A stretch of 64,000 bases of DNA from Paraeggerthella hongkongensis (GCF_003340345.1 NZ_PPTQ01000013.1:1-64000), one strand, 5' to 3'. Shown: positions 1 through 64,000, numbered from the stretch's first letter. The notes: generated from the letters alone by a model not told the origin. Translations and numbers: made by a program.

Positions 1-120
1 CATCCGGCTTCCTTCAGATTCCACCTCACGATGGACACCCTTGCCATTGGCTATGCACTTCCCACTGCCGGGCGTGCTAGGGACTTTCACCCATTAGAAA
101 GCGCGCCATGCTCGGCGCAC
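1..120 (-). mobile_element. Group II intron, 5' end (class C-like), continues beyond the window
   Basis: Read on the minus strand from position 120 the sequence opens with GTGCGCC, the group II intron 5' consensus. It runs through the conserved domain I text GGGTGAAAGTCCC (about 91-79), then AAGGGTGTCC (about 43-34), and ends at the window edge with AATCTGAAGGAAGCCGG. This layout is what bacterial group II introns show at their 5' end. The reverse transcriptase and domains V/VI must lie to the left of base 1. Placement directly after a T-run of an intrinsic terminator is the known habit of class C introns. The class call rests on that placement and on recognised sequence, not on a folded model. 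Confidence 0.8.
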
Positions 121-121
121 C

Positions 122-153
122 AAAAAACGCGGACGCACGAAGCGCCCGCGTTT
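122..153 (-). terminator. Rho-independent terminator used as intron insertion site
   Basis: On the minus strand AAACGCGG...CCGCGTTT forms a stem of 8 or more pairs, followed by six T (complement of 122-127) and then a G directly before the intron start at 120. It ends the operon of the radical-SAM pair, whose last stop is at 176. Confidence 0.8.
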
Positions 154-175
154 GCACCGCGAAAACCTGCCGGAC

Positions 176-895
176 TCAAACGGCCCGCTGGTCAATGCGG
201 GTCGTAGTGACGACGCGCAGGATCCGTCCGCCGCCGCACGGATCCTCGTCGACCAGCGACGACTCGCCGTTCTCCACCAAAAACGCCAGAGGCGCCGCGC
301 AGCAGCCGTCGTCTTCGGAAGCGTTCGCCTGCGCGCAGCAAGCTTGCAGCAGCACGTCGGGACGCAGCGACCCCGTAGGCTTCGACTCCAGCGAAAACGT
401 CAGGACAGCTCCGGCAAGCTCCATCTCTCCCACCAGGAAGTCGGAAACCCGCAGAACCTTCTCCTTCTTCTTGCGAATCACGGTGATCTCTTCGGGCACC
501 GGCAGCTGGGCGGGGGCGCAAGAGAGCAGCACCCGGTACGTGCCGATCGGATACGCAGCCGAAGCCGCCGGCGTGCGCGCGTCGATGTAGACGCAATCCT
601 TCACCATCAGGTCGGGGACGCTTGCATCCCGCAATGCCTCCAATGCCTCGTCAGGCGCTACGTAGCGCGTCATCTGCAAGTCGAACAGCTCGTGCGTGCC
701 CCCTACGCCCACCGGAAGCGCAGCGCCGAACGCAATTTTCATGTGGGGAGAGAATCCCTGGCTCACGGCAAACGGCAGTCCCGCGCGACGCACGGCGCGC
801 TCGAGGGCGCGCGCCACCTCCAAGTGAGAGAGCAGCGCCAAGCGCCCCTGCTTGCAAAACGTCACGCGAAGGCGAAACAGGTTCGGATCAGACAT
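176..895 (-). CDS. TIGR03936/DUF2344 family radical-SAM-associated protein
   Basis: This 239-residue protein opens with [20 protein letters not shown] and continues with [20 protein letters not shown] and the FSPHMKI motif, all typical of the DUF2344 family that is encoded next to, or fused to, TIGR03960 radical SAM proteins. The molecular function is not established. I chose the ATG at 895 because it overlaps the stop of the upstream radical SAM gene by eight bases (ATGTCTGA), which indicates translational coupling. A longer open frame reaches 1339 but only shadows the upstream gene. The operon ends at the terminator at 122-153. Residues around 195-210 include a local CC cluster (QACC, DDGCC). 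Confidence 0.88.
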
Positions 896-2867
896 GAGCT
901 TCCTCCTGGCATTCGTCGAAGGCCGCCGGGGCATCCTCCGGAGCGGCGACGTGCGCGCGAAGATCGGAATCCGGCGACTCCGGCTGCGCATTGGACCCGC
1001 TGGCCACGCGCGGCCGCGCCAGCTGGTTGTCCGCGCCAAGCGAAGGGCATGCGCCGCACGCAGAGCACGCCCCGAACGTACAGTCGGGCGTCGTGCGCTC
1101 CTGTTCGGCAAGCTTGCGCTCGCGCGCCAAAAAGCGCTCGGACACACCCGTGGTGATATGCGACCACGGCATAACCCGATCGGTGGGATAAGCCGTTTGC
1201 GCGATCGCTTCGGGATCGATGCCCACCTCCTGCGCGGCATCGCGCCAAGCCTGCGCGTTGAAATGCTCGGTCCATGCGTCAAACCGCGCGCCGCGCCGCC
1301 AGGCCGCCTCCACCCACGCCGCGGCTTCACGTCCGGCACGGCTCATGACGGCCTCCACGAAGCTGGTGGAGGGATCGTGCCAATGCACGTCGATCGCACG
1401 GTACTTGATCGAGTTGCGCAGCAGGTTCACGCGTCGCAACGCTTCCTCGGGAGGAATCTGCCCGTCCCACTGAAACGGGGTCTGGGCCTTCGGAACGAAC
1501 AGCGCGCATGAAACGCTCATGCGCAAGCTGCCGCGCTGCTCGGGCGGCGTCGCGGCCTTCATGCGGTCGTACGCGCGCTGCGCCAAGCTGGCGATACCCT
1601 TGATGTCCTCGTCGGTTTCGGTAGGCAGGCCGATCATGAAGTAGAGCTTGCAGCGACGCCAGCCCGCCGAAAACGCGGCGTCGAGCGCGCCGAACAGATC
1701 GTCCTCCGTCACGTTCTTGTTGATAACGTCGCGCAAACGCTGGGTGCCGGCCTCCGGCGCGAAGGTGAGACCACCCTTCTTCTGGCCCGCCACCAGCTCG
1801 GCCATGTCCACGCCGAACGAGTCAAGGCGCTGCGAAGGCACCGAGATGCGCACGCCTTTCCCGTCGCACGCGCGGTTCAGCCGCGTAAGAATGTCGGCGA
1901 TCTGCGAATGGTCCGTCGAGGAAAGCGAGGTCAGGCTCACCTCGTCGTAACCGGTTTCGGCCAGACCCGACACCACCGAGGCCACCACGTTGTCCGCCGA
2001 TCGCTCGCGCACGGGACGATACATCATGCCCGCCTGGCAGAACCGGCATCCGCGCGCGCAGCCGCGCAGGATCTCGACGTTCAGACGATCGTGCACCACT
2101 TCCGTGAACGGCACGACGCACGGTTCCCAACCGGGGCTTTCGGCAAAGCCTTCGAACAGGCGCTTGTCGATGCGCACGGGTGCCTCCGCCTCCAGCGGCT
2201 CGATCCACGAACCCTCCTGCTGCGCTGTCCCCTCGTCGCGCCAACGGTACAGCGAGGGCACGTAGCAGCCCGGCTGCTGGGCAAGCGTGCGCAGGATGTC
2301 GGCGCGCGCCGCGCCTTCCGATCGCATGTGCCTGACGATGGCCAAGTATTCCGGCAACGCCTCCTCCCCTTCCCCAATGCTGAGGAAGTCGAAGAACGGG
2401 GCGTACGGCTCGGGGTTGAAGGCGCAGGGTCCGCCGCCCATCACGAACGGATCGTCTTGCGCGCGATCCTTCGCATGCAGCGCGATGCCCGCCAGGTCAA
2501 GCGTCTCCAGCACGTTCGTGGCGGCAAGCTCGTGCGGCAGCGTGATGCCCACCGCGTCGAACGACGCCACCGGCGCGCAGCTCTCGATGCTGAACAGCGG
2601 CAATCCTTCGGCGCGCAGCGTGTCGCACATGTCCGAAGCCGGAAGGAAGGCGCGCTCCGCGGCCATGCCCTCCTGGGCGTTCACCGCGTTCACCAGAATG
2701 CGCAGCGCCTGGTTGGCCTGGCCCAACTCGTACGTGTCGGGATACACCATGCAGAAGCGAAAGTCTGCTTCGGGCTTGTAAACACAGCCGTACTCATGGT
2801 TTAGATAGCGAGCAGGACGCTCTGCATGGACAAGCAGCGGCTCGAGCTGCGGCCAAAGATCCTTCAT
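888..2867 (-). CDS. TIGR03960 family B12-binding-like radical SAM protein
   Basis: This 659-residue radical SAM enzyme has the cluster-binding motif CxxxCxxC at C270, C274 and C277 (RGCARGCRFC). An N-terminal cobalamin-binding-like region precedes it (MVYPDTYELG, GGGPCAFNPEPY), and the SAM-binding TIM-barrel follows (KKGGLTFAPEAGTQRLRDVI, KLYFMIGLPTETDED). The C-terminus carries a further Cys-rich knot, CTFGACSACGAC, possibly for another cluster. The start at 2867 has an AGGGG box eight bases upstream; the open frame extends 25 codons further but without a ribosome site. It pairs with the DUF2344 gene that overlaps its stop. The substrate is unknown; a role in tRNA or ribosome modification is only a guess. 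Confidence 0.88.
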   Translation of the reverse strand: MKDLWPQLEPLLVHAERPARYLNHEYGCVYKPEADFRFCMVYPDTYELGQANQALRILVNAVNAQEGMAAERAFLPASDMCDTLRAEGLPLFSIESCAPVASFDAVGITLPHELAATNVLETLDLAGIALHAKDRAQDDPFVMGGGPCAFNPEPYAPFFDFLSIGEGEEALPEYLAIVRHMRSEGAARADILRTLAQQPGCYVPSLYRWRDEGTAQQEGSWIEPLEAEAPVRIDKRLFEGFAESPGWEPCVVPFTEVVHDRLNVEILRGCARGCRFCQAGMMYRPVRERSADNVVASVVSGLAETGYDEVSLTSLSSTDHSQIADILTRLNRACDGKGVRISVPSQRLDSFGVDMAELVAGQKKGGLTFAPEAGTQRLRDVINKNVTEDDLFGALDAAFSAGWRRCKLYFMIGLPTETDEDIKGIASLAQRAYDRMKAATPPEQRGSLRMSVSCALFVPKAQTPFQWDGQIPPEEALRRVNLLRNSIKYRAIDVHWHDPSTSFVEAVMSRAGREAAAWVEAAWRRGARFDAWTEHFNAQAWRDAAQEVGIDPEAIAQTAYPTDRVMPWSHITTGVSERFLARERKLAEQERTTPDCTFGACSACGACPSLGADNQLARPRVASGSNAQPESPDSDLRAHVAAPEDAPAAFDECQEEAHV

Positions 2868-2951
2868 CGGAATTTCCCCTCTTCGAATGCGGGATGAGCA
2901 AAAACAAGCAGAACACCGGGGACCGAGCAGGCCCCGGAACAAAAGTGCGAA

Positions 2952-4037
2952 CTAGCGGCCCTTGACCGCGCCGCCTCCCGGGCGCACGCCGCCGACCGCC
3001 TGCGCGGCTTTGGCGCGCACGGCCTCCACGGCCTTGGCACCGATGGCCTGCGCCTTCTGAGCCGCGCGCTTCGCGGCGGCTTGGACCACCTTGTCGCGGG
3101 CGGAAGCCACGGCATCGGTCAGCCTGCCCAAGTTCGGGCCGCCTTCGTAGTATTCGATCGCAGCACGGCCCATAGCCTGCGTGCCCGTGTACCCGATCGC
3201 CGCCTTCACAGCCCAGCCGAGCGCGGGAACGAACGCCACCAGCTGACGAGCGACCGCGCGGCACGCGAACGCGCCACCCACCAACGCCGCCAGCTCCTTG
3301 ACGCGCTCCATGTTGAGCTCCTCGCCATAGGCGGCGGCTATCATGAGCAGCATCTTCGCCTGGTTGAGCGTCATGACGGGCATATCGGCGCCCGGAATGA
3401 TAACCAGCAGGCCCACGCCCGCGTTCTGCAAGGACGTCGCGTTCACGGCTTCCATAGACAGCGGCTTGCGCACGAACGGGAACGCCAGCGCACAGGCAAG
3501 GCGCTTCTCGTTGCAGGCGTCGATGACCCAGCCCCCCATGCGCTCCGAAAGCGACGCGGCCCTTGCGTCGTCGAGCGCGTACGGCTCGGTCAAAGGCTGC
3601 GCAGCAGACGGGCCCTCCCCTTCAGCGGGCAGCTGCTTGGGCTGCACGATCTTCGGCGAAACCACATCGCCGTCCGGAATAGGGAAGCCGGAGGCCCGCG
3701 CTATGTCGGAAACCAGCTCCGGCAACGTGGTCACCACCATGACCGGCACGCCGACCGCGCGCACGTGCTGAGCGCACACGCCCACCTGATCGCCCAGTCC
3801 CGCCACGATAACCGCCATGTCGTCGCCCGCGTACGGCACGAACGGACGGCCGTCCAGGTACGTCAGCGACACGCGCGCATGCGCGGACGCGCTGGCGAAC
3901 GCCTGGCGTACGTGCGCCTGCACGTCGCCGGGAGCGGTGTCGTCCAGGTACACGCTCACTGAAATGGAAGTGCGACGAGCCTCGTCGATATTGGTGGCCT
4001 CGTCGATAACCGCTTTGACGTCAACGGGTAGCTGCAT
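2952..4037 (-). CDS. DUF697 (YcjF-like) membrane-associated protein
   Basis: 361 residues. The C-terminal half (from LNQAKMLLMIAAAYG through GYTGTQAMGRAAIEYYEGG) matches the DUF697 pattern of paired hydrophobic helices with charged connectors, as in YcjF and in the tails of some GTPases. No GTPase P-loop is present. The first half has no recognisable motif and contains a Pro/Glu-rich linker near residue 150. The last 40 residues are Ala/Lys/Arg-rich and may bind nucleic acid or lipid. The ATG at 4037 lies 14 bases after the rodA stop, so the gene is the last member of the cell-shape operon. Its role is unknown. Confidence 0.75.
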   Translation of the reverse strand: MQLPVDVKAVIDEATNIDEARRTSISVSVYLDDTAPGDVQAHVRQAFASASAHARVSLTYLDGRPFVPYAGDDMAVIVAGLGDQVGVCAQHVRAVGVPVMVVTTLPELVSDIARASGFPIPDGDVVSPKIVQPKQLPAEGEGPSAAQPLTEPYALDDARAASLSERMGGWVIDACNEKRLACALAFPFVRKPLSMEAVNATSLQNAGVGLLVIIPGADMPVMTLNQAKMLLMIAAAYGEELNMERVKELAALVGGAFACRAVARQLVAFVPALGWAVKAAIGYTGTQAMGRAAIEYYEGGPNLGRLTDAVASARDKVVQAAAKRAAQKAQAIGAKAVEAVRAKAAQAVGGVRPGGGAVKGR

Positions 4038-4051
4038 AACCGCCTTCTTCC

Positions 4052-5242
4052 CTAACGCTTGCTTGCCATGTTGTGGGTCCACACCGATCCGATCATACCC
4101 ACCATGATAAAGTTGACCATCATGAACGACGACCCGTAGCTCATGAACGGCAAGGGGATGCCCGTGATGGGCATGAGCCCGCAGTCCATGCCGATGTTCT
4201 CGAGAATCTGGAACAGCCACATGCCCACAACGCACATGACGATGGTCATGCCGAAAAGGTCGCTGGCCGCCGCCGCAATACGGAAGCTTATCAAAACAAG
4301 CGACGCGTACAGCGAAAGCAGCACCATCACACCGAAAAACCCAAGCTCTTCAGCCAGAACGCAGAAGATGAAGTCGGTTGGAGCTTCAGGCAGAATGCCC
4401 AGCGCATGCTGAGTGCCCTGGAACAGCCCTTTGCCGAACAACCCGCCCGACCCGATGGCGATCTGCGCCTGGCGAAGGTTGTAGCCTTCCCCGTTGGGGT
4501 CGAGGCCGGGATCGAGAAACACCAGCAACCGGTTGCGCTGGTACTGCTTGAGCAGCTTGTATTCTCCCGTTGACCCCTTGATGACCTCGTCGATGGCAAA
4601 CACGGCCGCCACCGCCACAATGCCGGCCGCCAACGTGATCAGCAGGTACTTCGGGCGCGCGCCGCCCACCACCAGCGCCACGGCGCCGATGAACAGGTAC
4701 ACCAGGCCCGTACCCAGGTCGGGCTGCGTCATGATGCACGCGAACGGCACCAGCATAAGGCCGAGCGCCTTCAGGTACTCGCGCGGGTCGTCAAGCCGCC
4801 CACCGTAGCGTGCCATGATACTGGCGTCCAAAAGGATGACCGTCACCTTGGCGAACTCGCCCGGCTGAATCTGTATGCCAACGTTTATCCACGACGTGGC
4901 GCCCATGGTGTTCACGCCGATAACGGGTAGGTGAGGCGACAGAATGAGCACCACGTTCACGATAAGGAACAGCGTGGTGTAGTCGGACAGCCTTCGGTAA
5001 TCGAACTGCCAGACCAGCACCATGGCTATCGCGCCGACGGCCACGCCCATAAGCTGACGCGAAAAGCTGTAGTCGGGATCGTTGAGCACCGCCGAATAAA
5101 CGATCACCAGCCCGTAGCACACCAGAAGCGCCACCACGATGACGAACGGAAGGTTGAGCCAAGGGAAGCGTCGCGTTCGCGTGGCTTGCGTTACGGCCCT
5201 GTCGGGAGCCTTGACCGAGTTGATCTGGGGCAGCTGCGCCAT
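4052..5242 (-). CDS. rodA: RodA peptidoglycan glycosyltransferase (SEDS family)
   Basis: 396 residues with about ten membrane segments. RodA polymerises lipid II into glycan strands for side-wall growth together with PBP2. Diagnostic stretches are GATSWINVG...QPGEFAKV, the extracellular loop ending in GYNLRQAQIAIGSGGLFGKG, then EAPTDFIFCVLAEELGF, and near the end PITGIPLPFMSYGSSFM. The start at 5242 has AAAGGAGG nine bases upstream. It follows the PBP2 gene by 12 bases, the usual SEDS-bPBP pairing, which separates it from FtsW. Confidence 0.95.
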   Translation of the reverse strand: MAQLPQINSVKAPDRAVTQATRTRRFPWLNLPFVIVVALLVCYGLVIVYSAVLNDPDYSFSRQLMGVAVGAIAMVLVWQFDYRRLSDYTTLFLIVNVVLILSPHLPVIGVNTMGATSWINVGIQIQPGEFAKVTVILLDASIMARYGGRLDDPREYLKALGLMLVPFACIMTQPDLGTGLVYLFIGAVALVVGGARPKYLLITLAAGIVAVAAVFAIDEVIKGSTGEYKLLKQYQRNRLLVFLDPGLDPNGEGYNLRQAQIAIGSGGLFGKGLFQGTQHALGILPEAPTDFIFCVLAEELGFFGVMVLLSLYASLVLISFRIAAAASDLFGMTIVMCVVGMWLFQILENIGMDCGLMPITGIPLPFMSYGSSFMMVNFIMVGMIGSVWTHNMASKR

Positions 5243-5254
5243 GACGCCTCCTTT

Positions 5255-7429
5255 CTAGTCCGTTCGTCCGCTTGACGATCCCTTGTACTCGACCGCTTTG
5301 CCCGTCGAGCCGGCGATCTTTCCCATGTCGGCGTACGTGCCTGCATCGTAATCGAGCACGGCAGCCAGAAGCTCCGCGCCCAGAGGAGCGCCGACGGCCG
5401 AACCGCCGCCGCCTTCCTCCACCACGCAGGCCACCACGTACTTGGGGTCGTCGTAGGGGGCGTAGCAGGCAAACCACGCGTAATCGTCCTTGCCCGCCAT
5501 TTCGGCCGTACCCGTCTTGCAGGCAACCGTGGCCGGATCGATGCCCCGATCTTGAAACAACGGTGCGATGTCGGCGTTCTCCACGGTCACGCCCTTGAGC
5601 GCGTCGCGCACGAACGCAAGGTCCTTCATGGGAACGTCGGGCTCCGCCACCACTTCCGCCTTCGCGGACAGCGCCACGTCGCCTCCCGCGTTGCGCACCT
5701 CTTTCAACAGATGGGGCTTCATGATCTTGCCCGTTGCAAGGCCGCCGTACGCCACGGCGATCTGCAAAGGCGTGGCCAGCACGTAGCCCTGGCCGATGAC
5801 CATGTTGGTGGAGTCGCCGCCCTTCCAGGCCGCCTCTTCGGGCGTGTCCTTGAAATACTCGGCTTTCCATTCGGGCGTCGGCACGCGGCCGGCTTCCTCG
5901 GCGGGCAGGTCGATGCCCGTCCGCTCGCCGAAGCGGTACTTCTTTATATAGTCCTGCATGGCCGTATCCGACACCGTAGCGGGACCGCGTCCGAGCGAGC
6001 TATGCTCGAAGAAGTTGTACGCTATGTCGTAGAACACCACGTCGCACGAGTTTACGATACCGCCGCGCAGGTCGAGCGTCCCATGCCCGGAGCGCTTCCA
6101 GCACTTCTGCACGTCGCCCGAACCCCAGCCGTCCCACGAACCGGTACAGGTCCACGTGCGCGAGGTGTCCGCGAACCCGTTGGCCAACGCCGCCAAGCTC
6201 GTGAACGCTTTGTAGGTGGAAGCAGCCGGGTACGTGCCTCCGATCGCGCGGTTCAGCATGGGCCGATGCGCGTCGTCGGACTGGTACACGTCCCACACAT
6301 CCTGCGAGATGGAACCCGAGAACACCTCCGGTTCGAACGTGGGATAGCTGGCCAGGGCCACGATGCCGCCGTCACGCACGTCCATGACCACGGCCGCGCC
6401 GGCCGTGCCCTTGCCCGTGCCGATGGTGCCGTCCTTGGGCGCGATCAGCTCCGCAAGCGCGCGGTCGCAGGCGTACTGGACCGGCCCCTTGATGGTCAGA
6501 TAGACGTCGGACCCGCTCACGGGCTGCGTTTCGCTCACCACATCCACCACGTTGCCGTGCGTGTCGGCAACCACCTTCTTTTCGCCGTGATCCCCCGCCA
6601 GCATGTTGTCGTACATCAACTCCACGCCCGCCTTGCCCACGGAGTCGCCGGACTTCACCACGCGGCCCTCGGGCGGGTTCTTCAAATCATCCTCGCTGGG
6701 AAATCCTGTATAGCCAACCGCGTGCGCCGCGAGCGCGCCGTAAGGATAGTCGCGCACCGCACGCTCGTCCACCGTGATGCCGGGAAACGCGTCGGAATGC
6801 TCCATGATGAACGCGACGTCGCGCATGCGCACGTCGCTGGCTACCACGCGCTGACTCTGCGCGCCGCTCGAAGCGTCGAGGATGCGCTTGCGCACCACGT
6901 TGTAGGGCACGCCCAGGGTGGCGGACAGGCGCTGGACCACGTCGCGGTCGTTCGCCACGTCCGGGTCGGCCAGCACCGTCAACGACGAGCGGTTCTTCAC
7001 AAGCGGCAGCCCGTCGGCATCCAAGATGCGGCCGCGCGGCGCCGGCTTGTACACGATGCTGTACTGGTTTTCGTCCGAAGCGCTGCGGAACTCGCTCTGC
7101 TCGAGCACCTGCATGCTCCAGATCTTCGCCGTCAGCGACCCGAACACGCCGGCGGCCAGCACGCCCATGGCCACGAAGCGCGACTTGAGGTTGCCGGACG
7201 GATTCGGAGCGGCCTGCTGCACGCCGGTCGCATGCCCGGAGCCGGAACCGGCCACGCGCTTAGCGGAATCCGGCAGCGTGGACGACACGCCCACCGAGCT
7301 GATGGAGCGCACGTCTTTCTTGACGCTGACGTTGGACGACGAGCGGCCCTTCACGATGGAGAACGTGATGGCTATGGCCGCAATGGCCACGATGGCCGCA
7401 ACGACAGCTGCTATGATGGCGACAAGCAT
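5255..7429 (-). CDS. mrdA: Penicillin-binding protein 2 (elongasome transpeptidase)
   Basis: 724 residues. This class B PBP cross-links peptidoglycan in the MreB-directed elongation complex. The active-site motifs are S404-T-Y-K407 (PAASTYK), SCD at 461-463 (PBP2 proteins often have SxD here) and KTG in CKTGTAEMAGK. A PBP dimerisation region starts near residue 128 (PAPRGRILDADGLPL). The N-terminus is odd: a strongly hydrophobic segment occupies residues 1-25 and a second one residues 85-105, where most PBP2 proteins have one anchor. The start is supported by AGGAGG about nine bases upstream. The gene lies between mreD and rodA. Confidence 0.93.
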   Translation of the reverse strand: MLVAIIAAVVAAIVAIAAIAITFSIVKGRSSSNVSVKKDVRSISSVGVSSTLPDSAKRVAGSGSGHATGVQQAAPNPSGNLKSRFVAMGVLAAGVFGSLTAKIWSMQVLEQSEFRSASDENQYSIVYKPAPRGRILDADGLPLVKNRSSLTVLADPDVANDRDVVQRLSATLGVPYNVVRKRILDASSGAQSQRVVASDVRMRDVAFIMEHSDAFPGITVDERAVRDYPYGALAAHAVGYTGFPSEDDLKNPPEGRVVKSGDSVGKAGVELMYDNMLAGDHGEKKVVADTHGNVVDVVSETQPVSGSDVYLTIKGPVQYACDRALAELIAPKDGTIGTGKGTAGAAVVMDVRDGGIVALASYPTFEPEVFSGSISQDVWDVYQSDDAHRPMLNRAIGGTYPAASTYKAFTSLAALANGFADTSRTWTCTGSWDGWGSGDVQKCWKRSGHGTLDLRGGIVNSCDVVFYDIAYNFFEHSSLGRGPATVSDTAMQDYIKKYRFGERTGIDLPAEEAGRVPTPEWKAEYFKDTPEEAAWKGGDSTNMVIGQGYVLATPLQIAVAYGGLATGKIMKPHLLKEVRNAGGDVALSAKAEVVAEPDVPMKDLAFVRDALKGVTVENADIAPLFQDRGIDPATVACKTGTAEMAGKDDYAWFACYAPYDDPKYVVACVVEEGGGGSAVGAPLGAELLAAVLDYDAGTYADMGKIAGSTGKAVEYKGSSSGRTD

Positions 7430-7441
7430 GCAGACCGCCTC

Positions 7442-7969
7442 CTAGCGCAGCCGAGGCGTGCGCAGTCCGCGGTCCTGGGAGCCGCCGACCATCAGGCGCG
7501 CCATGATCAGGTACAGCACCAGGCCGACGATGCAGTCGTAAAGTCCGCACGGCAGCGCCCGGTACAGAAACGCGTCGAGTGCGCTGGCGGAAAGCCCGGT
7601 TGTCATGAGCAGTCCGCCGTACAGCATCTCGACCGCAAGAACGCTCACTGCGAAGATGGTCAACGGCATGAACAACGTATCGTTGTCCAGGATCGCGAAC
7701 GCGCGGGAAGCGACGAACGAGAAGAGCACGAACAGGAACGCCATCGCGCCCACCGGCCCGGAACCCGTCAAATCGTACACGAGCCCCAAAACAAACGGCA
7801 GGACGGGTCCCGCCTCGTTCGGCCTCACGATCGCGACCACCAGCACGTACGCCAAAAGGAAATTCGGCTGAGCAGAGAACAACGCTATATTGGGAGCCAC
7901 GACGATCTGGAGCAAAACGGCCACAACCGCGCCGACCGCAACCACGGCATTGCTGCGCTCAGGGCCCAT
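7442..7969 (-). CDS. mreD: Rod shape-determining protein MreD
   Basis: 175 residues, almost entirely hydrophobic with five or six predicted membrane helices. Typical MreD text includes VAPNIALFSAQPNFLLAYVL and PFVLGLVYDLTGSGPVGAMA. MreD is an inner-membrane partner of MreC that links the MreB filament to the PBP2-RodA synthase. The start codon shares one base with the mreC stop (TAATG at 7971-7967), so translation is coupled. The sequence is poorly conserved across phyla, so the call leans on topology and gene order. Confidence 0.9.
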   Translation of the reverse strand: MGPERSNAVVAVGAVVAVLLQIVVAPNIALFSAQPNFLLAYVLVVAIVRPNEAGPVLPFVLGLVYDLTGSGPVGAMAFLFVLFSFVASRAFAILDNDTLFMPLTIFAVSVLAVEMLYGGLLMTTGLSASALDAFLYRALPCGLYDCIVGLVLYLIMARLMVGGSQDRGLRTPRLR

Positions 7970-8865
7970 TACGCATCGCTCCCTTCGTTATCCGCATTCG
8001 AAGACCCCGACGAAGCGTCCGATCCGTCGGAGCCCACGCCGAACACCACGAGCACCTCTTCAAGCGAAGAAGCCTGATCGTTCGGCGAGACCACCGCACG
8101 TCGCGTCGCACCGCCCTGCTGGGAATCGACCTTGACCACCGTGCCGATGACCAGGCCCTTCTGGTAGCTGCCGCCCAAACCCGACGTAACCACAACGTCG
8201 CCCGGATTCACCGTCGCGTCGGCATCAAGGTTTTCGAGGTACAGCAGCCCCTCCAGGGAGCCGCGAACGATGCCCTCGGCGCGGCTCGACTGCACGAGCG
8301 CCGCCGCCCCGGATTTCGGATCCGACAGCAGGCGAACCTTGGCGGTGTGCTCGGTCGTCTCGAACACCTGCCCCACCACGCCCGATGCGGCCATGACGGT
8401 CAAACCGCTGTCCACGCCGTCAGCCGATCCCTTGTCGATGGTCACCGTCTGGCTCCAGGCTTCGGAGCTGCGACCGATGACGCGCGCGCCCACCCCGTCG
8501 ATGCCGGCCGTATCCTTGAGATCGAGCAGCTGGCGCAGGCGCTCGTTCTCCTGCCGGTACTCCTCCATCTGGGCGTACTGCTCTATGAGCTCGGCGTTGT
8601 ACTCGCGCAAGCCCGAAAGCGTCGATTCGTCCGCAGTGGCGTTCTCGATGCCCTCGCCCGCGGCGCTCGCAGCCGAACCGGCAGCGGCGCCCACGAACCT
8701 AAGCGGCGCGACCGCGTTCGACACGGCTCCCTGCACAGCATGAACAGGCCCGTTCTCCCCTTCGCGTGCATATACCGCAACCAGCACGATCGACGCCACC
8801 AGGAATGCAACGAGCAGAACCCGGCGCAGAAACGCCGAGTTTCTTTGTTGGAAGTTAAGCGCCAT
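7969..8865 (-). CDS. mreC: Rod shape-determining protein MreC
   Basis: 298 residues: a short cytoplasmic tail, one membrane segment (about 15-32), a coiled coil rich in Glu and Leu (about 80-115, REYNAELIEQYAQMEEYRQE), then the beta-rich periplasmic domain with GARVIGRSSEAWSQTVTIDK and VVTSGLGGSYQKGLVIGTV. The last 25 residues are Ser/Asp-rich and probably disordered. MreC organises PBP2 and RodA outside the membrane. It lies 18 bases after mreB and overlaps mreD by one base. No strong ribosome site precedes the ATG. Confidence 0.94.
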   Translation of the reverse strand: MALNFQQRNSAFLRRVLLVAFLVASIVLVAVYAREGENGPVHAVQGAVSNAVAPLRFVGAAAGSAASAAGEGIENATADESTLSGLREYNAELIEQYAQMEEYRQENERLRQLLDLKDTAGIDGVGARVIGRSSEAWSQTVTIDKGSADGVDSGLTVMAASGVVGQVFETTEHTAKVRLLSDPKSGAAALVQSSRAEGIVRGSLEGLLYLENLDADATVNPGDVVVTSGLGGSYQKGLVIGTVVKVDSQQGGATRRAVVSPNDQASSLEEVLVVFGVGSDGSDASSGSSNADNEGSDA

Positions 8866-8883
8866 AAGAAAGCCGGCTCAACC

Positions 8884-9939
8884 CTATTTCGACCGCATGA
8901 GGGTCTGCTTGAGCGCCGTCGGCGTCTCGAGCACCTTGAGGCAGCCCATAACCACGTTGGTGAGCGCCGTTTCGCTTGTCCATACGGGAATCTCCAGCTT
9001 GTCCGTCAGGTAGCGATCGAGGCCGGACAGAAGTCCGCCGCCGCCCGTCAGCAGGATGCCGTTCTGGATGATGTCGGAGGCCAGGTCCGGGTTCGTCTTC
9101 TTGAACGTCTCCTTGATGTGCACGACCATCTCCTCGCACGGGGCGATGAGGGCCTGGCGCACGTCCTCGGACTGAATGGTGACCTCTTTCGGCTGCTCGG
9201 TGATGACGTCCTGGCCCGAAATGATCATGTCGCGCTCGCGACCGTCTTCGAACGGCAGGATGGAGCCGATCTTGATCTTGATGATCTCGGCCGTGCGCTC
9301 GCCGATCTTGATGCCCAAAAGGTCGCGCAGGTGCATGGCGATGGCCTCGTCCATACGGTTGCCGGCCAAGCGCAGCGAAGACGACGTGACGATGCCGCCG
9401 AGCGAGATGACCGCAACCTCCGTCGTGCCGCCGCCGATGTCGACGACCATCGAGCCCGTCGGCTCGGTAACGGGCAGGTCGGCGCCCATAGCAGCAGCCA
9501 TGGGCTCTTCGATGAGGTACGCCTGACGAGCGCCCGCCTGCACGGCCGCCTCGAACACGGCGCGCTTCTCCACCGACGTGGCACCGCAGGGGATGCAGAT
9601 GACGATGCGGGGCTTCGCCTGCCACGGATACTTGCGCGGAGCCGCCTTGTTGATGAACGCCGAGATCATAGCCTCGGTCACGTCGTAGTCGGCGACCACG
9701 CCGTCATGCAGCGGGTGCTCGGCCGAAAACGCCTCCGGCGTGTGGTTGATCATGTTCTTGGCCTCGTGGCCGACGGCGAGCACGCGATGCGTCGCCTTTT
9801 CGATAGCCACGACCGAAGGCTCGTTGACGACGATGCCTTCGCCCGGAATGGCAACCAATGTATTAGCAGTTCCGAGGTCGATAGCCATGTCCGTGGACAT
9901 TTGACCCGTCAAACCCGAAAACATATCTAAGAAGGACAT
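8884..9939 (-). CDS. mreB: Rod shape-determining protein MreB (bacterial actin)
   Basis: 351 residues. It forms ATP-dependent filaments under the membrane that steer side-wall synthesis. Actin-fold motifs are visible: phosphate 1 DLGTANTLV, phosphate 2 DIGGGTTEVAVIS, and the adenosine motif LLTGGGGLLSGLDRYL. The start at 9939 (MSFLDMFSG) has AAGGGG nine bases upstream; the open frame runs 43 codons further upstream without support. It is the first gene of the operon mreB-mreC-mreD-mrdA-rodA-DUF697. Confidence 0.96.
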   Translation of the reverse strand: MSFLDMFSGLTGQMSTDMAIDLGTANTLVAIPGEGIVVNEPSVVAIEKATHRVLAVGHEAKNMINHTPEAFSAEHPLHDGVVADYDVTEAMISAFINKAAPRKYPWQAKPRIVICIPCGATSVEKRAVFEAAVQAGARQAYLIEEPMAAAMGADLPVTEPTGSMVVDIGGGTTEVAVISLGGIVTSSSLRLAGNRMDEAIAMHLRDLLGIKIGERTAEIIKIKIGSILPFEDGRERDMIISGQDVITEQPKEVTIQSEDVRQALIAPCEEMVVHIKETFKKTNPDLASDIIQNGILLTGGGGLLSGLDRYLTDKLEIPVWTSETALTNVVMGCLKVLETPTALKQTLMRSK

Positions 9940-9979
9940 ACGGGCAAACCCCTTGTATCTCGTTTCTACGTGAAACTGA

Positions 9980-9985
9980 ATTCTA
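9980..9985 (-). promoter_or_regulatory. Likely -10 element of the mreB operon
   Basis: On the minus strand GCTAGAATTC contains a good -10 (TAGAAT) about 40 bases before the mreB ATG. A -35 is not obvious. The region 9940-10519 holds no gene; it contains this promoter, the inverted repeat at 10125-10292 and the hydrogenase terminator. Confidence 0.5.
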
Positions 9986-10124
9986 GCACAGGGGGTTTTC
10001 CCCGCGCGAAAATCCACGAGGGGCACAACTAGCCCGCCCAATGACGCGAGGGAAACAAGCGAAACCAAGGAACGGTCCCGGCACCGCGCTCGCGCCGCCT
10101 TATGCGCGCACGAGAAAACGCTCC

Positions 10125-10292
10125 CGCTGGCAGGTTCTGACGGTTTGAGGTCGTTTGGCCGAGCCCTGCTCGCGCCGCAGCTTTGCCCGTTTTTCGTTTT
10201 GCCTGGTCACAGCTCTGGGCTGCTGGGCCGTTCTTTCGCAGGAGCTTGCTTCGCCGCCTTCGACGACCTCAAACCGTCAGAACCTGCCAGCG
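10125..10292. repeat. Perfect 30-bp inverted repeat with 108-bp loop
   Basis: Bases 10125-10154 (CGCTGGCAGG...GAGGTCGT) are the exact reverse complement of 10263-10292. Weak complementarity continues outward (GCGCGC and a run of A on the left, CGCGCG and a run of T on the right). No coding sequence lies in the loop. It may be a transposon-derived miniature element or a structured leader upstream of mreB. No flanking duplication could be recognised. Confidence 0.85.
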
Positions 10293-10423
10293 ACAGGGGT
10301 TTTTCGCGCGCAAGCCGGCCAGCGCACCGCACGCCGCCGCAAGCCCGTACGCGAAACCAGCAAGCTGCAACCCGCGGCGGCATCCACAAGAAAGCCCCGG
10401 CGCCTCGCGAACGCTCCCCAACT

Positions 10424-10458
10424 AAAAACGGGCTTGCGACGCGAAGTCGCAAGCCCGT
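10424..10458 (-). terminator. Terminator of the hydrogenase operon
   Basis: On the minus strand CGGGCTTGCGAC pairs with GTCGCAAGCCCG around a short loop and is followed by TTTTT. It lies about 60 bases past the hydA stop. Confidence 0.85.
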
Positions 10459-10519
10459 CGGGTCGCATATCTCGAAACAGCCGCGCGCCTCGAACAGACG
10501 GCCGGACCGCCAGCCTCGC

Positions 10520-11812
10520 CTAGTGGACGCTGCAGGAGAGGCAGGGGTCGTAGGCGCGGACCAGCTTCTCAATGTCCAGCTGGATGGCGTCGCGATCCAA
10601 GCCCTCGGACACCAGCTTCTCGGCCAGAAGGCGCATGTCGGCTTCGAGGTTCGCCACGTTCTGAGCCGTAGGCGTCATGATGGACGCATGCACCACGCGG
10701 CCCTCTTCGTCCAGCTCCAGCTCATGGAACAGCGCACCGCGCGGCGCTTCGGTGAACCCGGTGCCGCGACCCGCCTTGACCTCGAACGAAACCGGCTCGC
10801 TCGATCCCTCGAAGCCGTCCGGCTCCGCCAGGCGACGGCACAGGGCGGCGCAGCGCTCCAGCGCGTCCACCAGCTCCACCGCCTGCGCCACGTTGTTCAA
10901 ATACGGATTGCGCTCGGGCGGGCGCAGGCCGGCCTTCGCCGCCGCCACCTTCGCATCCTGGCTCAAATGCTGCCACGAGGCGTTGATGCGGGCGAGCGCG
11001 CCCGTGAAGAAGGGCTTGCCGGTCGAGCGCACACGCGAGAGCAGCGCGGCCGAATGGGGAACCGCGAACTCTTCCAGCTCGTTGGTCGCCTCATCGGCAT
11101 CGAACGTCAGGTCCGCATCCAGGAAGCGCGCCGTGCGCGAATCGCACACCGGGTAGCGGTCGGGAGCCACCATGGCCAGCATGTCTCCCGCAGTCTGGAT
11201 GTCCGGCACCTCGAACGAATCGAACAGGTCGACCGTCGCCGACGCGAACGCGCGCGCCTCGTCCATCTTGTCGGCAAGCTCCCGGTACTCCCCCGCTTCC
11301 AGCTCGTGCGTGAAGCCGCCGACCACCGCCGTGATGGGATGGATGCTGCGACCTCCGACGCGCGTGCACAGCTCGTTGCCGAGCGCCTTGAGCCCCAGCG
11401 CCTTCTCGAACAGCTCGGGGTTCGTCTCGGCCAGCGGGAACACGCTCTTCATGCCCACGAAGTCCGGCGCGGCGAACACGAACAGGTGCGACGCGTGGTT
11501 TTGCAGGTAGGACCCGTACACCAAAAGCTCGCGCAAGGCGTTCGTGCGATCGGTCACCTGCACGCCGAAGATGCGCTCGATGGCAAGCAGGTCGGTGACC
11601 ACGTGGCTTGCCGAGCAGATGCCGCAGATGCGCGAGGCAATGTAGGGGATCTCCTCGAACCGGCGGCCGCGCACCATGCTCTCGAACAGGCGGGCCGGCT
11701 CGACCACGTTCATCTCAACGGTCTTCACAACGCCGTCCTCGATGACCACGTGCACGTTGCCGTGGCCCTCGACGCGGGCGATATGGTCGACGTGTATAGC
11801 GGTTTTCGTCAT
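10520..11812 (-). CDS. hydA: NiFe hydrogenase large (alpha) subunit, group 3-like
   Basis: 430 residues. It holds the Ni-Fe centre through C63 and C66 (RICGICSASH) and C424 and C427 (DPCLSCSVH). The operon order beta-gamma-delta-alpha is that of cytoplasmic bidirectional group 3b hydrogenases such as Pyrococcus hydBGDA, which couple H2 to NAD(P)H. The protein stops exactly at His430 of the metal motif (TAG at 10520-10522), so the C-terminal tail normally removed by a maturation protease is missing. The start at 11812 (MTKTAIHVDH) lies 11 bases after the small-subunit stop; the longer open frame is a shadow of that gene. Confidence 0.93.
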   Translation of the reverse strand: MTKTAIHVDHIARVEGHGNVHVVIEDGVVKTVEMNVVEPARLFESMVRGRRFEEIPYIASRICGICSASHVVTDLLAIERIFGVQVTDRTNALRELLVYGSYLQNHASHLFVFAAPDFVGMKSVFPLAETNPELFEKALGLKALGNELCTRVGGRSIHPITAVVGGFTHELEAGEYRELADKMDEARAFASATVDLFDSFEVPDIQTAGDMLAMVAPDRYPVCDSRTARFLDADLTFDADEATNELEEFAVPHSAALLSRVRSTGKPFFTGALARINASWQHLSQDAKVAAAKAGLRPPERNPYLNNVAQAVELVDALERCAALCRRLAEPDGFEGSSEPVSFEVKAGRGTGFTEAPRGALFHELELDEEGRVVHASIMTPTAQNVANLEADMRLLAEKLVSEGLDRDAIQLDIEKLVRAYDPCLSCSVH

Positions 11813-11823
11813 GGGATGCTTCC

Positions 11824-12624
11824 TCACTCGCTCGCCGCAAGGGCGGGGTTTACCTGATTGAACATCTCGAGCGCCTGGTCGAAGTCGGCCACGGAAACGC
11901 CGTAGCGCGCCACCGCTTCGCGAGCCGACGCCAGGTTGGCATCGGGCGAAAGGCCGCGGCACCCGTTGCAGGGCCGACCCAGATTCACGCACTTCGCACC
12001 GCAGCCGGCTACGGTCACCAGCCCCAGGCACAGCGTTCCCTTCCCGTAGAAACAGCTGGACTCGTTGCGTTTGCAGTCGCCGCACATGGTCTTCGTGGGG
12101 AATCCCTTGTTCGACCCGTACAGGGCGCGCTGCAAAACGTCCAGGAAGTCAAGCGTGTCGATCGGGCAGCAGCGCACCTCGTAGTCCACGTCCACCACCG
12201 CGCTGATCGGCCGCGGAGCGATCATGTCGCCGCACGCATCGGGCAGGCGATCGTACACCTGGCCGGGACGCTCGAGGAAGTGGTCGGCCGCCATGCCGGG
12301 GATGCCGGCCGTGGTGGCGCACGCGCCGATGGCGATCACCACGCCGGCGCGCTCGCGCAGCATGCGCACGGTAGCCTCGGCTTCCTCGGTGGTCACCGCG
12401 CCCTCGATGATGGCGACGTCGAAATCGTCGGGCATAGGATCGCTCGAGGCCAGCTGCCAATAGCGCAAATCGATCTGCCCCAGCACGTCAAGCAGATGCG
12501 CCTCGGCGTTCGTGATCTGCAACTGGCACCCGAAGCAGCTGGCCAGTCCGGCAACCACGACGCGCGGCGCAACCGGCTTCTCCTGACAGGCAATGCAGTT
12601 TCCGCTCATATTGCTCCCGTTCAT
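11824..12624 (-). CDS. hydD: NiFe hydrogenase small (delta) subunit
   Basis: 266 residues. Small subunits carry Fe-S clusters that move electrons away from the Ni-Fe site. The proximal-cluster region is GLASCFGCQLQITN with a later IGACATTAGIPG and RCCPID. More Cys ligands appear in TMCGDCKRNESSCFYGKGTLCLG and GRPCNGCRG. There is no twin-arginine signal, so the enzyme is cytoplasmic. The ATG at 12624 follows the gamma-subunit stop by one base; a second ATG at 12609 (MSGNCIACQ) is equally possible. Confidence 0.93.
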   Translation of the reverse strand: MNGSNMSGNCIACQEKPVAPRVVVAGLASCFGCQLQITNAEAHLLDVLGQIDLRYWQLASSDPMPDDFDVAIIEGAVTTEEAEATVRMLRERAGVVIAIGACATTAGIPGMAADHFLERPGQVYDRLPDACGDMIAPRPISAVVDVDYEVRCCPIDTLDFLDVLQRALYGSNKGFPTKTMCGDCKRNESSCFYGKGTLCLGLVTVAGCGAKCVNLGRPCNGCRGLSPDANLASAREAVARYGVSVADFDQALEMFNQVNPALAASE

Positions 12625-12625
12625 C

Positions 12626-13537
12626 CTACATCGACCCCTGAATGTTCTTGGCTTCCCAATAGTTGAACACGGGTCCGTCGATGCACACGTACTGATGGCC
12701 GATCTGGCAATGGCCGCACTTGCCCATGCCGCATTTCATGTGACGTTCGAAGCTGCAGTAGATGTGGTCGTAGCTGATGCCCTTCTTGCGCATCTCGTCG
12801 ATGACGAAACGGTACATGACCGGCGGCCCGCACAACGCCCCGAACGTGTTGTCGGGATCCACTTCCAAATGTTCGAACGGCTTCGTGACCAGGCCCACTT
12901 CCCCGTCCCAGGTATCGTCGGGGTTGTCGACGGTCAAATACAGGTCGAAATCCTTGCGATGGCGCCACATCTCGAACTGGTTGCGGAACATCACCTCGGA
13001 GGGGTTCTTCGACCCGTAGATGATGGTGACCTTGCCGAACTCGCTGCGCTCGTCGTGGATGTTGTTGATGAGCGAGCGCAAAGGCGCGATGCCCAAGCCG
13101 CCCGCAACCAGCAAGATGTCGTGGCCCTTCATGTCCTCGAAGGGGAAACCGCGGCCGAACGGCCCGCGCAAGCCCACGATGTCGCCGCACTGCATCTGGT
13201 GCAGCACCTCGGTGAACTTGCCCGTGCGGCGCACGCACAGCTCGATAAAGCCGTGCTTGGACGGCGAACTGGAAATGGAGATGGGGGCCTCGCCCACGCC
13301 GAAGATGGACACCTCCACGAACTGTCCGGGCTCGTGATGGAACGCATCGCGAATGCGCTCGTCGATCAGGCGAAACTCGAACAACTTCTCGGTTGCAGTC
13401 AGCTCCGTGATGGACGTGATGCGCGCCGGCCAGGGCCGGTACGGGTTCGACATCATCATCTCGGTCCCCGAAAGCGGAGCGGGACCGCCCGCGAACGGGC
13501 GCACCTGCACGGTGGACACAGCGCAGCTACTGGACAT
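12626..13537 (-). CDS. hydG: Hydrogenase gamma subunit, FAD/NAD(P)-binding
   Basis: 303 residues of the ferredoxin-NADP reductase-like family. The FAD region includes PGQFVEVSIFGVGEAPISIS, the NAD(P) region has LLVAGGLGIAPLRSLI, and the C-terminal [2Fe-2S] ligands are in CSFERHMKCGMGKCGHCQIG. It passes electrons between the Fe-S chain and NAD(P)H. The ATG at 13537 overlaps the beta-subunit stop by 11 bases; an internal start at MMMSNPYRPWP would remove about 26 residues of low complexity. Confidence 0.92.
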   Translation of the reverse strand: MSSSCAVSTVQVRPFAGGPAPLSGTEMMMSNPYRPWPARITSITELTATEKLFEFRLIDERIRDAFHHEPGQFVEVSIFGVGEAPISISSSPSKHGFIELCVRRTGKFTEVLHQMQCGDIVGLRGPFGRGFPFEDMKGHDILLVAGGLGIAPLRSLINNIHDERSEFGKVTIIYGSKNPSEVMFRNQFEMWRHRKDFDLYLTVDNPDDTWDGEVGLVTKPFEHLEVDPDNTFGALCGPPVMYRFVIDEMRKKGISYDHIYCSFERHMKCGMGKCGHCQIGHQYVCIDGPVFNYWEAKNIQGSM

Positions 13538-14564
13538 CCTCGGCCCCCTTCCTCTCGAAGAACTCCAGCACCTCAATGGGATTGATGTTCGCCTTGCACG
13601 CCTTCACGCACCGGCCGCATCCCACGCAGAGCATGCGGTCGTGGTTCGCCAGAAAGCCGTTGAGCTTGTGGTACATGCGATGCCGTACGCGCGTGCGCCC
13701 GTCGCCGCGGAAGTTGTGGCCGCCGGCCACTTCGGCGAACTGCGGCGCCGTGCATGCGTCCCACACGCGCTCGCGCCGCCCGGTCTTGCCGTCCGGGTCG
13801 AACGTATCTTGAATATCGAAGCAGAAGCACGTGGGGCACACTGCCGAGCAGGCCGTGCACGAGAGGCACCGACCGCCCAGCTCGTCCCAGTACGGATCTT
13901 TATGGAACGCGTCCATGAGCATGGCCACGTCGGTGATATCGGGGATCGAGCCGTTGAAGGACTCCTGGCGCCGACGCGTGGCCTGACGGAACTCGAAACG
14001 GTCCTCGTCGGTTGCGACGCGCGGGTTGCAGGCGGCCTCCAAAATGTTCGCAGCCTCGACGCTCGAAATGCTCACCAGGTACTTGTCGCCAAGATCCTGC
14101 AGGAACAAGTCGTATCCGAAGCGAGCTTCGTCGGCATCCCACAAATGGCAGAAGCACGTGGCGGTGGGCATGCAGCTGATGCCCACGATGAGCGTCGCGT
14201 TGCGGCGAGCCACGTAGTACGGATCAGGGTAGCGACCGTCCTTGAACACCAAATCCAAGCGGTTGATGGCGTTGATGTCGCACGCATGGGCCCCGAAGAT
14301 GACGCGCGGCGTGATCTCCGCCGCGAAGTCGGTGACCGAGTTGTCGGCAACATCGAACGTCATAAGGGTCTCGACCGGCGGCAGGAAGTACTTCTTCGGC
14401 GACGCGATGGTGGTCTCGTAGGCCAACTCCACGTCATCGGGCGAAGCGATGGCCTCGAAGGAATAGCCCTGATCGCTTTTGACCGGGGCCACCACCTCAT
14501 AGGATTCCATGAACGCCGACACGAGCGCTGGCAACTCGGTTGCATCGATAACACGATAGAGCAT
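13527..14564 (-). CDS. hydB: Hydrogenase beta subunit, 4Fe-4S dicluster protein
   Basis: 345 residues. Two ferredoxin-like cluster motifs are visible: CLSCTACSAVCPTC and CVGCGRCVKACKANI. The N-terminal domain with HACDINAINRLDLVF is typical of the beta subunit of sulfhydrogenase-type enzymes. It is the first gene of hydBGDA. Only 44 bases separate its start from the ndk terminator, so its promoter must sit in or next to that hairpin, or the operon relies on read-through from ndk. Confidence 0.91.
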   Translation of the reverse strand: MLYRVIDATELPALVSAFMESYEVVAPVKSDQGYSFEAIASPDDVELAYETTIASPKKYFLPPVETLMTFDVADNSVTDFAAEITPRVIFGAHACDINAINRLDLVFKDGRYPDPYYVARRNATLIVGISCMPTATCFCHLWDADEARFGYDLFLQDLGDKYLVSISSVEAANILEAACNPRVATDEDRFEFRQATRRRQESFNGSIPDITDVAMLMDAFHKDPYWDELGGRCLSCTACSAVCPTCFCFDIQDTFDPDGKTGRRERVWDACTAPQFAEVAGGHNFRGDGRTRVRHRMYHKLNGFLANHDRMLCVGCGRCVKACKANINPIEVLEFFERKGAEDVQ

Positions 14565-14610
14565 GCTCTCGTCCGTTTCTCGTCTGGGTGAGCAGATGTA
14601 TCGGGCATGG

Positions 14611-14647
14611 AAAGGCCCCTTCGTCGTTACCGAGCGAAGGGGCCTTT
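14611..14647 (-). terminator. Terminator behind ndk
   Basis: AAAGGCCCCTTCG and CGAAGGGGCCTTT form a 13-bp stem. The T-run on the minus strand is short (TTT). It separates ndk from hydB. Confidence 0.7.
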
Positions 14648-14673
14648 GGCGTTACCGGTCGTTCTCGACCCGC

Positions 14674-15078
14674 TTACGCAAAGAAGATGCCGATCTCGCG
14701 CTCGGCGGATTCAGGGGAATCCGATCCATGGATGACATTCTCGTCCATGATGAGACCGAAATCGCCGCGAATCGTGCCGGGGGCTGCTTCCGCCGGATTA
14801 GTGGCACCCATGAGCGCGCGGCACTTCGCCACGGCGCCCTCACCGGAGATGACCATCTTGACCACCGGGCCGCTGGTGATGTAAGAGATCAGACCGTCGT
14901 AGAACGGCTTGCCCTCGTGCTCGGCGTAGTTAGCCTTCGCCTGCTCGTCAGTCACCATACCCAGCTCCATGCGCTCGACAACCAAGCCCGCGCGCTCGAA
15001 GCGGTTGACGATCTCGCCGATGTGACCGTTGCGCACGCCGTCCGGCTTGATCATGCTGTACGTCTTCTGAACTGCCAT
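14674..15078 (-). CDS. ndk: Nucleoside diphosphate kinase
   Basis: 134 residues, the usual bacterial length. It transfers the gamma phosphate between nucleoside triphosphates and diphosphates through a phospho-histidine. The catalytic H117 stands in NVIHGSDSPESAEREI. The nucleotide site includes K11 (MIKPDGV) and GTIRGDFG. The start at 15078 has GAAGGGA eight bases upstream. Confidence 0.97.
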   Translation of the reverse strand: MAVQKTYSMIKPDGVRNGHIGEIVNRFERAGLVVERMELGMVTDEQAKANYAEHEGKPFYDGLISYITSGPVVKMVISGEGAVAKCRALMGATNPAEAAPGTIRGDFGLIMDENVIHGSDSPESAEREIGIFFA

Positions 15079-15117
15079 ATTGTTCCCTTCTCTATCATGC
15101 ATTATTGCAAACGTGAA

Positions 15118-15145
15118 GAAGGCGCGCGCGAACGCACGCGCCTTC
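15118..15145 (-). terminator. Hairpin behind the TPR gene
   Basis: GAAGGCGCG...CGCGCCTTC forms a strong stem 12 bases past the TPR gene stop. The T-run is poor (CTTCTTCACGTTT on the minus strand), so it may be a weak terminator between the TPR gene and ndk. Confidence 0.5.
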
Positions 15146-15156
15146 GGTGAACCCTG

Positions 15157-16521
15157 TTAATTCTGACTGGGGAAATACAGATCAACGCTGGAAACCTTCC
15201 AGCCGATCGCATCGCGCACGAGCGACACCTTGTACTGCATGGCGCCGCCCTCGGCGGTCTTGGCCGTCACGTACACGGTGGAATCGCTCATGGACTTGTT
15301 CATGCCGTCGATAGCGGGATTCGCATCCTGCACGACGGGCTCGACCATGGAAGCGGCCTTGCTGGAATCGACTTCGCTCGAGAACACGGTGCTCACCGCG
15401 TTCTGAGGATCGGCGAACAGCTGCTTGACCACCGTCTCCTGCGTCGGGTAGCCCCAGCCCTGCGTGTACAGGAACACGGCGCCGCCGAACGCGACCAGAA
15501 TCAGCAGCACGATGGTCACGAGGATCTTGAGACCGACGTTGCGGCGCTTGCGATCCTGCTTGGCCAGGCCCTTCGACCACTGCTCGAGCTCTTCGTCGCT
15601 TGCGTTGAAGAAGCGATCGTCTCCGCCCGCAGCCCCGTAAGGGCTCGGCTGGGCGTAAGGGTCCGCGTAGTAGTACGGGTCCTGCTGCGCGCTGGCGTAC
15701 GGATCCTGCTCCACGTACACCGCGGTTCCGTCGGCAGCCACGTCAAGGCCCGACATGTCGGCGACAGCCGGAACCGGAGCCATGACCTGCGTGATTTCCG
15801 ACGTGCCCTGAGCCACGGCGGCTACGGCACGCTGGTAGTCAACGCTGGCGGAGTCGGAGAGGAAGTACGTCTTGTCGGCGATGGCCTCTTCGAAGGCCGC
15901 GGAGGCCTTCTGCATCTGGCCGCACGCCACGTACGCCTGACCGAGGTTCGCGTACAGCTTGTTGCGCGTGTCGGATCCCATGTCGAACTGCAACGCGCTC
16001 TCGTAGGACGCCACGGCATCCGACGGCCTGTCAAGCGCCATGAAGCACACGCCCAGGTTCAGAAGCGCCTTGGTGGGATCGGGGTTGCCCTCGTCGAGCG
16101 CCGCCTCGCGAAACGCCACGCCCGCCTCGGCGGACTTGCCCAGCTTCATGAGCGCGCTGCCCATGCCGCTGTACGCTTTGTACGAAGCATCGTACTTCGC
16201 ATCGGAAACGGCGATCTCGAAGTGCTTGACCGCGTCCTCGTAGTCATGCAGCGCCGCGTAGGCCATGCCCAAGTTGTAGTTCACCGCGCCGCACGCGTCG
16301 TACGCGGCATCGGCCGTGGCCTGCGTGTACGCATGGATGGCCTCGTTGGGATTGCGAAGCTTGATCAGGCAGTTTCCAATCTGATGGTACAGCTGGCCCA
16401 TCTCGCCGGGGGCAAGGGGGCTGCTGGCATCCTGCAAGCACTGCGCATACGTGGACAGAGCGCTCTCGTAGTCTTTGCGCGCATACGCGGCGCGGGCTTG
16501 TTGGAATAACTCGTTGTTCAT
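15157..16521 (-). CDS. TPR-repeat protein with one membrane segment
   Basis: 454 residues. Residues 1-230 hold about six tetratricopeptide repeats (ARAAYARKDYESALSTYAQC, NLGMAYAALHDYEDAVKHFE, NLGQAYVACGQMQKASAAFE). A Tyr/Pro/Gln-rich linker follows (DPYASAQQDPYYYADPYAQP). A single membrane helix lies near residue 335 (ILVTIVLLILVAFGGAVFLY), leaving a C-terminal domain of about 100 residues outside. TPRs suggest a cytoplasmic docking platform. No specific function is recognised. The start has GAAGGA upstream. Confidence 0.75.
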   Translation of the reverse strand: MNNELFQQARAAYARKDYESALSTYAQCLQDASSPLAPGEMGQLYHQIGNCLIKLRNPNEAIHAYTQATADAAYDACGAVNYNLGMAYAALHDYEDAVKHFEIAVSDAKYDASYKAYSGMGSALMKLGKSAEAGVAFREAALDEGNPDPTKALLNLGVCFMALDRPSDAVASYESALQFDMGSDTRNKLYANLGQAYVACGQMQKASAAFEEAIADKTYFLSDSASVDYQRAVAAVAQGTSEITQVMAPVPAVADMSGLDVAADGTAVYVEQDPYASAQQDPYYYADPYAQPSPYGAAGGDDRFFNASDEELEQWSKGLAKQDRKRRNVGLKILVTIVLLILVAFGGAVFLYTQGWGYPTQETVVKQLFADPQNAVSTVFSSEVDSSKAASMVEPVVQDANPAIDGMNKSMSDSTVYVTAKTAEGGAMQYKVSLVRDAIGWKVSSVDLYFPSQN

Positions 16522-16560
16522 CTGATTCCTTCGGTCTTGGCGAAAACGCGCGAACGACGG

Positions 16561-17094
16561 TTAGTCGGCCACGTTCTCGATCTCGATGCCCAGGATCTCG
16601 TCGCCTACGCGCAGCTGGCCGATAACGTCCATGCCGTCGACCGTCTGGCCGAACACCGTGTAGCCCGAGTCCAGCATGGGCTGAGCTCCCAGGCACAGGT
16701 AGAACTGCGAACCGGCGGAGTTGGGATCCTGCGAGCGCGCCATGGCGAGCGCACCGTCAGCATGCTTGTTGTTGGGGTTCGTGGAGAATTCCTCTTTAAT
16801 GGTGTAGCCGGGGCCGCCCGTGCCCAGACCGGCGAACGGATTGCCAGCCTTCGCCACAACCTCGTCGCAGGAGAGGTCGCGCGTGTTCGGGCAGCCGCCC
16901 TGGATGACGAAGCCCGGAACGTGACGGTGGAACTTCAGGCCGTCGTAAAAGCCCTTGCGAGCCAGTTCGACGAAGTTGCCCACATGGATGGGGGCGTCGT
17001 TGCCCGCCAGCTGGACGCGAACGTCGCCCTTCGACGTCTTGATGACGGCGACTTCTTCGCCCGTCGGCTGGTATTCAGGAGTGTACTGCGCCAT
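16561..17094 (-). CDS. Cyclophilin-type peptidyl-prolyl cis-trans isomerase
   Basis: 177 residues, cytoplasmic, no signal peptide. Cyclophilins speed up proline isomerisation during folding. Family motifs are LKFHRHVPGFVIQGGCP (catalytic Arg and Phe), ALAMARSQDPNSAGSQFYLCLG and the end YTVFGQTVDGMDVIGQL. The first 20 residues (MAQYTPEYQPTGEEVAVI) are an acidic lead-in. The start at 17094 has AAGGAG six bases upstream. The following 204 bases up to the methyltransferase stop hold the promoter region but no clear consensus promoter. Confidence 0.93.
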   Translation of the reverse strand: MAQYTPEYQPTGEEVAVIKTSKGDVRVQLAGNDAPIHVGNFVELARKGFYDGLKFHRHVPGFVIQGGCPNTRDLSCDEVVAKAGNPFAGLGTGGPGYTIKEEFSTNPNNKHADGALAMARSQDPNSAGSQFYLCLGAQPMLDSGYTVFGQTVDGMDVIGQLRVGDEILGIEIENVAD

Positions 17095-17298
17095 GTCGGC
17101 TCCTTCTATCTCGTTCGTCACGTTGTCGTGCATCCGCATGCAGACCGGATGGTTCGTTGCATACCAAAGGAGAAGTTTAGCAGGTCAACCGGCCATGCAG
17201 GCAAAAATCTTATAACATCCATGCGGTTTCAACCAGCGGTTGCCGCCCGTTTGCCCTTTTGTCAACCTCGAGCCCCGGCAAGGCGTCGGCCGCGTGCG

Positions 17299-18630
17299 TC
17301 AGCAGCCGACGCGGTCGAACACGCTGACCACTTCCACGTGGTGCGTCTGCGGAAACAGGTCGACGGGCTGCACCCGGCACAGACGGTAGCCATTAGCCTC
17401 GAAGCGCTGCGCGTCGCGCGCCCACGTGGCGGGATTGCAGCTCACGTACGCGACCTTCGCAGGCGCGGCGGCGGCGATGCTCTCGACCACGCCGTCGGCG
17501 AGCCCCGCGCGCGGCGGGTCCACCACCAAGGCGTCAAGCTCGCCCAGCTCGGGCAGCTCGCGGGCTGCGTCGCCCCCCACCACTTCGATGTCCACGCCGT
17601 TCATGTCGCCGTTGCGGCGCAGGTCGCGCACGGACGATCCGGCCGACTCCACCGCGATCACTTCGGCTCCCGCAAGCGCCAGCGGAACGGAGAACGTGCC
17701 GCCTCCGGCGTACAGGTCGGCTACCAAGGCGCCGTCGAGGGACGCCTGCCCGCCCAAACCGTCAATCACCTCGGCGATCAGCTTCTCGGCCTGCGCGGTG
17801 TTCACCTGGAAAAACGAAGGGGCGCTCGTCAAGAAGCGCGCACCGGCCAGCTCCTCTTCCCAGCAGCCCTTCCCGTCCAAGGTCTCGACGCCCTTGATCT
17901 TGCGGGCCTTGCCGGGATCGGCCATCACGCGAACGATGCTCGTAGCCTTGAGCGCGCTTTTGAGCATCTTGGCCATGTGGGCGCGCGGAAACGCGCCGGG
18001 CTCGGTCCACAGCGCTATCTCCACGTCGCGCGTCCGCATGCTCGCGCGTACGCCCACGCGGAATATGCCCAAGTCCGACGACCCCTGCGCGAATCGCAGC
18101 GCGCCGCGCAGCGATTTGGGCGCCTTCTCGATGGCCTTGGCAGCCAGAGGACAGGTTTCGGGCGTGGCTATGTCGTGCGTTCCCTCGCGGTGAAAGCCCA
18201 GCAGAAACGTGCCGCGATCGTCGAACCGCGCGCCCAGCTCCAGCTTGTTGCGATAGCCCCACTGGCGCTTGCTGGGCAGACAGGGCCGTACCAGCTCCTC
18301 CGCGCGCTCGCGATCGACGTGCGCCGTGCGCACGAGCGCCGCCGCCACGTTGTCCCGTTTGGCCTTCAACTGCGCCTCGTAAGACAGATGGGCCCAGGCG
18401 CACCCCCCGCACGAAGCAGCGTGCGCGCAGACGGGCATCTGGCGCGCAGGCGACGCTTCCTCGATCGTCAGGATGCGCGCGCGGGCGAACGCCGGCTTCT
18501 CTTCCGTGATCTCGATGGTGACCACATCCCCCGGCGCACCGCCTTCGACGAATACCGTTTTCCCGTCGTCAAGACGGCCGACGGCCTCGGAGCCGTAGCC
18601 CATGCGATCGATAGCGATGGTTTGCTTCAT
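17299..18630 (-). CDS. 23S rRNA/tRNA uracil-5-methyltransferase (RlmD/RumA family)
   Basis: 443 residues. The N-terminal TRAM domain (VGRLDDGKTVFVEGGAPGDVVTIEI) is followed by a [4Fe-4S] motif (CAHAASCGGCAWAHL). The SAM site is VADLYAGGGTFSVPLA, and the catalytic region has DALVVDPPRAG and the nucleophile in YVSCNPATWARD. The family methylates C5 of uracil in 23S rRNA or tRNA; the exact position cannot be read from sequence. I prefer the ATG at 18630 over the in-frame ATG at 18675 because the TRAM domain begins right after it and AAGGAA precedes it. Confidence 0.92.
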   Translation of the reverse strand: MKQTIAIDRMGYGSEAVGRLDDGKTVFVEGGAPGDVVTIEITEEKPAFARARILTIEEASPARQMPVCAHAASCGGCAWAHLSYEAQLKAKRDNVAAALVRTAHVDRERAEELVRPCLPSKRQWGYRNKLELGARFDDRGTFLLGFHREGTHDIATPETCPLAAKAIEKAPKSLRGALRFAQGSSDLGIFRVGVRASMRTRDVEIALWTEPGAFPRAHMAKMLKSALKATSIVRVMADPGKARKIKGVETLDGKGCWEEELAGARFLTSAPSFFQVNTAQAEKLIAEVIDGLGGQASLDGALVADLYAGGGTFSVPLALAGAEVIAVESAGSSVRDLRRNGDMNGVDIEVVGGDAARELPELGELDALVVDPPRAGLADGVVESIAAAAPAKVAYVSCNPATWARDAQRFEANGYRLCRVQPVDLFPQTHHVEVVSVFDRVGC

Positions 18631-18679
18631 GTTCGTGAGAATTCCTTGCATTGTTTTTCCGATTTGCATCATCATAGCG

Positions 18680-18685
18680 TATAAT
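18680..18685 (+). promoter_or_regulatory. -10 element of the original tRNA-Arg promoter
   Basis: TATAAT stands 11 bases before the 5' end of the tRNA-Arg remnant. A matching -35 is not obvious. Because the tRNA 3' end has been displaced by the island, this promoter now reads through the tRNA remnant into the integrase gene, with no terminator in between. Confidence 0.65.
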
Positions 18686-18692
18686 CATCCCC

Positions 18693-18757
18693 CGTGCCCT
18701 TGTAGCTCAGGGGATAGAGCGTCTGCCTCCGGAGCAGAAAGCCGCAGGTTCGAATCC
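18693..18757 (+). repeat. attL-like direct repeat, 65 bp
   Basis: Identical to 25631-25695. It covers three bases before the tRNA through the first two bases of the 3' T-stem (GGTTCGAATCC). After 18757 the sequence leaves the tRNA (ATTTTGCC instead of TGTCAAGG). Confidence 0.9.
18696..18757 (+). pseudogene. tRNA-Arg(CCG) remnant without 3' end
   Basis: The acceptor 5' strand, D-arm, anticodon arm with CCG and T-loop are intact. The following bases ATTTTGCCTG cannot pair with the T-stem GCAGG or the acceptor GCCCTTG, so no mature tRNA can form. It still sits behind the original -10 box. Confidence 0.88.
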
Positions 18758-18758
18758 A

Positions 18759-18773
18759 TTTTGCCTGTTCAGA
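18759..18773 (+). repeat. Left inverted arm of the island
   Basis: TTTTGCCTGTTCAGA matches the reverse complement of 25616-25630 (TTTGTCCTGTTCAGA) at 13 of 15 bases. In a circular island the two would flank the 65-bp tRNA core, as integrase-binding arm sites do. Confidence 0.7.
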
Positions 18774-18861
18774 GTGCAATTCTTAGTGTTTCTCATCCTA
18801 CTTGGCCTCCTGTCTAATTACTTAAACATCCTGCCGTTATCGCCTGAAAACGGGAGGAAAA

Positions 18862-19773
18862 ATGGTCAGGAAAATCAGCCCTAAAACACTCAATTCAGTG
18901 AACGTCGCGCCGTGCGATATCGAAGGAAAGACAGCGAACGAAATCACCTGTCAACAGGCGTTCGATCAGTTCCTGTTCTCAAAAAGACAGCAAGGATGCC
19001 GAGCCAAAACGATACAGACCTACGTTTGCCACGTGCAGGAGTTCGTAAGCTGGTGCATGGGCGGCAATCCCGCAAGCTCAAAACAAAGAACGGCTTCTCC
19101 CCTCTTTTTCGCCATCGGAAGCATCAGGAAGCTCCATGTCGAAACATGGGAGGGCATACTCCGAAACGAACTCGGCAACATGGACACGTCGGTTCAGACG
19201 AAGGTGAAGTCCATTCGAACGTTTTTGTATTGGTGCATGGACGAAGAGCGGGGCTGGGTGAAGCCCTTCAAGATCAGCCTCCCCAAAGCGGATATGACTC
19301 TGAAAACGCCCTACAGCCAAGCCGAATTGGACGTGTTGCTCATGCAGCCCAAGACCGACGATTTGACCGAATGGAGAACGTGGGCGGCTATCAGCTTCAT
19401 CGTTCGAACCGGCGTGAGACTCTCAACCGCCGTTAACGTGAAATGGTGCGATATCGATCTGGAAAAGCATGTTTGCATCCTCCGGCACACCAAGACCAAC
19501 GAGCAATACTACGTGCCCGTCCCTACCGATGCCATGCTCGACCTCATGACGTGGCAGAGCATAAGCCCCGCGACAGAGGAAGGGTACGTGTTCTTCAGCA
19601 CTTACACAGAGAAGAAGCTCAATCCGAACGGACTCTATCACGCCATTCACAACTACAACCTGGCGCGCGGAGTAAGCAAAACGTCGGTGCATCTTCTTCG
19701 GCATACGTATGTCAAGCACACGACAAAAATGTATTTCTGTTTTTGCGTATTGTACTTATTTATACAATTTTAG
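18862..19773 (+). pseudogene. Tyrosine recombinase/integrase, C-terminus lost
   Basis: 303 residues. The SAM-like N-terminal domain (about 25-120) and most of the catalytic domain are present: the first catalytic Arg in TGVRLSTAVNVKWCDID, the Lys region in LRHTKTNEQYYVPVP, and HLLRHTYVKH. Then the frame turns into an AT-rich tail, KMYFCFCVLYLFIQF, and stops. The expected LGH/W helix and the nucleophilic Tyr are missing, so it should not cut DNA. The break at about 19722 coincides with the drop in GC that marks the cargo. The start has GGGAGG upstream. It lies 104 bases from the left repeat. Confidence 0.85.
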
Positions 19774-19776
19774 TTG

Positions 19777-19804
19777 GAAAATGCCAGTCATAGTCTGGCA
19801 TTTT
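19777..19804. terminator. Bidirectional terminator between integrase and cargo gene
   Basis: GAAAATGCCAG and CTGGCATTTTC form an 11-bp stem with A- and T-runs at both ends, so it can stop transcripts from either side. Confidence 0.75.
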
Positions 19805-19881
19805 CAATAGCTATGCTATCAACATTCTTTTCCTTCGATTCAGCAGACAGCGTCCGCTAAATCAATCAAGAGACGAAGGTT

Positions 19882-22800
19882 TTACTGCTCAATCTTCTTC
19901 TGTACGAAATGCTCAATAACATTGTTAAATATAATGTCATCAAATTTTTTGCCAGAGAATACACCATTACAAATTTCCATTAACCAATCGACATCTTCGG
20001 ATGGAAGCTTGCTCTTCAATAAACGAAGCATTCCCGCGATGTTGGTCTGAATACCCTGTGTTTCAGCTGCAAGATAGAAGGCATCTTCCGGCTCCGTCAA
20101 CAACTCCACAGATTTAGAATATGTCCATAGTTCTTCTGCAACATCTCCTATGGGAAGTTGATCGACATCGATGGAGTTTTTTTCAGGCAAATCATATTTT
20201 TCAATAAAGCAGTCGAGCATTTGCGCTGTCACGTCCACAGGAAATGGAGGCATCAGTTCATCAAGCAATGAATGATTCCCTGATTCGATTGCCTTCTTGA
20301 TGTCAACGAACATCCGTCGAGGGAACTGTAAAGCAATAGGGTTTATTTCTTCGGACTCGTTTGCAGATAAAATGACTAGGTAATCAAAGGGAGCATCCGA
20401 AAATGCGATACAGCCCAGAAGACATTCGGTTAAATTGTCTTCCGATGTCATATCAAAATCACCAACTATGATGGGATAATAGCTCAACATGTCAGTGGTG
20501 TAAATTTGATCAGGAAAATGAATCGAATACTTGGATTCTAATTTCGACAATCCGTCTTCTGCTATCTTTCTCTCATCCCGACAATGCCCGTCATACCAAT
20601 TCCTAATTTGATATTTATTAAAATACTTATTTGGCGAATGTGCCTGGTAGTAGCTACAGCACATTATTAGTCGCTCTATGCTTTGTGTCTCCATAACACA
20701 AAGAGCTAACTGTCTTTCCTGGAAGCCAAAATCAATTGCGATTTCTGCAAAGTAATTCTGCATTGTCACAAGAGTACTTTGGGCTGTCGTAAGGTTAACC
20801 ATAGCCAATCTTTGTTTTTGCTCATCCTTAACGAGGACCCCTACAAACTGATTCGTAAAGTTACGTATGCTTTGAAAGTACTTACTCTTTATTTTTCCTA
20901 ACCTCTCGGGCACTGTAGCTTTTTCTTCAAAAGGACGATCTTCCTTAGGATATCGCTTTTCACCAGTAGTAATTAGGGCAAATTCTTCACGAAGTTGATC
21001 CACCTCACCGGCCAAACTCCCTAATGGTTTTTCACCAAGAAGTTTATAAACACAGGCACAGCACTTATCTGCAAGCAAACATATATGTTCTCTCACATCA
21101 AACCAGTAATTTAACCATTCTGTCACGGTATCAAATTCGTAATTGCTCATAATGGTCTTGTTCCATAGCGACGTAAGATTCTGATGGAACATGATTACAA
21201 TGTTTCTAATGGGCATTTCTTTATGCGCATCTTCAGGTACGGTATAAGCAGATAATAAACTTAAAGTTGGTTTTAATGCATCCGCACAGTACAAATCAAA
21301 TATAGGTAATGTCCTGCAGACATATTTCAACCTCGAAACACTTTGCTCATTTCCGGTTTTGATATTGCGCAATTGAAGTATATACTCAACATGAATTGCA
21401 TTCTTTCCGGAATCAATAAATATTTTGTGTGATTTTGTTTGCTGTTTGAGGTATGTAAGGATATGCTTAAGATTTCTTCCGACAAACTCCATATATACAT
21501 CTTTGTTACCACAGTAGGAGATATACATTAGAGTTGAAATGCACTCCAAAGTTAATTTTTCCGGCTCGATCCAAATATCGTCCAAAGAGATGCTTGCAGA
21601 CAAATTAAATTCAGAATTTATGTTGTATATCCATTCGGAAATGGAGGCATAAGATGCAATGTCTTTTATCTCGGCAAAACTAAGAGGAAGTAATTTTCTA
21701 TATAAACAATTGCAAAAAGCATGGACAAGAGTTTTCTGCAAATTACAGGCGGGAATACGATCGCGTAATTCGCAAAGATATTCTACATTCTTATTATCTG
21801 GGAGTACTTCTTGCATCTTGTCAAGAGTGTCTATCGACACGCCAAACTCTGTGAATGCTGCAAAAGGACACATTTCGGTCGATATGACGAATAGTCCACC
21901 ATGGGCATTTGCATCGTCGAACGCAGACTGATTTGAAAGATAATACTGCATCACGCTCCCTGAAAAAAGCCCCTGTATTGCAAGAATATAGTTCGATAAA
22001 TCATCCTTATCCCACAATACCTCTACAATATTTCTGAAGAATTCATCGTTGTTGAGATTAAACTCTGGTAGATGAGAAAACATTACAGGAAGATCTGCTT
22101 TTCCTGTAATTTTAATAACGGAAATAGCTGTGTTGTCAACAGAAAGAAATTCGTGCAATCTATCAACAACATGTTTAGATCTGATGGGATGAAGCCCTTC
22201 AATATACCCTCTTTCAGCATTCACATGTACAAGGAACTCGGATTCCATACTTTTTAAGAGCTCCCCAAAATCCGAGCCAGAGTCTTCTGATTGACTCGCA
22301 TAAAGGTCGGCAACAGAAAGCCTGACTCCGCAAAGATCTGCAAAACATACTTTGCGTAGGATTTCACATTTTGCTTTGCCAGAAGATGATTGTCCTATTT
22401 CGGATATTTGTGAGGCTATTCTTTCTGATAGCATCTCGCCATGAGTAAGCAAGTAGACATACTCTATAAGTAGTCGTCTTTCTGCAATCTTATTCCATGC
22501 TCTTTGCCAGCTTGTCATGCTTGGGTGAAGCTGCTTAGCCTCTCTGAATAGATTGAATATCTCTATTGCTTCCTTTTCTTCTAAAGCCGGCTTAATTACT
22601 TTCAAAGACTGAATATTGCTCAAGTCGCCACTATAATTGTACCAATCAATCTCTCGCGATGTGATGAGCAACTTATAATGACAATGCAATTCGGATTGTA
22701 AGAGCTGAACAAGATAATTCCATTTGCTGAGATGGTTATCCAGATTGTCAATTAAGATAAGAATCTTTTCACCAAGCTGAATTCTTGCTTTGAAATATTG

Positions 22801-23829
22801 GACGATATTTCCAATCTCTTTGATTTCATCGCACCACAATAATTGATATGGTACATATTCATCTTGGAGGATATAAGCTGTCTGCAAAGCCAGTGTGGTT
22901 TTTCCTTGCCCACTAGAAGCTTTAATTACAGTAACCGTGTTTTCGCAAATGGAATTAATAACATCTTTCTCTAAGCTCGGTCGTTTGATTGGAAGCCCAC
23001 TTGCTATATCTACTGGTGTTGCTTTTTTCCCCTCGTAAAAACTACGACCTTCATCAAGGCTAGGCTTAGAGTAGTCCAGTTTACGAATCCAACTATGAGC
23101 TGGATTCTGAGGACCCTTACTGATATCTATTTTGACAGATTGGATTTGGGAATCTAATTCCGCTTTGGTCACATAGGCCCGCTGCTCCATTTTTTCAAAG
23201 CAAAGGATTTTTATGCCGTTTGCAAATAAAGAAACATTGTCCGTGTTAATCTCATAAGTTCCAATTAAGGCTTTTTCAATTTCAGCAGCAAGTATAGATT
23301 TTTCTATCTTCTCAAATGACAAATGTGAAATAAATTTATCGAAATCATATGCAGACCAATTCCAAGAAGGATTGTTTTGCTTGATATTTAAAATCGCATC
23401 AGTCCAATAGATGCGTGATTTTTCATCCAAATCAGATGCAAATATCTTACTTAGATTGCCTTTTGCAACAGGGAAATCATAAACCAGCTTAAAAAATCTA
23501 TTTTGATCCAGCAAATATGCTTCAAGAAAGTTTTTAAGCACATCATGCAAAAAGCTGGCATCCTGTTTGTTGACAGAATATTTCAGCTGTATATGAGTGA
23601 CATCACTGCTGTCATTTTTCTGCTTAATACAATCAATATCTTCAATTCCCTCAAGCTGAAAAGAAATGCCCGGACTTGATGACGAAAGAATTAAATAGCA
23701 CGAATACAAGAATTGATACGAGTACCCTTTGAGTGCGATTTGTCCGCCATCTCTAGAAATACTTAATTCCTGGATATTTGCTTTTGGCGCTGCAACTTTT
23801 TTGCTTTTCTTCTTTGTGCCTTTTCCCAT
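19882..23829 (-). CDS. Nuclease-STAND NTPase fusion, candidate anti-phage protein
   Basis: 1315 residues. Residues 28-90 match the PD-(D/E)xK fold of DUF4297/Cap4-type nucleases: GGQIALKGYSYQFLYS, then E60 and D64/D66 in LEGIEDID, then Q81 and K83 in HIQLKYS. Residues 300-420 are a STAND-type NTPase with Walker A ASSGQGKT (304-311), Walker B ILILID (356-361) and the TSRE sensor (390-393). The remaining 900 residues are mostly helical with no motif I recognise; in Avs-like proteins this part senses phage proteins. The ATG at 23829 has GAAAGG eight bases upstream; a GTG at 23838 lies in the ribosome site. The gene is AT-rich unlike its flanks. It stands alone with no partner gene, and an IS copy lies 29 bp in front. 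The defence role is inferred from architecture and context. Confidence 0.8.
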   Translation of the reverse strand: MGKGTKKKSKKVAAPKANIQELSISRDGGQIALKGYSYQFLYSCYLILSSSSPGISFQLEGIEDIDCIKQKNDSSDVTHIQLKYSVNKQDASFLHDVLKNFLEAYLLDQNRFFKLVYDFPVAKGNLSKIFASDLDEKSRIYWTDAILNIKQNNPSWNWSAYDFDKFISHLSFEKIEKSILAAEIEKALIGTYEINTDNVSLFANGIKILCFEKMEQRAYVTKAELDSQIQSVKIDISKGPQNPAHSWIRKLDYSKPSLDEGRSFYEGKKATPVDIASGLPIKRPSLEKDVINSICENTVTVIKASSGQGKTTLALQTAYILQDEYVPYQLLWCDEIKEIGNIVQYFKARIQLGEKILILIDNLDNHLSKWNYLVQLLQSELHCHYKLLITSREIDWYNYSGDLSNIQSLKVIKPALEEKEAIEIFNLFREAKQLHPSMTSWQRAWNKIAERRLLIEYVYLLTHGEMLSERIASQISEIGQSSSGKAKCEILRKVCFADLCGVRLSVADLYASQSEDSGSDFGELLKSMESEFLVHVNAERGYIEGLHPIRSKHVVDRLHEFLSVDNTAISVIKITGKADLPVMFSHLPEFNLNNDEFFRNIVEVLWDKDDLSNYILAIQGLFSGSVMQYYLSNQSAFDDANAHGGLFVISTEMCPFAAFTEFGVSIDTLDKMQEVLPDNKNVEYLCELRDRIPACNLQKTLVHAFCNCLYRKLLPLSFAEIKDIASYASISEWIYNINSEFNLSASISLDDIWIEPEKLTLECISTLMYISYCGNKDVYMEFVGRNLKHILTYLKQQTKSHKIFIDSGKNAIHVEYILQLRNIKTGNEQSVSRLKYVCRTLPIFDLYCADALKPTLSLLSAYTVPEDAHKEMPIRNIVIMFHQNLTSLWNKTIMSNYEFDTVTEWLNYWFDVREHICLLADKCCACVYKLLGEKPLGSLAGEVDQLREEFALITTGEKRYPKEDRPFEEKATVPERLGKIKSKYFQSIRNFTNQFVGVLVKDEQKQRLAMVNLTTAQSTLVTMQNYFAEIAIDFGFQERQLALCVMETQSIERLIMCCSYYQAHSPNKYFNKYQIRNWYDGHCRDERKIAEDGLSKLESKYSIHFPDQIYTTDMLSYYPIIVGDFDMTSEDNLTECLLGCIAFSDAPFDYLVILSANESEEINPIALQFPRRMFVDIKKAIESGNHSLLDELMPPFPVDVTAQMLDCFIEKYDLPEKNSIDVDQLPIGDVAEELWTYSKSVELLTEPEDAFYLAAETQGIQTNIAGMLRLLKSKLPSEDVDWLMEICNGVFSGKKFDDIIFNNVIEHFVQKKIEQ

Positions 23830-23852
23830 ATTTCGCACCTTTCATTCTCTTA

Positions 23853-23882
23853 TTGGTAGCGTCCCGAAAGTTGGTGCATCAA
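23853..23882 (-). promoter_or_regulatory. Possible hybrid promoter at the IS end
   Basis: On the minus strand TTGATG (complement of 23877-23882, inside the IS terminal repeat) and TACCAA (complement of 23853-23858, outside the IS) are 18 bases apart. They could form a weak outward promoter for the nuclease-STAND gene that starts at 23829. IS256-family ends are known to supply -35 boxes. The -10 is poor. Confidence 0.3.
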
Positions 23883-25284
23883 TCCGTTTTGGAGGGCGGA
23901 CGAAGCCTGCCCGAGAAAAACGGCCATCGTCCAGAATCGTTAATCACCACAAAAAACGGATTCAGGGAAAGGCGATGACCGTCGTGGACACTGTACTATG
24001 CAACGACCCGGAAGTGAAGAGGCTCGCGCTCGAGGCGCTCGAGGAGTGCACCGACCTGCAGGCGTTCGGGCGCAGATGCCTGGAGATCCTCTTGAACTCG
24101 CTCGTGTCAGCGAAGGCCAACGAGGCGTGCGGGGCGCCCTACGGCGAGCGCAGCCCCGAGCGCACCAACAGCCGCAACGGCTACAGGGAGCGCGGCCTTC
24201 TCACGTCCGCAGGGGACATAAGGGTCGGGATCCCGAAGCTGAAGACGGGGACGTTCTTCCCCCGAGGACCTCATAGAGCGCTACTGCCGGGCGGACCGTG
24301 CGCTCGCGGCCGCGGTGGCCGAGATGTACGTCATGGGCATCTCCGCGCGCAAGATGGAGGAGGTGGCGGGCGTTCCGCCGTCAGCGCTTCGACGGCGTGA
24401 GGTTCGCCCACCCGTGGCTCGACGCCACCTACGTCAAGTGCCGGGTCGACGGCCGCTCGGTCTCCCAAGCCGTCGTGACCGCCATCGGGCTCGACGACAC
24501 GGGCCACAAGCGCTTCCTGGGCGTGGACTGCGCCGACACCGAGTCCCACGCCGGCTGGAAGGCGTTCCTGTCCGACCTGCGCGCCCGCGGCGTGGCCGCC
24601 GGCGAGGACGGGGCGCAGCTCGTGGTGTCGGACGCCCACGAAGGGCTCGAGTCGGCGATAGCCGAGACGTTCCAATGGGCGGCCTGGCAGCGCTGCGTCA
24701 CGCACCTGATGCGCAACGTCGTCGGCCACGTCCACAGGAGGGAGGACCAGAGGATCGCGCGCGAGGCGATGAAGGCCGCCTTCGCCCAGAAGAACCCGCT
24801 CGTGGCGCGGGCGCACTGCCAGAGGGCGGCCGAGGAGGTCGCGAAGCCGTCGCCGTCGGCGGGCGGGGTCCTGCTGGAGGCGGAGGAGGCTCTCGCCTAC
24901 CCGGCCTTCCCCGTGTCGCACAGGACCAAGATCCGCACCGACAACGTGCAGGAGCGGGCCGACCGCGAGATCAAGCGGCGCACCAACGTCGTGCAGGGCT
25001 TCCCTTCGCGCGAGTCCCTCATCCGCTTGGCGAGCGCGGTGCTCATCGAGGCCGACGAGGAGCGGTCGGTGAGCTGCGTCATCTCGAAGCCGTTGCCTGC
25101 CCACGCATGGAGAAGAGCCGAGGGATCGACGCCGAGCGAGGAGTCCATGCTCGCTGCAAGGCAGGCCGCCGTCGAGATAATCTCGGCGGCGATTGACCCC
25201 GAGGGCGAGCAAGGGCAGCATTCATCGAGCAGGGGTGGCCGGCGATTCCAGCGATGGCCCTTGATGCACCACAAATCGGGACGC
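23859..25284 (+). mobile_element. IS256-family insertion sequence, decayed
   Basis: The left end 23859-23881 (GCGTCCCGAAAGTTGGTGCATCA) is repeated inverted at 25262-25284 with 19 of 23 bases matching. The enclosed transposase belongs to the mutator/IS256 family. No 8-9 bp target duplication is visible, so one flank has probably been rearranged. Its GC-rich base composition contrasts with the AT-rich gene beside it, which suggests it came later from a Coriobacteriia-type host. Confidence 0.8.
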
Positions 25285-25335
25285 GGCCTTTTGTTCAGCT
25301 GGTACGACATGGATGTTATCGACTCGAACCTATAG
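23975..25335 (+). pseudogene. IS256-family transposase, frameshifted with internal deletion
   Basis: Three reading frames carry successive parts of one mutator-type transposase. The N-terminus begins at 23975 (MTVVDTVLCN, with RNGYRERGLLTSAGDI). At a run of five C (24259-24263) it shifts to EDLIERYCRADRALAAAVAEMYVMGISARKMEEVAGV. Near 24380 it jumps to a third frame starting RFDGVRFAHPWLDATYVK; the stretch normally between these two parts, dozens of residues, is missing. The catalytic DDE region remains (LDATYVK, VSDAHEGLESAIAETF, TDNVQERADREIKRR). The last frame runs through the terminal repeat to 25335. It cannot give an active enzyme as it stands. Confidence 0.85.
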
Positions 25336-25475
25336 GCGAATTGCATTAAGTCTCCAAAGCTCTTAGAGCGGAACGAGTGTCGTTTTACCCTTGAGACAAG
25401 TACCGCCGCACGGTTGAGGACGCTAGGGGAAATCGGCGTGCAAAGTGCAAAGTGGATGCCGACTATTTTTCTGCC

Positions 25476-25503
25476 TTGAAGAGTGCTGACAAACTGCTAT
25501 CAT
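25476..25503 (+). promoter_or_regulatory. Possible element-borne promoter for tRNA-Arg
   Basis: TTGAAG and TATCAT are 16 bases apart and point toward the tRNA 130 bases downstream. The tRNA lost its own promoter to the other side of the island, so a promoter from island DNA is needed. The stretch 25336-25630 holds no gene. Confidence 0.4.
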
Positions 25504-25615
25504 GTAAAAGTTCGATTATGAGGTACTGACGGCATGTGGAATTAGGCAGGATGCCTGGATGCCGGACAGGTGGTCATCCCTCGAAAGAGCAGGATGATTT
25601 CACTGGTTTTGTACT

Positions 25616-25630
25616 TCTGAACAGGACAAA
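25616..25630 (+). repeat. Right inverted arm of the island
   Basis: TCTGAACAGGACAAA is the partner of 18759-18773 and touches the right 65-bp repeat directly. Confidence 0.7.
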
Positions 25631-25695
25631 CGTGCCCTTGTAGCTCAGGGGATAGAGCGTCTGCCTCCGGAGCAGAAAGCCGCAGGTTCGAATCC
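25631..25695 (+). repeat. attR-like direct repeat, 65 bp
   Basis: Identical copy of 18693-18757. Here the sequence continues into a correct tRNA 3' end. Confidence 0.9.
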
Positions 25696-25709
25696 TGTCA
25701 AGGGCACCA
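25634..25709 (+). tRNA. tRNA-Arg (anticodon CCG)
   Basis: 76 bases. Acceptor GCCCTTG pairs with CAAGGGC, the anticodon arm TCTGC-CTCCGGA-GCAGA shows CCG, the T-arm is GCAGG-TTCGAAT-CCTGT, and CCA is encoded. It is the only complete copy in the window, rebuilt at the right end of the island. Confidence 0.95.
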
Positions 25710-25724
25710 GTTGAATCATCGGGT

Positions 25725-25747
25725 CAGGCCACGTGCCTGGCCTTTTT
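25725..25747 (+). terminator. Terminator behind tRNA-Arg
   Basis: CAGGCCA and TGGCCT form a stem followed by TTTTCGTTTT. Confidence 0.7.
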
Positions 25748-25778
25748 CGTTTTCCGCAACCCGCCGCGCGGGCGCGCC

Positions 25779-26198
25779 TCACTCCACGTCGGACAGGATC
25801 TCGCCAGGCTCGTCGCCGGCGTCGAGGAACTTCTTGCGCGTGACGAAGTTCCACACCATCACGACGAACGTGGCGCCTATCTTCACCACCAGGTAGTGCA
25901 CGCCCAAAAGCTCAACGCCCGCCCACATGCAGAAGTTGTTGATGCCCAAGCCTATCACCGACAAGACCACGAATATGACGAACTCTCGACGACGGCTCAT
26001 GCCTTCTTTATGCTTGAACACATAGCGCATGGAGGCCACGTAGTTGAACACCACGGACACCGTGAACGAAACGGTGGCGCTTACCAGATAGTTGATGCCG
26101 AACGCCTCGGTGAGCAGGGCCAGCAAGCCGTAATCTATGACGAAGGCGATCACGCCCACCACGCCGAACTTCATGATCTGAGCGATCAGCTTCTTCAC
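25779..26198 (-). CDS. GtrA-like membrane protein
   Basis: About 139 residues with four membrane helices. It has the GtrA family pattern: FGVVGVIAFVIDYGLLALL, SATVSFTVSVVFNYVASMRYVF and a C-terminal VVMVWNFVTRKKFL. Family members move undecaprenyl-linked sugars across the membrane for cell-wall or surface glycan decoration. The start is uncertain: a GTG at 26198 has GGAAGGA upstream, while the frame is open to a GTG at 26216. A family 2 glycosyltransferase, its usual functional partner, lies nearby at 28734 on the other strand. Confidence 0.85.
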   Translation of the reverse strand: MKKLIAQIMKFGVVGVIAFVIDYGLLALLTEAFGINYLVSATVSFTVSVVFNYVASMRYVFKHKEGMSRRREFVIFVVLSVIGLGINNFCMWAGVELLGVHYLVVKIGATFVVMVWNFVTRKKFLDAGDEPGEILSDVE

Positions 26199-26252
26199 GT
26201 TCCGCCGTCCTTCCACCCGTCAGGGCCGCGCCCCGTGCGAACCGGGACGAGT

Positions 26253-28550
26253 CTAGGTTGCCGCGCCGCCTTCCTCGCGCGCCTTCTTCAAAAACTTGTC
26301 CATTGTGGCATAAACCCGGCGGATATCAAGCGGCTTGCTCAGATGTCCGTTCATTCCGCTCAGTCGGCTGCGCTCCTCGTCCTCCACGAAAGCGTTGGCG
26401 GTCATGGCAAGAATGGGAATGCAACGAGCGTCGGGGCGGTCGAGCTCGCGAATGGCGCGGGTGGCCTCGTATCCGTCCATCTCGGGCATCTGCACGTCCA
26501 TCAACACAAGGTCGAAGTAGCCCGCCTCGGATTCGGCGAACACGGAAACCGCGCGAGCGCCCGTTTCGGCCGTGACCGCGCACGCGCCCGCCATCGACAG
26601 GATCTCGATGGCGATCTCGCGGTTCAGCTCGTTGTCTTCCGCCACCAGCACCCGCGCGCCGCCGAAGTCGTACGACGAAGATTCCGAAAGCCCGCTGTCA
26701 ACCGAGGACGAAGCCGACCCCTTCCCGGACGCCTGGCCCAGCGGAAGCTCGACCGTGAACACCGACCCCTTCCCCAGCGTGCTCTGAAGCCCCACGCGAC
26801 CCCCCATCATCTCGGCGAACCGCTTCGTGATGGCAAGGCCAAGCCCCGTTCCGCCATGCGCCCGAGCCGTGCAGGGGTCTCCCTGCTCGAACAGCGAGAA
26901 TATGCTCTCGAAATGCTCCGGCCCGATGCCGCAGCCCGTGTCGATGACCGAGAACCGCACCCATAGAGCGTCGTCGCAAGCAGCGCGGGAACGTCCCGAA
27001 GCGCTATCGTCAGGACCCTCCTGCGCCAGAAGCCCCGAAGAGCGGTCTTCAGGGCCCGTCATCCGCTCGATCAGCAAGGTCACGCTGCCGCCTTCGGGGG
27101 TGAATTTGAAGGCGTTGCCCACCAGGTTGTACGCAATCTGGTTCAGCCGCAACACGTCTCCCGTGGCGAAATCGGGCAGATCGCCGGATTCGCACGTGGC
27201 GTAGTTCACCCCGTTTTCGGCAGCCTGCTCTTCGAACACGGCCGTGAGCGCGCTTGCAAACGCACGGAAATCGAACGGTTCGTCCTTGATCTCGATCTTG
27301 CCGCTTTCGATCTTGCTCATATCCAAAATGTCGTTGATGAGCGCCATCAGGTGGCGCGAGGACATGGTGACTTTTTCCAGGCAAACGCGCACCTTCTCGT
27401 CGTCGCCCATGTGCTCGAGCGCGATGGAGGTCATGCCCATGATGCCGTTCATCGGCGTGCGGATCTCGTGGGACATGCGCGAAAGGAACTCGCTTTTCGC
27501 CTGGTTCGCGCGCTGCGCCTGGTCGAGCGCGCTTTCCGCGCGCGCCTTCTCGTCGGCCAGCAGGCGCGTGTTCCGACGCGCCAGCAGGTAGTACACCAAG
27601 AAGATCGACCCGACGGCCAGCGCCAGCGCGCCGCCCATGATCACGGCGTTTTGCTGCAGCACGTCGCTCAAAGACGCAATGCTGTCGTCCACCGCCCCGT
27701 AGGGCATGGTGGTGCACAGGTACGTGTCGCCGCCCTCCATGGGCTTCAAGTACAGGTAGCGGTGCCCCGATCCTTCGGCGGACGTGAACGGCACAAGGCA
27801 CGACCGCCCGTTCTGCACGGCCTCGCGCACATCGTCGATACCGTAACCGTCCTCTAGGCTGGAAAAGCTGCCCAGCTGGTCGAACAGGTTGCTCCCGTCC
27901 TCCAAGCCACCCGGGTCGCCTCCGATAATGCAGGTTCCGTCCGTCGTGATCACGCTCGACCGCGAGCGCCCGTTCGTCATGCCGAAGTCGATCCGATCGA
28001 ACAGCCGGGAAGCGTCGAAGCTGGCGATGGCCATCGTGTACGTGACCGAACCGCAGGTGATGGGAGGTATGGCGTCAACCAGGATCACCGCGTCGTCGCG
28101 CATGATCGTGATGGACCCGCTGTCGTAGGCGCGCAGCTCTGAAATGCTCTGCGTAGCGGCGGTACCCGCGGCAAGGCTGTCGCAAGCCCCTTGCGCGGTG
28201 CAGTAGCTTCCATCGCTGGCTCGAAGCGCAAGAGAAAGGTACTGGTCGTTTTGCTGCTGGTCGGCAAGCACGGCGGCCACCTGATCCGCGGTTTCGGGGC
28301 GAAGGAGGTCGAGCGAGGTGCCCAACGTGTCAAGCTGGGCGAACTTGCTCTCGATGCTGGCCTCGTAGTGAGCGGCCACGCGGTCGCTCAACTCCTCAAG
28401 GTACACCTCGCTCACGGACCGAATGGCCGCATCCGTAGCCGAGCGCGAAGACACGACCGTATATGCAAGAGAGCACGCGAGCACAAGAACCAGGGCGAGG
28501 GCCAAGAGGGCGACGCCCCTGCGTTCGCTCGAGCGTTTAAGCAGCTCCAT
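26253..28550 (-). CDS. Hybrid sensor histidine kinase
   Basis: About 765 residues. A first membrane helix (about 11-33) and a second near 305-325 bracket an extracellular sensor domain of about 270 residues that resembles a Cache/dCache domain. HisKA has the phospho-acceptor His in FLSRMSHEIRTPMNGIMGM. HATPase motifs are NLVGNAFKFTPEGG, DTGCGIGPEHFESIF and GGTGLGLAI. A C-terminal receiver domain has the acceptor Asp in LVLMDVQMPEMDGYEAT and Lys in HLSKPLD. No response regulator lies nearby, so the output is unknown. I prefer the ATG at 28550 (AGGTGG 11 bases upstream); a GTG at 28565 is the alternative. TAGAAT at 28593-28598 (minus) may be its -10. Confidence 0.9.
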   Translation of the reverse strand: MELLKRSSERRGVALLALALVLVLACSLAYTVVSSRSATDAAIRSVSEVYLEELSDRVAAHYEASIESKFAQLDTLGTSLDLLRPETADQVAAVLADQQQNDQYLSLALRASDGSYCTAQGACDSLAAGTAATQSISELRAYDSGSITIMRDDAVILVDAIPPITCGSVTYTMAIASFDASRLFDRIDFGMTNGRSRSSVITTDGTCIIGGDPGGLEDGSNLFDQLGSFSSLEDGYGIDDVREAVQNGRSCLVPFTSAEGSGHRYLYLKPMEGGDTYLCTTMPYGAVDDSIASLSDVLQQNAVIMGGALALAVGSIFLVYYLLARRNTRLLADEKARAESALDQAQRANQAKSEFLSRMSHEIRTPMNGIMGMTSIALEHMGDDEKVRVCLEKVTMSSRHLMALINDILDMSKIESGKIEIKDEPFDFRAFASALTAVFEEQAAENGVNYATCESGDLPDFATGDVLRLNQIAYNLVGNAFKFTPEGGSVTLLIERMTGPEDRSSGLLAQEGPDDSASGRSRAACDDALWVRFSVIDTGCGIGPEHFESIFSLFEQGDPCTARAHGGTGLGLAITKRFAEMMGGRVGLQSTLGKGSVFTVELPLGQASGKGSASSSVDSGLSESSSYDFGGARVLVAEDNELNREIAIEILSMAGACAVTAETGARAVSVFAESEAGYFDLVLMDVQMPEMDGYEATRAIRELDRPDARCIPILAMTANAFVEDEERSRLSGMNGHLSKPLDIRRVYATMDKFLKKAREEGGAAT

Positions 28551-28733
28551 GAGGAAATACGCCACCTATCGGAATCGTTGAGAGTTTCCGCATTCTAGCA
28601 CGCAGAACCCCGCGCTACCTTACTGTTGGGAAACAGCTTGCCAACCGTGTTTCATCCGGAGAATCACAAGGGCATCTGGCGCGCCGCGATGGTTTCGGGT
28701 AGGATGATCGACAATTCAACCGAGGAGAAGACC

Positions 28734-29717
28734 GTGCAGCAAAACACCGCCACCCAGACGACCGCCGAGCGCGCAACCATAGCCGTGCTCATCCCCTGCT
28801 ACAACGAAGCCGTGACCATCGGAAAGGTGGTCGACGACTTCAAGCGCGTCCTGCCGGACGCCGACATTTACGTGTACGACAACAATTCCTCCGACGACAC
28901 GGCCGCCATCGCGCGCGAGCACGGAGCCATCGTGCGCACCGAGCGCCGACAGGGCAAGGGAAACGTCGTGCGCCAGATGATGCGCGACATCGATGCGGAC
29001 TACTACCTCATGGTGGACGGCGACGACACGTACCCGGCAGAAGCCGCACCCGCGCTGCTCGCCCCGCTCATGAACGACGAAGCCGACATGACCGTGGGCG
29101 ACCGCCTGTCCAACGGCACCTACGGCGAAGAGAACGATCGCGCCTTCCACGGATTCGGCAACGATCTGGTGCGCGTGCTCATCAAGTGGATCTACGGGTT
29201 CAAGTTCTCGGACGTCATGACCGGGTATCGCGCCTACAACGCCGTGTTCGCGAAAACCATGCCGGTGCTCTCCCCCGGCTTCGAGATCGAAACGGAGCTC
29301 TCCATTCACGCCGTGGACAAGCGCTGGCGCATCGTCGAGGTGCCCATCGACTACCGCGACCGGCCCGAGGGGTCGGAGTCGAAGCTCAACACCTTCTCCG
29401 ACGGCATGAAGGTGCTGCTCATGATCTTGTCCCTGTTCAAAGATTACCGCCCGCTGGCCCTGTTCAGCTGGCTGGCCCTGCTGTTCTGCGTCCTGGGACT
29501 CATTGCAGGCGTGCCGGTCATCGTGGAGTTCGCGCAAACGGGTCTTGTTCCCAAGCTTCCCTCCGCGCTCTTGGCGGTGGCGCTCGTGTTCGTGGGCATC
29601 CTGGCCTTTGCAAGCGGCCTTATTCTGGACACCGTGGTCAAAGGCACCCGCAAGGAGTACGAACTGCAGGTGACGGCGGCCTACGAGCGCCTGGGACGCC
29701 GCAACCGCCAGGCATAG
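28734..29717 (+). CDS. Family 2 glycosyltransferase (DPM1/DolP-mannosyltransferase-like)
   Basis: 327 residues. The GT-A fold is clear: AVLIPCYNEAVTIGKVV, the nucleotide-binding VYDNNSSDDTAAIA and the metal-binding VDGDDTYPAE. DVMTGYRAYNAVFAKTMPVL and ELSIHAVDKRWRIVEVPIDYRDRPEGSESKL are typical of polyprenyl-phosphate sugar transferases. Two membrane helices end the protein (about 235-305). It probably charges a lipid carrier that a GtrA-type protein flips. The GTG at 28734 has GAGGAG six bases upstream; the frame is open to 28626 without a better signal. Confidence 0.88.
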   Translation: MQQNTATQTTAERATIAVLIPCYNEAVTIGKVVDDFKRVLPDADIYVYDNNSSDDTAAIAREHGAIVRTERRQGKGNVVRQMMRDIDADYYLMVDGDDTYPAEAAPALLAPLMNDEADMTVGDRLSNGTYGEENDRAFHGFGNDLVRVLIKWIYGFKFSDVMTGYRAYNAVFAKTMPVLSPGFEIETELSIHAVDKRWRIVEVPIDYRDRPEGSESKLNTFSDGMKVLLMILSLFKDYRPLALFSWLALLFCVLGLIAGVPVIVEFAQTGLVPKLPSALLAVALVFVGILAFASGLILDTVVKGTRKEYELQVTAAYERLGRRNRQA

Positions 29718-29857
29718 AGGCTCGGGGCGCTCGTCGATCAAGACCGCTGCATCTCTCCCTTCGAACGCCGCCGAGCCGCCTTATCGTAGCAAATATTATA
29801 TTAGTTTTTTAGTCATGGTTTTCAGGAGGACTTCCTGCCATACTAGAGCTTTGCCGA

Positions 29858-29901
29858 AACTGCTTCGGGCTTGAAAAACGCCCGTCGCGCCCGAAGCAGT
29901 T
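29858..29901. terminator. Bidirectional hairpin between the glycosyltransferase and addA
   Basis: AACTGCTTCGGGC and GCCCGAAGCAGTT form a perfect 13-bp stem around an 18-base loop. It lies 16 bases past the addA stop. An AT-rich patch at about 29785-29815 precedes it. Confidence 0.65.
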
Positions 29902-29916
29902 CGCGACAACCGCCGC

Positions 29917-32900
29917 TCATCCCCGTGCAGAAAGCACCGCTTGCGCAAGATCGCTTCGGTCCTTGGCCGAGAAGCGGTATGAGACCTCCTGCGGCTGCCC
30001 CTGCGCATCCGCGCGCTCAACGCGCACGAACCTCAGCTCCACATCGCGATACCCCTGGCAAAGCAGGGCGTACGCGTAGCACTGCGCTTGAAGCAGATGC
30101 CGCTCCCGCACCAGATCGAGCGGCTCTTCGTCCCTGCCGCCCGTCTTGTAGTCGACCACCAGCGCGCGGCGCGCGGCGCCCTCGGGCCCGTCCGTGCACA
30201 AAAGATCGATCTCGCCTTCGAGAAAGCCCTCCCCCACGCGCTCGAAGAACGGCACCTCGGCGCGGCGAAGCGGCCAGGAGGAAGCCTCGGCGTACGTGAA
30301 GCTGCCAAACCAGCAGGCGCACGCAGAGCGCAAGCGCTCCTTCTGGCAAGGCGTCAGTCCGAAGGCGGCGGCGAAGGCGTTCAGGCGGGCTTCGTCGGGA
30401 ACGCGGCCGGTTTCGACGGCGAACTGGGCCGCACGGTGAAACGCGCTGCCCAGCCCCGTAGCCTTATCGGCGTCGAGCGACCGTTCAGTCGCGTCCCCAT
30501 CTTCCCGCATCAGCTTGCCGTCGGGACAAACGTCCCCATCGCCCAAGCCCGAGCGCTCCGATGCAGGAAGAGCCGGGGCCGTCGGCTCGCCTTCCCGAGC
30601 CAAGGCCGAATAGGAGAAGACGTCGCCGCGCCCGGCGCTCCACGGCTCGCACGCAGGTGCGTCGACGGGCGGCGACGGCACGACGAAGACGGCTTGCTCG
30701 GGCCGATCCCGCAAAGCGCCCTCTTCCAAGGCATCCGGCTGCACGAGCACCCGCTCGAACCGCGCGGGCTCGCTTCCGCCATACGGAAGCTGCGCCGATC
30801 CTTCGGGGAAGTCGGCGACGCCGCACAACGCGCTGCGCACGTCGTCTACGAGAGCCGCGTACGCAGGCGGCTTGCCCGCCGATGGAGCCTTCGCGTCCAT
30901 AACAACCACAAGGGATTCGCTTGCGCGCGTAAGCCCCACGTACAGCTTGCGGCGCGCTTCGGCCAGCTCTTCGTCCGCCGCGCGCTGCGCGAGCGTCGCG
31001 CGGTAGGCGGACTGCGTGCACGAGCCGCTTCGGCCCTCGGCGCACGCGAACCCGCCGCCCTCGACCAACGCGCGGGCCGCGTCAAGGTCGGCGCTTTCCT
31101 CCAAGTCGCCCGCAAGCGGCATCTTGGACCGGCTCTTCACCTGCTCGAACGCATCCAAAGATGCGCCGGGAGCAAGCGAAGCCCGCGCCACGGACCCGCA
31201 AGCCTCCACCAGCAGCTTTCCCGCGCCCGCGCGCCCGTCGGCGAAATCCGCAAGCGCCACGATGGGGAACTCGAGGCCCTTCGAGGCGTGAATGGTCATG
31301 ATCTTCACCACGTCGCCGCCAGCGCCGGACAGGGCGCCGGGCGACTCCTTCAAGCCAACCGACAGCTCTCCGGCGAAGATGCGGGCCGTCGAAGCCAGGC
31401 CGGCATGGTGCTCGGCCTCCACGGACTCTATGAGGCGAACGGCCTTCAGCACGTTGGCCGCGCATGCCGTTCCCACGGCCCCCTGCTCTTCGAGGCGCGC
31501 CATCCAGCCGCTTCGAACCACGGCGTCGCGCACCACGGCGGACGCGGGAAGGACCCGCGCCAAACGCTGCGCGCGGTCGAAGAGCCGCACGGCATGGGCC
31601 AGCCGGGGAGCAAGCTCGTCCGAGCGGGAAGCCAACCGCGCGAAGCCCCGATCGAGGTCGCGACGGCGCACCCTGCCCGTATCCGGGTCCTCCTCGGTAG
31701 CCAGCTCCAAAAAATCGTCGGCCGAAAGACGAACCATGTCGCTTGTCAGCACCTCGAACAGAGCAGCGGTATTCGCCGGGTTCGCAAGCGCCTCCAGCAG
31801 CCGCGCCACCACGCGAACCTCAGGCGCCGAAGCGAACTGCGATCCGCCCGTCACCACGCATTCGAAGCCCTCGGCGCGCAGCGCTTCGGCGTACACGCCC
31901 GCGCGGCTCATCTTGCCCAACAGCACCACCATGTCGCCCGGAGCATGCCCGTCCTCGCGTAAAGACGCGAAGCGTCGGGCGATCTCCCGCGCACCGGCGC
32001 GCTTGACGTCGTCGATGCCCACGCCCGTGCCGCGCCCCGCCGGCTGCACGGCCAGCACCAGGTCGATGCGCGGTGCGCTCCCCCGGTAACGCGACGGGCG
32101 CGCATCATGGGGTTCGAGCGACATGAACGCGTCGCCGAAGACCTGGGGCTGCTCGAACACGCGATCCACGAACGAGAGCACGTCGGCGTGACTGCGGAAA
32201 TTCTTGGCAAGCTCCACGTAGAGCGCATTCACGTCGGCCGAGCGCATGACGCGTTTGTGGGCCTCGTACACGTTCACGTCGGCTCCGCGGAACCGGTAGA
32301 TGGACTGCTGCGCGTCCCCGACCGTGCACAGATGGGCGAAGCGCGGGCCGGACAGGCGCGCGATCATGTCGATCTGCAACTGGCTGGTATCCTGAAACTC
32401 GTCCACCATGACCAGCTTGAAGCGGTCCTCGTAACGGCGAGCGATGTCGGGATGCTGCTCGAACGCAGCCAGCGTGCGCGTGAGCAGATCGTCGTTGTCC
32501 AGCTTGCACAGCGCCTGCTTGGATTGCTCGTAGCGCAGCGACACCTCGCGCGCAAGCTCTTTGAGGTCGGCCACCAACGGGAAAGCCAGCCCCAGCGCGA
32601 TCTGTCGAGCCGCGTCCTCGTACACGGCCTGGTACGCTTTGACCGCCTCTTTCACGGTAGCCTTGAAATTGCCCCCGATGCGCGGGTACCCTTCGAGCGC
32701 GCCCGCCAACGCGCGCAGGGCCGCTATGTTGTCCGCTCCGGCGGCAGGCCCCGCAACGGAGCCGTAGCGGCGAAGAAATGCCTGAAGGGCCTCGATCGCG
32801 TCCGCGGCCTGCCCGCGCGCACGCTCGGCCGTAGCGCTGCCGCCCGCCTGCTCGAGGGCGGGCTGCACCGTTTCGTACGCGAGCAGAAGCTCGCGCGCAA

Positions 32901-33507
32901 GCGCAGACGCGCATGCGGGCTCGGGTCCGAAGTCCACGGCGTCAAGGCCTCCGCGCATGCTGGCGGCCTTGTCCAGCAACGTCGCCAGCATGGAGGCCAC
33001 CGACGGAGCCGAGGACAAGGACGACCGCGCGGGATACTCGTCGAACAGCGCCGCATAAGACCCGCGCGCGATGATGTCGTTGTCGTCGCCGAGCGCCGCG
33101 TCGATGGCGTCGGCCACCAGATCCGCGCGCTCCGCGTCCCCCACAATGCCAAACGCAGGGTCTATCCCCAAATCAAGCGCATGGGTGCGCAGGATGCGCG
33201 CGCACATGCTGTGAATGGTGGATATCCAGGCTCCGTCCACTTTGAGCGCTTCTTCAACCAGGCCTTCCGCGCGCAAGGTGCGCTTGACGCGCGCTTTGAT
33301 CTCGGCCGCCGCCTTCTCGGTGAACGTGATGGCCAGCACTTCGTCCACGCCGCCGGCTGCCGGACCGCTTTCCGGCAACAGCGCGTACGCAATGCGCTGC
33401 GTGAGCGTGAAGGTCTTGCCCGATCCCGCCCCCGCAGACACGAGCAACGGTCCTTTCACGTGCTCGATGCTTTCGCGCTGACCGGGCGTGCAGGTACGCA
33501 AGTCCAT
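29917..33507 (-). CDS. addA: AddA helicase-nuclease (RecBCD-type double-strand break repair)
   Basis: 1196 residues. Superfamily 1A helicase motifs are SAGAGSGKTFTLTQRIAYAL (Walker A), TFTEKAAAEIKARVKRTL, VDEFQDTSQLQIDMIARLSG and GDAQQSIYRFRGADVNVYE. The C-terminal RecB-like nuclease has LVVDYKTGGRDEEP with the catalytic Asp and Lys. With AddB it unwinds and trims DNA ends at Chi-like sites to load RecA, and it also degrades linear phage DNA. The gene starts three bases after the addB stop, so the two are co-translated. Confidence 0.94.
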   Translation of the reverse strand: MDLRTCTPGQRESIEHVKGPLLVSAGAGSGKTFTLTQRIAYALLPESGPAAGGVDEVLAITFTEKAAAEIKARVKRTLRAEGLVEEALKVDGAWISTIHSMCARILRTHALDLGIDPAFGIVGDAERADLVADAIDAALGDDNDIIARGSYAALFDEYPARSSLSSAPSVASMLATLLDKAASMRGGLDAVDFGPEPACASALARELLLAYETVQPALEQAGGSATAERARGQAADAIEALQAFLRRYGSVAGPAAGADNIAALRALAGALEGYPRIGGNFKATVKEAVKAYQAVYEDAARQIALGLAFPLVADLKELAREVSLRYEQSKQALCKLDNDDLLTRTLAAFEQHPDIARRYEDRFKLVMVDEFQDTSQLQIDMIARLSGPRFAHLCTVGDAQQSIYRFRGADVNVYEAHKRVMRSADVNALYVELAKNFRSHADVLSFVDRVFEQPQVFGDAFMSLEPHDARPSRYRGSAPRIDLVLAVQPAGRGTGVGIDDVKRAGAREIARRFASLREDGHAPGDMVVLLGKMSRAGVYAEALRAEGFECVVTGGSQFASAPEVRVVARLLEALANPANTAALFEVLTSDMVRLSADDFLELATEEDPDTGRVRRRDLDRGFARLASRSDELAPRLAHAVRLFDRAQRLARVLPASAVVRDAVVRSGWMARLEEQGAVGTACAANVLKAVRLIESVEAEHHAGLASTARIFAGELSVGLKESPGALSGAGGDVVKIMTIHASKGLEFPIVALADFADGRAGAGKLLVEACGSVARASLAPGASLDAFEQVKSRSKMPLAGDLEESADLDAARALVEGGGFACAEGRSGSCTQSAYRATLAQRAADEELAEARRKLYVGLTRASESLVVVMDAKAPSAGKPPAYAALVDDVRSALCGVADFPEGSAQLPYGGSEPARFERVLVQPDALEEGALRDRPEQAVFVVPSPPVDAPACEPWSAGRGDVFSYSALAREGEPTAPALPASERSGLGDGDVCPDGKLMREDGDATERSLDADKATGLGSAFHRAAQFAVETGRVPDEARLNAFAAAFGLTPCQKERLRSACACWFGSFTYAEASSWPLRRAEVPFFERVGEGFLEGEIDLLCTDGPEGAARRALVVDYKTGGRDEEPLDLVRERHLLQAQCYAYALLCQGYRDVELRFVRVERADAQGQPQEVSYRFSAKDRSDLAQAVLSARG

Positions 33508-33510
33508 GGA

Positions 33511-36411
33511 TCAACGCCTCCTTTCGCACGTGAGGACCGGACAATGGCCGCAGGGGTCTTCGCCGCGCGGATCAGGCGCGATATCCCCGCGGGAAAGCGT
33601 GCGAACAGCCGCTTCGATACGCTGCTCCACTACGTCAAGAAGCTCCTGGAACGTCGCCGCGCCCACAGCCTCTCCCGCCGGGCCCGGAACGCCGCACGCC
33701 TGCATGTCGAGCCCCGGAACATCCGACTCGCCCACGACACTGCGGTCCACGGCGCCCGCCACGCGAGCCGCCTTGCCGTACGACACGTACAGAGCGCCCA
33801 CAACATCCAAGCCCAGCAAACGTCGCGCAACCTGCGCGTACGCAAGCGACTGAATCTTGTGCGGGAGCACGGCTCCGCCCGCCTGCGCCGCCTCCGACGC
33901 TGACGCGAGCGCGTAGTCGCCCGTGAGCGACCCCTTGTAGTCGATGACCACCGCTTGACCTCGATCGTTCACGTCAATGCGGTCGATACTGCCGCGCAGC
34001 AGGCATCCCGCGTACGCGAACGGCTCGGCCTCGCCGAAATCGAGCTCGAAGCAGGTCGGCTTGAAGCCGGGAAGCAGAAGCGCCTCCCGATCAAGGTAGC
34101 CCAGCAGCCTTTTGCGCAGATCGGCCACTTCCGATTCCTCGAACTTCGTCCGAGGAATTAGCGGATTGCGGTTGCGCTTGAGCTCGCGTTGAAAGCCCAG
34201 GTGCCGGTCGAACGTAGCGCCCAGAAGCTCCCGTGCGCGCGCCAGGTTGTCCTGGGTCACTTTAGCGTTGCCCGCTTCACGGAAGCGCTCGTAGAAGCTT
34301 TTGAGCACCCCGTGAGAGAAGCTGCCCATCTCAAGCGGCCCGAACCCCGCGTCAGGCTCCGACAGGCGCAACCGGCGCAGAGCGAACCATTTGTACGGGC
34401 ACTCCAGATAGCTTTCCAAAGCAGACGGCGAAAGGGCCGGTCGGTCGTCGCCGCCCGCGCCCCGCGGAACCACGATGCGCGAACGCAGGGGCTCGGACAC
34501 CTCGCCGGAAGCGGGAACGGGCCACGCCAGCGGCTTTCGAGCATCGCCCGCCGGCCGGAGCGCGAGGTTAGCGTGCAGCGCCTCCTCCCCCGCGCCGCGC
34601 GCATGCGGAACAAGGCTGCAAGGAAGTCCCGTGGCGCGATCCGAGGCCCCGTCCTGACCGTCGGACGCCCGGTAGCAATCGAGCAGTTCCTCGTACATGA
34701 CCGCAGGGTACGCCTCGTCCGCGTCCTCGGTGTTGAGCGGGCGCTCCAAGACCGCAGCAGAGCACGCGCAAGACAGCGCGCGGAAAAACGTCCGGCGACC
34801 TTGCGCCAGCGCATCGCGGCAGCGCCCCAAGCCCAGCTTGTCCAGCAGCAAGGTCGCACCGTCTTCGTTCGCCCGCACGGGATAGGAACGCGCGTCCATG
34901 TCGCACAGCAAAAGCGTCGAGCACGAGCACGCCGCGCGCTCGGCCACGTCGGCAAGCGAAAGAAACACCGCTTCGGGCTGCCGCTTCCCTTCAAAGGAAG
35001 GGTCCGCCGTTCGAAGGCTCGCGCGAACCATCGCGTGTTCCAGAAGCGGGCGCGCCGCCAAGGCGTCGGAGCCGGTGCGAGCGCATGCAGCCGCAAAGGA
35101 GCGAGCCGCCGAAACGGCAGCAAGCTGCTCCGAGCGAAACGACGCGTCAAGATCGATGCGACGGCGAAGGCGATCCTCGAAGCACGCAAGCGCACCGTCG
35201 ACGTCGCCGCGCCGAAGCGCGGCCAGGGCACACGCCGCAACCTCGCTCGCGTCCGACAGATCGCGCACGACGCGCTCCCGATCCGTTGTCCGATCGCCGC
35301 GCCACGCCGCATCGAGCTCGCACGCCGCGCGCCTCCCCAAGCCCGAAAACGCGCTGAACGCGAAATCGGAAGCCAGGGTCAAGCGGCAAGAATCGTCGCT
35401 CGCAAACGCCCACAGCGCCAGAAACGAGCGCCCGAACGCCGTATCCGCGAACGACCGGCGCGAAGACGCCGCCGCGCATATCCCGCTGACAGCCAAAGGA
35501 CCCACCAGCTCGTCGAAAAGGGCGCGCGGATCGCGAGCGGACACGACCACCGGCAGCGGCGCGCGCCCTTCCTCGCGCGCCGCTGCGCGCTCGGCGGCAA
35601 CGGCCTCGGTCACGCACGAGAGCACCAGTCCGCAAGCCGCATAACGGCCAGCCGGCAACAGGAAGCGCACGGCGCCCGTCGACTCGAGCGGACCCTCCTC
35701 CTGCGGCAAGAACAACCGGTCGAGCAGCGACGTCAATTCGGGCGAACGGCCAAGCGACGACGACGGCGCACGGCACCCGTCGTCAAGGCGCACGACGTCG
35801 CCCCGTTCGGCAAGCGCGTCGAACAGCTCGCCGTACGCCTGGTCGATGTCGTCGAATCCCGCCAAAACAAGCGGAGGGAACGCGCAATCGCACCCGGAAA
35901 GCGCGCAAGCCGCCTGGGAGCGTTCGCACAGCGACAGCTCGTCGAGCAAGCCGGCGTAGCGCCCGAGCACCGCGAGCGCCCCGCGCTGCGCCGCGCTCAG
36001 CTCGCGCTGGCGCTCGTCGCACGCAAGCGCATCCAGCAGAGCCGGGAGCGATTCGCGAGCAAGCCCCGCCAAAAGAGAGACCGTGCCCGGCGTGGGTTCT
36101 ACGGCATTGCCGCGCGCCCGCATCTCAAAGCAGGCTCGCTGCATCAGAAGGTCGCGCTCCCCGCCCTGCACGAGGGCGCGCCCGTCTCCGTAGATCTCCC
36201 ATTGGTCCGCCACCCAGGAGTCGGGGGTTTCCACGCGCACGCCGAACGAGCAGGAGCCGTCCGCAAGAGCGCGCCGCAACCGCAGGACCGCGGCGGGCGT
36301 CGGCGCCAACAGCACGGGCACACGCCCTGCGGCGCACCACGGAGCGAGCGTTTCGGAAATCGCGAAAAGCACGTCTTCCGCGTTGTCGAATGTCATGTGT
36401 TGGTAAGGCAT
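33511..36411 (-). CDS. addB: AddB-like nuclease-helicase subunit
   Basis: 966 residues. The N-terminal part is an inactivated helicase-like region. The C-terminal nuclease contains SYLECPYKWFALRRL, VVIDYKGSLTGDYA (catalytic Asp and Lys) and a final PCGHCPVLTCERRR. The Cys of ECPYKW and the last three Cys fit the four ligands of the AddB iron-sulfur staple. The ATG at 36411 stands six bases after a TACAAT box with no ribosome site, so the mRNA is probably leaderless. The longer open frame to 36573 overlaps the divergent EamA gene and is not used. Confidence 0.9.
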   Translation of the reverse strand: MPYQHMTFDNAEDVLFAISETLAPWCAAGRVPVLLAPTPAAVLRLRRALADGSCSFGVRVETPDSWVADQWEIYGDGRALVQGGERDLLMQRACFEMRARGNAVEPTPGTVSLLAGLARESLPALLDALACDERQRELSAAQRGALAVLGRYAGLLDELSLCERSQAACALSGCDCAFPPLVLAGFDDIDQAYGELFDALAERGDVVRLDDGCRAPSSSLGRSPELTSLLDRLFLPQEEGPLESTGAVRFLLPAGRYAACGLVLSCVTEAVAAERAAAREEGRAPLPVVVSARDPRALFDELVGPLAVSGICAAASSRRSFADTAFGRSFLALWAFASDDSCRLTLASDFAFSAFSGLGRRAACELDAAWRGDRTTDRERVVRDLSDASEVAACALAALRRGDVDGALACFEDRLRRRIDLDASFRSEQLAAVSAARSFAAACARTGSDALAARPLLEHAMVRASLRTADPSFEGKRQPEAVFLSLADVAERAACSCSTLLLCDMDARSYPVRANEDGATLLLDKLGLGRCRDALAQGRRTFFRALSCACSAAVLERPLNTEDADEAYPAVMYEELLDCYRASDGQDGASDRATGLPCSLVPHARGAGEEALHANLALRPAGDARKPLAWPVPASGEVSEPLRSRIVVPRGAGGDDRPALSPSALESYLECPYKWFALRRLRLSEPDAGFGPLEMGSFSHGVLKSFYERFREAGNAKVTQDNLARARELLGATFDRHLGFQRELKRNRNPLIPRTKFEESEVADLRKRLLGYLDREALLLPGFKPTCFELDFGEAEPFAYAGCLLRGSIDRIDVNDRGQAVVIDYKGSLTGDYALASASEAAQAGGAVLPHKIQSLAYAQVARRLLGLDVVGALYVSYGKAARVAGAVDRSVVGESDVPGLDMQACGVPGPAGEAVGAATFQELLDVVEQRIEAAVRTLSRGDIAPDPRGEDPCGHCPVLTCERRR

Positions 36412-36417
36412 GCCGTC

Positions 36418-36453
36418 ATTGTAGCGCCCGAGCGCCCCTGCATGCGCTAGAAT
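36418..36453. promoter_or_regulatory. Overlapping divergent leaderless promoters (addB / EamA)
   Basis: On the minus strand TACAAT (complement of 36418-36423), GACGGC, ATG leads into addB. On the plus strand TAGAAT (36448-36453), GGCGGC, ATG (36460) leads into the EamA gene. Both -10 boxes are six bases from the start codon, where transcription would begin. Each promoter's -35 position falls beside the other's -10, so the two should compete for polymerase. Confidence 0.65.
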
Positions 36454-36459
36454 GGCGGC

Positions 36460-37383
36460 ATGCAGAAGAACACCTTGAAATACTCGACCCTCGTATTCCT
36501 GGGTGGAGCGAGCTACGGCGTCATGGCTGCAACGGTCAAGATGACGTACGCCGCAGGTTTTTCCTGGACGCAAGCGGTGGCAAGCCAGGCTCTGTTCGGC
36601 ACGCTCCTATTCGCCATCGCGCTTGCCGTGTCGCTCGGGCGCGGACGCAAACCGGCGCCCCTGACCCCGAAGCGCATCCTGTCGTTGGTGGGACTGGGCC
36701 TGAACACCTGCGCCACGTGCGTGCTCTACAACCTCTCCCTCACCATGCTTCCGGTTTCGGCGGCTCTTACCATGCTGTTCCAATTCACGTGGATCGGCAT
36801 TGTCATCCAGGTAGCAGTTACCCGGCGCAAGCCGCAGGCAGCCGAGCTGGTGGCCGCGGTCGCCATCCTTGGCGGGACGCTTTTCGCAAGCGGGATGTTC
36901 TCGAGCGCGGTCGGGGAGCTGAATCCGATCGGCATCCTCTGCGGACTGGGATCCGCCGTCAGCTGCGCGCTGTTCATGTTCTTCTCGAGCCGCGTGGGAT
37001 GCGGCCTTCCGCCTATCCAGCGAGGGCTCGTGGTCTGCCTGGGTGCATGCGTGCTCGGATTCGCCCTGTGCCCGGACTACTTCGCCAGCGGCGCGATTCA
37101 GGCGGGCATTTGGAAGTACGGGCTGGTGCTGGGGCTGTGCGCGCTGTTCGTCCCCGTCATCTTGTTCGGCATCGCCACGCCCCATCTTTCGACGGGGCTC
37201 TCCACCATCATGGCTTCGTCCGAGCTGCCCTGCGGCATCGCCATTTCAGCGGTTCTCGTTGGCGAGTCGGTGGACGCCCTGCAGCTTGTCGGGGTGATCG
37301 TCATCCTGATCGGCGTCGTGGTGTCGCAGCTTCCCAACCTGCTTCCCGCGAAAACGGCGGCAGAGCCGCAATCCCCGAACTAG
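36460..37383 (+). CDS. EamA/DMT-superfamily transporter
   Basis: 307 residues with ten predicted membrane helices in two EamA halves. The first half begins LVFLGGASYGVMAATVKMTYA, the second NPIGILCGLGSAVSCALFMFF. The signature near the end (GIAISAVLVGESVDALQLVGVIVILIGVVVSQL) is typical. Members export metabolites such as amino acids; the substrate cannot be told. The start is set by the leaderless TAGAAT-6-ATG arrangement. A GCGCGAA/TTCGCGC hairpin at 37449-37473 may end it, without a T-run. Confidence 0.88.
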   Translation: MQKNTLKYSTLVFLGGASYGVMAATVKMTYAAGFSWTQAVASQALFGTLLFAIALAVSLGRGRKPAPLTPKRILSLVGLGLNTCATCVLYNLSLTMLPVSAALTMLFQFTWIGIVIQVAVTRRKPQAAELVAAVAILGGTLFASGMFSSAVGELNPIGILCGLGSAVSCALFMFFSSRVGCGLPPIQRGLVVCLGACVLGFALCPDYFASGAIQAGIWKYGLVLGLCALFVPVILFGIATPHLSTGLSTIMASSELPCGIAISAVLVGESVDALQLVGVIVILIGVVVSQLPNLLPAKTAAEPQSPN

Positions 37384-37490
37384 CCCGAGCGGTCCCGCCC
37401 CGACCCTGCGGGCAACCCGGATCGAAAACGTGGGCGCGACGCGAAAAAGCGCGAACCCCCGATGGATTCGCGCTCGATGAATTGTCGTTC

Positions 37491-37520
37491 AAAAAAGGAA
37501 ACCACCCCGGAAGGTGGTTT
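37491..37520 (-). terminator. Terminator behind tRNA-Glu
   Basis: On the minus strand AAACCACC-TTCCGG-GGTGGTTT is followed by CC and six T. Confidence 0.85.
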
Positions 37521-37534
37521 GCCTGTATCTACGA

Positions 37535-37609
37535 TGGTGCCCCCAACGGGAATCGAACCCGTGTCTCAGCCTTGAAAGGGCCGCGTCCTGACCTCTAGAC
37601 TATGGGGAC
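37535..37609 (-). tRNA. tRNA-Glu (anticodon TTC)
   Basis: 75 bases. Acceptor GTCCCCA pairs with TGGGGGC, the anticodon loop CTTTCAA shows TTC, the T-arm is ACGGG-TTCGATT-CCCGT, and CCA is encoded. Confidence 0.95.
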
Positions 37610-37761
37610 GGTTGCGTTTTCGTCTCCGAAAAGCAGCCTGAATATTATTGCAAAGGTTTTCTCAAATTGCAAGAGAAAATTTTGGAGGAATATTTCAGGG
37701 CTTTTTCTCCTGCGCGCCACGGCGTCAACGAAGCGCGGCCGTTTGCGGTATGATAGACGGC

Positions 37762-39213
37762 ATGGACAACGAAACCAAGCCAACACCCCTGTCGCCGGAC
37801 GTCGAGAAACCCGGCGCATCCTCGGACGAGGCCCTTGAGGCGCGCGCTGGGCAATCGCTCGAAGCCGAAGCGGAGCCAGCAGCCGACGCTGCACTCGCCC
37901 CGGTGGAGCCGGAATCCGAAGAGCCTCGCAAGCCCCTCGTCATCGTCATGCACGCCTCCGTCGGTTCGGGGCACCGTAGCGCCGCGAACGCCGTAGCTCA
38001 GGCGTTCGACCTCATGCGCGACGAGCGAAACGCCCATGTCCGAACGGATGCCGACCAAACCGACGAGACGCTCGCCAGCCTGGTCCCCGAGGATCTGGAA
38101 GTCGAGGTGCTCGACGTGCTCGATTTCGGCCGCGTAGTGTTCGACGGAAACAAGGCGGCATCGCTGTTCACGGGCGCAACGCGACCCATCTACGACCTCA
38201 CCTGGCGCTTCACGCTGACCGGCCGCCTTCTTTGGGGCGGCGGAACTATATGGAACCATCTCATGTACGGCGCGTTCACCGACTACGTGGAGAAAAAGCA
38301 GCCGATCGCGGTGGTCTGCACGCATATCACCGCAGCCAACGTCGCAACGGCCGCGCGCATGCTGACCGGGCAGCGCTTCCCCATCGTCTGCGTTCCCACG
38401 GACTACGAGACCGAAGGCCTTTGGCCCCATCGCGCCGCCGACCTGTTCTGCGTGGCGAACGAATCTATGGCCGAAACGCTGCGCCCGCGCAAGGTTGCCG
38501 AAGATCGCATCCTCATCACGGGCATCCCCACGCGCGACGATTTCCGCCGCGACTACGATCGCGTCGCCACGCGCGAGCGACTGGGGCTTCCCCAAAACAA
38601 GCGCGTCGTGCTCGCGCTGGCCGGCGCGTACCTGCCGCAGCCTTACGTGCACTTCCGTACCGCGCTCGACAAGCTGCTGCCCTACCTGCACAGCCTGAGC
38701 AGCACGCTGCACTTCGTGTTCATAGCAGGAAACGACGCCGAGTACGCACGGCATCTTCGCCAAGAGTGCCAGGAACTGAGCATCGAAAACGTCACGGTGC
38801 TCGATTACGTAGAGGGAATGGCCGCGCTCATGGCTGCAAGCGACCTGGTCATCTGCAAGTCGGGCGGCCTTACGGTGACGGAATGCCTGTGCTCGCAGGT
38901 GCCGATGATCCTTCTGGGCCGCGCGTACGGCCAAGAGAAGGTCAACGTGCAAATGCTCACCTCGCTCGGCGCGGCCATGCACGTGACCACGGCGCGCGAG
39001 CTTCTTGACGCTTTGCGCCACATCGCGAAGAACCCCGACAGCGCCCGCGCCATGCTAGTCAACGGAAGCTTCCTGCGGCGGCCGAACGCGGCCCGCGACA
39101 TCGCAGCAGCCACGTTGCGCCTGGCCGCTGCGCCGAAAAACGGCGACGATCCCATCTATCGCAAGCATTTCCTACATTTCTACTGGGGCGACAAGCCCGC
39201 ACACATTCGCTAA
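37762..39213 (+). CDS. MGDG-synthase-like diacylglycerol glycosyltransferase
   Basis: 483 residues. An acidic, Ala/Pro/Glu-rich N-terminal tail (about 1-55) precedes a GT-B fold of the MGDG synthase/UgtP family: VIVMHASVGSGHRSAANAVA (lipid-side loop), VCVPTDYETEGLWPHRAAD, and the nucleotide-sugar site DLVICKSGGLTVTECLC with PMILLGRAYGQEKVN. It should add sugar to diacylglycerol to make membrane glycolipids. The ATG at 37762 lies seven bases after TATGAT (37749-37754), another leaderless candidate; an ATG at 37750 overlaps that box. The mRNA runs on into the DEAD-box gene nine bases later. Confidence 0.87.
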   Translation: MDNETKPTPLSPDVEKPGASSDEALEARAGQSLEAEAEPAADAALAPVEPESEEPRKPLVIVMHASVGSGHRSAANAVAQAFDLMRDERNAHVRTDADQTDETLASLVPEDLEVEVLDVLDFGRVVFDGNKAASLFTGATRPIYDLTWRFTLTGRLLWGGGTIWNHLMYGAFTDYVEKKQPIAVVCTHITAANVATAARMLTGQRFPIVCVPTDYETEGLWPHRAADLFCVANESMAETLRPRKVAEDRILITGIPTRDDFRRDYDRVATRERLGLPQNKRVVLALAGAYLPQPYVHFRTALDKLLPYLHSLSSTLHFVFIAGNDAEYARHLRQECQELSIENVTVLDYVEGMAALMAASDLVICKSGGLTVTECLCSQVPMILLGRAYGQEKVNVQMLTSLGAAMHVTTARELLDALRHIAKNPDSARAMLVNGSFLRRPNAARDIAAATLRLAAAPKNGDDPIYRKHFLHFYWGDKPAHIR

Positions 39214-39221
39214 GGAGAATC

Positions 39222-40754
39222 ATGTTGCAATTCAACGAACTCGGCCTGTCCGACCAGGCCCTTGAAGCCGTCGCGCGCCTGGGCTACGAAGCCCCGACGC
39301 CCGTTCAGGAACAGGCCATTCCGCTCGCGCTGGAAGGACGCGACCTCATCGCTGCGGCCAAGACCGGCACCGGCAAGACTGCTGCGTTCTCGCTGCCCTC
39401 CCTCGACCGTCTGGAACACGCGAAGGGCGGCCAGGGCCCGCTCATGCTGGTGGTCACGCCCACGCGCGAACTGGCGCAGCAGATCGGCGAGGTGTGCACG
39501 GCCATCGCCACCTCCACGCACCATCGCATCCTCACCGTGGTGGGCGGCCTGTCCTACGAGCCTCAGATCAAGAAGCTCAAGCACGGCGTCGACGTGCTCA
39601 TCGCCACGCCCGGACGCCTGGTGGACCTCATGGAGCAGCAGGCGGTCCGCCTGGGAGACGTGGAAGTGCTCGTGCTCGACGAAGCCGACCGCATGCTGGA
39701 CATGGGCTTTTGGCCCGCCATGAGAAAGATCATCGGCGCTACGCCCACGACGCGCCAGACGCTGCTGTTCAGCGCCACCATCGACGCCTCTATCAAGAAC
39801 AGCGTGGGAAAGCTGCTGCACGACCCCGCTTTCGTAGAGATCGCGCACAAGGGCGAAACGGCCGACACGGTGGATCAGTACGTCATCCACGTGCCGCAAG
39901 CCGTGAAGCCGGCGCTGCTCAAAGCCGTGCTCGCCGAGAAAGGGGCCGATCGCGTCATCGTGTTCGCCCGTACCCGCAGCCGCGCTGACGCCACCTGCCG
40001 ACGTCTCAAGCGCGCCGGTTACTCGGTCGAGGCCATCCACTCCGACCGCAGCCAGAACCAGCGCCGCCGCGCGCTCGACAACTTCGCCGCCGGAACGACC
40101 GGGATCCTCGTGGCCACCGACGTGCTGGCGCGCGGCATCGACGTGGAGGAAGTCGAGTACGTGGTGAACTACGACCTGCCCACTCAGCCCGAGGATTACG
40201 TGCACCGCATCGGCCGCACGGGTCGCGCAGGCGCCGCAGGCTACGCGGTGTCCTTCGTCAGCCCCGAAACCGTCGATGCGCTGCGCGACATCGAAAAGCT
40301 CATCAAGCGCCCCATTCCGGAAATGCAGCTCGCCTCGTTCGACATGCAGGAGGCCGAGGAAGACGCCGTTGCCAAGGCGCAGCGCGCCGACGCCCGCCGA
40401 GACCCGGAGATCAAGCAGGCGGCCAAGGAGCAGGCGGCTCGCGAGCGCAAGAAGGCGAAGGCGCGCGAACAGGCTCAAACGGAATCGACGCCGAACGCCG
40501 GCGGGCCGAAGCGCCGCGGCGGCAAGAAGCCCGCAGGAACGCAGGGAGCGCAGCCGAACAGGCAAAACCCCGGACAAGCCAAGTCTCAGCGCGCCGGCGG
40601 CAACGCCGCCAAGCCCGCCGGGCGCAGCACGAGCAGCGGGCGCCCGACCCAAAGCGGCTCGCCCAAGCGCACCGGAGCCGACCTGCGCCCGGGACGCGCG
40701 CATCGCGCCGACGTTGCCCAGCAGCGCTCCAACGGACGCGGCAAGCGTCGCTAG
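39222..40754 (+). CDS. DEAD-box RNA helicase (RhlE/CshA-like)
   Basis: 510 residues. Helicase motifs in order: Q motif APTPVQEQAIPLAL, motif I AAKTGTGKTAAF, PTRELAQQIGE, DEAD in VLVLDEADRMLDMGF, LFSATIDAS, VIVFARTRSRAD, ATDVLARGIDVEEVEYVVNYD and HRIGRTGRAG. From about residue 385 the tail is rich in Lys, Arg, Gly and Gln and probably binds RNA. DEAD-box proteins remodel RNA in ribosome assembly and decay. The start has AAGGAG six bases upstream. Confidence 0.94.
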   Translation: MLQFNELGLSDQALEAVARLGYEAPTPVQEQAIPLALEGRDLIAAAKTGTGKTAAFSLPSLDRLEHAKGGQGPLMLVVTPTRELAQQIGEVCTAIATSTHHRILTVVGGLSYEPQIKKLKHGVDVLIATPGRLVDLMEQQAVRLGDVEVLVLDEADRMLDMGFWPAMRKIIGATPTTRQTLLFSATIDASIKNSVGKLLHDPAFVEIAHKGETADTVDQYVIHVPQAVKPALLKAVLAEKGADRVIVFARTRSRADATCRRLKRAGYSVEAIHSDRSQNQRRRALDNFAAGTTGILVATDVLARGIDVEEVEYVVNYDLPTQPEDYVHRIGRTGRAGAAGYAVSFVSPETVDALRDIEKLIKRPIPEMQLASFDMQEAEEDAVAKAQRADARRDPEIKQAAKEQAARERKKAKAREQAQTESTPNAGGPKRRGGKKPAGTQGAQPNRQNPGQAKSQRAGGNAAKPAGRSTSSGRPTQSGSPKRTGADLRPGRAHRADVAQQRSNGRGKRR

Positions 40755-40755
40755 C

Positions 40756-40790
40756 CCGCACACCGCACACCGCACACCGCACACCGCACA
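40756..40790 (+). repeat. Five tandem copies of CCGCACA
   Basis: The heptamer is repeated five times without error, beginning two bases after the DEAD-box stop codon. Confidence 0.95.
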
Positions 40791-40791
40791 C

Positions 40792-40847
40792 ATTGTCGCC
40801 CGAAACGCACGGTTTTCCTTTCAATTCCGTACGTTTCGGGCGACAAT
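40792..40847. repeat. Palindromic stem-loop between converging genes
   Basis: ATTGTCGCCCGAAACG (40792-40807) pairs perfectly with 40832-40847, and the stem extends inward over ACGG/CCGT past one mismatch. It can serve as terminator for the converging helicase and DUF1667 genes, although the T-run is missing. Confidence 0.8.
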
Positions 40848-40863
40848 TCGTTTTACGTCGCCG

Positions 40864-41235
40864 TTACGGTACGCTTTTCGTGGCGATCACCGCCACGCCG
40901 GTGCCGCAAGCATCTTCGATCAGCACCGCGCCGGCCGAAACAGGAGCCTCCAGCCGCAGCGCGCCAAGCGCGGCCAGAACCTCGGCCATGCGGTCCTTCG
41001 GCACCGGTTGCGCGGTCTTCACGCTCACCGGCTCCAGACAACCCGCAACGGGAAGCACCGCGGTCACCATCCGCTCGGGGCTGACGGCCTCCTGCGCCGC
41101 GTACTCGGCTCCGCGCTTGCACGTGTGACCGGACACCTCGGCCACGGTTCCATCCTCGGCGAACGACACCTCCACCGGGCACCCCAGCGGGCAGCGAATG
41201 CACGTGAACACGGCAACGTCGGTCGCGAACTGCAT
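40864..41235 (-). CDS. DUF1667 protein
   Basis: 123 residues. Conserved cysteines CIRCPLGCPVEV and SGHTCKRGAEYA match the DUF1667 family, which accompanies GlpA-like dehydrogenases and FAD oxidoreductases in anaerobes. The Cys pattern suggests a metal or Fe-S site. Its ATG shares one base with the stop of the upstream fusion gene (TGATG), so the two are made together. It is likely an electron-transfer partner of the upstream flavoprotein. Confidence 0.88.
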   Translation of the reverse strand: MQFATDVAVFTCIRCPLGCPVEVSFAEDGTVAEVSGHTCKRGAEYAAQEAVSPERMVTAVLPVAGCLEPVSVKTAQPVPKDRMAEVLAALGALRLEAPVSAGAVLIEDACGTGVAVIATKSVP

Positions 41236-44198
41236 CAGTCGGCACCTCCCCCGGTCATAGACGGGACAGAAAGCGCTCGATCCCCGTCGCCTGCGCCCTC
41301 GACGCGTACCCGCACGCTCTCCCAACGGACAAGCTCAGCCGCGCTCACGGGAACCTGGACCATCTCGGCAGGCACGGCGACCATCGTCTTCGCTCGCTTG
41401 ACCGTATGCGCGCGCCCGTGCGCATCGACTCCCTCCACGACGAATCGAGGATTGCGAACGGAGCGCGAAACCCGCAGAGAAAGCGCCACGTTGCCGCTCG
41501 GGGAACCCGCCGCGTCCACGGCATGGGGAACCACGTAGCGCACGCCCTGAGCGGCCAACACGGGCACCGACGCGCGCCGGCGCTCGCGGCGCGCGTCGAC
41601 CTCGCCAAGCGCGTAAGCCGCAGCGGAAGCGCCGGCCAAGTCGCCTTCGGCAGACGCATGGTCCGCCAAATCGTGCACGTGCAGCGCGTTTCCGCACGAG
41701 AACAAGCCCGCCACGTTGGTTTCCAGCCGGCTGTCCACGCGCGCGCCGCCGGTGACGGCGTCCAGTTCCACGTCGGCCGTCCGAGCCAGCTCGTTTTCGG
41801 GAAGCAGCCCCACCGACAAAAGCAGCGTATCGCACGCCACCCGCTGCTCGGTACCGGGAATCACCTGCACGGTATCGGGATCCACGTCCGACACGTACAC
41901 GGCGCTCAACCGTCCTTCGCCCTCCAAGCGCGTGACCGTGCGGCTCAGGAACAGCGGTATGCCGAAGTCGTCCAGGCATTGGACGACGTTGCGACGAAGC
42001 CCCGACGGATGGGGCATGAGCTCGTAGACGCCCGCCACCTCGGCCCCTTGCGAAACCAACCGTCGCGCCATGATGAGCCCGATATCACCGGACCCCAAGA
42101 TGACCGCGCGTTTTCCCGGCAAGCACCCTTGCAGGTTCATGAAGTTCTGGGCGCTGCCCGCGCTGAACACGCCGGACGGACGCGACCCTGCCACGTTGAG
42201 CGCGCCCAAACCCCGCTCGCGCGATCCCGTTGCCAGAACCACGGCCCGGGCACGGACCGCATACGCGCCGCGAGGACCCACCACGTGAACCGAGAACAGC
42301 CCGTCAGCTTGCTCCTGGGGCGCATCGATCGACGTAGCCGTAGCGTCTCGCAGCACGCAAACGCCGGATGCGTTCGACAAGGCAAGCTGATCGGCCTCGC
42401 GCTGGGCGTACTCGGGACCCGTCAGCTCCACGCCGAACCGATGCAGTCCGAATCCGTTGTGCACGCACTGCTTGAGAATGCCGCCCAGCTTTGCCTCGCG
42501 GTCGATCAGCACCACGCGAGCGCCGTGCGCCGCCGCCGCGCGCGCCGCCGCAATGCCGGCCGCGCCGCCGCCCACTACGGCGACGTCGCACTCCCGGGCC
42601 ATAGCGGGCGCACGCTCGACGCTTGCAGCGCTCGCAGCTTCGCTGCCCTCGAAGCCCTGCACGACGCTCGCGTAGTCGGTGCGCGCCGATGCCACCACGG
42701 GCGACCCCGGCAGGCGCTTATCCAGGCGATCGGGGGTCACGCCCGTTTCGCGCGCGACGATCTTCGCGATCTCGGGCGAGCAGAACCCGCCGTGGCAACG
42801 GCCCATCATGGCGCGCGTGCGCCATTTGAGCGCATCGAGCGACAGAACGGGCAACGGCCCCCGCAGGGCCGCAACCAATTCCGCTTCGGTCACCTGGCAG
42901 CATCGGCACACCACATGGCCCCAGCGGGCATCGCGCGCAACCGCTGCGGCGCGCGCGGCTTCGTCCATGTTCGCAAACGCCTTGCAAGCCTCTCTTCGGG
43001 CGCGGAACGACTCGTTGACCGGGGCGTCCAGCAGCGCGGCGACCTCGCCTGCGATATGCTCTCCCACGGCAGGCGCCGACGTGAGCCCCGGAGAGTCGAA
43101 GCAAGCCACGTTGAAGAACCCCGGGGCATCGTCGGGCTGGCCAATCACGAAGTCGTACCCTTCAGCGTTCGACGCGCGAAGGCCGGCGAAGTTGGTGATA
43201 AGGCCGCGGCCGTTCGCCTCCGGCCACGTCTTGCGCGCGGCGTCCAGCACGAACCGCAAGCCTTCGGCCGTCGTCGACGCGTCGGTCTTGTCGGCCTGGT
43301 CCACGGCGTTGGGGCCCACCAGCAAGTTGCCGTGCACCGTAGGGGTTACGAGCACGCCCTTCCCCGCCGACGACGGCGCCTGGAACATAGTGCGCGAGAA
43401 CACGGACCCCTTGTCCGTGTCGTACAGGCAGTACTCGCCCCGTCGCGCCACGATGCGCAGCTTGCGGGCGCTGACCATGTTGTTGATCTCGTCGGAGAAC
43501 ACGCCGGCAGCGTTCACCACCGCGCGCGCCGCCATCGTCAGCCCGCCGGCGGTGCTCACGCGGTACCGATACGGAGCAGCGCTTCGGCGCACCTGCCCGC
43601 GCCGCTCGGCAACGCGCTCCGCCGCTGCTTGCTCCTCAGCGGTCAAGCGATCGAGGCCCGTCACGCTCTGCTCGAACAGAAAGGCAGCGCCATGCAGAGC
43701 CGCCTGCTCGGCAGCGAACAGCGCCACCTCGTAGGGATCGCATATAGCGCCCGTTTCGGCAAGCAAGCCGCCGCGAACCTGCGACGAGACGGAGGGCTCG
43801 AGCGCGCGCACGGCAGCCGCATCGAGCTCGCGCACCCCTTCGATGCCGTTTCGGGCAGCCCGCTCGACCAGCTGACGCACCGCGGCCAGCTCCTCGTCGG
43901 AGAACGCGAGCACCATCGACCCGTTCCGACGATACGAAAATCCCAATTCATCGGCCCAGCGGGAGAACAGTTGCGAGCCCCGTGCATTGAACCGCGCCTT
44001 GAGCGTACCGGGAGCAGGATCGTAGCCGGCATGCACGATCCCCGAATTCGCGCGCGTTGCACCGCACGCCACATCGTTTCCCGCTTCGAGAACCGTGACG
44101 TGAACCCGCCAGCGAACAAGTTCGCGCGCCACGCAAGCGCCCGCCACGCCCGCACCGATAATCGCAACGTCCGTTGTGAGAAAAGATTCAGTATCCAT
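41235..44198 (-). CDS. Fused GlpA-like dehydrogenase and FAD/NAD oxidoreductase
   Basis: 987 residues that join two proteins usually encoded separately. Residues 1-400 are an FAD-dependent glycerol-3-phosphate dehydrogenase-like domain ([35 protein letters not shown]). A BFD-like [2Fe-2S] domain follows ([29 protein letters not shown]). From about 545 a pyridine-nucleotide-disulfide-type reductase begins ([36 protein letters not shown]). The last 100 residues are an uncharacterised beta-rich tail. The substrate may be glycerol-3-phosphate or another hydroxy acid. The start at 44198 is chosen because the FAD motif follows at once; the open frame reaches 44819 through the opposite gene. Confidence 0.87.
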
Positions 44199-44297
44199 GT
44201 CGTTCAGCTTACTATTTATCCCCGTTGGGCGAAAGAGCGAACTTGGCTTGCGCGAATAACGGTATCGTAGGCGCAACGAATCGAAGAAAGGAACGAG

Positions 44298-44648
44298 ATG
44301 CGCATAGCCGTGGCTAGCGAAGGCCTGAAGGTATCTCCCGTGTTCGGGAAGTGTGCCAGCTTCACCTGCTACAGAATCGAGCGCGGCGTCATCGTTGAAT
44401 GTCAGAACATGCCGAACCCACTCTTTCCCCCGAACCGTCTTGCCTCCCTTCTGCACGAGCTTGACGTCCGGGTGCTCATAACCGGAACGATCGAGCGCGA
44501 AGCCGCGGAAGCGCTGCGCGCCGTCGACATCGAAGTGGTGCCCAACAGGGGCGGTACCGCGCGCCATGCGGCCGAAGTCTACCTGGCGCGCACCTTGATC
44601 GGCTCGGACGAAAGCGATGAAGAGGAACTTGACGTCGTAGAGGCGTAA
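44298..44648 (+). CDS. NifX/NifB-like dinitrogenase cofactor-family protein
   Basis: 116 residues. [22 protein letters not shown] and the later [27 protein letters not shown] follow the Fe-Mo cofactor-binding (PF02579) fold. Stand-alone members occur in many anaerobes without nitrogenase and their role is unclear. The C-terminus is acidic ([14 protein letters not shown]). The start has AAAGGAACGAG upstream. It is divergent from the flavoprotein fusion. Confidence 0.85.
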
Positions 44649-44760
44649 ACCGCGCAAGGCGACCGCAAGGGTCGGTCCCGTTGCAGCTTCGAACCCCGTC
44701 TCAGGCATGCTGTTCGACACGGGAACGGAAAGACCCGCACGGTTTCCCTTTATCCTCGAA

Positions 44761-44797
44761 ACGAACGAAAGGCCCCGCTCCGGGGCCTTTCGTTCGT
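44761..44797. terminator. Perfect 17-bp palindromic terminator
   Basis: ACGAACGAAAGGCCCCG-CTC-CGGGGCCTTTCGTTCGT is a 17-bp stem with a three-base loop. It probably ends the NifX-like transcript. Confidence 0.8.
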
Positions 44798-44840
44798 GCA
44801 GGGCGCAAGCGCACCCCATCGGTTGCGGCGCTAGAACACA

Positions 44841-44868
44841 AGAAGCCCCCGAGCAATCGGGGGCTTCT
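44841..44868 (-). terminator. Terminator of infC-rpmI-rplT
   Basis: AGAAGCCCCCGA-GCAA-TCGGGGGCTTCT forms a perfect 12-bp stem 46 bases past the rplT stop. Confidence 0.8.
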
Positions 44869-44914
44869 CAGCATTAAGCCGTTGCGCCGACCGGTAGGTC
44901 AGCGAAACTAAAAG

Positions 44915-45268
44915 CTACAGGGCCTTCTTGGCAACCTCGACCACGGCGGCAAACGCCTCGGGATCGTTGATGGCCATATCGGAAAGCACCTTGCGGTCCA
45001 GCTGCACGCCAGCCTTCTTGAGGCCGTTCATCAGCACCGAGTAGCTCAGGCCGTTCAGGCGAGCGGCCGCGTTGATGCGGGTGATCCACAGACGACGGAT
45101 CTCGCGCTTCTTGTTGCGACGGTCGCGGTACATGTACTGCAGCGAATGCTGCACCTGTTCCTTCGCGGCACGATAAGAACGGGACTTTGCACCGTAATAG
45201 CCCTTGGCACGATTAAGGACGGTACGACGCTTCTTGTGGGCGCTGACTGCGCGCTTAACACGAGGCAT
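44915..45268 (-). CDS. rplT: 50S ribosomal protein L20
   Basis: 117 residues, full length. It binds 23S rRNA early in large-subunit assembly and in many bacteria represses its own operon. [20 protein letters not shown] and [20 protein letters not shown] are typical. It lies 23 bases after rpmI as the last gene of the infC operon. Confidence 0.98.
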
Positions 45269-45291
45269 GTTGTATCACTGCTCCTTTTAGA

Positions 45292-45489
45292 CTAGCGAAG
45301 GCCGAGATTACGCGCGATAACCTTGTTATCGGCCTTGGCCACTTCGGTCTCATGACGGAAATTACGCTTACGCTTCTGGCTCTTCTTCGTCATGATATGG
45401 CTCTTGAAAGCCTTGGAGCGCATGATCTTGCCGGAGCCGGTAACGCGGAAACGCTTCGCGGTGCCGCGATGGGTCTTCATCTTAGGCAT
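45292..45489 (-). CDS. rpmI: 50S ribosomal protein L35
   Basis: 65 residues. [20 protein letters not shown] and the basic tail are diagnostic. The ATG lies within the last codons of infC (overlap of eight bases), so translation is coupled to IF-3. Confidence 0.98.
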
Positions 45490-46063
45490 TGCCTTCGTCC
45501 TTCCCTTCTTCTTTCTTCTCGTTCTCTTTCTTTTTCTTCGCCAACGTCGCTGCAGGCAACGGGGCGATGAGCATGTGCATGTTGCGGCCTTCCATCTTAG
45601 GCTGGGTCTCGATGACCGCTACGTCCTTCAGATCGTCGGCCAGCCGCTCCAGGATGGTGAGGCCCTGCTCCGGGTGCGCCATTTCGCGGCCGCGGAACAT
45701 GATGGTGATCTTGACCTTGTTGCCGCCGTCGAGGAAGCGCAGAACGTGCTTCTTCTTCGTGGTGTAGTCGCCCACGTCGATCTTCGGGCGGAACTTCATT
45801 TCCTTGGTCTCGATCTTGCTCTGGTTCTTGCGAGCCTGCTTCGCCTTGATGGCCTGGTCGTACTTGAACTTGCCGTAATCCATGATGCGGCACACGGGCG
45901 GGTCGGCGTTCGGGGCGATCTCGACCAAGTCAAGGCCCTCGTTATCGGCGATTCGCTGGGCCTCAGATGTGACGTAAATACCCATCTGCGTCCCGTCGAA
46001 CCCGATCAACCGGCACTCGCGCACGTTGATTTGTTCGTTGAGCCGAGGCTCCTGAGCAGCTAT
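45482..46063 (-). CDS. infC: Translation initiation factor IF-3
   Basis: 193 residues: IF-3 N-domain ([20 protein letters not shown]), linker, and C-domain ([33 protein letters not shown]). The C-terminus is extended by a Lys/Glu-rich tail ([18 protein letters not shown]). The likely start is ATA at 46063, five bases after AGGGAGGTGA. The only upstream GTG is part of that ribosome site, and no ATG fits. IF-3 genes commonly start at ATT, ATC or ATA so that IF-3 can repress its own translation. Confidence 0.93.
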
Positions 46064-46103
46064 CGCGCTCACCTCCCTTTCTAGCGCGCTTTCGCGCGTC
46101 AAT

Positions 46104-46135
46104 AAAAAACCCGCAGCTCCGAGAGCTTGCGGGTT
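46104..46135 (-). terminator. Leader attenuator of infC-rpmI-rplT
   Basis: On the minus strand ACCCGCAAGCTCT-CGG-AGCTGCGGGT is followed by six T, 40 bases before the infC start. No gene lies upstream on this strand, so it sits in the operon's own leader and can cut transcription short. The stretch 46064-46503 otherwise holds only promoters. Confidence 0.75.
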
Positions 46136-46241
46136 TCGCTTTTCGATCAGGCTGTGAAGCCGAATATTCGAGCGACCCGTCAGCTGCCGAAGCGCCGAAA
46201 CAGGTGGAGGGTTTCCCCTCGCTTGTGTAAACAGCCTGTAT

Positions 46242-46269
46242 ATAATAGCACAGCGCAAGCCAAATACAA
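46242..46269 (-). promoter_or_regulatory. Promoter of the infC operon
   Basis: On the minus strand TTGTAT (complement of 46264-46269) and TATTAT (46242-46247) are 16 bases apart. This gives a leader of about 170 bases that contains the attenuator. Confidence 0.6.
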
Positions 46270-46503
46270 TATGCGACTTGAAACTTTTTTTGCGTCTCCC
46301 CTTCTTCGTTCGGGACGACGCATTTCCCAGATCCTGGCCGACCGACAGAATAAAAGAAGCGCCCAAAAACACCAGGAGATTCATAGAGGTTATGGACCCC
46401 TGGGGTAAAACCCCGTATGCGGCGCACGTCATGTTTGCTATACTCGCGGCATCGAATAAGCCTCCCGCCCTTTGGCGAGCACATCGTTCGACGGAAGGAA
46501 CCC

Positions 46504-46917
46504 ATGAGCCGCTTGACCCGAATCCTCATGCTCGCCGGAGCCTGGATCGCCTGCATCCTGGGTTGCGTCGGCGTGTTCATCCCCGTGCTTCCCACCACGC
46601 CCCTGCTTCTGCTGGCCACGTTCCTGTTCGCCAAGTCTTCTCCGCGCTGCCATGCGTGGATCGTTTCGACGAGGGTCTACAAATCCTATGTTGCGGCGTT
46701 CAAGGAAGCCGGCGGCATACCGGCCGCAACCAAGGTCCGCATCCTCACGGTATCGTTCGTCGTTATGGGCGCGAGCGCGCTTCTGGTTCAAAAGCCCCTC
46801 GTCTGGAGCATCTTGGGGTGCGTGGCGGCATTTCTGGTCTACCTCATGTTCGTGCGCATTCCCACCATATCGCTGGAAAGCGTGCAAACCGTCCGTCAGG
46901 CCGAAGAAGCCGAATAG
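46504..46917 (+). CDS. DUF454 (YbaN-like) inner-membrane protein
   Basis: 137 residues with three or four membrane helices. The family text GCVGVFIPVLPTTPLLLLATFLFAKSSPR is nearly consensus for DUF454. Function unknown. The start has GGAAGG upstream; TATACT at 46439-46444 may be its -10. Confidence 0.88.
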   Translation: MSRLTRILMLAGAWIACILGCVGVFIPVLPTTPLLLLATFLFAKSSPRCHAWIVSTRVYKSYVAAFKEAGGIPAATKVRILTVSFVVMGASALLVQKPLVWSILGCVAAFLVYLMFVRIPTISLESVQTVRQAEEAE

Positions 46918-46960
46918 CGAACCGCGCTCGGGCAGCGCGCTCCTTTTCACGCCCCTCCCC

Positions 46961-47004
46961 AAAAAAAAGAAAAGCCCGGTCTTCGCTGCTGCGAGGACCG
47001 GGCT
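46961..47004 (-). terminator. Terminator of the dha operon
   Basis: On the minus strand AGCCCGGTCCTCGCAGCAGCGAAGACCGGGCT is followed by TTTCTTTTTTTT. It lies just behind the VOC gene. Confidence 0.85.
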
Positions 47005-47009
47005 CGACG

Positions 47010-47333
47010 CTAGTTCTTGTCTTCGTACAGCTCGATAACGGCGCCGTCCATCTCGACAAACGCAAGGCGAACCCCCGGACCCGCATCCATAGGCCCGCAG
47101 ATAGCACGATCGGCCTGCTCGACGTAGCGGTCCAGATCGTCCACCGCGTAAGCAACGTGCCAGCGACGGTGCAGCTCTTCGGGGAAAGGCGTGCCCTCCT
47201 CGAACTTCAGGTACTCGATCTTCATGTCGTAATCGTCCACGTTGGACACCCAGAACTTCATGTCCTCGTTGTAGGTCATGTTCGGCTTTTTCTCCGTGAT
47301 GGGAATGCCGATGTGCATATAGGTTGCAGTCAT
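47010..47333 (-). CDS. VOC/glyoxalase-fold protein
   Basis: 107 residues. MHIGIPITEKKP at the start and HVAYAVDDLDRYVEQADR with a final FVEMDGAVIELYED follow the vicinal-oxygen-chelate fold with a metal-binding Glu near the end. It is the last gene of the dhaL-dhaK-aldolase operon, so it may isomerise or detoxify a sugar or aldehyde intermediate. No specific reaction is assigned. The ATG at 47333 is chosen; the open frame upstream overlaps the aldolase. Confidence 0.7.
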   Translation of the reverse strand: MTATYMHIGIPITEKKPNMTYNEDMKFWVSNVDDYDMKIEYLKFEEGTPFPEELHRRWHVAYAVDDLDRYVEQADRAICGPMDAGPGVRLAFVEMDGAVIELYEDKN

Positions 47334-47367
47334 CCTGGTTTCCTCTCGTCTCGGGTCGTTCGCAGCG

Positions 47368-48219
47368 TCAGGCCGACGGAGCCATGGAGAACATGTCCAT
47401 GGCGGCCTCGGCATCGGCTTGCATGGCCTTCGTTGCCGCATTGGCCAATGCATGGAAGTACTTGGGATGCGATTCGGCGATGAGCGCCTCCACGGCACGC
47501 ACGCCCGCATTGCTCATGTAGCTGAAATAGTTGATCTTGCGAATGCCGGCCGCAATGGCCGCGCGCGTGTCCTCGCGCGAAAGCCCGCTGCCGCCGTGCA
47601 TGACGAGCGGGACGCCGCACACGCGCTTGAGCTCGGCTATGCGATCGAGGTCAAGCTGCGGATCAGCCTGATAGAAGCCGTGCACGGTGCCTACGCTGGC
47701 AGCCAGCGCATCGATGCCCGTATCGGCCACGAAGCGAGCGGCCTGCACAGGATCGGTGTACACGTTCTCGCGGTCGTCGTCGGCGTCTTCAAGCCCTTCG
47801 TGCCCCGTGGTGAACCCGATCTCGGCCTCTACGTCGGCCCCGTACCGGCGCGCCAGTTCCACCGCCGCCCGCGTGAGCGCGACGTTTTCCTGGTACGACA
47901 GCTGCGATCCATCGATCATGATGGCAGAAAATCCCAGATCGAGCGCACGTTTCACATAGTCGAGGTCTTCGCCGTGATCAAGCATGACGCACACGGGCAC
48001 CCGCGCGGCCTTGGCGCGCGCAACCATAACGGGCCCGATCACGTCGATGGACGTCTCGTGCTCGTGCAGTTGAGCGTGCTGGATGATGACCGGCTCGTTG
48101 CGGGCCTCGGCAGCCGCGATGGCCGCCAGCAAAAGCTCGAGGTTCGGCGTGTCGAACGCCGCCGCCGCGCATCCGCGCTCCTCCGCCCAATCAAGGACGG
48201 CACTCATGGAAGTGAGCAT
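47368..48219 (-). CDS. Class II fructose-bisphosphate/ketose-bisphosphate aldolase family
   Basis: 283 residues. Zinc- and substrate-binding motifs are visible: VCVMLDHGEDLDYVKRALD, the Glu of VEAEIGFTTGHE, the His of VGTVHGFYQ and VMHGGSGLSREDTRAAI. It cleaves or forms a ketose-1-phosphate or bisphosphate with dihydroxyacetone phosphate. Its gene starts nine bases after dhaK, so it likely acts on the product of that kinase. Two nearby ATG codons (48219, 48207) are possible; 48219 has a weak GGGG upstream. Confidence 0.85.
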   Translation of the reverse strand: MLTSMSAVLDWAEERGCAAAAFDTPNLELLLAAIAAAEARNEPVIIQHAQLHEHETSIDVIGPVMVARAKAARVPVCVMLDHGEDLDYVKRALDLGFSAIMIDGSQLSYQENVALTRAAVELARRYGADVEAEIGFTTGHEGLEDADDDRENVYTDPVQAARFVADTGIDALAASVGTVHGFYQADPQLDLDRIAELKRVCGVPLVMHGGSGLSREDTRAAIAAGIRKINYFSYMSNAGVRAVEALIAESHPKYFHALANAATKAMQADAEAAMDMFSMAPSA

Positions 48220-48227
48220 ACCGGCCC

Positions 48228-49226
48228 CTACTTCTTGAGGTACGGCGTGTTGCAGGGGGCATTCCACAGGCGCAGCAGCTCGTCGTCCATGCGGGCCATG
48301 AACATCTGGAAGCCGGCCTGCTCCTGAACGGTCAGCATCTCGCCGACGAAGTTCGCGACCACCTCGATATCCTGCTTCGCCAGCTCCTTGACCGCGGCGC
48401 GGTACACGATAAGCTGCTCCATGAGCGTCGTAGCGCCCGAGCCGTTGATGATCAGCATGACGCGCTCGCCCGGCTTGATGCCGATGTCGTTTACCAGCGC
48501 GTTCACCATGATGGCCGCGGTTTCGTCGGCGGACTTCATCGGCTGACGGCCGCCGCCTTCCTCGCCGTGCTGACCCATGCCGATTTCCATCTCGTCGTCC
48601 TCGAGCTCGGCAAGCAGCGTTCCCGTCTGAGGATGGGTGGCACCGCGCACGGCCACCGCCAGCGTGGCCATGTTGTCGGCGAAGCGCTGCGCGACGGCGG
48701 CCACCTCTTCCAAGCTCATGCCCTCGGCGGCTGCGGCTCCTGCGATCTTGTACGTGGGGATGCATCCCACCAGGCCGCGGCGATCGTCGCCGTTTTCGCG
48801 CGGGGCGTTGGCGATGTCTTCCTGCGTGACCACCTTCACCACGTTCAAGCCCTGCTTCTTGCACTGCTTCATGGTCATGTTGCCCGTCAGCATGTCGCCC
48901 GCATGGTTGAGCACGATGTAGAGCACGCCCTTGCCCTTGTCGGCCAGCTTGATGGCGTCGACGCACGCCTGCGGGCCGGGCGCGGCGAAGATGTCGCCCA
49001 CCACGTCGATGTCGACCATACCCTCGCCCACGAAGCCCTCGATAGCCGGCTCGTGTCCGCTTCCGCCCTGCGTGACGATGGTCACGCGGTCGGCTTCGGC
49101 CAGCTTCTTGTTGATCACCATGTTATCCTCGCCCAGTTCGAGGATGTCGGAATTGGCCAAGGCCAGGCCTTCGAGCAGTTCCGCGGTAAGATCCTCGGGG
49201 TCGTTGATGAACTTCTTCATGCTCAT
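48228..49226 (-). CDS. dhaK: Dihydroxyacetone kinase subunit DhaK
   Basis: 332 residues. DhaK binds dihydroxyacetone covalently through a His; here GMGQHGEEGGGRQP holds the candidate. VTQGGSGHEPAIEGFVG and LNHAGDMLTGNMT are family hallmarks. No DhaM (PTS) gene lies nearby, so the phosphate donor may be encoded elsewhere or be ATP, and related ketoses such as erythrulose are possible substrates. The start has AAGGAGG upstream. Confidence 0.93.
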   Translation of the reverse strand: MSMKKFINDPEDLTAELLEGLALANSDILELGEDNMVINKKLAEADRVTIVTQGGSGHEPAIEGFVGEGMVDIDVVGDIFAAPGPQACVDAIKLADKGKGVLYIVLNHAGDMLTGNMTMKQCKKQGLNVVKVVTQEDIANAPRENGDDRRGLVGCIPTYKIAGAAAAEGMSLEEVAAVAQRFADNMATLAVAVRGATHPQTGTLLAELEDDEMEIGMGQHGEEGGGRQPMKSADETAAIMVNALVNDIGIKPGERVMLIINGSGATTLMEQLIVYRAAVKELAKQDIEVVANFVGEMLTVQEQAGFQMFMARMDDELLRLWNAPCNTPYLKK

Positions 49227-49254
49227 AGTGCTCCTCCTTGCAAGATGGACGATG

Positions 49255-49290
49255 GAAAAGAAAGGCCCGCTGCGCTCGGCAGCAGGCCCG
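49255..49290 (-). terminator. Intercistronic hairpin between dhaL and dhaK
   Basis: On the minus strand GGGCCTGCTGC-CGAGC-GCAGCGGGCC is followed by TTTCTTTT. It could lower dhaK-aldolase-VOC expression relative to dhaL, or act as an RNA-processing boundary. Confidence 0.6.
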
Positions 49291-49299
49291 ATTCCTGAA

Positions 49300-49929
49300 T
49301 CAGTGCGACGCGCCCCCGGCGAGACCGCGCAAGAACAACGAAGTTGAGACGGCGCCCGCGTCGGGCGTGCCGATAGTCTGATCACCGTAACTGCGCGCGC
49401 GACCGAATTTGGAAGCGAAGCCCTCGCTCGCCTTCGCGCCGGCCTCGGCCGCCTCGGCCGCCGCAGCGAACACCGCAGCCGGATCGTCCGAAGCGCACGT
49501 CTGCGCCGCCTCGACCGCAGGAATGAGCGCGTCCATCATGGTCTTGTCCCCCACCTGGGCATTCGTGATATCCTGCATCTCGGCCAAGCAGCCGGCGAAC
49601 ATTCGGCGCGCTGCATCCGCATCGATAGCGCTCTCGTCGTCGGCAAGATGGACGCCCAAGCCGCCGATCATCGTGCCGTAAAGCGGGCCGGCCGATCCTC
49701 CGCGCACCGCCATGGCGGCCATGCCCAGATCATCGAGGAAGTCTTTGATCGACTGGTCGGGATCCCACCCCGCAACCTGCTCTTGGACGAGCTTGGCTAT
49801 CTTGGTGATGGTGATGCCGTGATCCCCGTCGCCGAATTTGGAATCGATGTCGCTTAGCACCTCGGCGTTCTCCAGCAGCAAGCGGGCGCTTTCGTCCAGC
49901 ATGCGCCCAAACGCGTCGCGATCGATCAT
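49300..49929 (-). CDS. dhaL: Dihydroxyacetone kinase subunit DhaL
   Basis: 209 residues. The nucleotide-metal site is SKFGDGDHGITITK, with the Asp residues that bind Mg-ADP. GGSAGPLYGTMIGGLG and RSYGDQTIGTPDAGAVS are typical. DhaL phosphorylates the DhaK-bound substrate. It is the first gene of the operon. Confidence 0.93.
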   Translation of the reverse strand: MIDRDAFGRMLDESARLLLENAEVLSDIDSKFGDGDHGITITKIAKLVQEQVAGWDPDQSIKDFLDDLGMAAMAVRGGSAGPLYGTMIGGLGVHLADDESAIDADAARRMFAGCLAEMQDITNAQVGDKTMMDALIPAVEAAQTCASDDPAAVFAAAAEAAEAGAKASEGFASKFGRARSYGDQTIGTPDAGAVSTSLFLRGLAGGASH

Positions 49930-50003
49930 AGGACCCCTTTCCCGATGAAAGTCGATTGCCCTAACTCTAACGGTAAGCGTAGACGAAATCAATGAGAGAA
50001 CGA

Positions 50004-50032
50004 AAAACGCCGCCTCGAAGCGGCGGCGTTTT
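50004..50032 (-). terminator. Terminator behind the PASTA-like gene
   Basis: AAAACGCCGCC-TCGAAG-CGGCGGCGTTTT forms a stem with T-runs on both strands. It ends the leftward transcript from 50068 onward. Confidence 0.85.
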
Positions 50033-50067
50033 CGCAGAGTCCGTCCCTGTCGTCGCAGGGCGAGTTC

Positions 50068-51216
50068 TTACGCGTTGACGTACACGTAGATGATGCGGAT
50101 GGTGTCGGCCAAGTTACCCGAGGTGTTCGCCGTCGAGTAGTTGTACAGAAGAACGCTCGACCACTGATGGGGCGCGCCGCCGAACTCCACGGTCCCCGAG
50201 AAGGAGCACGTTTCCTTCACGAGCGTCGTGCCGTCGCTGGCGTACTCGGAGTACGTCGACTTGTCGGACGGCAGCTCCACGGAACCCTCCGGCACGCTCA
50301 CGCCGGCCTCCTGCAGCGTTTTCTCTACAATGTGCTCGTTTTTCACAGCATCGACGAAGCTCAGCGAGCCGTAGCCAAGCGATGCGGTGGCCGCCGAGTA
50401 GCCGGCTTGGATGACCTTGCCCTCTTCGTTCAGGCCCAGGTACACCGTAGGCGTGCCCGAACGCGTATCGGCAGGCTCGTCGGTAAGCGCCACCGTTACG
50501 TTGGTCTTGACGGGGTTGCCCTCCTCGTTGACCTCCTTGGAACTGGTTTCGGTCGCGCCGCGCTTGAGCGCCGTCACGGCCTCGTCCTTCGTCATGCCAA
50601 GCAGCGACGTGAGCGAGGGGACCTGCGTCTTCTTCGCCACGGTGGTGCTGGCGTCCTTGGTTTCGCTCTGGCTTTGCTGCATAGCGCCGACTTCCTGGGC
50701 GCTTTGCTGCTCTTGAGCCTGCTGAGCGGCCACCAGCCTGCTCTCCTCGAACCACTGCCACACGAAAAAGCACAGCGCGCCCATGAGCAGGATCAGCAGG
50801 ATGACAATGGCGATGAGAATCTTGCGCATGCGACGGGACTTGCGCTGATGGGGCGGAACGAAGGGCTTATCCTTCTTGCCGTGCTTGCCCTTGGCCGGTT
50901 CGGGCTGGACCGCAACGGGATCGTCCCCGAACAGCAAGGGAGGCGCCTCCACGGGCTCAAGGCTCTCGAAGGCGTCGGGGTATTCGTCGGCGTTGTCCCC
51001 GCGGTAGCTGAAGCCGCCTGCGTGGGCGCCGTCAGCCACGGGAGCGAACGCCTCGGTCAGGCCGATTCGCCCCTCTTCGTCAGAGCGGTCCTCTGTAGGA
51101 TCGACCGCCGCGCTCACCGGGGAGAACGCCTCGGTCAGGCCGATTCGCTCATCGGAGGCGAAATCGTCTTTGTGGCTCGAAGTGCCGTTGGGTTCGTTTG
51201 CAGCGTGTTTGGGCAT
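50068..51216 (-). CDS. Membrane-anchored protein with PASTA-like segment and N-terminal repeats
   Basis: 382 residues. The cytoplasmic N-terminus carries two copies of the motif RIGLTEAF(S/A)PV (near residues 24 and 50). A Lys/Arg-rich stretch precedes one membrane helix (about 132-153). The outside part begins with a Gln/Ala coiled-coil-like region, then VPSLTSLLGMTKDEAVTALK, which resembles a PASTA repeat, followed by about 150 residues without recognised motif. The paired motif looks like a docking or modification site. No function is known. It shares its direction with the small anchored protein at 51251. Confidence 0.6.
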   Translation of the reverse strand: MPKHAANEPNGTSSHKDDFASDERIGLTEAFSPVSAAVDPTEDRSDEEGRIGLTEAFAPVADGAHAGGFSYRGDNADEYPDAFESLEPVEAPPLLFGDDPVAVQPEPAKGKHGKKDKPFVPPHQRKSRRMRKILIAIVILLILLMGALCFFVWQWFEESRLVAAQQAQEQQSAQEVGAMQQSQSETKDASTTVAKKTQVPSLTSLLGMTKDEAVTALKRGATETSSKEVNEEGNPVKTNVTVALTDEPADTRSGTPTVYLGLNEEGKVIQAGYSAATASLGYGSLSFVDAVKNEHIVEKTLQEAGVSVPEGSVELPSDKSTYSEYASDGTTLVKETCSFSGTVEFGGAPHQWSSVLLYNYSTANTSGNLADTIRIIYVYVNA

Positions 51217-51250
51217 CGAAGCACCTTCCTACTGGGCGCAGGCGCATTCG

Positions 51251-51616
51251 CTAGCGCATAAAGAGTACATAGTACGCAATGAAGCCGACGATGGCCAGAA
51301 GCGCCACCGCGATGATGATCTTCTGCATCGCGGACATCGGTTCGACCTCAAGGTCTTCCGCGGTCGTCTCGCGGTAGCCCTTCTTCGAACTCTTCGAGCC
51401 TGCGCTCGAAGGCCTCGCGTCGTCGGCCGCCGACGCCTCCCGCTCGTCCTCGGTCGAAGAAGGCGCGTCGAAAGAGGACTCGGACGGCACCGCGCCGTCC
51501 GTTTGGACGGGCTCGGGGGCAGGCGCGGACGGGCGAAGGCCCGCCTGGATCACGAAATCGTCATCGTCGTCAGCGTTAACGGTGATATGGGAGAATTTGG
51601 TATCGCCAGAAGCCAC
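51251..51616 (-). CDS. Small tail-anchored acidic protein
   Basis: 121 residues. A start with ADDDDDFVIQAGLRP, a Ser/Glu/Asp-rich middle and a C-terminal membrane helix (IIIAVALLAIVGFIAYYVLF) that ends the protein. The GTG start at 51616 has AAAGGACGG upstream. No family is recognised. Together with the next gene it may form a membrane-associated pair. Confidence 0.6.
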   Translation of the reverse strand: MASGDTKFSHITVNADDDDDFVIQAGLRPSAPAPEPVQTDGAVPSESSFDAPSSTEDEREASAADDARPSSAGSKSSKKGYRETTAEDLEVEPMSAMQKIIIAVALLAIVGFIAYYVLFMR

Positions 51617-51642
51617 GGAGCCGTCCTTTCACGTCAGCAAGA

Positions 51643-52446
51643 TTATAGAGGATTATCGGGACGTATTCCCTTGTCCAAATAATATCCATCGGGCGCGAAA
51701 CGCTTGCGATACGTGAGAAAGCAGGCCGAAACGATGGCCACCGTATTGGCCGCCGACAGCATGAGCATGACCACGATCTGGTATTTCGCCGCCGCCAGAG
51801 GATCGGCTCCCGCCAAAAGCTGGCCGGACATCATGCCGGGGATGGCAACGATCCCGGCGGCCGACATGGTGGCCAGCACCGGCGTCATGCCCGCGCCGAT
51901 AGCGGCCTTGATCGACGGGAACGCCGCTTCTTTCGGCGTAGCGCCAAGCGCCACGAGCGCGAACATCTCGTTGGAGCGCGAATCCATGTCCGCGAACAGC
52001 CGGTCGATGGCAACCGCGATGGCCGACATCGCGTTTCCGATGATCATGCCCGCAATGGGAATGAGCTGCCGCGCGTTGTACCAAGGATCGGCGTGCATGA
52101 CCCCTTCCACCACCACGAAGCCCACGGCGATCGACGACGAGAACAGCGACGCGAACACCGCCGCGCGAAGCCCCGGCACCGAGCTTTTCACGCGCGAGGT
52201 TGCAATCTGCGTGGCCGCCGTCACCATCACGGCCAGCGCCAAGAGGACGAGCCACCAGGTCTGGTGCTCGAACAGGTACATGAGCACGAATCCCGCCGCC
52301 AGAAGCTGCGCGAACATGCGCGCGGCGGAAACGGCGATGCGCCGCGTCTGCCCCAGCTCGAGCTTCCACGACACCAATCCCGCCACCAGCATGAGCGCGC
52401 TCGCGGCGAACAGCTCCACGTACCCGATATCCACCACGCCGCTCAC
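51643..52446 (-). CDS. fetB: FetB-type ABC exporter permease (UPF0014)
   Basis: 267 residues with six or seven membrane helices. ARQLIPIAGMIIGNAMSAIAVAIDR and FALVALGATPKEA and VATIPGMMSGQ-like AIPGMMSGQLLAG are characteristic of the FetB/YbbM family, linked to iron homeostasis. The GTG start at 52446 overlaps the fetA stop (GTGA), so they are co-translated. Confidence 0.88.
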   Translation of the reverse strand: MSGVVDIGYVELFAASALMLVAGLVSWKLELGQTRRIAVSAARMFAQLLAAGFVLMYLFEHQTWWLVLLALAVMVTAATQIATSRVKSSVPGLRAAVFASLFSSSIAVGFVVVEGVMHADPWYNARQLIPIAGMIIGNAMSAIAVAIDRLFADMDSRSNEMFALVALGATPKEAAFPSIKAAIGAGMTPVLATMSAAGIVAIPGMMSGQLLAGADPLAAAKYQIVVMLMLSAANTVAIVSACFLTYRKRFAPDGYYLDKGIRPDNPL

Positions 52447-53129
52447 GAACGACCCCCGCTTCCCGCCGCAACGTAGGACAGCGCGCCGTCCTCGAGCGTA
52501 TAGGTTCCCGCAGCGTACCCGTCGGCCGACCGATGCCGGATGCGCAAGCACGTTGCATCGGAGCCGACGTAATCCCTTGTCAAACGACTGATCGCCTGCG
52601 AGGAAGCGGAATCGAGCGCCGCGTCCACCTCGTCGAGCAGAAAGACCTTCGGCTTCGTGGCGAACGAGCGCAGCAAGGCCACGCGCGCCTGCTGCCCGCC
52701 CGACAGGCGCGACGCGTCCCGCGAAAGCTCCACCTCTTCAAGGCCGGCAAGGCACAGCAAGCGAGCAAGCTCGCCGTCGCTCGGAGGCTGGGACGCGGCG
52801 TTCACCTTGAGGCACCACGGCAGCACGAGATTGTCCCGCACCGTCCCCGCAACAAGAGCGGGTTGCTGCGGCACGAGGCACACCTGCCGCCGCCATTCCT
52901 GCGGCCCGAACCCGTCCGAAGACCGCCCCTGCAAGTACAGGCTGCCAGCGTCTCGGGCGATCATGAGCGCGCACGCGCGCAAAAGCGTGGACTTGCCCGA
53001 CCCGGAAGCGCCCGTCAAGTCGTAGATGAGCCCGCCTTCCAAGCGCAAGCACGCATCGTGGAACAGCGGCACGGCCCGCCCGTCGCGAACATGGGAGACC
53101 GAGATATGGTCGGCATGAAAAAGAGTCAT
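52443..53129 (-). CDS. fetA: FetA-type ABC transporter ATPase
   Basis: 228 residues. Walker A GASGSGKSTLL, Q-loop VPQQPALVAGT, signature SRLSGGQQARVALL and Walker B VFLLDEVDAALD are intact. It powers the FetB permease. TACCAT stands seven bases before this ATG with no ribosome site, so a leaderless start is possible. An ATG three codons upstream (53138) overlaps that box. Confidence 0.88.
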   Translation of the reverse strand: MTLFHADHISVSHVRDGRAVPLFHDACLRLEGGLIYDLTGASGSGKSTLLRACALMIARDAGSLYLQGRSSDGFGPQEWRRQVCLVPQQPALVAGTVRDNLVLPWCLKVNAASQPPSDGELARLLCLAGLEEVELSRDASRLSGGQQARVALLRSFATKPKVFLLDEVDAALDSASSQAISRLTRDYVGSDATCLRIRHRSADGYAAGTYTLEDGALSYVAAGSGGRS

Positions 53130-53174
53130 GCCGACCATGGTACCATCGAGCGGCCGCCAGCGCCACGGCGCGCG

Positions 53175-54557
53175 CTACAGCCCCTCGATGCGCGGTATGC
53201 TGGCGAAGCCGATGGCCAGCTCCTCGTCGGTGGGCTCGTAATCGCCCAGCACGCCCTTGTTGTAAGCGTCGTACGCCTTCATATCGAAGTAGCCGGTTCC
53301 GGTTAAACAGAACAGGATGGTCTTCTCCTCGTTCGCCTCCCTGCACGCCTTCGCTTCCTCCATGGCCTGGTAGATGGCGTGCGCGCTCTCGGGCGCGGGC
53401 AGGATGGTCTCAAGCCGCGCGAACTCCACGGCAGCGGCGAACACGTCGGTCTGCTTCACGGCGACCGCGTCCAAAAAGCCGTCGTGCTTGAGCTTCGACA
53501 CGATGGGGCTCATGCCGTGATAGCGAAGCCCTCCGGCGTGGTCGGGGCTGGGGAGGAATCCGTTTCCCAGCGTGTACATCTTCGCCATCGGGCAGGTGCG
53601 GCCCGTGTCGGCGAAGTCGTAGGCGAAGCGCCCGCGCGTCAAGCTGGGGCAGCTTGCAGGCTCTACGGCCACGAAACGCGTATCGGGCCTGCTTCCGCGC
53701 AGCTTGTCGCGCATGAACGGCGCGATCAGCCCGGCCAGGTTCGACCCGCCGCCCGCACAGCCGACGACCACGTCCGGGTACTCCCCCAGCTCTTGAAGCG
53801 CAGCGTAGCTTTCCAGCCCGATGACGGATTGGTGCAGCGCAACCTGGTTGAGCACGCTTCCCAAAGTGTAGCGGCCCTTGTTCTGCGGAATGTTGAGCGC
53901 GCGCTCCACCGCCTCGGAAATGGCGGTGCCCAGCGAGCCGGACGAATCGGGGCGCTCAGAGAGCATCCTGCGGCCAATTTCGGTGGTGTCGGAAGGAGAG
54001 GGCGTCACGTTCGCGCCGAACGTCTCCATGATGTTGCGGCGAAACGGCTTCTGCTCGTAGGAGCACTTCACCATGAACACGTCGAGGTTCAGGCCGAAAT
54101 GCGCCGAGGCCTCCGCAAGCGCCGTGCCCCACTGCCCCGCGCCCGTTTCGGTGGTGATCCCGTCGAGGTCCTGAGCCTTCGCGTAGTACGCCTGCGCGAT
54201 GGCGGAGTTCAGCTTGTGCGAGCCCGACGTGTTGTTGCCCTCGAACTTGTAGTAGATCTTCGCGGGCGTGTCCAACGCGCGCTCCAGGTTGTAGGCGCGG
54301 CACAGCGGCGAAGGCCGGTAGATGCGGTACATCTCCCGAACGGGATCGGGAATGTCGAAGCAAGGCGTGGCGTCGTCGAGCTCTTGGCGCACCAGCTCGT
54401 CGCAGAACACGGGCGCCAGGTCGGCGGCTTCGGCCACGCGACCGTCGGGCAGGCGCAAAGGCTCGGGCTTTTCCGGCATGTCGGCCCGCAGGTTGTACCA
54501 TTGGGTCGGGATCTGGTCTTCGCGCAGGTACAGGCGGTAAGGGGCTTGCTCGGTCAT
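53175..54557 (-). CDS. trpB: TrpB2-type tryptophan synthase beta chain
   Basis: 460 residues. The PLP lysine is K115 in NTSGSHKLNSA and the phosphate loop is VGCAGGGSNLAG. The length, the N-terminal extension and PSPLCRAYNLERAL place it in the TrpB2 branch, which converts indole and serine to tryptophan, often without TrpA. No other trp gene is nearby. The AAGGAACC ribosome site precedes the start. The leader carries a Trp-rich peptide and terminator (54627-54791), so expression should rise when charged tRNA-Trp is scarce. Confidence 0.92.
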   Translation of the reverse strand: MTEQAPYRLYLREDQIPTQWYNLRADMPEKPEPLRLPDGRVAEAADLAPVFCDELVRQELDDATPCFDIPDPVREMYRIYRPSPLCRAYNLERALDTPAKIYYKFEGNNTSGSHKLNSAIAQAYYAKAQDLDGITTETGAGQWGTALAEASAHFGLNLDVFMVKCSYEQKPFRRNIMETFGANVTPSPSDTTEIGRRMLSERPDSSGSLGTAISEAVERALNIPQNKGRYTLGSVLNQVALHQSVIGLESYAALQELGEYPDVVVGCAGGGSNLAGLIAPFMRDKLRGSRPDTRFVAVEPASCPSLTRGRFAYDFADTGRTCPMAKMYTLGNGFLPSPDHAGGLRYHGMSPIVSKLKHDGFLDAVAVKQTDVFAAAVEFARLETILPAPESAHAIYQAMEEAKACREANEEKTILFCLTGTGYFDMKAYDAYNKGVLGDYEPTDEELAIGFASIPRIEGL

Positions 54558-54626
54558 GCTGGTTCCTTTCCTGGAATGGGTTCCTGCTCAAACGCCGCAG
54601 GGAAAACGAATGCTTGCTGGACGCGC

Positions 54627-54657
54627 AAAAAAGAGCCCCCGGATCTCCGAGGGCTCT
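54627..54657 (-). terminator. trpB2 attenuator terminator
   Basis: On the minus strand AGAGCCCTCGG-AGAT-CCGGGGGCTCT is followed by six T (complement of 54627-54632), about 70 bases before trpB2. The bases CAGAAG at its upstream edge (54661-54656) can instead pair with CTTCTG (54685-54680), which directly follows the leader-peptide stop codon. That pairing opens the terminator. Confidence 0.85.
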
Positions 54658-54686
54658 TCTGATGACTGGTATGCGAGAACAGAAGC

Positions 54687-54791
54687 CTATGAGACCCGGG
54701 ATCGATTTCTTCCGTTCCACCACCATGCGCAAGCGAACGCCGTCGCAGAAGCGGCGGTGGCAAGAAGCGCGTTGCAAGCGGTCGTGGTCAA
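54687..54791 (-). CDS. trp leader peptide (34 residues, three consecutive Trp)
   Basis: A small frame starts at TTG 54791, six bases after AAAGG, and ends at TAG 54687-54689. It encodes a short Ala/Thr-rich peptide with WWW at residues 23-25 (TGG TGG TGG at 54725-54717), ten codons before the stop. A ribosome that stalls at WWW leaves the antiterminator arm after the stop free; a ribosome that reaches the stop covers it. The spacing is that of classical ribosome-mediated attenuation. The TTG start is inferred; no ATG is available in frame. Confidence 0.78.
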   Translation of the reverse strand: MTTTACNALLATAASATAFACAWWWNGRNRSRVS

Positions 54792-54830
54792 AAGACGCCT
54801 TTCGTGATAGGACGTTCCGGGTACGCGGTA

Positions 54831-54859
54831 AGTCTAACCCTCCCGGCGCGGTTTGTGAA
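54831..54859 (-). promoter_or_regulatory. Promoter of the trp leader
   Basis: On the minus strand TTCACA (complement of 54854-54859) and TAGACT (54831-54836) are 17 bases apart, about 40 bases before the leader-peptide start. The region 54558-55072 contains this leader and the divergent upstream region of the protease gene. Confidence 0.65.
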
Positions 54860-55072
54860 GGGGGCAATCGCCGGCTGGCGCAGCAAGGCGAAACGCGCGG
54901 CGCGCACGGCGAAAGGAGCAGCGGGCGGCTCGTCGGGCAGCGCAGGGGGGCCGCTCGGACGGCGGCGGGCACGACAATTTGCGAAAGCGGTGAACGCGCC
55001 GCGCAAGCCGAACGCGCGCGAAGCGTTGTGCGACAATGGGAGGAAACCTTCAACGAAAGGCGGAAACGAGCC

Positions 55073-58051
55073 ATGGACCTTGCCAAAGACCAGAAGCTGC
55101 ACGGCTTCACCGTGCGCACGTGCGAACCGCTGCCGGAACTAGACGGCGACGCCTACACGCTCGTGCATGAAAAGAGCGGCGCGAAGCTGCTGTACCTGAA
55201 AAATGAGGACGCCAACAAGTCGTTCTCCATCGCGTTCAAGACCCCGCCCGCCGACGACACGGGCGTGTTCCACATTCTGGAGCACTCGGTGCTGTGCGGA
55301 TCCGAGAAATTCCCCGTGAAGGAGCCGTTCGTCAACCTGCTGAAAAGCAGCATGCAGACGTTCCTGAACGCCATGACCTTCCCCGACAAGACCCTGTACC
55401 CCGTAGCCAGCACGAACGACCAGGATCTTCTGAACCTGGCCGACGTGTACTTGGACGCGGTGCTGCATCCGATGATCTACCGCAAGCGCGCCATCTTCGA
55501 ACAGGAGGGCTGGCACTACGAGCTTGCCGGCGGCGCGGATCGAAACGGCGAAGCGACCGACCCCGTCGACGGCGCGCCCGAGCTTGCGCTCAACGGCGTG
55601 GTGTACAACGAGATGAAAGGCGCGCTGTCCGATCCGAACTCGGTGCTTTACGACGAGCTGCAAGCGGCGCTCTTCCCCGACACGGCCTATCGCTTCGAGT
55701 CGGGCGGCACGCCGCGCGCCATTCCCGACCTGACTTACGAGCAGTTCCTCGACGAACATGCCCGCCACTACCGTCTGAGCAACAGCTACCTCACGTTGTA
55801 CGGCAACCTCGACCTCGAGGCCATGCTGGCGTTTTTGGACGAGCGCTATCTCTCCCCCGTTGCCGACGAGGAAGCCGCCCGCGACGAAGCGCGCCTTTCG
55901 GCCGGCGATGCGCCGCTCGAACCGCACGAACTGCGCGAACAGGCGCCCGTGGAAGCGCTCGGCATACGTCGCACGATGGCGACCGCGCCCGAAAACGCAT
56001 GCATGGGGCTTGGATACGTGATCGGCAACGTCAGGGAACGCACGCGCATGGTGGCCGTGGACATCCTCATCGACGCCATCGCCGGCAGCAACGAAGCCCC
56101 GCTGAAGCGCGCGCTGCTCGACGCGGGCCTGGCCGACGACGTGCAGGCGTTCTTCGCCGATTCGCTGCTGCAGCCCTTCGCCGTGATCCAGCTCAAGGGG
56201 CTGGCGGACGACGCCCCCGCGCGCTTCAGGGCCGTTGCGGAAGGCGCGTTGCAGTCGCTGGCCGACGGGGGCTTGGATCGAAACCTGGTGGAAGCCTCGC
56301 TCTCGCGCGCCGAATTCGTCATGCGCGAGCGCGACTTCGGCATGGCCGACGGCGTGGCGCTGTCCATGGCCGCGCTGGCCGGCTGGCTCTACGACGACGA
56401 GCTGGCAACGTCGTACCTGCGATACGAGGACGACTTCGCGTTTTTGCGGACCGCCCTGGACGAAGGCTATTTCGAGCAGCTCATCCGCGACGTGTTCCTG
56501 GCCAACAACCACCGAGCCGAAGTGGAGATCGTGCCCGTCGACGAGGACGAGGACGCCTGCGAGGCCGAGCGCCTGGCAAACGTCGCCGCGCGCATGGAGC
56601 CCGAGGACTTCGCCCGCGTAGCCGATGAGGAAGCGGAGCTTCGCCGCCTGCAGGAAGAGCCCGACTCCCCGGAGGCGCTGGCCACCTTGCCGCGCTTGTC
56701 CGTGTCCGACATCGGGGCCGCGCCGGACGAGCCGGCCTACGACCTGGAGGAAGGCGCGCCCGTCCCGTGCCTTCGCCACCGCGCCGCCGCGCACGGCATC
56801 GCCTACGCCTACCGCTACTTCGACCTCAAGGGCGTGCGCTTCGAGGACCTTCCCTACGTGACCGTCCTGAGCATGGTGCTGGGAAAGCTGGACACGGCAA
56901 CCCGCACCGCATCGCAGCTGGACACGCTCACGAACGGCAAGCTGGGCAACCTGTCCTTCTTCTCGGAAATCTACGAGGACGAGCACGACCCGCGCGCAAT
57001 CCGCCCGATGTTCGTGGTAAGCGCAAGCTCGCTGTCCGAGAACGTGGAGCACCTGGCTGCCCTTCCGCGCGAAATCCTGCTGACGACCGACTTCTCCGAC
57101 ACGGGCAAGATCAAAGACGTGCTGCAGCAGCGCCGCATCGCCATGGAGCAGGGCTTCGCCTCCGCAGGCCACGCCAGCGCCATGGCTCGGCTGGCATCGT
57201 ACTACCTGCCCGCCGGCGTCGTGCGCGAGCAGCTTGGCGGCGTGGAGTTCTACCGTTTCTTGAAAGACCTGCTGGCCTCCTACGACGAGCGCGCGCACGA
57301 CCTTTCGCAGCGCTTGGGCGATCTTGCGGCACGCCTGTTCGTCGACGACGGATGCCTGGTCAGCTTCACGGGAGACGAAGACGACTACCGCCGCTTCTGG
57401 GATTGCGGCGCCGCGCTCGGGCGCGCGGGGGGCGCGCAGGACGAACGGCTGCAGGTTCCCGATCCCGTCGTGCGCAACGAGGCGTTCATCGTGCCCACCG
57501 ACGTGTGCTATGCAGCGCTCGGATTCGATCGACGCTCGTTCGGCGCAAGCTACACGGGAGCCTGGCAGGTAGCTGCGAAAGCGCTTTCGTTCGACTACCT
57601 GTGGAACGAGGTGCGCGTCAAGGGCGGTGCGTACGGCGCGGGCTTTCAGGCGGCGCGCACCGGAAACCTGCGGTTCTACTCCTATCGCGACCCGCACCTC
57701 GACGAAACGCTCGAGCGCTTCGCAGGAGCCTCCGCATGGCTGGCCGCGTTCGAGCCGACCGACGACGAAATGGAGGGCTACGTGGTGAGCACGGTGGCCG
57801 GGTTCGACACGCCGCTCAAAACGCGTCAGCTCGTGCGCCGTCAAGACGGCGACTGGATTGCCGGCAGAACGCCGCAAGCCCGTCGCGAAACGCGCGATCA
57901 GATGATCTCGTCCGATGCGCGCGCCGTGCGCGAGCTGGCCGGGACCGTGGCCCACGCTGCCGAAGCCGGAGCTTTCTGCGCCTTCGGCAATAAAGACCTT
58001 CTGGAAGGATCCTCTGCGGGATTTCAGGTAATCGACCTGCTGAACGAATAA
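55073..58051 (+). CDS. M16C zinc metalloprotease (PreP-like)
   Basis: 992 residues. The inverted zinc motif is H67-I-L-E70-H71, with the third ligand downstream in VVYNEMKGALSDP. The length and four-domain layout (two halves, each with an active-like and inactive-like part) match presequence-protease/insulinase-type M16C enzymes that degrade peptides inside a closed chamber. The late motif RVKGGAYGAGF with RDPHLDETLERF is typical of the second half. No signal peptide, so cytoplasmic. The ATG at 55073 is chosen by homology; the frame is open to 54614 through the trp leader. Confidence 0.92.
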   Translation: MDLAKDQKLHGFTVRTCEPLPELDGDAYTLVHEKSGAKLLYLKNEDANKSFSIAFKTPPADDTGVFHILEHSVLCGSEKFPVKEPFVNLLKSSMQTFLNAMTFPDKTLYPVASTNDQDLLNLADVYLDAVLHPMIYRKRAIFEQEGWHYELAGGADRNGEATDPVDGAPELALNGVVYNEMKGALSDPNSVLYDELQAALFPDTAYRFESGGTPRAIPDLTYEQFLDEHARHYRLSNSYLTLYGNLDLEAMLAFLDERYLSPVADEEAARDEARLSAGDAPLEPHELREQAPVEALGIRRTMATAPENACMGLGYVIGNVRERTRMVAVDILIDAIAGSNEAPLKRALLDAGLADDVQAFFADSLLQPFAVIQLKGLADDAPARFRAVAEGALQSLADGGLDRNLVEASLSRAEFVMRERDFGMADGVALSMAALAGWLYDDELATSYLRYEDDFAFLRTALDEGYFEQLIRDVFLANNHRAEVEIVPVDEDEDACEAERLANVAARMEPEDFARVADEEAELRRLQEEPDSPEALATLPRLSVSDIGAAPDEPAYDLEEGAPVPCLRHRAAAHGIAYAYRYFDLKGVRFEDLPYVTVLSMVLGKLDTATRTASQLDTLTNGKLGNLSFFSEIYEDEHDPRAIRPMFVVSASSLSENVEHLAALPREILLTTDFSDTGKIKDVLQQRRIAMEQGFASAGHASAMARLASYYLPAGVVREQLGGVEFYRFLKDLLASYDERAHDLSQRLGDLAARLFVDDGCLVSFTGDEDDYRRFWDCGAALGRAGGAQDERLQVPDPVVRNEAFIVPTDVCYAALGFDRRSFGASYTGAWQVAAKALSFDYLWNEVRVKGGAYGAGFQAARTGNLRFYSYRDPHLDETLERFAGASAWLAAFEPTDDEMEGYVVSTVAGFDTPLKTRQLVRRQDGDWIAGRTPQARRETRDQMISSDARAVRELAGTVAHAAEAGAFCAFGNKDLLEGSSAGFQVIDLLNE

Positions 58052-58080
58052 CGCAAACCCCTCAGATCCAACCGCCTCGC

Positions 58081-58112
58081 ACGCCCCCGCCTGCATCGGC
58101 AAGCGGGGGCGT
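58081..58112. terminator. Hairpin behind the M16C protease
   Basis: ACGCCCCCGC and GCGGGGGCGT form a 10-bp stem 30 bases past the stop. The following T-run is poor (TATTCGCTTTTCG). Confidence 0.55.
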
Positions 58113-58217
58113 ATTCGCTTTTCGATGACATTCCCGCCGCTCGCAAAGCTATTTCAAGCTAGAATAAACCGTTGGGAACCAGAGCGCGCACCACGGCGGT
58201 TTTGCGCGCTGCCGGCC

Positions 58218-58260
58218 TTGACGAGATCCGGCTTAAATGATAGTAATAGAGTATCATTTA
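58218..58260 (+). promoter_or_regulatory. sufCB promoter with overlapping operator-like palindrome
   Basis: TTGACG (58218-58223), 17 bases, TAGTAA (58241-58246) gives a promoter. TAAATGATA (58234-58242) and TATCATTTA (58252-58260) are perfect inverted arms nine bases apart that cover the -10 and start site. A repressor bound there would block transcription. The regulator is unknown; an Rrf2/IscR-type protein would be logical for an Fe-S assembly operon. Confidence 0.7.
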
Positions 58261-58286
58261 GACGAGAAGAGACGGAGAAGCGCATC

Positions 58287-59063
58287 ATGCTGGAACTGAA
58301 GAACCTTACGTTCGAGGTGCCCTTGCAGGAAGGGTCCAAAGAAACCAAGCGCATCATCGACGACCTATCGCTTTGCATCCCCGACGACCGCTTCACGGTC
58401 ATCACGGGCCCGAACGGCGGAGGAAAGTCGACGCTTGCCAAGCTTATCATGGGCATCGAACAGCCCACCTCCGGACAGATCCTGCTCGACGGCGAAGACA
58501 TCACGAACCTGCCCATCTCCGAGCGCGCCAAGCGGGGAATCGGCTACGGGTTCCAACAGCCCGCCCGCTTCAAGGGCATGAAAGTCAAGAAGCTCCTCGA
58601 CATCGCAGCAGGCAAGAAGCTGCCGATGCTCGCTTGCAACGAATACCTGGCCAAAGTGGGCCTGTGCTCCGCGAACTACCTCACGCGCGAAGTGGACAAG
58701 AACCTGTCCGGCGGCGAGGTGAAGCGCATCGAGATCGCCACCATCCTGGCGCGCGACCCGAAGCTGGCCATCTACGACGAGCCGGAAGCCGGCATCGACC
58801 TGTGGAGCTTCGACCGCCTGACTGAAACGTTCCGCGACATCCATGAAGCGCGCGACGGGCGCTCTATCGTGATCATCTCCCACCAGGAGCGCATCATTCA
58901 GCTTGCCGACGAGATCGTGCTGCTGAAAAACGGCAAGGTCGCCCAAACCGGCAAGCCTGAGGATCTTATGCCCACGCTCGGCTTCGTGGCGAAGGGCGTT
59001 CCCGGCTGCAAGCTGAGCACCCCCACCGAGCTGCATATCACGGAGATCCCCACCACCTGCTAA
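58287..59063 (+). CDS. sufC: SufC-type ATPase of Fe-S cluster assembly
   Basis: 258 residues. ABC ATPase motifs: GPNGGGKSTLAKLI, NLSGGEVKRIEIA, LAIYDEPEAGIDLWS and the switch His in IIISHQERI. The AGID after Walker B is characteristic of SufC. It drives the SufB scaffold, on which clusters are built. Next to it stands only one SufB/D-like gene, as in the minimal two-gene Sms/SUF systems of anaerobes. The start has GGAGAAG upstream. Confidence 0.93.
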   Translation: MLELKNLTFEVPLQEGSKETKRIIDDLSLCIPDDRFTVITGPNGGGKSTLAKLIMGIEQPTSGQILLDGEDITNLPISERAKRGIGYGFQQPARFKGMKVKKLLDIAAGKKLPMLACNEYLAKVGLCSANYLTREVDKNLSGGEVKRIEIATILARDPKLAIYDEPEAGIDLWSFDRLTETFRDIHEARDGRSIVIISHQERIIQLADEIVLLKNGKVAQTGKPEDLMPTLGFVAKGVPGCKLSTPTELHITEIPTTC

Positions 59064-59123
59064 CTCAACCGGCGCGCGTCGGGTTTCCATCGCGCGCCGT
59101 TCGCACCCGCAAAGGAGGCCATC

Positions 59124-60053
59124 ATGGCTGTTGACCTGTCCCCTATCGACGAGGGCTTGCTCGCCGAAATCGCCAATATACACGGCATGCCGAAAGGCGC
59201 CTTCAACATCCGCAAAGACGGGCAGCTCGTCGAGCGCCATTCGTCGGCGAGCATCGAGATCGCCACGAAGACGGACAACCCCGGCATCGACATCCGCATC
59301 GCGCCGGGAACCAAAGGCGAGACCGTCTACATCCCCGTCATCGTCACACAATCGGGCCTGAAAGACGTGGTGTACAACACGTTCTACATCGGAGAAGACT
59401 GCGATATCACCATTATCGCCGGATGCGGCATCCACAACGAAAGCCACGCCCCGTCCGAACACGACGGCATCCACACGTTCCACTGCGGCAAGAACAGCCG
59501 CGTGAAGTACGTGGAGAAGCACTACGGGCAGGGCTCGGGCACGGGAGAGCGCATCCTGAACCCCGTCACGAACGTCATCATGGAGGAGAACTCGCACTGC
59601 GAGATGGAGCTCGTGCAGCTGCGCGGCGTATCCTCCACGGTGCGCGACACGAACGCCGAACTGGCTGCAGGCGCGAAGCTCGTGCTGATCGAGAAACTGC
59701 TCACGCACGACGAGCAGACGGCCACGTCGAACATGAAGGTGGAGCTGAAGGGCGACGACTCCAGCGTGCAGGTCATTTCGCGCTCGGTCGCGCAGGACAA
59801 CTCGAAGCAGGTGTTCAATCCGCTGGTCATCGGCGAGGCGGCTTGCCGAGGCCACGTGCAGTGCGACGCCATCATCATGGGGAAGGCCAAGGTCACGGCC
59901 ATCCCCGGCATCGAAGCTGCCAGCGAAGACGCCATCTTGGTGCACGAGGCGGCCATCGGAAAGATCGCCGGCGACCAGATCACCAAGCTCATGACGCTCG
60001 GCCTTACGGAGGAAGAGGCGGAGCAGGAGATCTTGGAGGACTTCCTGAACTAG
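59124..60053 (+). CDS. sufB: SufB/SufD-like scaffold protein (minimal SUF system)
   Basis: 309 residues, shorter than the roughly 470-residue SufB of proteobacteria. The beta-helix core is recognised by GCGIHNESHAPSEHDGIHTF, the Glu/His region SEDAILVHEAAIGKIAGDQ and the C-terminal LGLTEEEAEQEILEDFL. It lacks the long N-terminal helical domain. With the preceding sufC it forms a two-gene operon; no SufS, SufU or SufD lies nearby. AAAGGAGG precedes the start. Confidence 0.92.
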   Translation: MAVDLSPIDEGLLAEIANIHGMPKGAFNIRKDGQLVERHSSASIEIATKTDNPGIDIRIAPGTKGETVYIPVIVTQSGLKDVVYNTFYIGEDCDITIIAGCGIHNESHAPSEHDGIHTFHCGKNSRVKYVEKHYGQGSGTGERILNPVTNVIMEENSHCEMELVQLRGVSSTVRDTNAELAAGAKLVLIEKLLTHDEQTATSNMKVELKGDDSSVQVISRSVAQDNSKQVFNPLVIGEAACRGHVQCDAIIMGKAKVTAIPGIEAASEDAILVHEAAIGKIAGDQITKLMTLGLTEEEAEQEILEDFLN

Positions 60054-60061
60054 CATCGCTT

Positions 60062-60101
60062 CGCCGGCTCCGACCGGAGTGCGCCCTAATCGGAGCCGGC
60101 G
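60062..60101. terminator. Bidirectional terminator between sufB and larC
   Basis: CGCCGGCTCCGA and TCGGAGCCGGCG form a perfect 12-bp stem between two converging operons. Confidence 0.7.
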
Positions 60102-60106
60102 GGTTC

Positions 60107-60661
60107 TCACGCCTCGAAACGATCCGCGAAGTGCCAGATGAGTGCCGCGGACGTTGGCGTGCAGCGCTCCCCCGGCAGCTTGGAATCGCAAACGGGAATG
60201 CCGCGCGCAAGAATGGCGGCCGTAGCCGGCGCGGGAACGGCCAGCTCGCCATGAGCACACGCGACCATGCCTTCTCCCGTCTGAACGCTCGTGCAGACGA
60301 TCTCGTCGGGCGCGACCGCTTCGATCGCAAGGCAAATATGGAGCGCGTTTCTTATTCCGGCAGCATTGCCAACTTCGTGAAAATGCGTCTGATCGACCGT
60401 GCACCCATGAGCCGCCGCTTCGGCTTCGGCAAGGATACGGTACACGCTGCGCAGATCCTGCTTCACGCGATCGCTCGCGCAGAGCGCGTCCACCACGGCA
60501 TGCACCTCGGCCAGATAGTGGCAATGCCCGTCCGGCACGCCCGCCGCGCAGCACCGCTCCTCCACCGCGCCGCGGGCCTCGTCGTCAAGCTGGGAGCAGG
60601 TCGCCTCAAGAAGGGCGGCGCGCGTGGCGCTCTCCCGCACATTCCAGAACAGCGTCTTCAT
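60107..60661 (-). CDS. larC: Short LarC-like protein (nickel-pincer cofactor assembly)
   Basis: 184 residues with LarC/DUF111 text: HCHYLAEVHAVVDAL, QTHFHEVGNAAGIRNALHICLAIEA, GEGMVACAHGELAVPAPATAAIL and the final GERCTPTSAALIWHF. Full LarC proteins have about 400 residues; only the N-terminal (LarC1) half is present here and no LarC2 frame follows. LarC uses CTP to insert nickel into the pincer cofactor, and the PAPAT and TPTSAAL motifs of that half are kept. The start overlaps the larB stop by one base (TGATG). Confidence 0.85.
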   Translation of the reverse strand: MKTLFWNVRESATRAALLEATCSQLDDEARGAVEERCCAAGVPDGHCHYLAEVHAVVDALCASDRVKQDLRSVYRILAEAEAAAHGCTVDQTHFHEVGNAAGIRNALHICLAIEAVAPDEIVCTSVQTGEGMVACAHGELAVPAPATAAILARGIPVCDSKLPGERCTPTSAALIWHFADRFEA

Positions 60662-61446
60662 CACGCACTCGCTTTCGTATGGTTGATCAGGTGCGCTTGG
60701 TAGCCAGCACCGAAGCCGTTGTCGATGTTGACCACCGACACGCCGGAAGCGCATGAGTTCAGCATGGCCAGAAGAGCGGCCACCCCGCCGAAGCTGGCGC
60801 CGTAGCCCACGCTGGTGGGGACCGCGATGACCGGGCACGATGCAAGCCCTCCCACCACGCTTGCCAAGGCTCCCTCCATGCCGGCGACCGCCACCACCAC
60901 GCGAGCGGCCGCGATTTCGTCGGCATGCGCCAGCAAGCGGTGCAGGCCGGCCACGCCCACGTCGTACAGGCGCGTCACGCGATTGCCCAGCATCTCGGCC
61001 GTAACCGCAGCCTCCTCGGCCACGGGCAGGTCGCTCGTGCCCGCGGCGGCCACGACCACGCTCCCGTTGCCATCGGGCTCCGGAAAGTCGCCCAAAATAC
61101 CCAAGCGGGGCAGCTCTCGATAGGCGAACGCCAACGCATCGCAGCCGCCCTCCCTTGCCAGGCTGTCGCGAACCTCCGAAGCCTTCTCGGCGTCCAAGCG
61201 CGTGATCAGCACGCGCTGCTGGCCGCCCTCGACGAGAGCACGGCACACGCCCGTTATCTGCTGGGCGGTCTTTCCCGCGCCGTACACCACCTCCGGCACG
61301 CCTTGGCGCACGCCACGATGATGATCGACCTTGGCATAGCCCAAATCCGTGAACGGAGCGATGCGCAGCGCTCGCTCCGCGTCGTCCACCGAAGCCGTCC
61401 CCGCCGCCACTCGCTCGAGCAGTTCATGCAAATCGCGTTGATCCAT
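60661..61446 (-). CDS. larB: LarB, nicotinate adenine dinucleotide carboxylase/hydrolase
   Basis: 261 residues. The C-terminal two thirds are AIR-carboxylase-like: VVVAAAGTSDLPVAEEAAVTAE, VVVAVAGMEGALASVVGGLA and VIAVPTSVGYGASFGGVAALL. LarB makes the dicarboxylated pyridinium precursor of the nickel-pincer nucleotide cofactor. larE, the sulfur-adding enzyme, and a LarA racemase are not in the window. The start has AAGGGAG upstream. Confidence 0.93.
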   Translation of the reverse strand: MDQRDLHELLERVAAGTASVDDAERALRIAPFTDLGYAKVDHHRGVRQGVPEVVYGAGKTAQQITGVCRALVEGGQQRVLITRLDAEKASEVRDSLAREGGCDALAFAYRELPRLGILGDFPEPDGNGSVVVAAAGTSDLPVAEEAAVTAEMLGNRVTRLYDVGVAGLHRLLAHADEIAAARVVVAVAGMEGALASVVGGLASCPVIAVPTSVGYGASFGGVAALLAMLNSCASGVSVVNIDNGFGAGYQAHLINHTKASA

Positions 61447-61566
61447 GCGCGCTCCCTTGTCGTTCGATTGCGAAATCCATTGAACCACTTGAAGCCCGGT
61501 CAAGGTCAAGTTCTGCACGAAATCTCGAAAAGCGCACGGCCGCACCGAGATCCCGAGCCTCAACCT

Positions 61567-61601
61567 AAAAACCCCGAGCAGCGGCTCAGCGCTGCTCGGG
61601 G
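61567..61601 (-). terminator. Terminator of the acyl-CoA dehydrogenase gene
   Basis: On the minus strand CCCCGAGCAGCG-CTGAGC-CGCTGCTCGGGG is followed by TTTTT. Confidence 0.9.
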
Positions 61602-61626
61602 CGACAAGGAGCATGATCGCGAAAGG

Positions 61627-62841
61627 CTACAGATCGCCGCCGGCGATCCAATCAAGGCCCGGGTACTCCAGATGGGCGTTGTGCTTCTCAAGCTCGCGCG
61701 CAATGGTGATGCGCTGGATGGTGGGAGACCCCTCCTCCAGCCAAAGCGCGCGGCAGTCGCGGTACAGGCGCTCGGTCGGTCCGTAAGGAGAGTCTTCGAA
61801 GTAGCCGTCGCCGCCGAATATCTCGAGCATTTCGTCGGACACGAGCTTGACCGCATCGATCGAGAACAGCTTGCACATGGCCGCTTTCTCGGCGATGTAG
61901 GGGTTGCGATGGTCCAGGTCGTAATCTTCGGCGAAATCGATCACCATGGTGCGAAGCGCATGGGTCATCGTAGCCATGTTCGCAAGCTTCATCTTGATGG
62001 CCTGGCGCGTGTTGATGGTCTTGCCGAACGTCACGCGATCACGGGCGCGCGCAAGCGACATGTCCAGCATGCGCTGGCACATTCCCAGGTTCGAATCGGC
62101 AATGTGCACGCGCGAAATGGCAAGCGAGTGCATGGCGACTTCCATGCCCTGGCCCTCTTCGCCCAGCAGGTACTTCGGCTCCAGCTTCACATCGGTGAAC
62201 TTCAAGCCCGCGTGCCCGGCGCCGCGGCAGCCCATCATGTGAGGCATGGGAACCAGCTCGAATCCGGGAGCGTCCATCGGCACGAAGAAAGCGGACAGGC
62301 GCTCGTCGCCGGTCTTCTCGGGATCGGTGACGGCGATGACATAGGCGAACTGCGACACGTCGGTGTGCGAGATCAGCCACTTCTCGCCATTCAAGATGTA
62401 GTTGCCGTCGGCATCCTTGACCGCCGTGGAATGCACGTCGGCGCCGGTACCGCCGGTCTGCTCGGTCAGGGCGAAGCAGGTGAACACGCTTTTGTCGCAG
62501 AACTTGTGCATGTACTCGGCTTTGAGCTCAGGGCAACCGTAATCGTCGAGAATGCGCCAGTTGAGGTCGGCTGCGTAATGCAGGTGCATGCGCATGCCGC
62601 CGGGGCCGCGAGAGAATTCCTCTTGGACTTGCAGGATCTCCTTCTCGGTAAAGCCCCATCCGCCGTACTCCACCGGAAGAGCGTAGCGATACAGGTTGTT
62701 GTCACGCGCGAGGTCGATGAACTCCTGCGGGAACTTGTTCGTGACCTCGACCTCCTTCTGCATTTCTTCAAAAGGCCCCTCGGCGAGCTCGCGGCAGGTC
62801 TTGAGGAAGCCCTTGAATTCCTCCTGCGTCAATATGCCCAT
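61627..62841 (-). CDS. Acyl-CoA dehydrogenase family protein
   Basis: 404 residues. The three-domain flavoprotein layout is clear: FALTEQTGGTGADVHSTAV (FAD and substrate site), GRDRVTFGK-like ARDRVTFGKTINTRQAIK and the C-terminal EIFGGDGYFEDSPYGPTERLYRDCR. The stretch WLEEGSPTIQRITIAREL carries the Glu at the usual short-chain position. The acyl substrate cannot be told; no ETF or CoA-transferase gene is adjacent. AAGGAGG precedes the start. Its upstream region holds a palindrome and a direct repeat. Confidence 0.9.
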   Translation of the reverse strand: MGILTQEEFKGFLKTCRELAEGPFEEMQKEVEVTNKFPQEFIDLARDNNLYRYALPVEYGGWGFTEKEILQVQEEFSRGPGGMRMHLHYAADLNWRILDDYGCPELKAEYMHKFCDKSVFTCFALTEQTGGTGADVHSTAVKDADGNYILNGEKWLISHTDVSQFAYVIAVTDPEKTGDERLSAFFVPMDAPGFELVPMPHMMGCRGAGHAGLKFTDVKLEPKYLLGEEGQGMEVAMHSLAISRVHIADSNLGMCQRMLDMSLARARDRVTFGKTINTRQAIKMKLANMATMTHALRTMVIDFAEDYDLDHRNPYIAEKAAMCKLFSIDAVKLVSDEMLEIFGGDGYFEDSPYGPTERLYRDCRALWLEEGSPTIQRITIARELEKHNAHLEYPGLDWIAGGDL

Positions 62842-62944
62842 ACGTCCTCCTTAGCCTCTGCATGCAACGTCTCGGCTGCGATATCCGCGAAACGCGGCGC
62901 GTCATAATAGTCCCAGTGTGCCCCAGGTGCAGCAAGGGTGTCCA

Positions 62945-63011
62945 ATAGGAAATGACCGGGGTTTCGTTGCGATCTATAGGAAATTCCGATAGGTTTTCTC
63001 AAAATTGAGAA
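62945..63011. promoter_or_regulatory. Palindrome and direct repeats upstream of the acyl-CoA dehydrogenase
   Basis: TTCTCAA-AA-TTGAGAA (62996-63011) is a perfect palindrome with a two-base centre. ATAGGAAAT occurs at 62945-62953 and again at 62978-62986, 33 bases apart. The patch is AT-rich. It looks like a regulator-binding region. TATTAT (complement of 62907-62912) could be the -10. The stretch 62842-63199 contains no gene. Confidence 0.5.
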
Positions 63012-63134
63012 GAACCCGCATTGATTACAGTATTTCCCCAGATCAGGGCATCGTTAAAACGAACGTGGCCCGCTGGTTCAGCCGACGCCGACCGCACGCG
63101 CAAAACCAGCAAACGCCTACGTTTGGCCAATGAC

Positions 63135-63168
63135 AAAAAAATCGCCTGGAACTTCGAAGCTCCAGGCG
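63135..63168 (-). terminator. Terminator of the binding-protein gene
   Basis: On the minus strand CGCCTGGAGCTTCGAAGTTCCAGGCG is followed by A and seven T. Confidence 0.9.
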
Positions 63169-63199
63169 GTTCAGGCCGTACTCAGTGCAAGGCGAAACG

Positions 63200-64000
63200 C
63201 TACGCGCTCGCATTCGAAGGCGACACGGCGTTCGAACCCGCCTGGCCCGTCGAAACGTTCGTCGTGGACGAAGACGCCGGCGTGGTTCCATTCGTCTTGC
63301 TGGAAGAGGACGCCTCGGCGCCGGCAGTCAGCGGAATGCTGGACAGGTCGAGCGCAGAGCCCAGCCACTTCTTTTCGATAACCGAAATCACGCCGTTGCC
63401 TTCAAGCGTGGCCAGCGCGTCGGAAATCGCCTGCTTCAAATCGGAGTTCCCATCGAGCACGCCCGCCGCGTACCCGCTCGGCTGCTGCATGAGCGCCACG
63501 ATCTTCACGTCGTCGCCCGCGTTATGCGCCGCGTACGTGCCGATGATGGCGTCGGCCGCAACGTACTGCACCTGGCCGGACGCAAGAGCGGCGAACGCGC
63601 TCTTCAGATCCTCAGTCGTGGTGATGGTTCCCTGATCGAACTCGTTCGTAACCGCCCACGCGCTCTTAGAGGACACCTGAGCCGCGATTTTCGGCTGGGA
63701 ATCGTTGGTAGGAACCGCTGTGTTGGAAGGAGCGGAGAACAGGGCCACCGCGGTAGGCAGGTACGCATCCGAAGTCCAGAAGGAATTGCCGGTGTCGGAC
63801 TTATCGACATCCATGACCACGTCGACCTTGCCCTCGGTCAAAGCGCCTTCCGGATCGGTTCCCACGTCTACGACCTCAAGCTTCAGGCCAAGGCTGTCGG
63901 CCAAAGCGGCCGCCACGTCCACGGCTATGCCGACGATCTTCGTGGAATTCTGGGGCGTCCCCGCAAGCGGGACGTTACTGGTGTTCACGCCCACGCGCAG
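63200..64000 (-). CDS. Solute-binding protein family 3 (amino-acid ABC type), partial
   Basis: At least 266 residues; the 5' end lies beyond base 64000. LRVGVNTSNVPLAG at the window edge is the usual first strand of the mature protein. Further motifs are VGIAVDVAAALADSLGLKLEVVDV and GKVDVVMDVDKS, with AADAIIGTYAAHN in the second lobe. The last 45 residues are a Ser/Thr/Ala-rich tail without structure. It likely feeds a polar amino acid to a membrane permease encoded elsewhere. Confidence 0.85.
   Translation of the reverse strand: MRVGVNTSNVPLAGTPQNSTKIVGIAVDVAAALADSLGLKLEVVDVGTDPEGALTEGKVDVVMDVDKSDTGNSFWTSDAYLPTAVALFSAPSNTAVPTNDSQPKIAAQVSSKSAWAVTNEFDQGTITTTEDLKSAFAALASGQVQYVAADAIIGTYAAHNAGDDVKIVALMQQPSGYAAGVLDGNSDLKQAISDALATLEGNGVISVIEKKWLGSALDLSSIPLTAGAEASSSSKTNGTTPASSSTTNVSTGQAGSNAVSPSNASA

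What the first reader, a model, noticed from the sequence alone, without database searches (positions are those of the whole stretch)
19882..23829. Single-gene nuclease-STAND NTPase on a tRNA island: candidate new Avs-like anti-phage system
Seen: a 1315-codon AT-rich gene, alone in an island, with E60, D64/D66, Q81 and K83 in a DUF4297/Cap4-like nuclease pattern, a STAND-type Walker A (304-311), Walker B (356-361) and TSR sensor (390), then about 900 residues with no recognised family. Known: Avs (AVAST) defence proteins have an N-terminal effector nuclease, a central STAND NTPase and a long C-terminal sensor that detects conserved phage proteins. Inference: this is a relative whose sensor, and so its trigger, is undescribed.
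Basis: partly seen in the sequence, partly recalled or inferred. Interest (0 to 1): 0.88.

Follow-up and report, generated by a model that had tools for sequence, protein, structure and literature searches.

The report
Avs-like nuclease–STAND phage-sensor protein
One very large gene, carried into this bacterium on a small mobile island, encodes a DNA-cutting enzyme joined to an immune-type molecular switch and a long sensor unlike any solved structure found; it is probably a phage alarm that triggers DNA destruction, of a known kind but with an undescribed sensor.

Summary
The minus-strand gene (19882-23829) encodes a 1315-residue, horizontally acquired protein. It has a Cap4/DUF4297/LmuA-type nuclease (E60, D64, Q81 and K83 identical in all 27 aligned proteins), an nSTAND_NTPase5 switch (58 bits, cut-off 34) with winged helix, and a confident (pLDDT 89) 755-residue C-terminal model without a significant PDB match. 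The 1-660 model's best Foldseek hits are Avs3, Avs5, SAMD9, Avs4 and Cap4; VIA-align puts human SAMD9 first for 239-607 (Z 21.7). It lies on a 6.9-kb island in tRNA-Arg (65-bp direct repeats; empty site in the sister genome). Relatives 82-88% identical occur in Lachnospiraceae; distant ones lie beside Avs1AB, Hachiman, Shedu, type I RM and GmrSD genes, in prophages and in a Tn7-like element. The sensor evolves fastest, and blocks of it have been replaced (residues 533-867 in the Blautia/Coprococcus copies), while nuclease and NTPase stay constant. It works like an Avs/NLR-type sensor nuclease but matches no PADLOC Avs1-5 model, so I file it beside them, not among them. Trigger unknown; activity untested. 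An IS256-type insertion 30 bp upstream of the start may silence this copy.

The parts
19882..23829 (-). Whole gene, 1315 aa (ATG at 23829, stop codon at 19882-19884)
   Evidence: full-length relatives 27-88% identical
23836..23842 (-). Ribosome-binding site AAAGGTG, 6 nt before the ATG
   Evidence: read from sequence; similar in L012
23110..23757 (-). Effector: Cap4/DUF4297/LmuA-like PD-(D/E)xK nuclease, residues 25-240; E60, D64, Q81, K83
   Evidence: (9c1m Z 17.5; 6wam 16.0; LmuA 9nxx 15.9), alignment, invariance
22570..23046 (-). nSTAND_NTPase5 switch, residues 262-420; P-loop SSGQGKT, Walker B ILILID, TSR
   Evidence: PF25199 58.2 bits, cut-off 34
22030..22569 (-). Winged-helix/arm region of the switch, residues 421-600, with conserved GLHPxRS
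   Evidence: model
19885..22029 (-). C-terminal sensor candidate, residues 601-1315: alpha-solenoid-like half, then helices with a small beta-containing domain and a helical tip
   Evidence: 561-1315 pLDDT 89.1; no significant match in PDB or viral models
21229..22233 (-). Residues 533-867: block replaced by recombination in the Blautia/Coprococcus copies
   Evidence: synonymous-difference rate 0.47 vs 0.11 outside, 0/300 shuffles
19885..20418 (-). Residues 1138-1315: second divergent block, different allele from L012
   Evidence: synonymous rate 0.34 vs 0.10, 0/300 shuffles
23859..25284 (+). IS256-family insertion, transposase broken into two frames, 30 bp upstream of the gene start
   Evidence: inverted repeats 23859-23882/25261-25284; Transposase_mut, transpos_IS256
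18862..19773 (+). Tyrosine recombinase (integrase) lacking its C-terminal end
   Evidence: Phage_integrase 58.8 bits; frame ends soon after HLLRHTYVKHT
18693..18757 (+). Left attachment repeat: first 65 bp of the tRNA-Arg region, now a truncated tRNA
25631..25695 (+). Right attachment repeat, inside the complete tRNA-Arg(CCG) gene 25634-25709

Best explanation
A single-protein, Avs-like (NLR-like) defence receptor-nuclease. In the resting state the C-terminal module (about 600-1315) holds the STAND switch (262-600) off. A ligand made during infection, most likely a conserved phage protein, binds the C-terminal module; the NTPase binds ATP and oligomerises; this brings together the N-terminal Cap4/DUF4297-type nuclease domains, which then cut double-stranded DNA and abort the infection. 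Shown here: the domain order, catalytic and P-loop residues conserved under purifying selection, folds like Avs3/Avs5/SAMD9 and Cap4/LmuA, carriage on mobile elements and near defence genes, and faster evolution plus block replacement in the C-terminal region. Inferred: nuclease activity, oligomerisation, ligand type, cell death, and expression in this host.
For: PF25199 nSTAND_NTPase5 58 bits; LmuA/DUF4297/Cap4 profile matches. Model 1-660 (pLDDT 85.6): Foldseek Avs3 E 1.2e-12, Avs5 2.9e-9, Avs4 6.3e-9, Cap4 2.6e-7; VIA SAMD9 Z 21.7, DUF4297 17.5, Avs5 16.2, Cap4 16.0, LmuA 15.9, Avs3 15.2 over 379 residues but rmsd 17.6. Catalytic residues align with LmuA (QED...QVK) and DUF4297 (IED...QCK); D64/Q81/K83 have the spacing of Cap4 D50/E67/K69, and Q-x-K equals AbpA Q58/K60, tested as mutants there (PMC10732053). 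Defence neighbours: Avs1a/1b, HamA/HamB, SduA, Ppl, GmrSD, type I methylases; prophage neighbours. Sensor-biased divergence and block replacement. Sporadic: 10/397 Lachnospiraceae genomes, 1/396 genomes of its own phylum.
Against: No experiment. The PF14130 match alone is below cut-off (17 vs 26.2 bits). No PADLOC Avs model matches. The closest relatives (L012-L017, L022) lie in mobile elements or plain chromosome rather than in clear defence islands. No formal enrichment test of defence neighbours was made. Walker B D361 is aligned in only 21 of 27. No promoter-like site was found just upstream in this host.
Confidence: 0.74

Rival explanations
1. DNA-sensing restriction or anti-plasmid enzyme: the C-terminal region reads foreign or oddly structured DNA, as in Lamassu or HerA-DUF4297, and the nuclease cuts it directly, without a protein trigger.
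For: The nuclease is nearest to LmuA and DUF4297, which act with ATPase partners on DNA; relatives sit on plasmids and mobile elements.
Against: The NTPase is a STAND switch nearest SAMD9/Avs5/Apaf-1 types, not SMC or HerA. No known DNA-binding fold was found in the C-terminal model.
Confidence: 0.14
2. Element-protecting function: inter-phage or inter-plasmid exclusion that keeps rival mobile elements out, rather than host defence (compatible with the same molecular mechanism).
For: Copies lie in prophages (L008, L010, L019, L082), on plasmids, beside MobA/MobL (L013) and in a Tn7-like element (L027).
Against: Not exclusive with the main reading; STAND defence genes are also carried on phages and satellites (PMC9122126).
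Confidence: 0.3
3. In this genome the gene is a silenced passenger: the IS256 insertion removed its native upstream region and the island can no longer move.
For: IS begins 30 bp before the ATG; homology with relatives ends there; integrase truncated; no promoter-like match upstream. Several relatives are broken or cut: L018, L021, L023, L024, L030.
Against: The coding frame is intact with conserved active sites and kept its ribosome-binding site; insertion sequences can supply promoters.
Confidence: 0.35
4. MalT-like STAND regulator rather than a defence effector.
For: Part of the switch resembles MalT (8bob Z 13.8).
Against: The N-terminus carries a conserved nuclease active site; no HTH output domain was found.
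Confidence: 0.03

Closest known systems
Avs3 (AVAST type 3; PDB 8dgc) and Avs4 (8dgf)
   Same: N-terminal nuclease, central STAND NTPase, large C-terminal sensor in one polypeptide; best Foldseek match of residues 1-660
   Different: No sequence-level match to Avs models; 1315 aa against the 2028-residue Avs3 chain; C-terminal model gave no significant PDB match
Avs5 (SIR2-STAND; 9jap)
   Same: nSTAND-type switch, also structurally close to SAMD9 (PMC12931631); VIA Z 16.2 here
   Different: Effector is a SIR2 NADase with an nSTAND3 domain; here a nuclease with nSTAND5
Human SAMD9
   Same: NTPase plus winged-helix region 239-607 aligns over 319-336 residues, Z 20-22, the best of all rows
   Different: Different N-terminal domains; no Cap4-type nuclease; eukaryotic antiviral factor
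LmuA / Cap4 / DUF4297 (HerA-DUF) / AbpA nucleases
   Same: Nuclease fold and D-Q/E-x-K active site (PMC10732053)
   Different: Those work with SMC, cyclic-nucleotide SAVED, HerA or helicase modules; here the nuclease is fused to STAND
Avs1 (Avs1a/Avs1b, present next to relative L031)
   Same: STAND defence system; neighbour in the same island
   Different: Avs1b is a separate protein; profile comparison aligns only the P-loop

Membership tests
Avs (AVAST) family, types 1-5 | Sequence match to the Avs1-5 profile models | tested here: not met
   No Avs model at E<=1 for this protein, nor at E<=0.01 for seven relatives; only the P-loop aligns with the Avs1b of L031
Avs (AVAST) family, types 1-5 | Effector - STAND NTPase - long C-terminal sensor in one chain | tested here: met
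Avs (AVAST) family, types 1-5 | C-terminal sensor homologous to an Avs sensor | tested here: inconclusive
   No Foldseek PDB match with E<=0.001 for 561-1315; best VIA Z 8.1 to an unrelated protein
Avs (AVAST) family, types 1-5 | Activation by a conserved phage protein (terminase, portal, JADA) | not testable with these tools
   needs co-expression or infection assays
nSTAND_NTPase5 (PF25199) | Score above the curated cut-off | tested here: met
   58.2 bits against 34
Cap4/DUF4297/LmuA nuclease superfamily | PD-(D/E)xK fold with conserved D ... (E/Q)xK | tested here: met
   fold; residues:
Cap4_nuclease (PF14130) proper | Score above the PF14130 cut-off | tested here: not met
   17 of 26.2 bits
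Lamassu | LmuB SMC partner beside LmuA | tested here: not met
   No SMC gene next to it in the window; the nuclease is fused to a STAND module
Defence-island gene | Homologues repeatedly beside defence genes | tested here: met
   L003, L007, L008, L009, L010, L011, L020, L026, L031, L079; no formal enrichment control

The most novel reading that the evidence does not exclude
A separate lineage of single-protein nuclease-STAND immune receptors, whose switch is nearest, among the solved structures searched, to human SAMD9, with a new sensor fold that recognises an undescribed, conserved protein of phages of gut Firmicutes and changes specificity by exchanging whole sensor modules (residues about 533-867 and 1138-1315) between alleles.
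Probability: 0.4. Interest if true: 0.75.

Novelty: new variant of a known kind. Interest (0 to 1): 0.55.

Why it matters
Avs-type proteins show that bacteria recognise conserved phage proteins much as NLRs recognise pathogens, yet few triggers are known. This family has a defined effector and switch, a compact sensor of about 700 residues that models with high confidence, and natural close alleles (window, L012, L013, L017) that differ mainly in exchangeable sensor blocks. Swapping those blocks in a laboratory strain would show which part sets specificity. It also gives a bacterial nuclease-STAND protein whose switch is structurally closest to SAMD9, a human antiviral protein.

Tried and rejected
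Single-sequence PDB search found nothing useful. A single-protein scan of viral contigs found nothing; the alignment scan did. Repeat proteins as the C-terminal identity: the VIA list holds scattered HEAT-type rows at Z 5-6, no better than background; Avs sensors are not in that list (absence is not evidence). An AadA-like match of residues about 1080-1216 at Z 6.7 is at background level and was not followed. Literature search for an Avs type 6 or an nSTAND5 paper found none in the open-access set; subscription papers were not searched. LmuA hits of the L031 neighbours were discounted, because better Avs1a/Avs1b models match them.

Full report
Observation. The frame 19882-23829 on the minus strand is open for 1315 codons from the ATG at 23829. 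It has 37-40% G+C against 60-65% in its flanks. Relatives of the same length at 75-88% identity show dN/dS of 0.15-0.28 against the window copy, so the protein has been kept by selection.

Domains. Pfam gives nSTAND_NTPase5 above its cut-off (58.2 vs 34 bits, residues 262-402) and a sub-threshold Cap4_nuclease match; PADLOC gives LmuA (35 bits) and DUF4297; NCBIfam gives a weak DUF4297_antiphage match. A profile of 21 relatives aligns the active-site region with solved LmuA (E 0.001) and DUF4297 (E 0.004) sequences, with E/D and Q-x-K in register. D64, Q81 and K83 have the spacing of Cap4 D50, E67 and K69, and Q-x-K matches AbpA Q58 and K60, which were mutated to test the need for the nuclease in AbpAB defence (PMC10732053).

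Structure. The model of residues 1-660 has mean pLDDT 85.6. Foldseek against the PDB ranks Avs3 with phage terminase first (E 1.2e-12), then Avs5, SAMD9, Avs4 and Cap4. VIA-align ranks SAMD9 first (Z 21.7, 319 residues, 4.2 A) for 239-607, then DUF4297 of HerA-DUF (Z 17.5), Cap4 (16.0) and LmuA (15.9) for about 30-238, Avs5 16.2 and Avs3 15.2, the last with a large rmsd over 379 residues that probably reflects domain placement. The model of 561-1315 has pLDDT 89.1 and pTM 0.80, yet no PDB or viral-model match with E <= 0.001 and no VIA row above Z 8.1, and no sequence match in the PDB. The region was searched as one long piece, so a known small fold inside it is not excluded.

Setting. A perfect 65-bp repeat of the 5' part of tRNA-Arg(CCG) lies at 18693-18757 and 25631-25695. 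The sister genome G001 has homologues of the two flanking proteins (a TrmA-like methyltransferase and a GtrA-like membrane protein, named by my own reading) at 97-98% identity, with one intact tRNA-Arg between them and no island: a 6,938-bp insertion. The island holds a tyrosine recombinase that ends early, the gene, and an IS256-family element whose transposase is broken into two frames. DNA similarity with relatives stops at 23854, next to the IS end at 23859: the IS, or a deletion next to it, removed the native upstream region. In L017 and L022 that upstream region carries a Fic-family gene. The ribosome-binding site remains, but no promoter-like match lies just upstream.

Relatives. The 396 genomes drawn from its phylum gave no other copy. 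The genome scan gave copies 82-88% identical in Lachnospiraceae, including Blautia wexlerae and Coprococcus comes, and others at 27-75% in Oscillospiraceae, Clostridium, Paenibacillus and Bacteroidota. A quick tree puts the window copy inside the Lachnospiraceae group. In the Lachnospiraceae sample 10 of 397 genomes have it. L018, L021, L023, L024 and L030 are broken or cut. Neighbours include Avs1a and Avs1b (L031), HamA/HamB (L026), Shedu SduA and a second nuclease-STAND-like protein (L009), Ppl (L020), type I methylases (L008, L010), GmrSD (L011) and a TIR protein (L079). Others lie by phage head, tail or lysis genes (L008, L010, L019, L082), a MobA/MobL relaxase (L013) or TnsA/TnsB-type genes (L027). 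Many neighbours were picked by eye before scanning, and no enrichment test against random loci was made.

Sensor evolution. Identity falls along the chain: window against L008 it is 64% in the nuclease, 66% in the NTPase, 40% in 1000-1200 and 35% in 1200-1315. Between the window copy and L013, synonymous differences are concentrated in residues 533-867 (rate 0.47 against 0.11 outside; no shuffle of 300 reached it), and against L012 in the last 180 residues (0.34 against 0.10). Protein-level selection alone would not concentrate synonymous differences in this way, so this points to replacement of whole blocks by recombination. The 867 border lies next to a low-confidence loop (860-865) of the model. 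The nuclease was the same in every full-length relative read; no effector exchange was seen, but the first scans partly relied on nuclease motifs.

Reading. The anatomy is that of an Avs- or NLR-type receptor-nuclease: sensor binds a trigger, STAND switch oligomerises, nuclease domains cut DNA. These steps are inferred from Avs3, Avs4, Cap4 and AbpA, not shown. It is not a member of Avs1-5 by sequence; it works like one. NTPase and nuclease belong to described families. What is new is their pairing with this sensor, and the exchange of sensor blocks between close alleles.

Noticed in passing
window 23859-25284: IS256-family element with the transposase in two frames and no matching target duplication, directly upstream of the gene; may silence or drive it.
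   Followed up: partly
window 18693-18760 and 25634-25709: The island leaves the native promoter with a truncated tRNA-Arg on the left and puts an island-derived upstream region before the intact tRNA on the right, so it must supply expression of an Arg(CCG) tRNA.
   Followed up: partly
L078:3723-5090: Caspase-family protease gene (PF00656, 90 bits) lies within 10 bp of a distant homologue on the same strand, as if in one operon.
   Followed up: partly
L009:2876-7453: A second 1526-aa protein, weakly LmuA-like at the N-terminus with a central ATPase (PDC-M54A-like), sits directly upstream of the homologue, with a Shedu gene nearby.
   Followed up: partly
L017:7681-8547 and L022:8773-9894: Fic/DOC-family genes upstream of close homologues; a similar upstream stretch of DNA is seen before the gene in L012-L014.
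   Followed up: partly
L024:14002-14508 and L018:5478-5969: RelA/SpoT-like nucleotidyltransferase fragment downstream of homologues (PF04607 25 bits, just under cut-off, scanned in L024 only).
   Followed up: partly
L013 and L014: Nearly identical insert with the gene, TnpV and MobA/MobL after a RumA/TrmA-like gene in both Blautia and Coprococcus: recent transfer between genera.
   Followed up: partly
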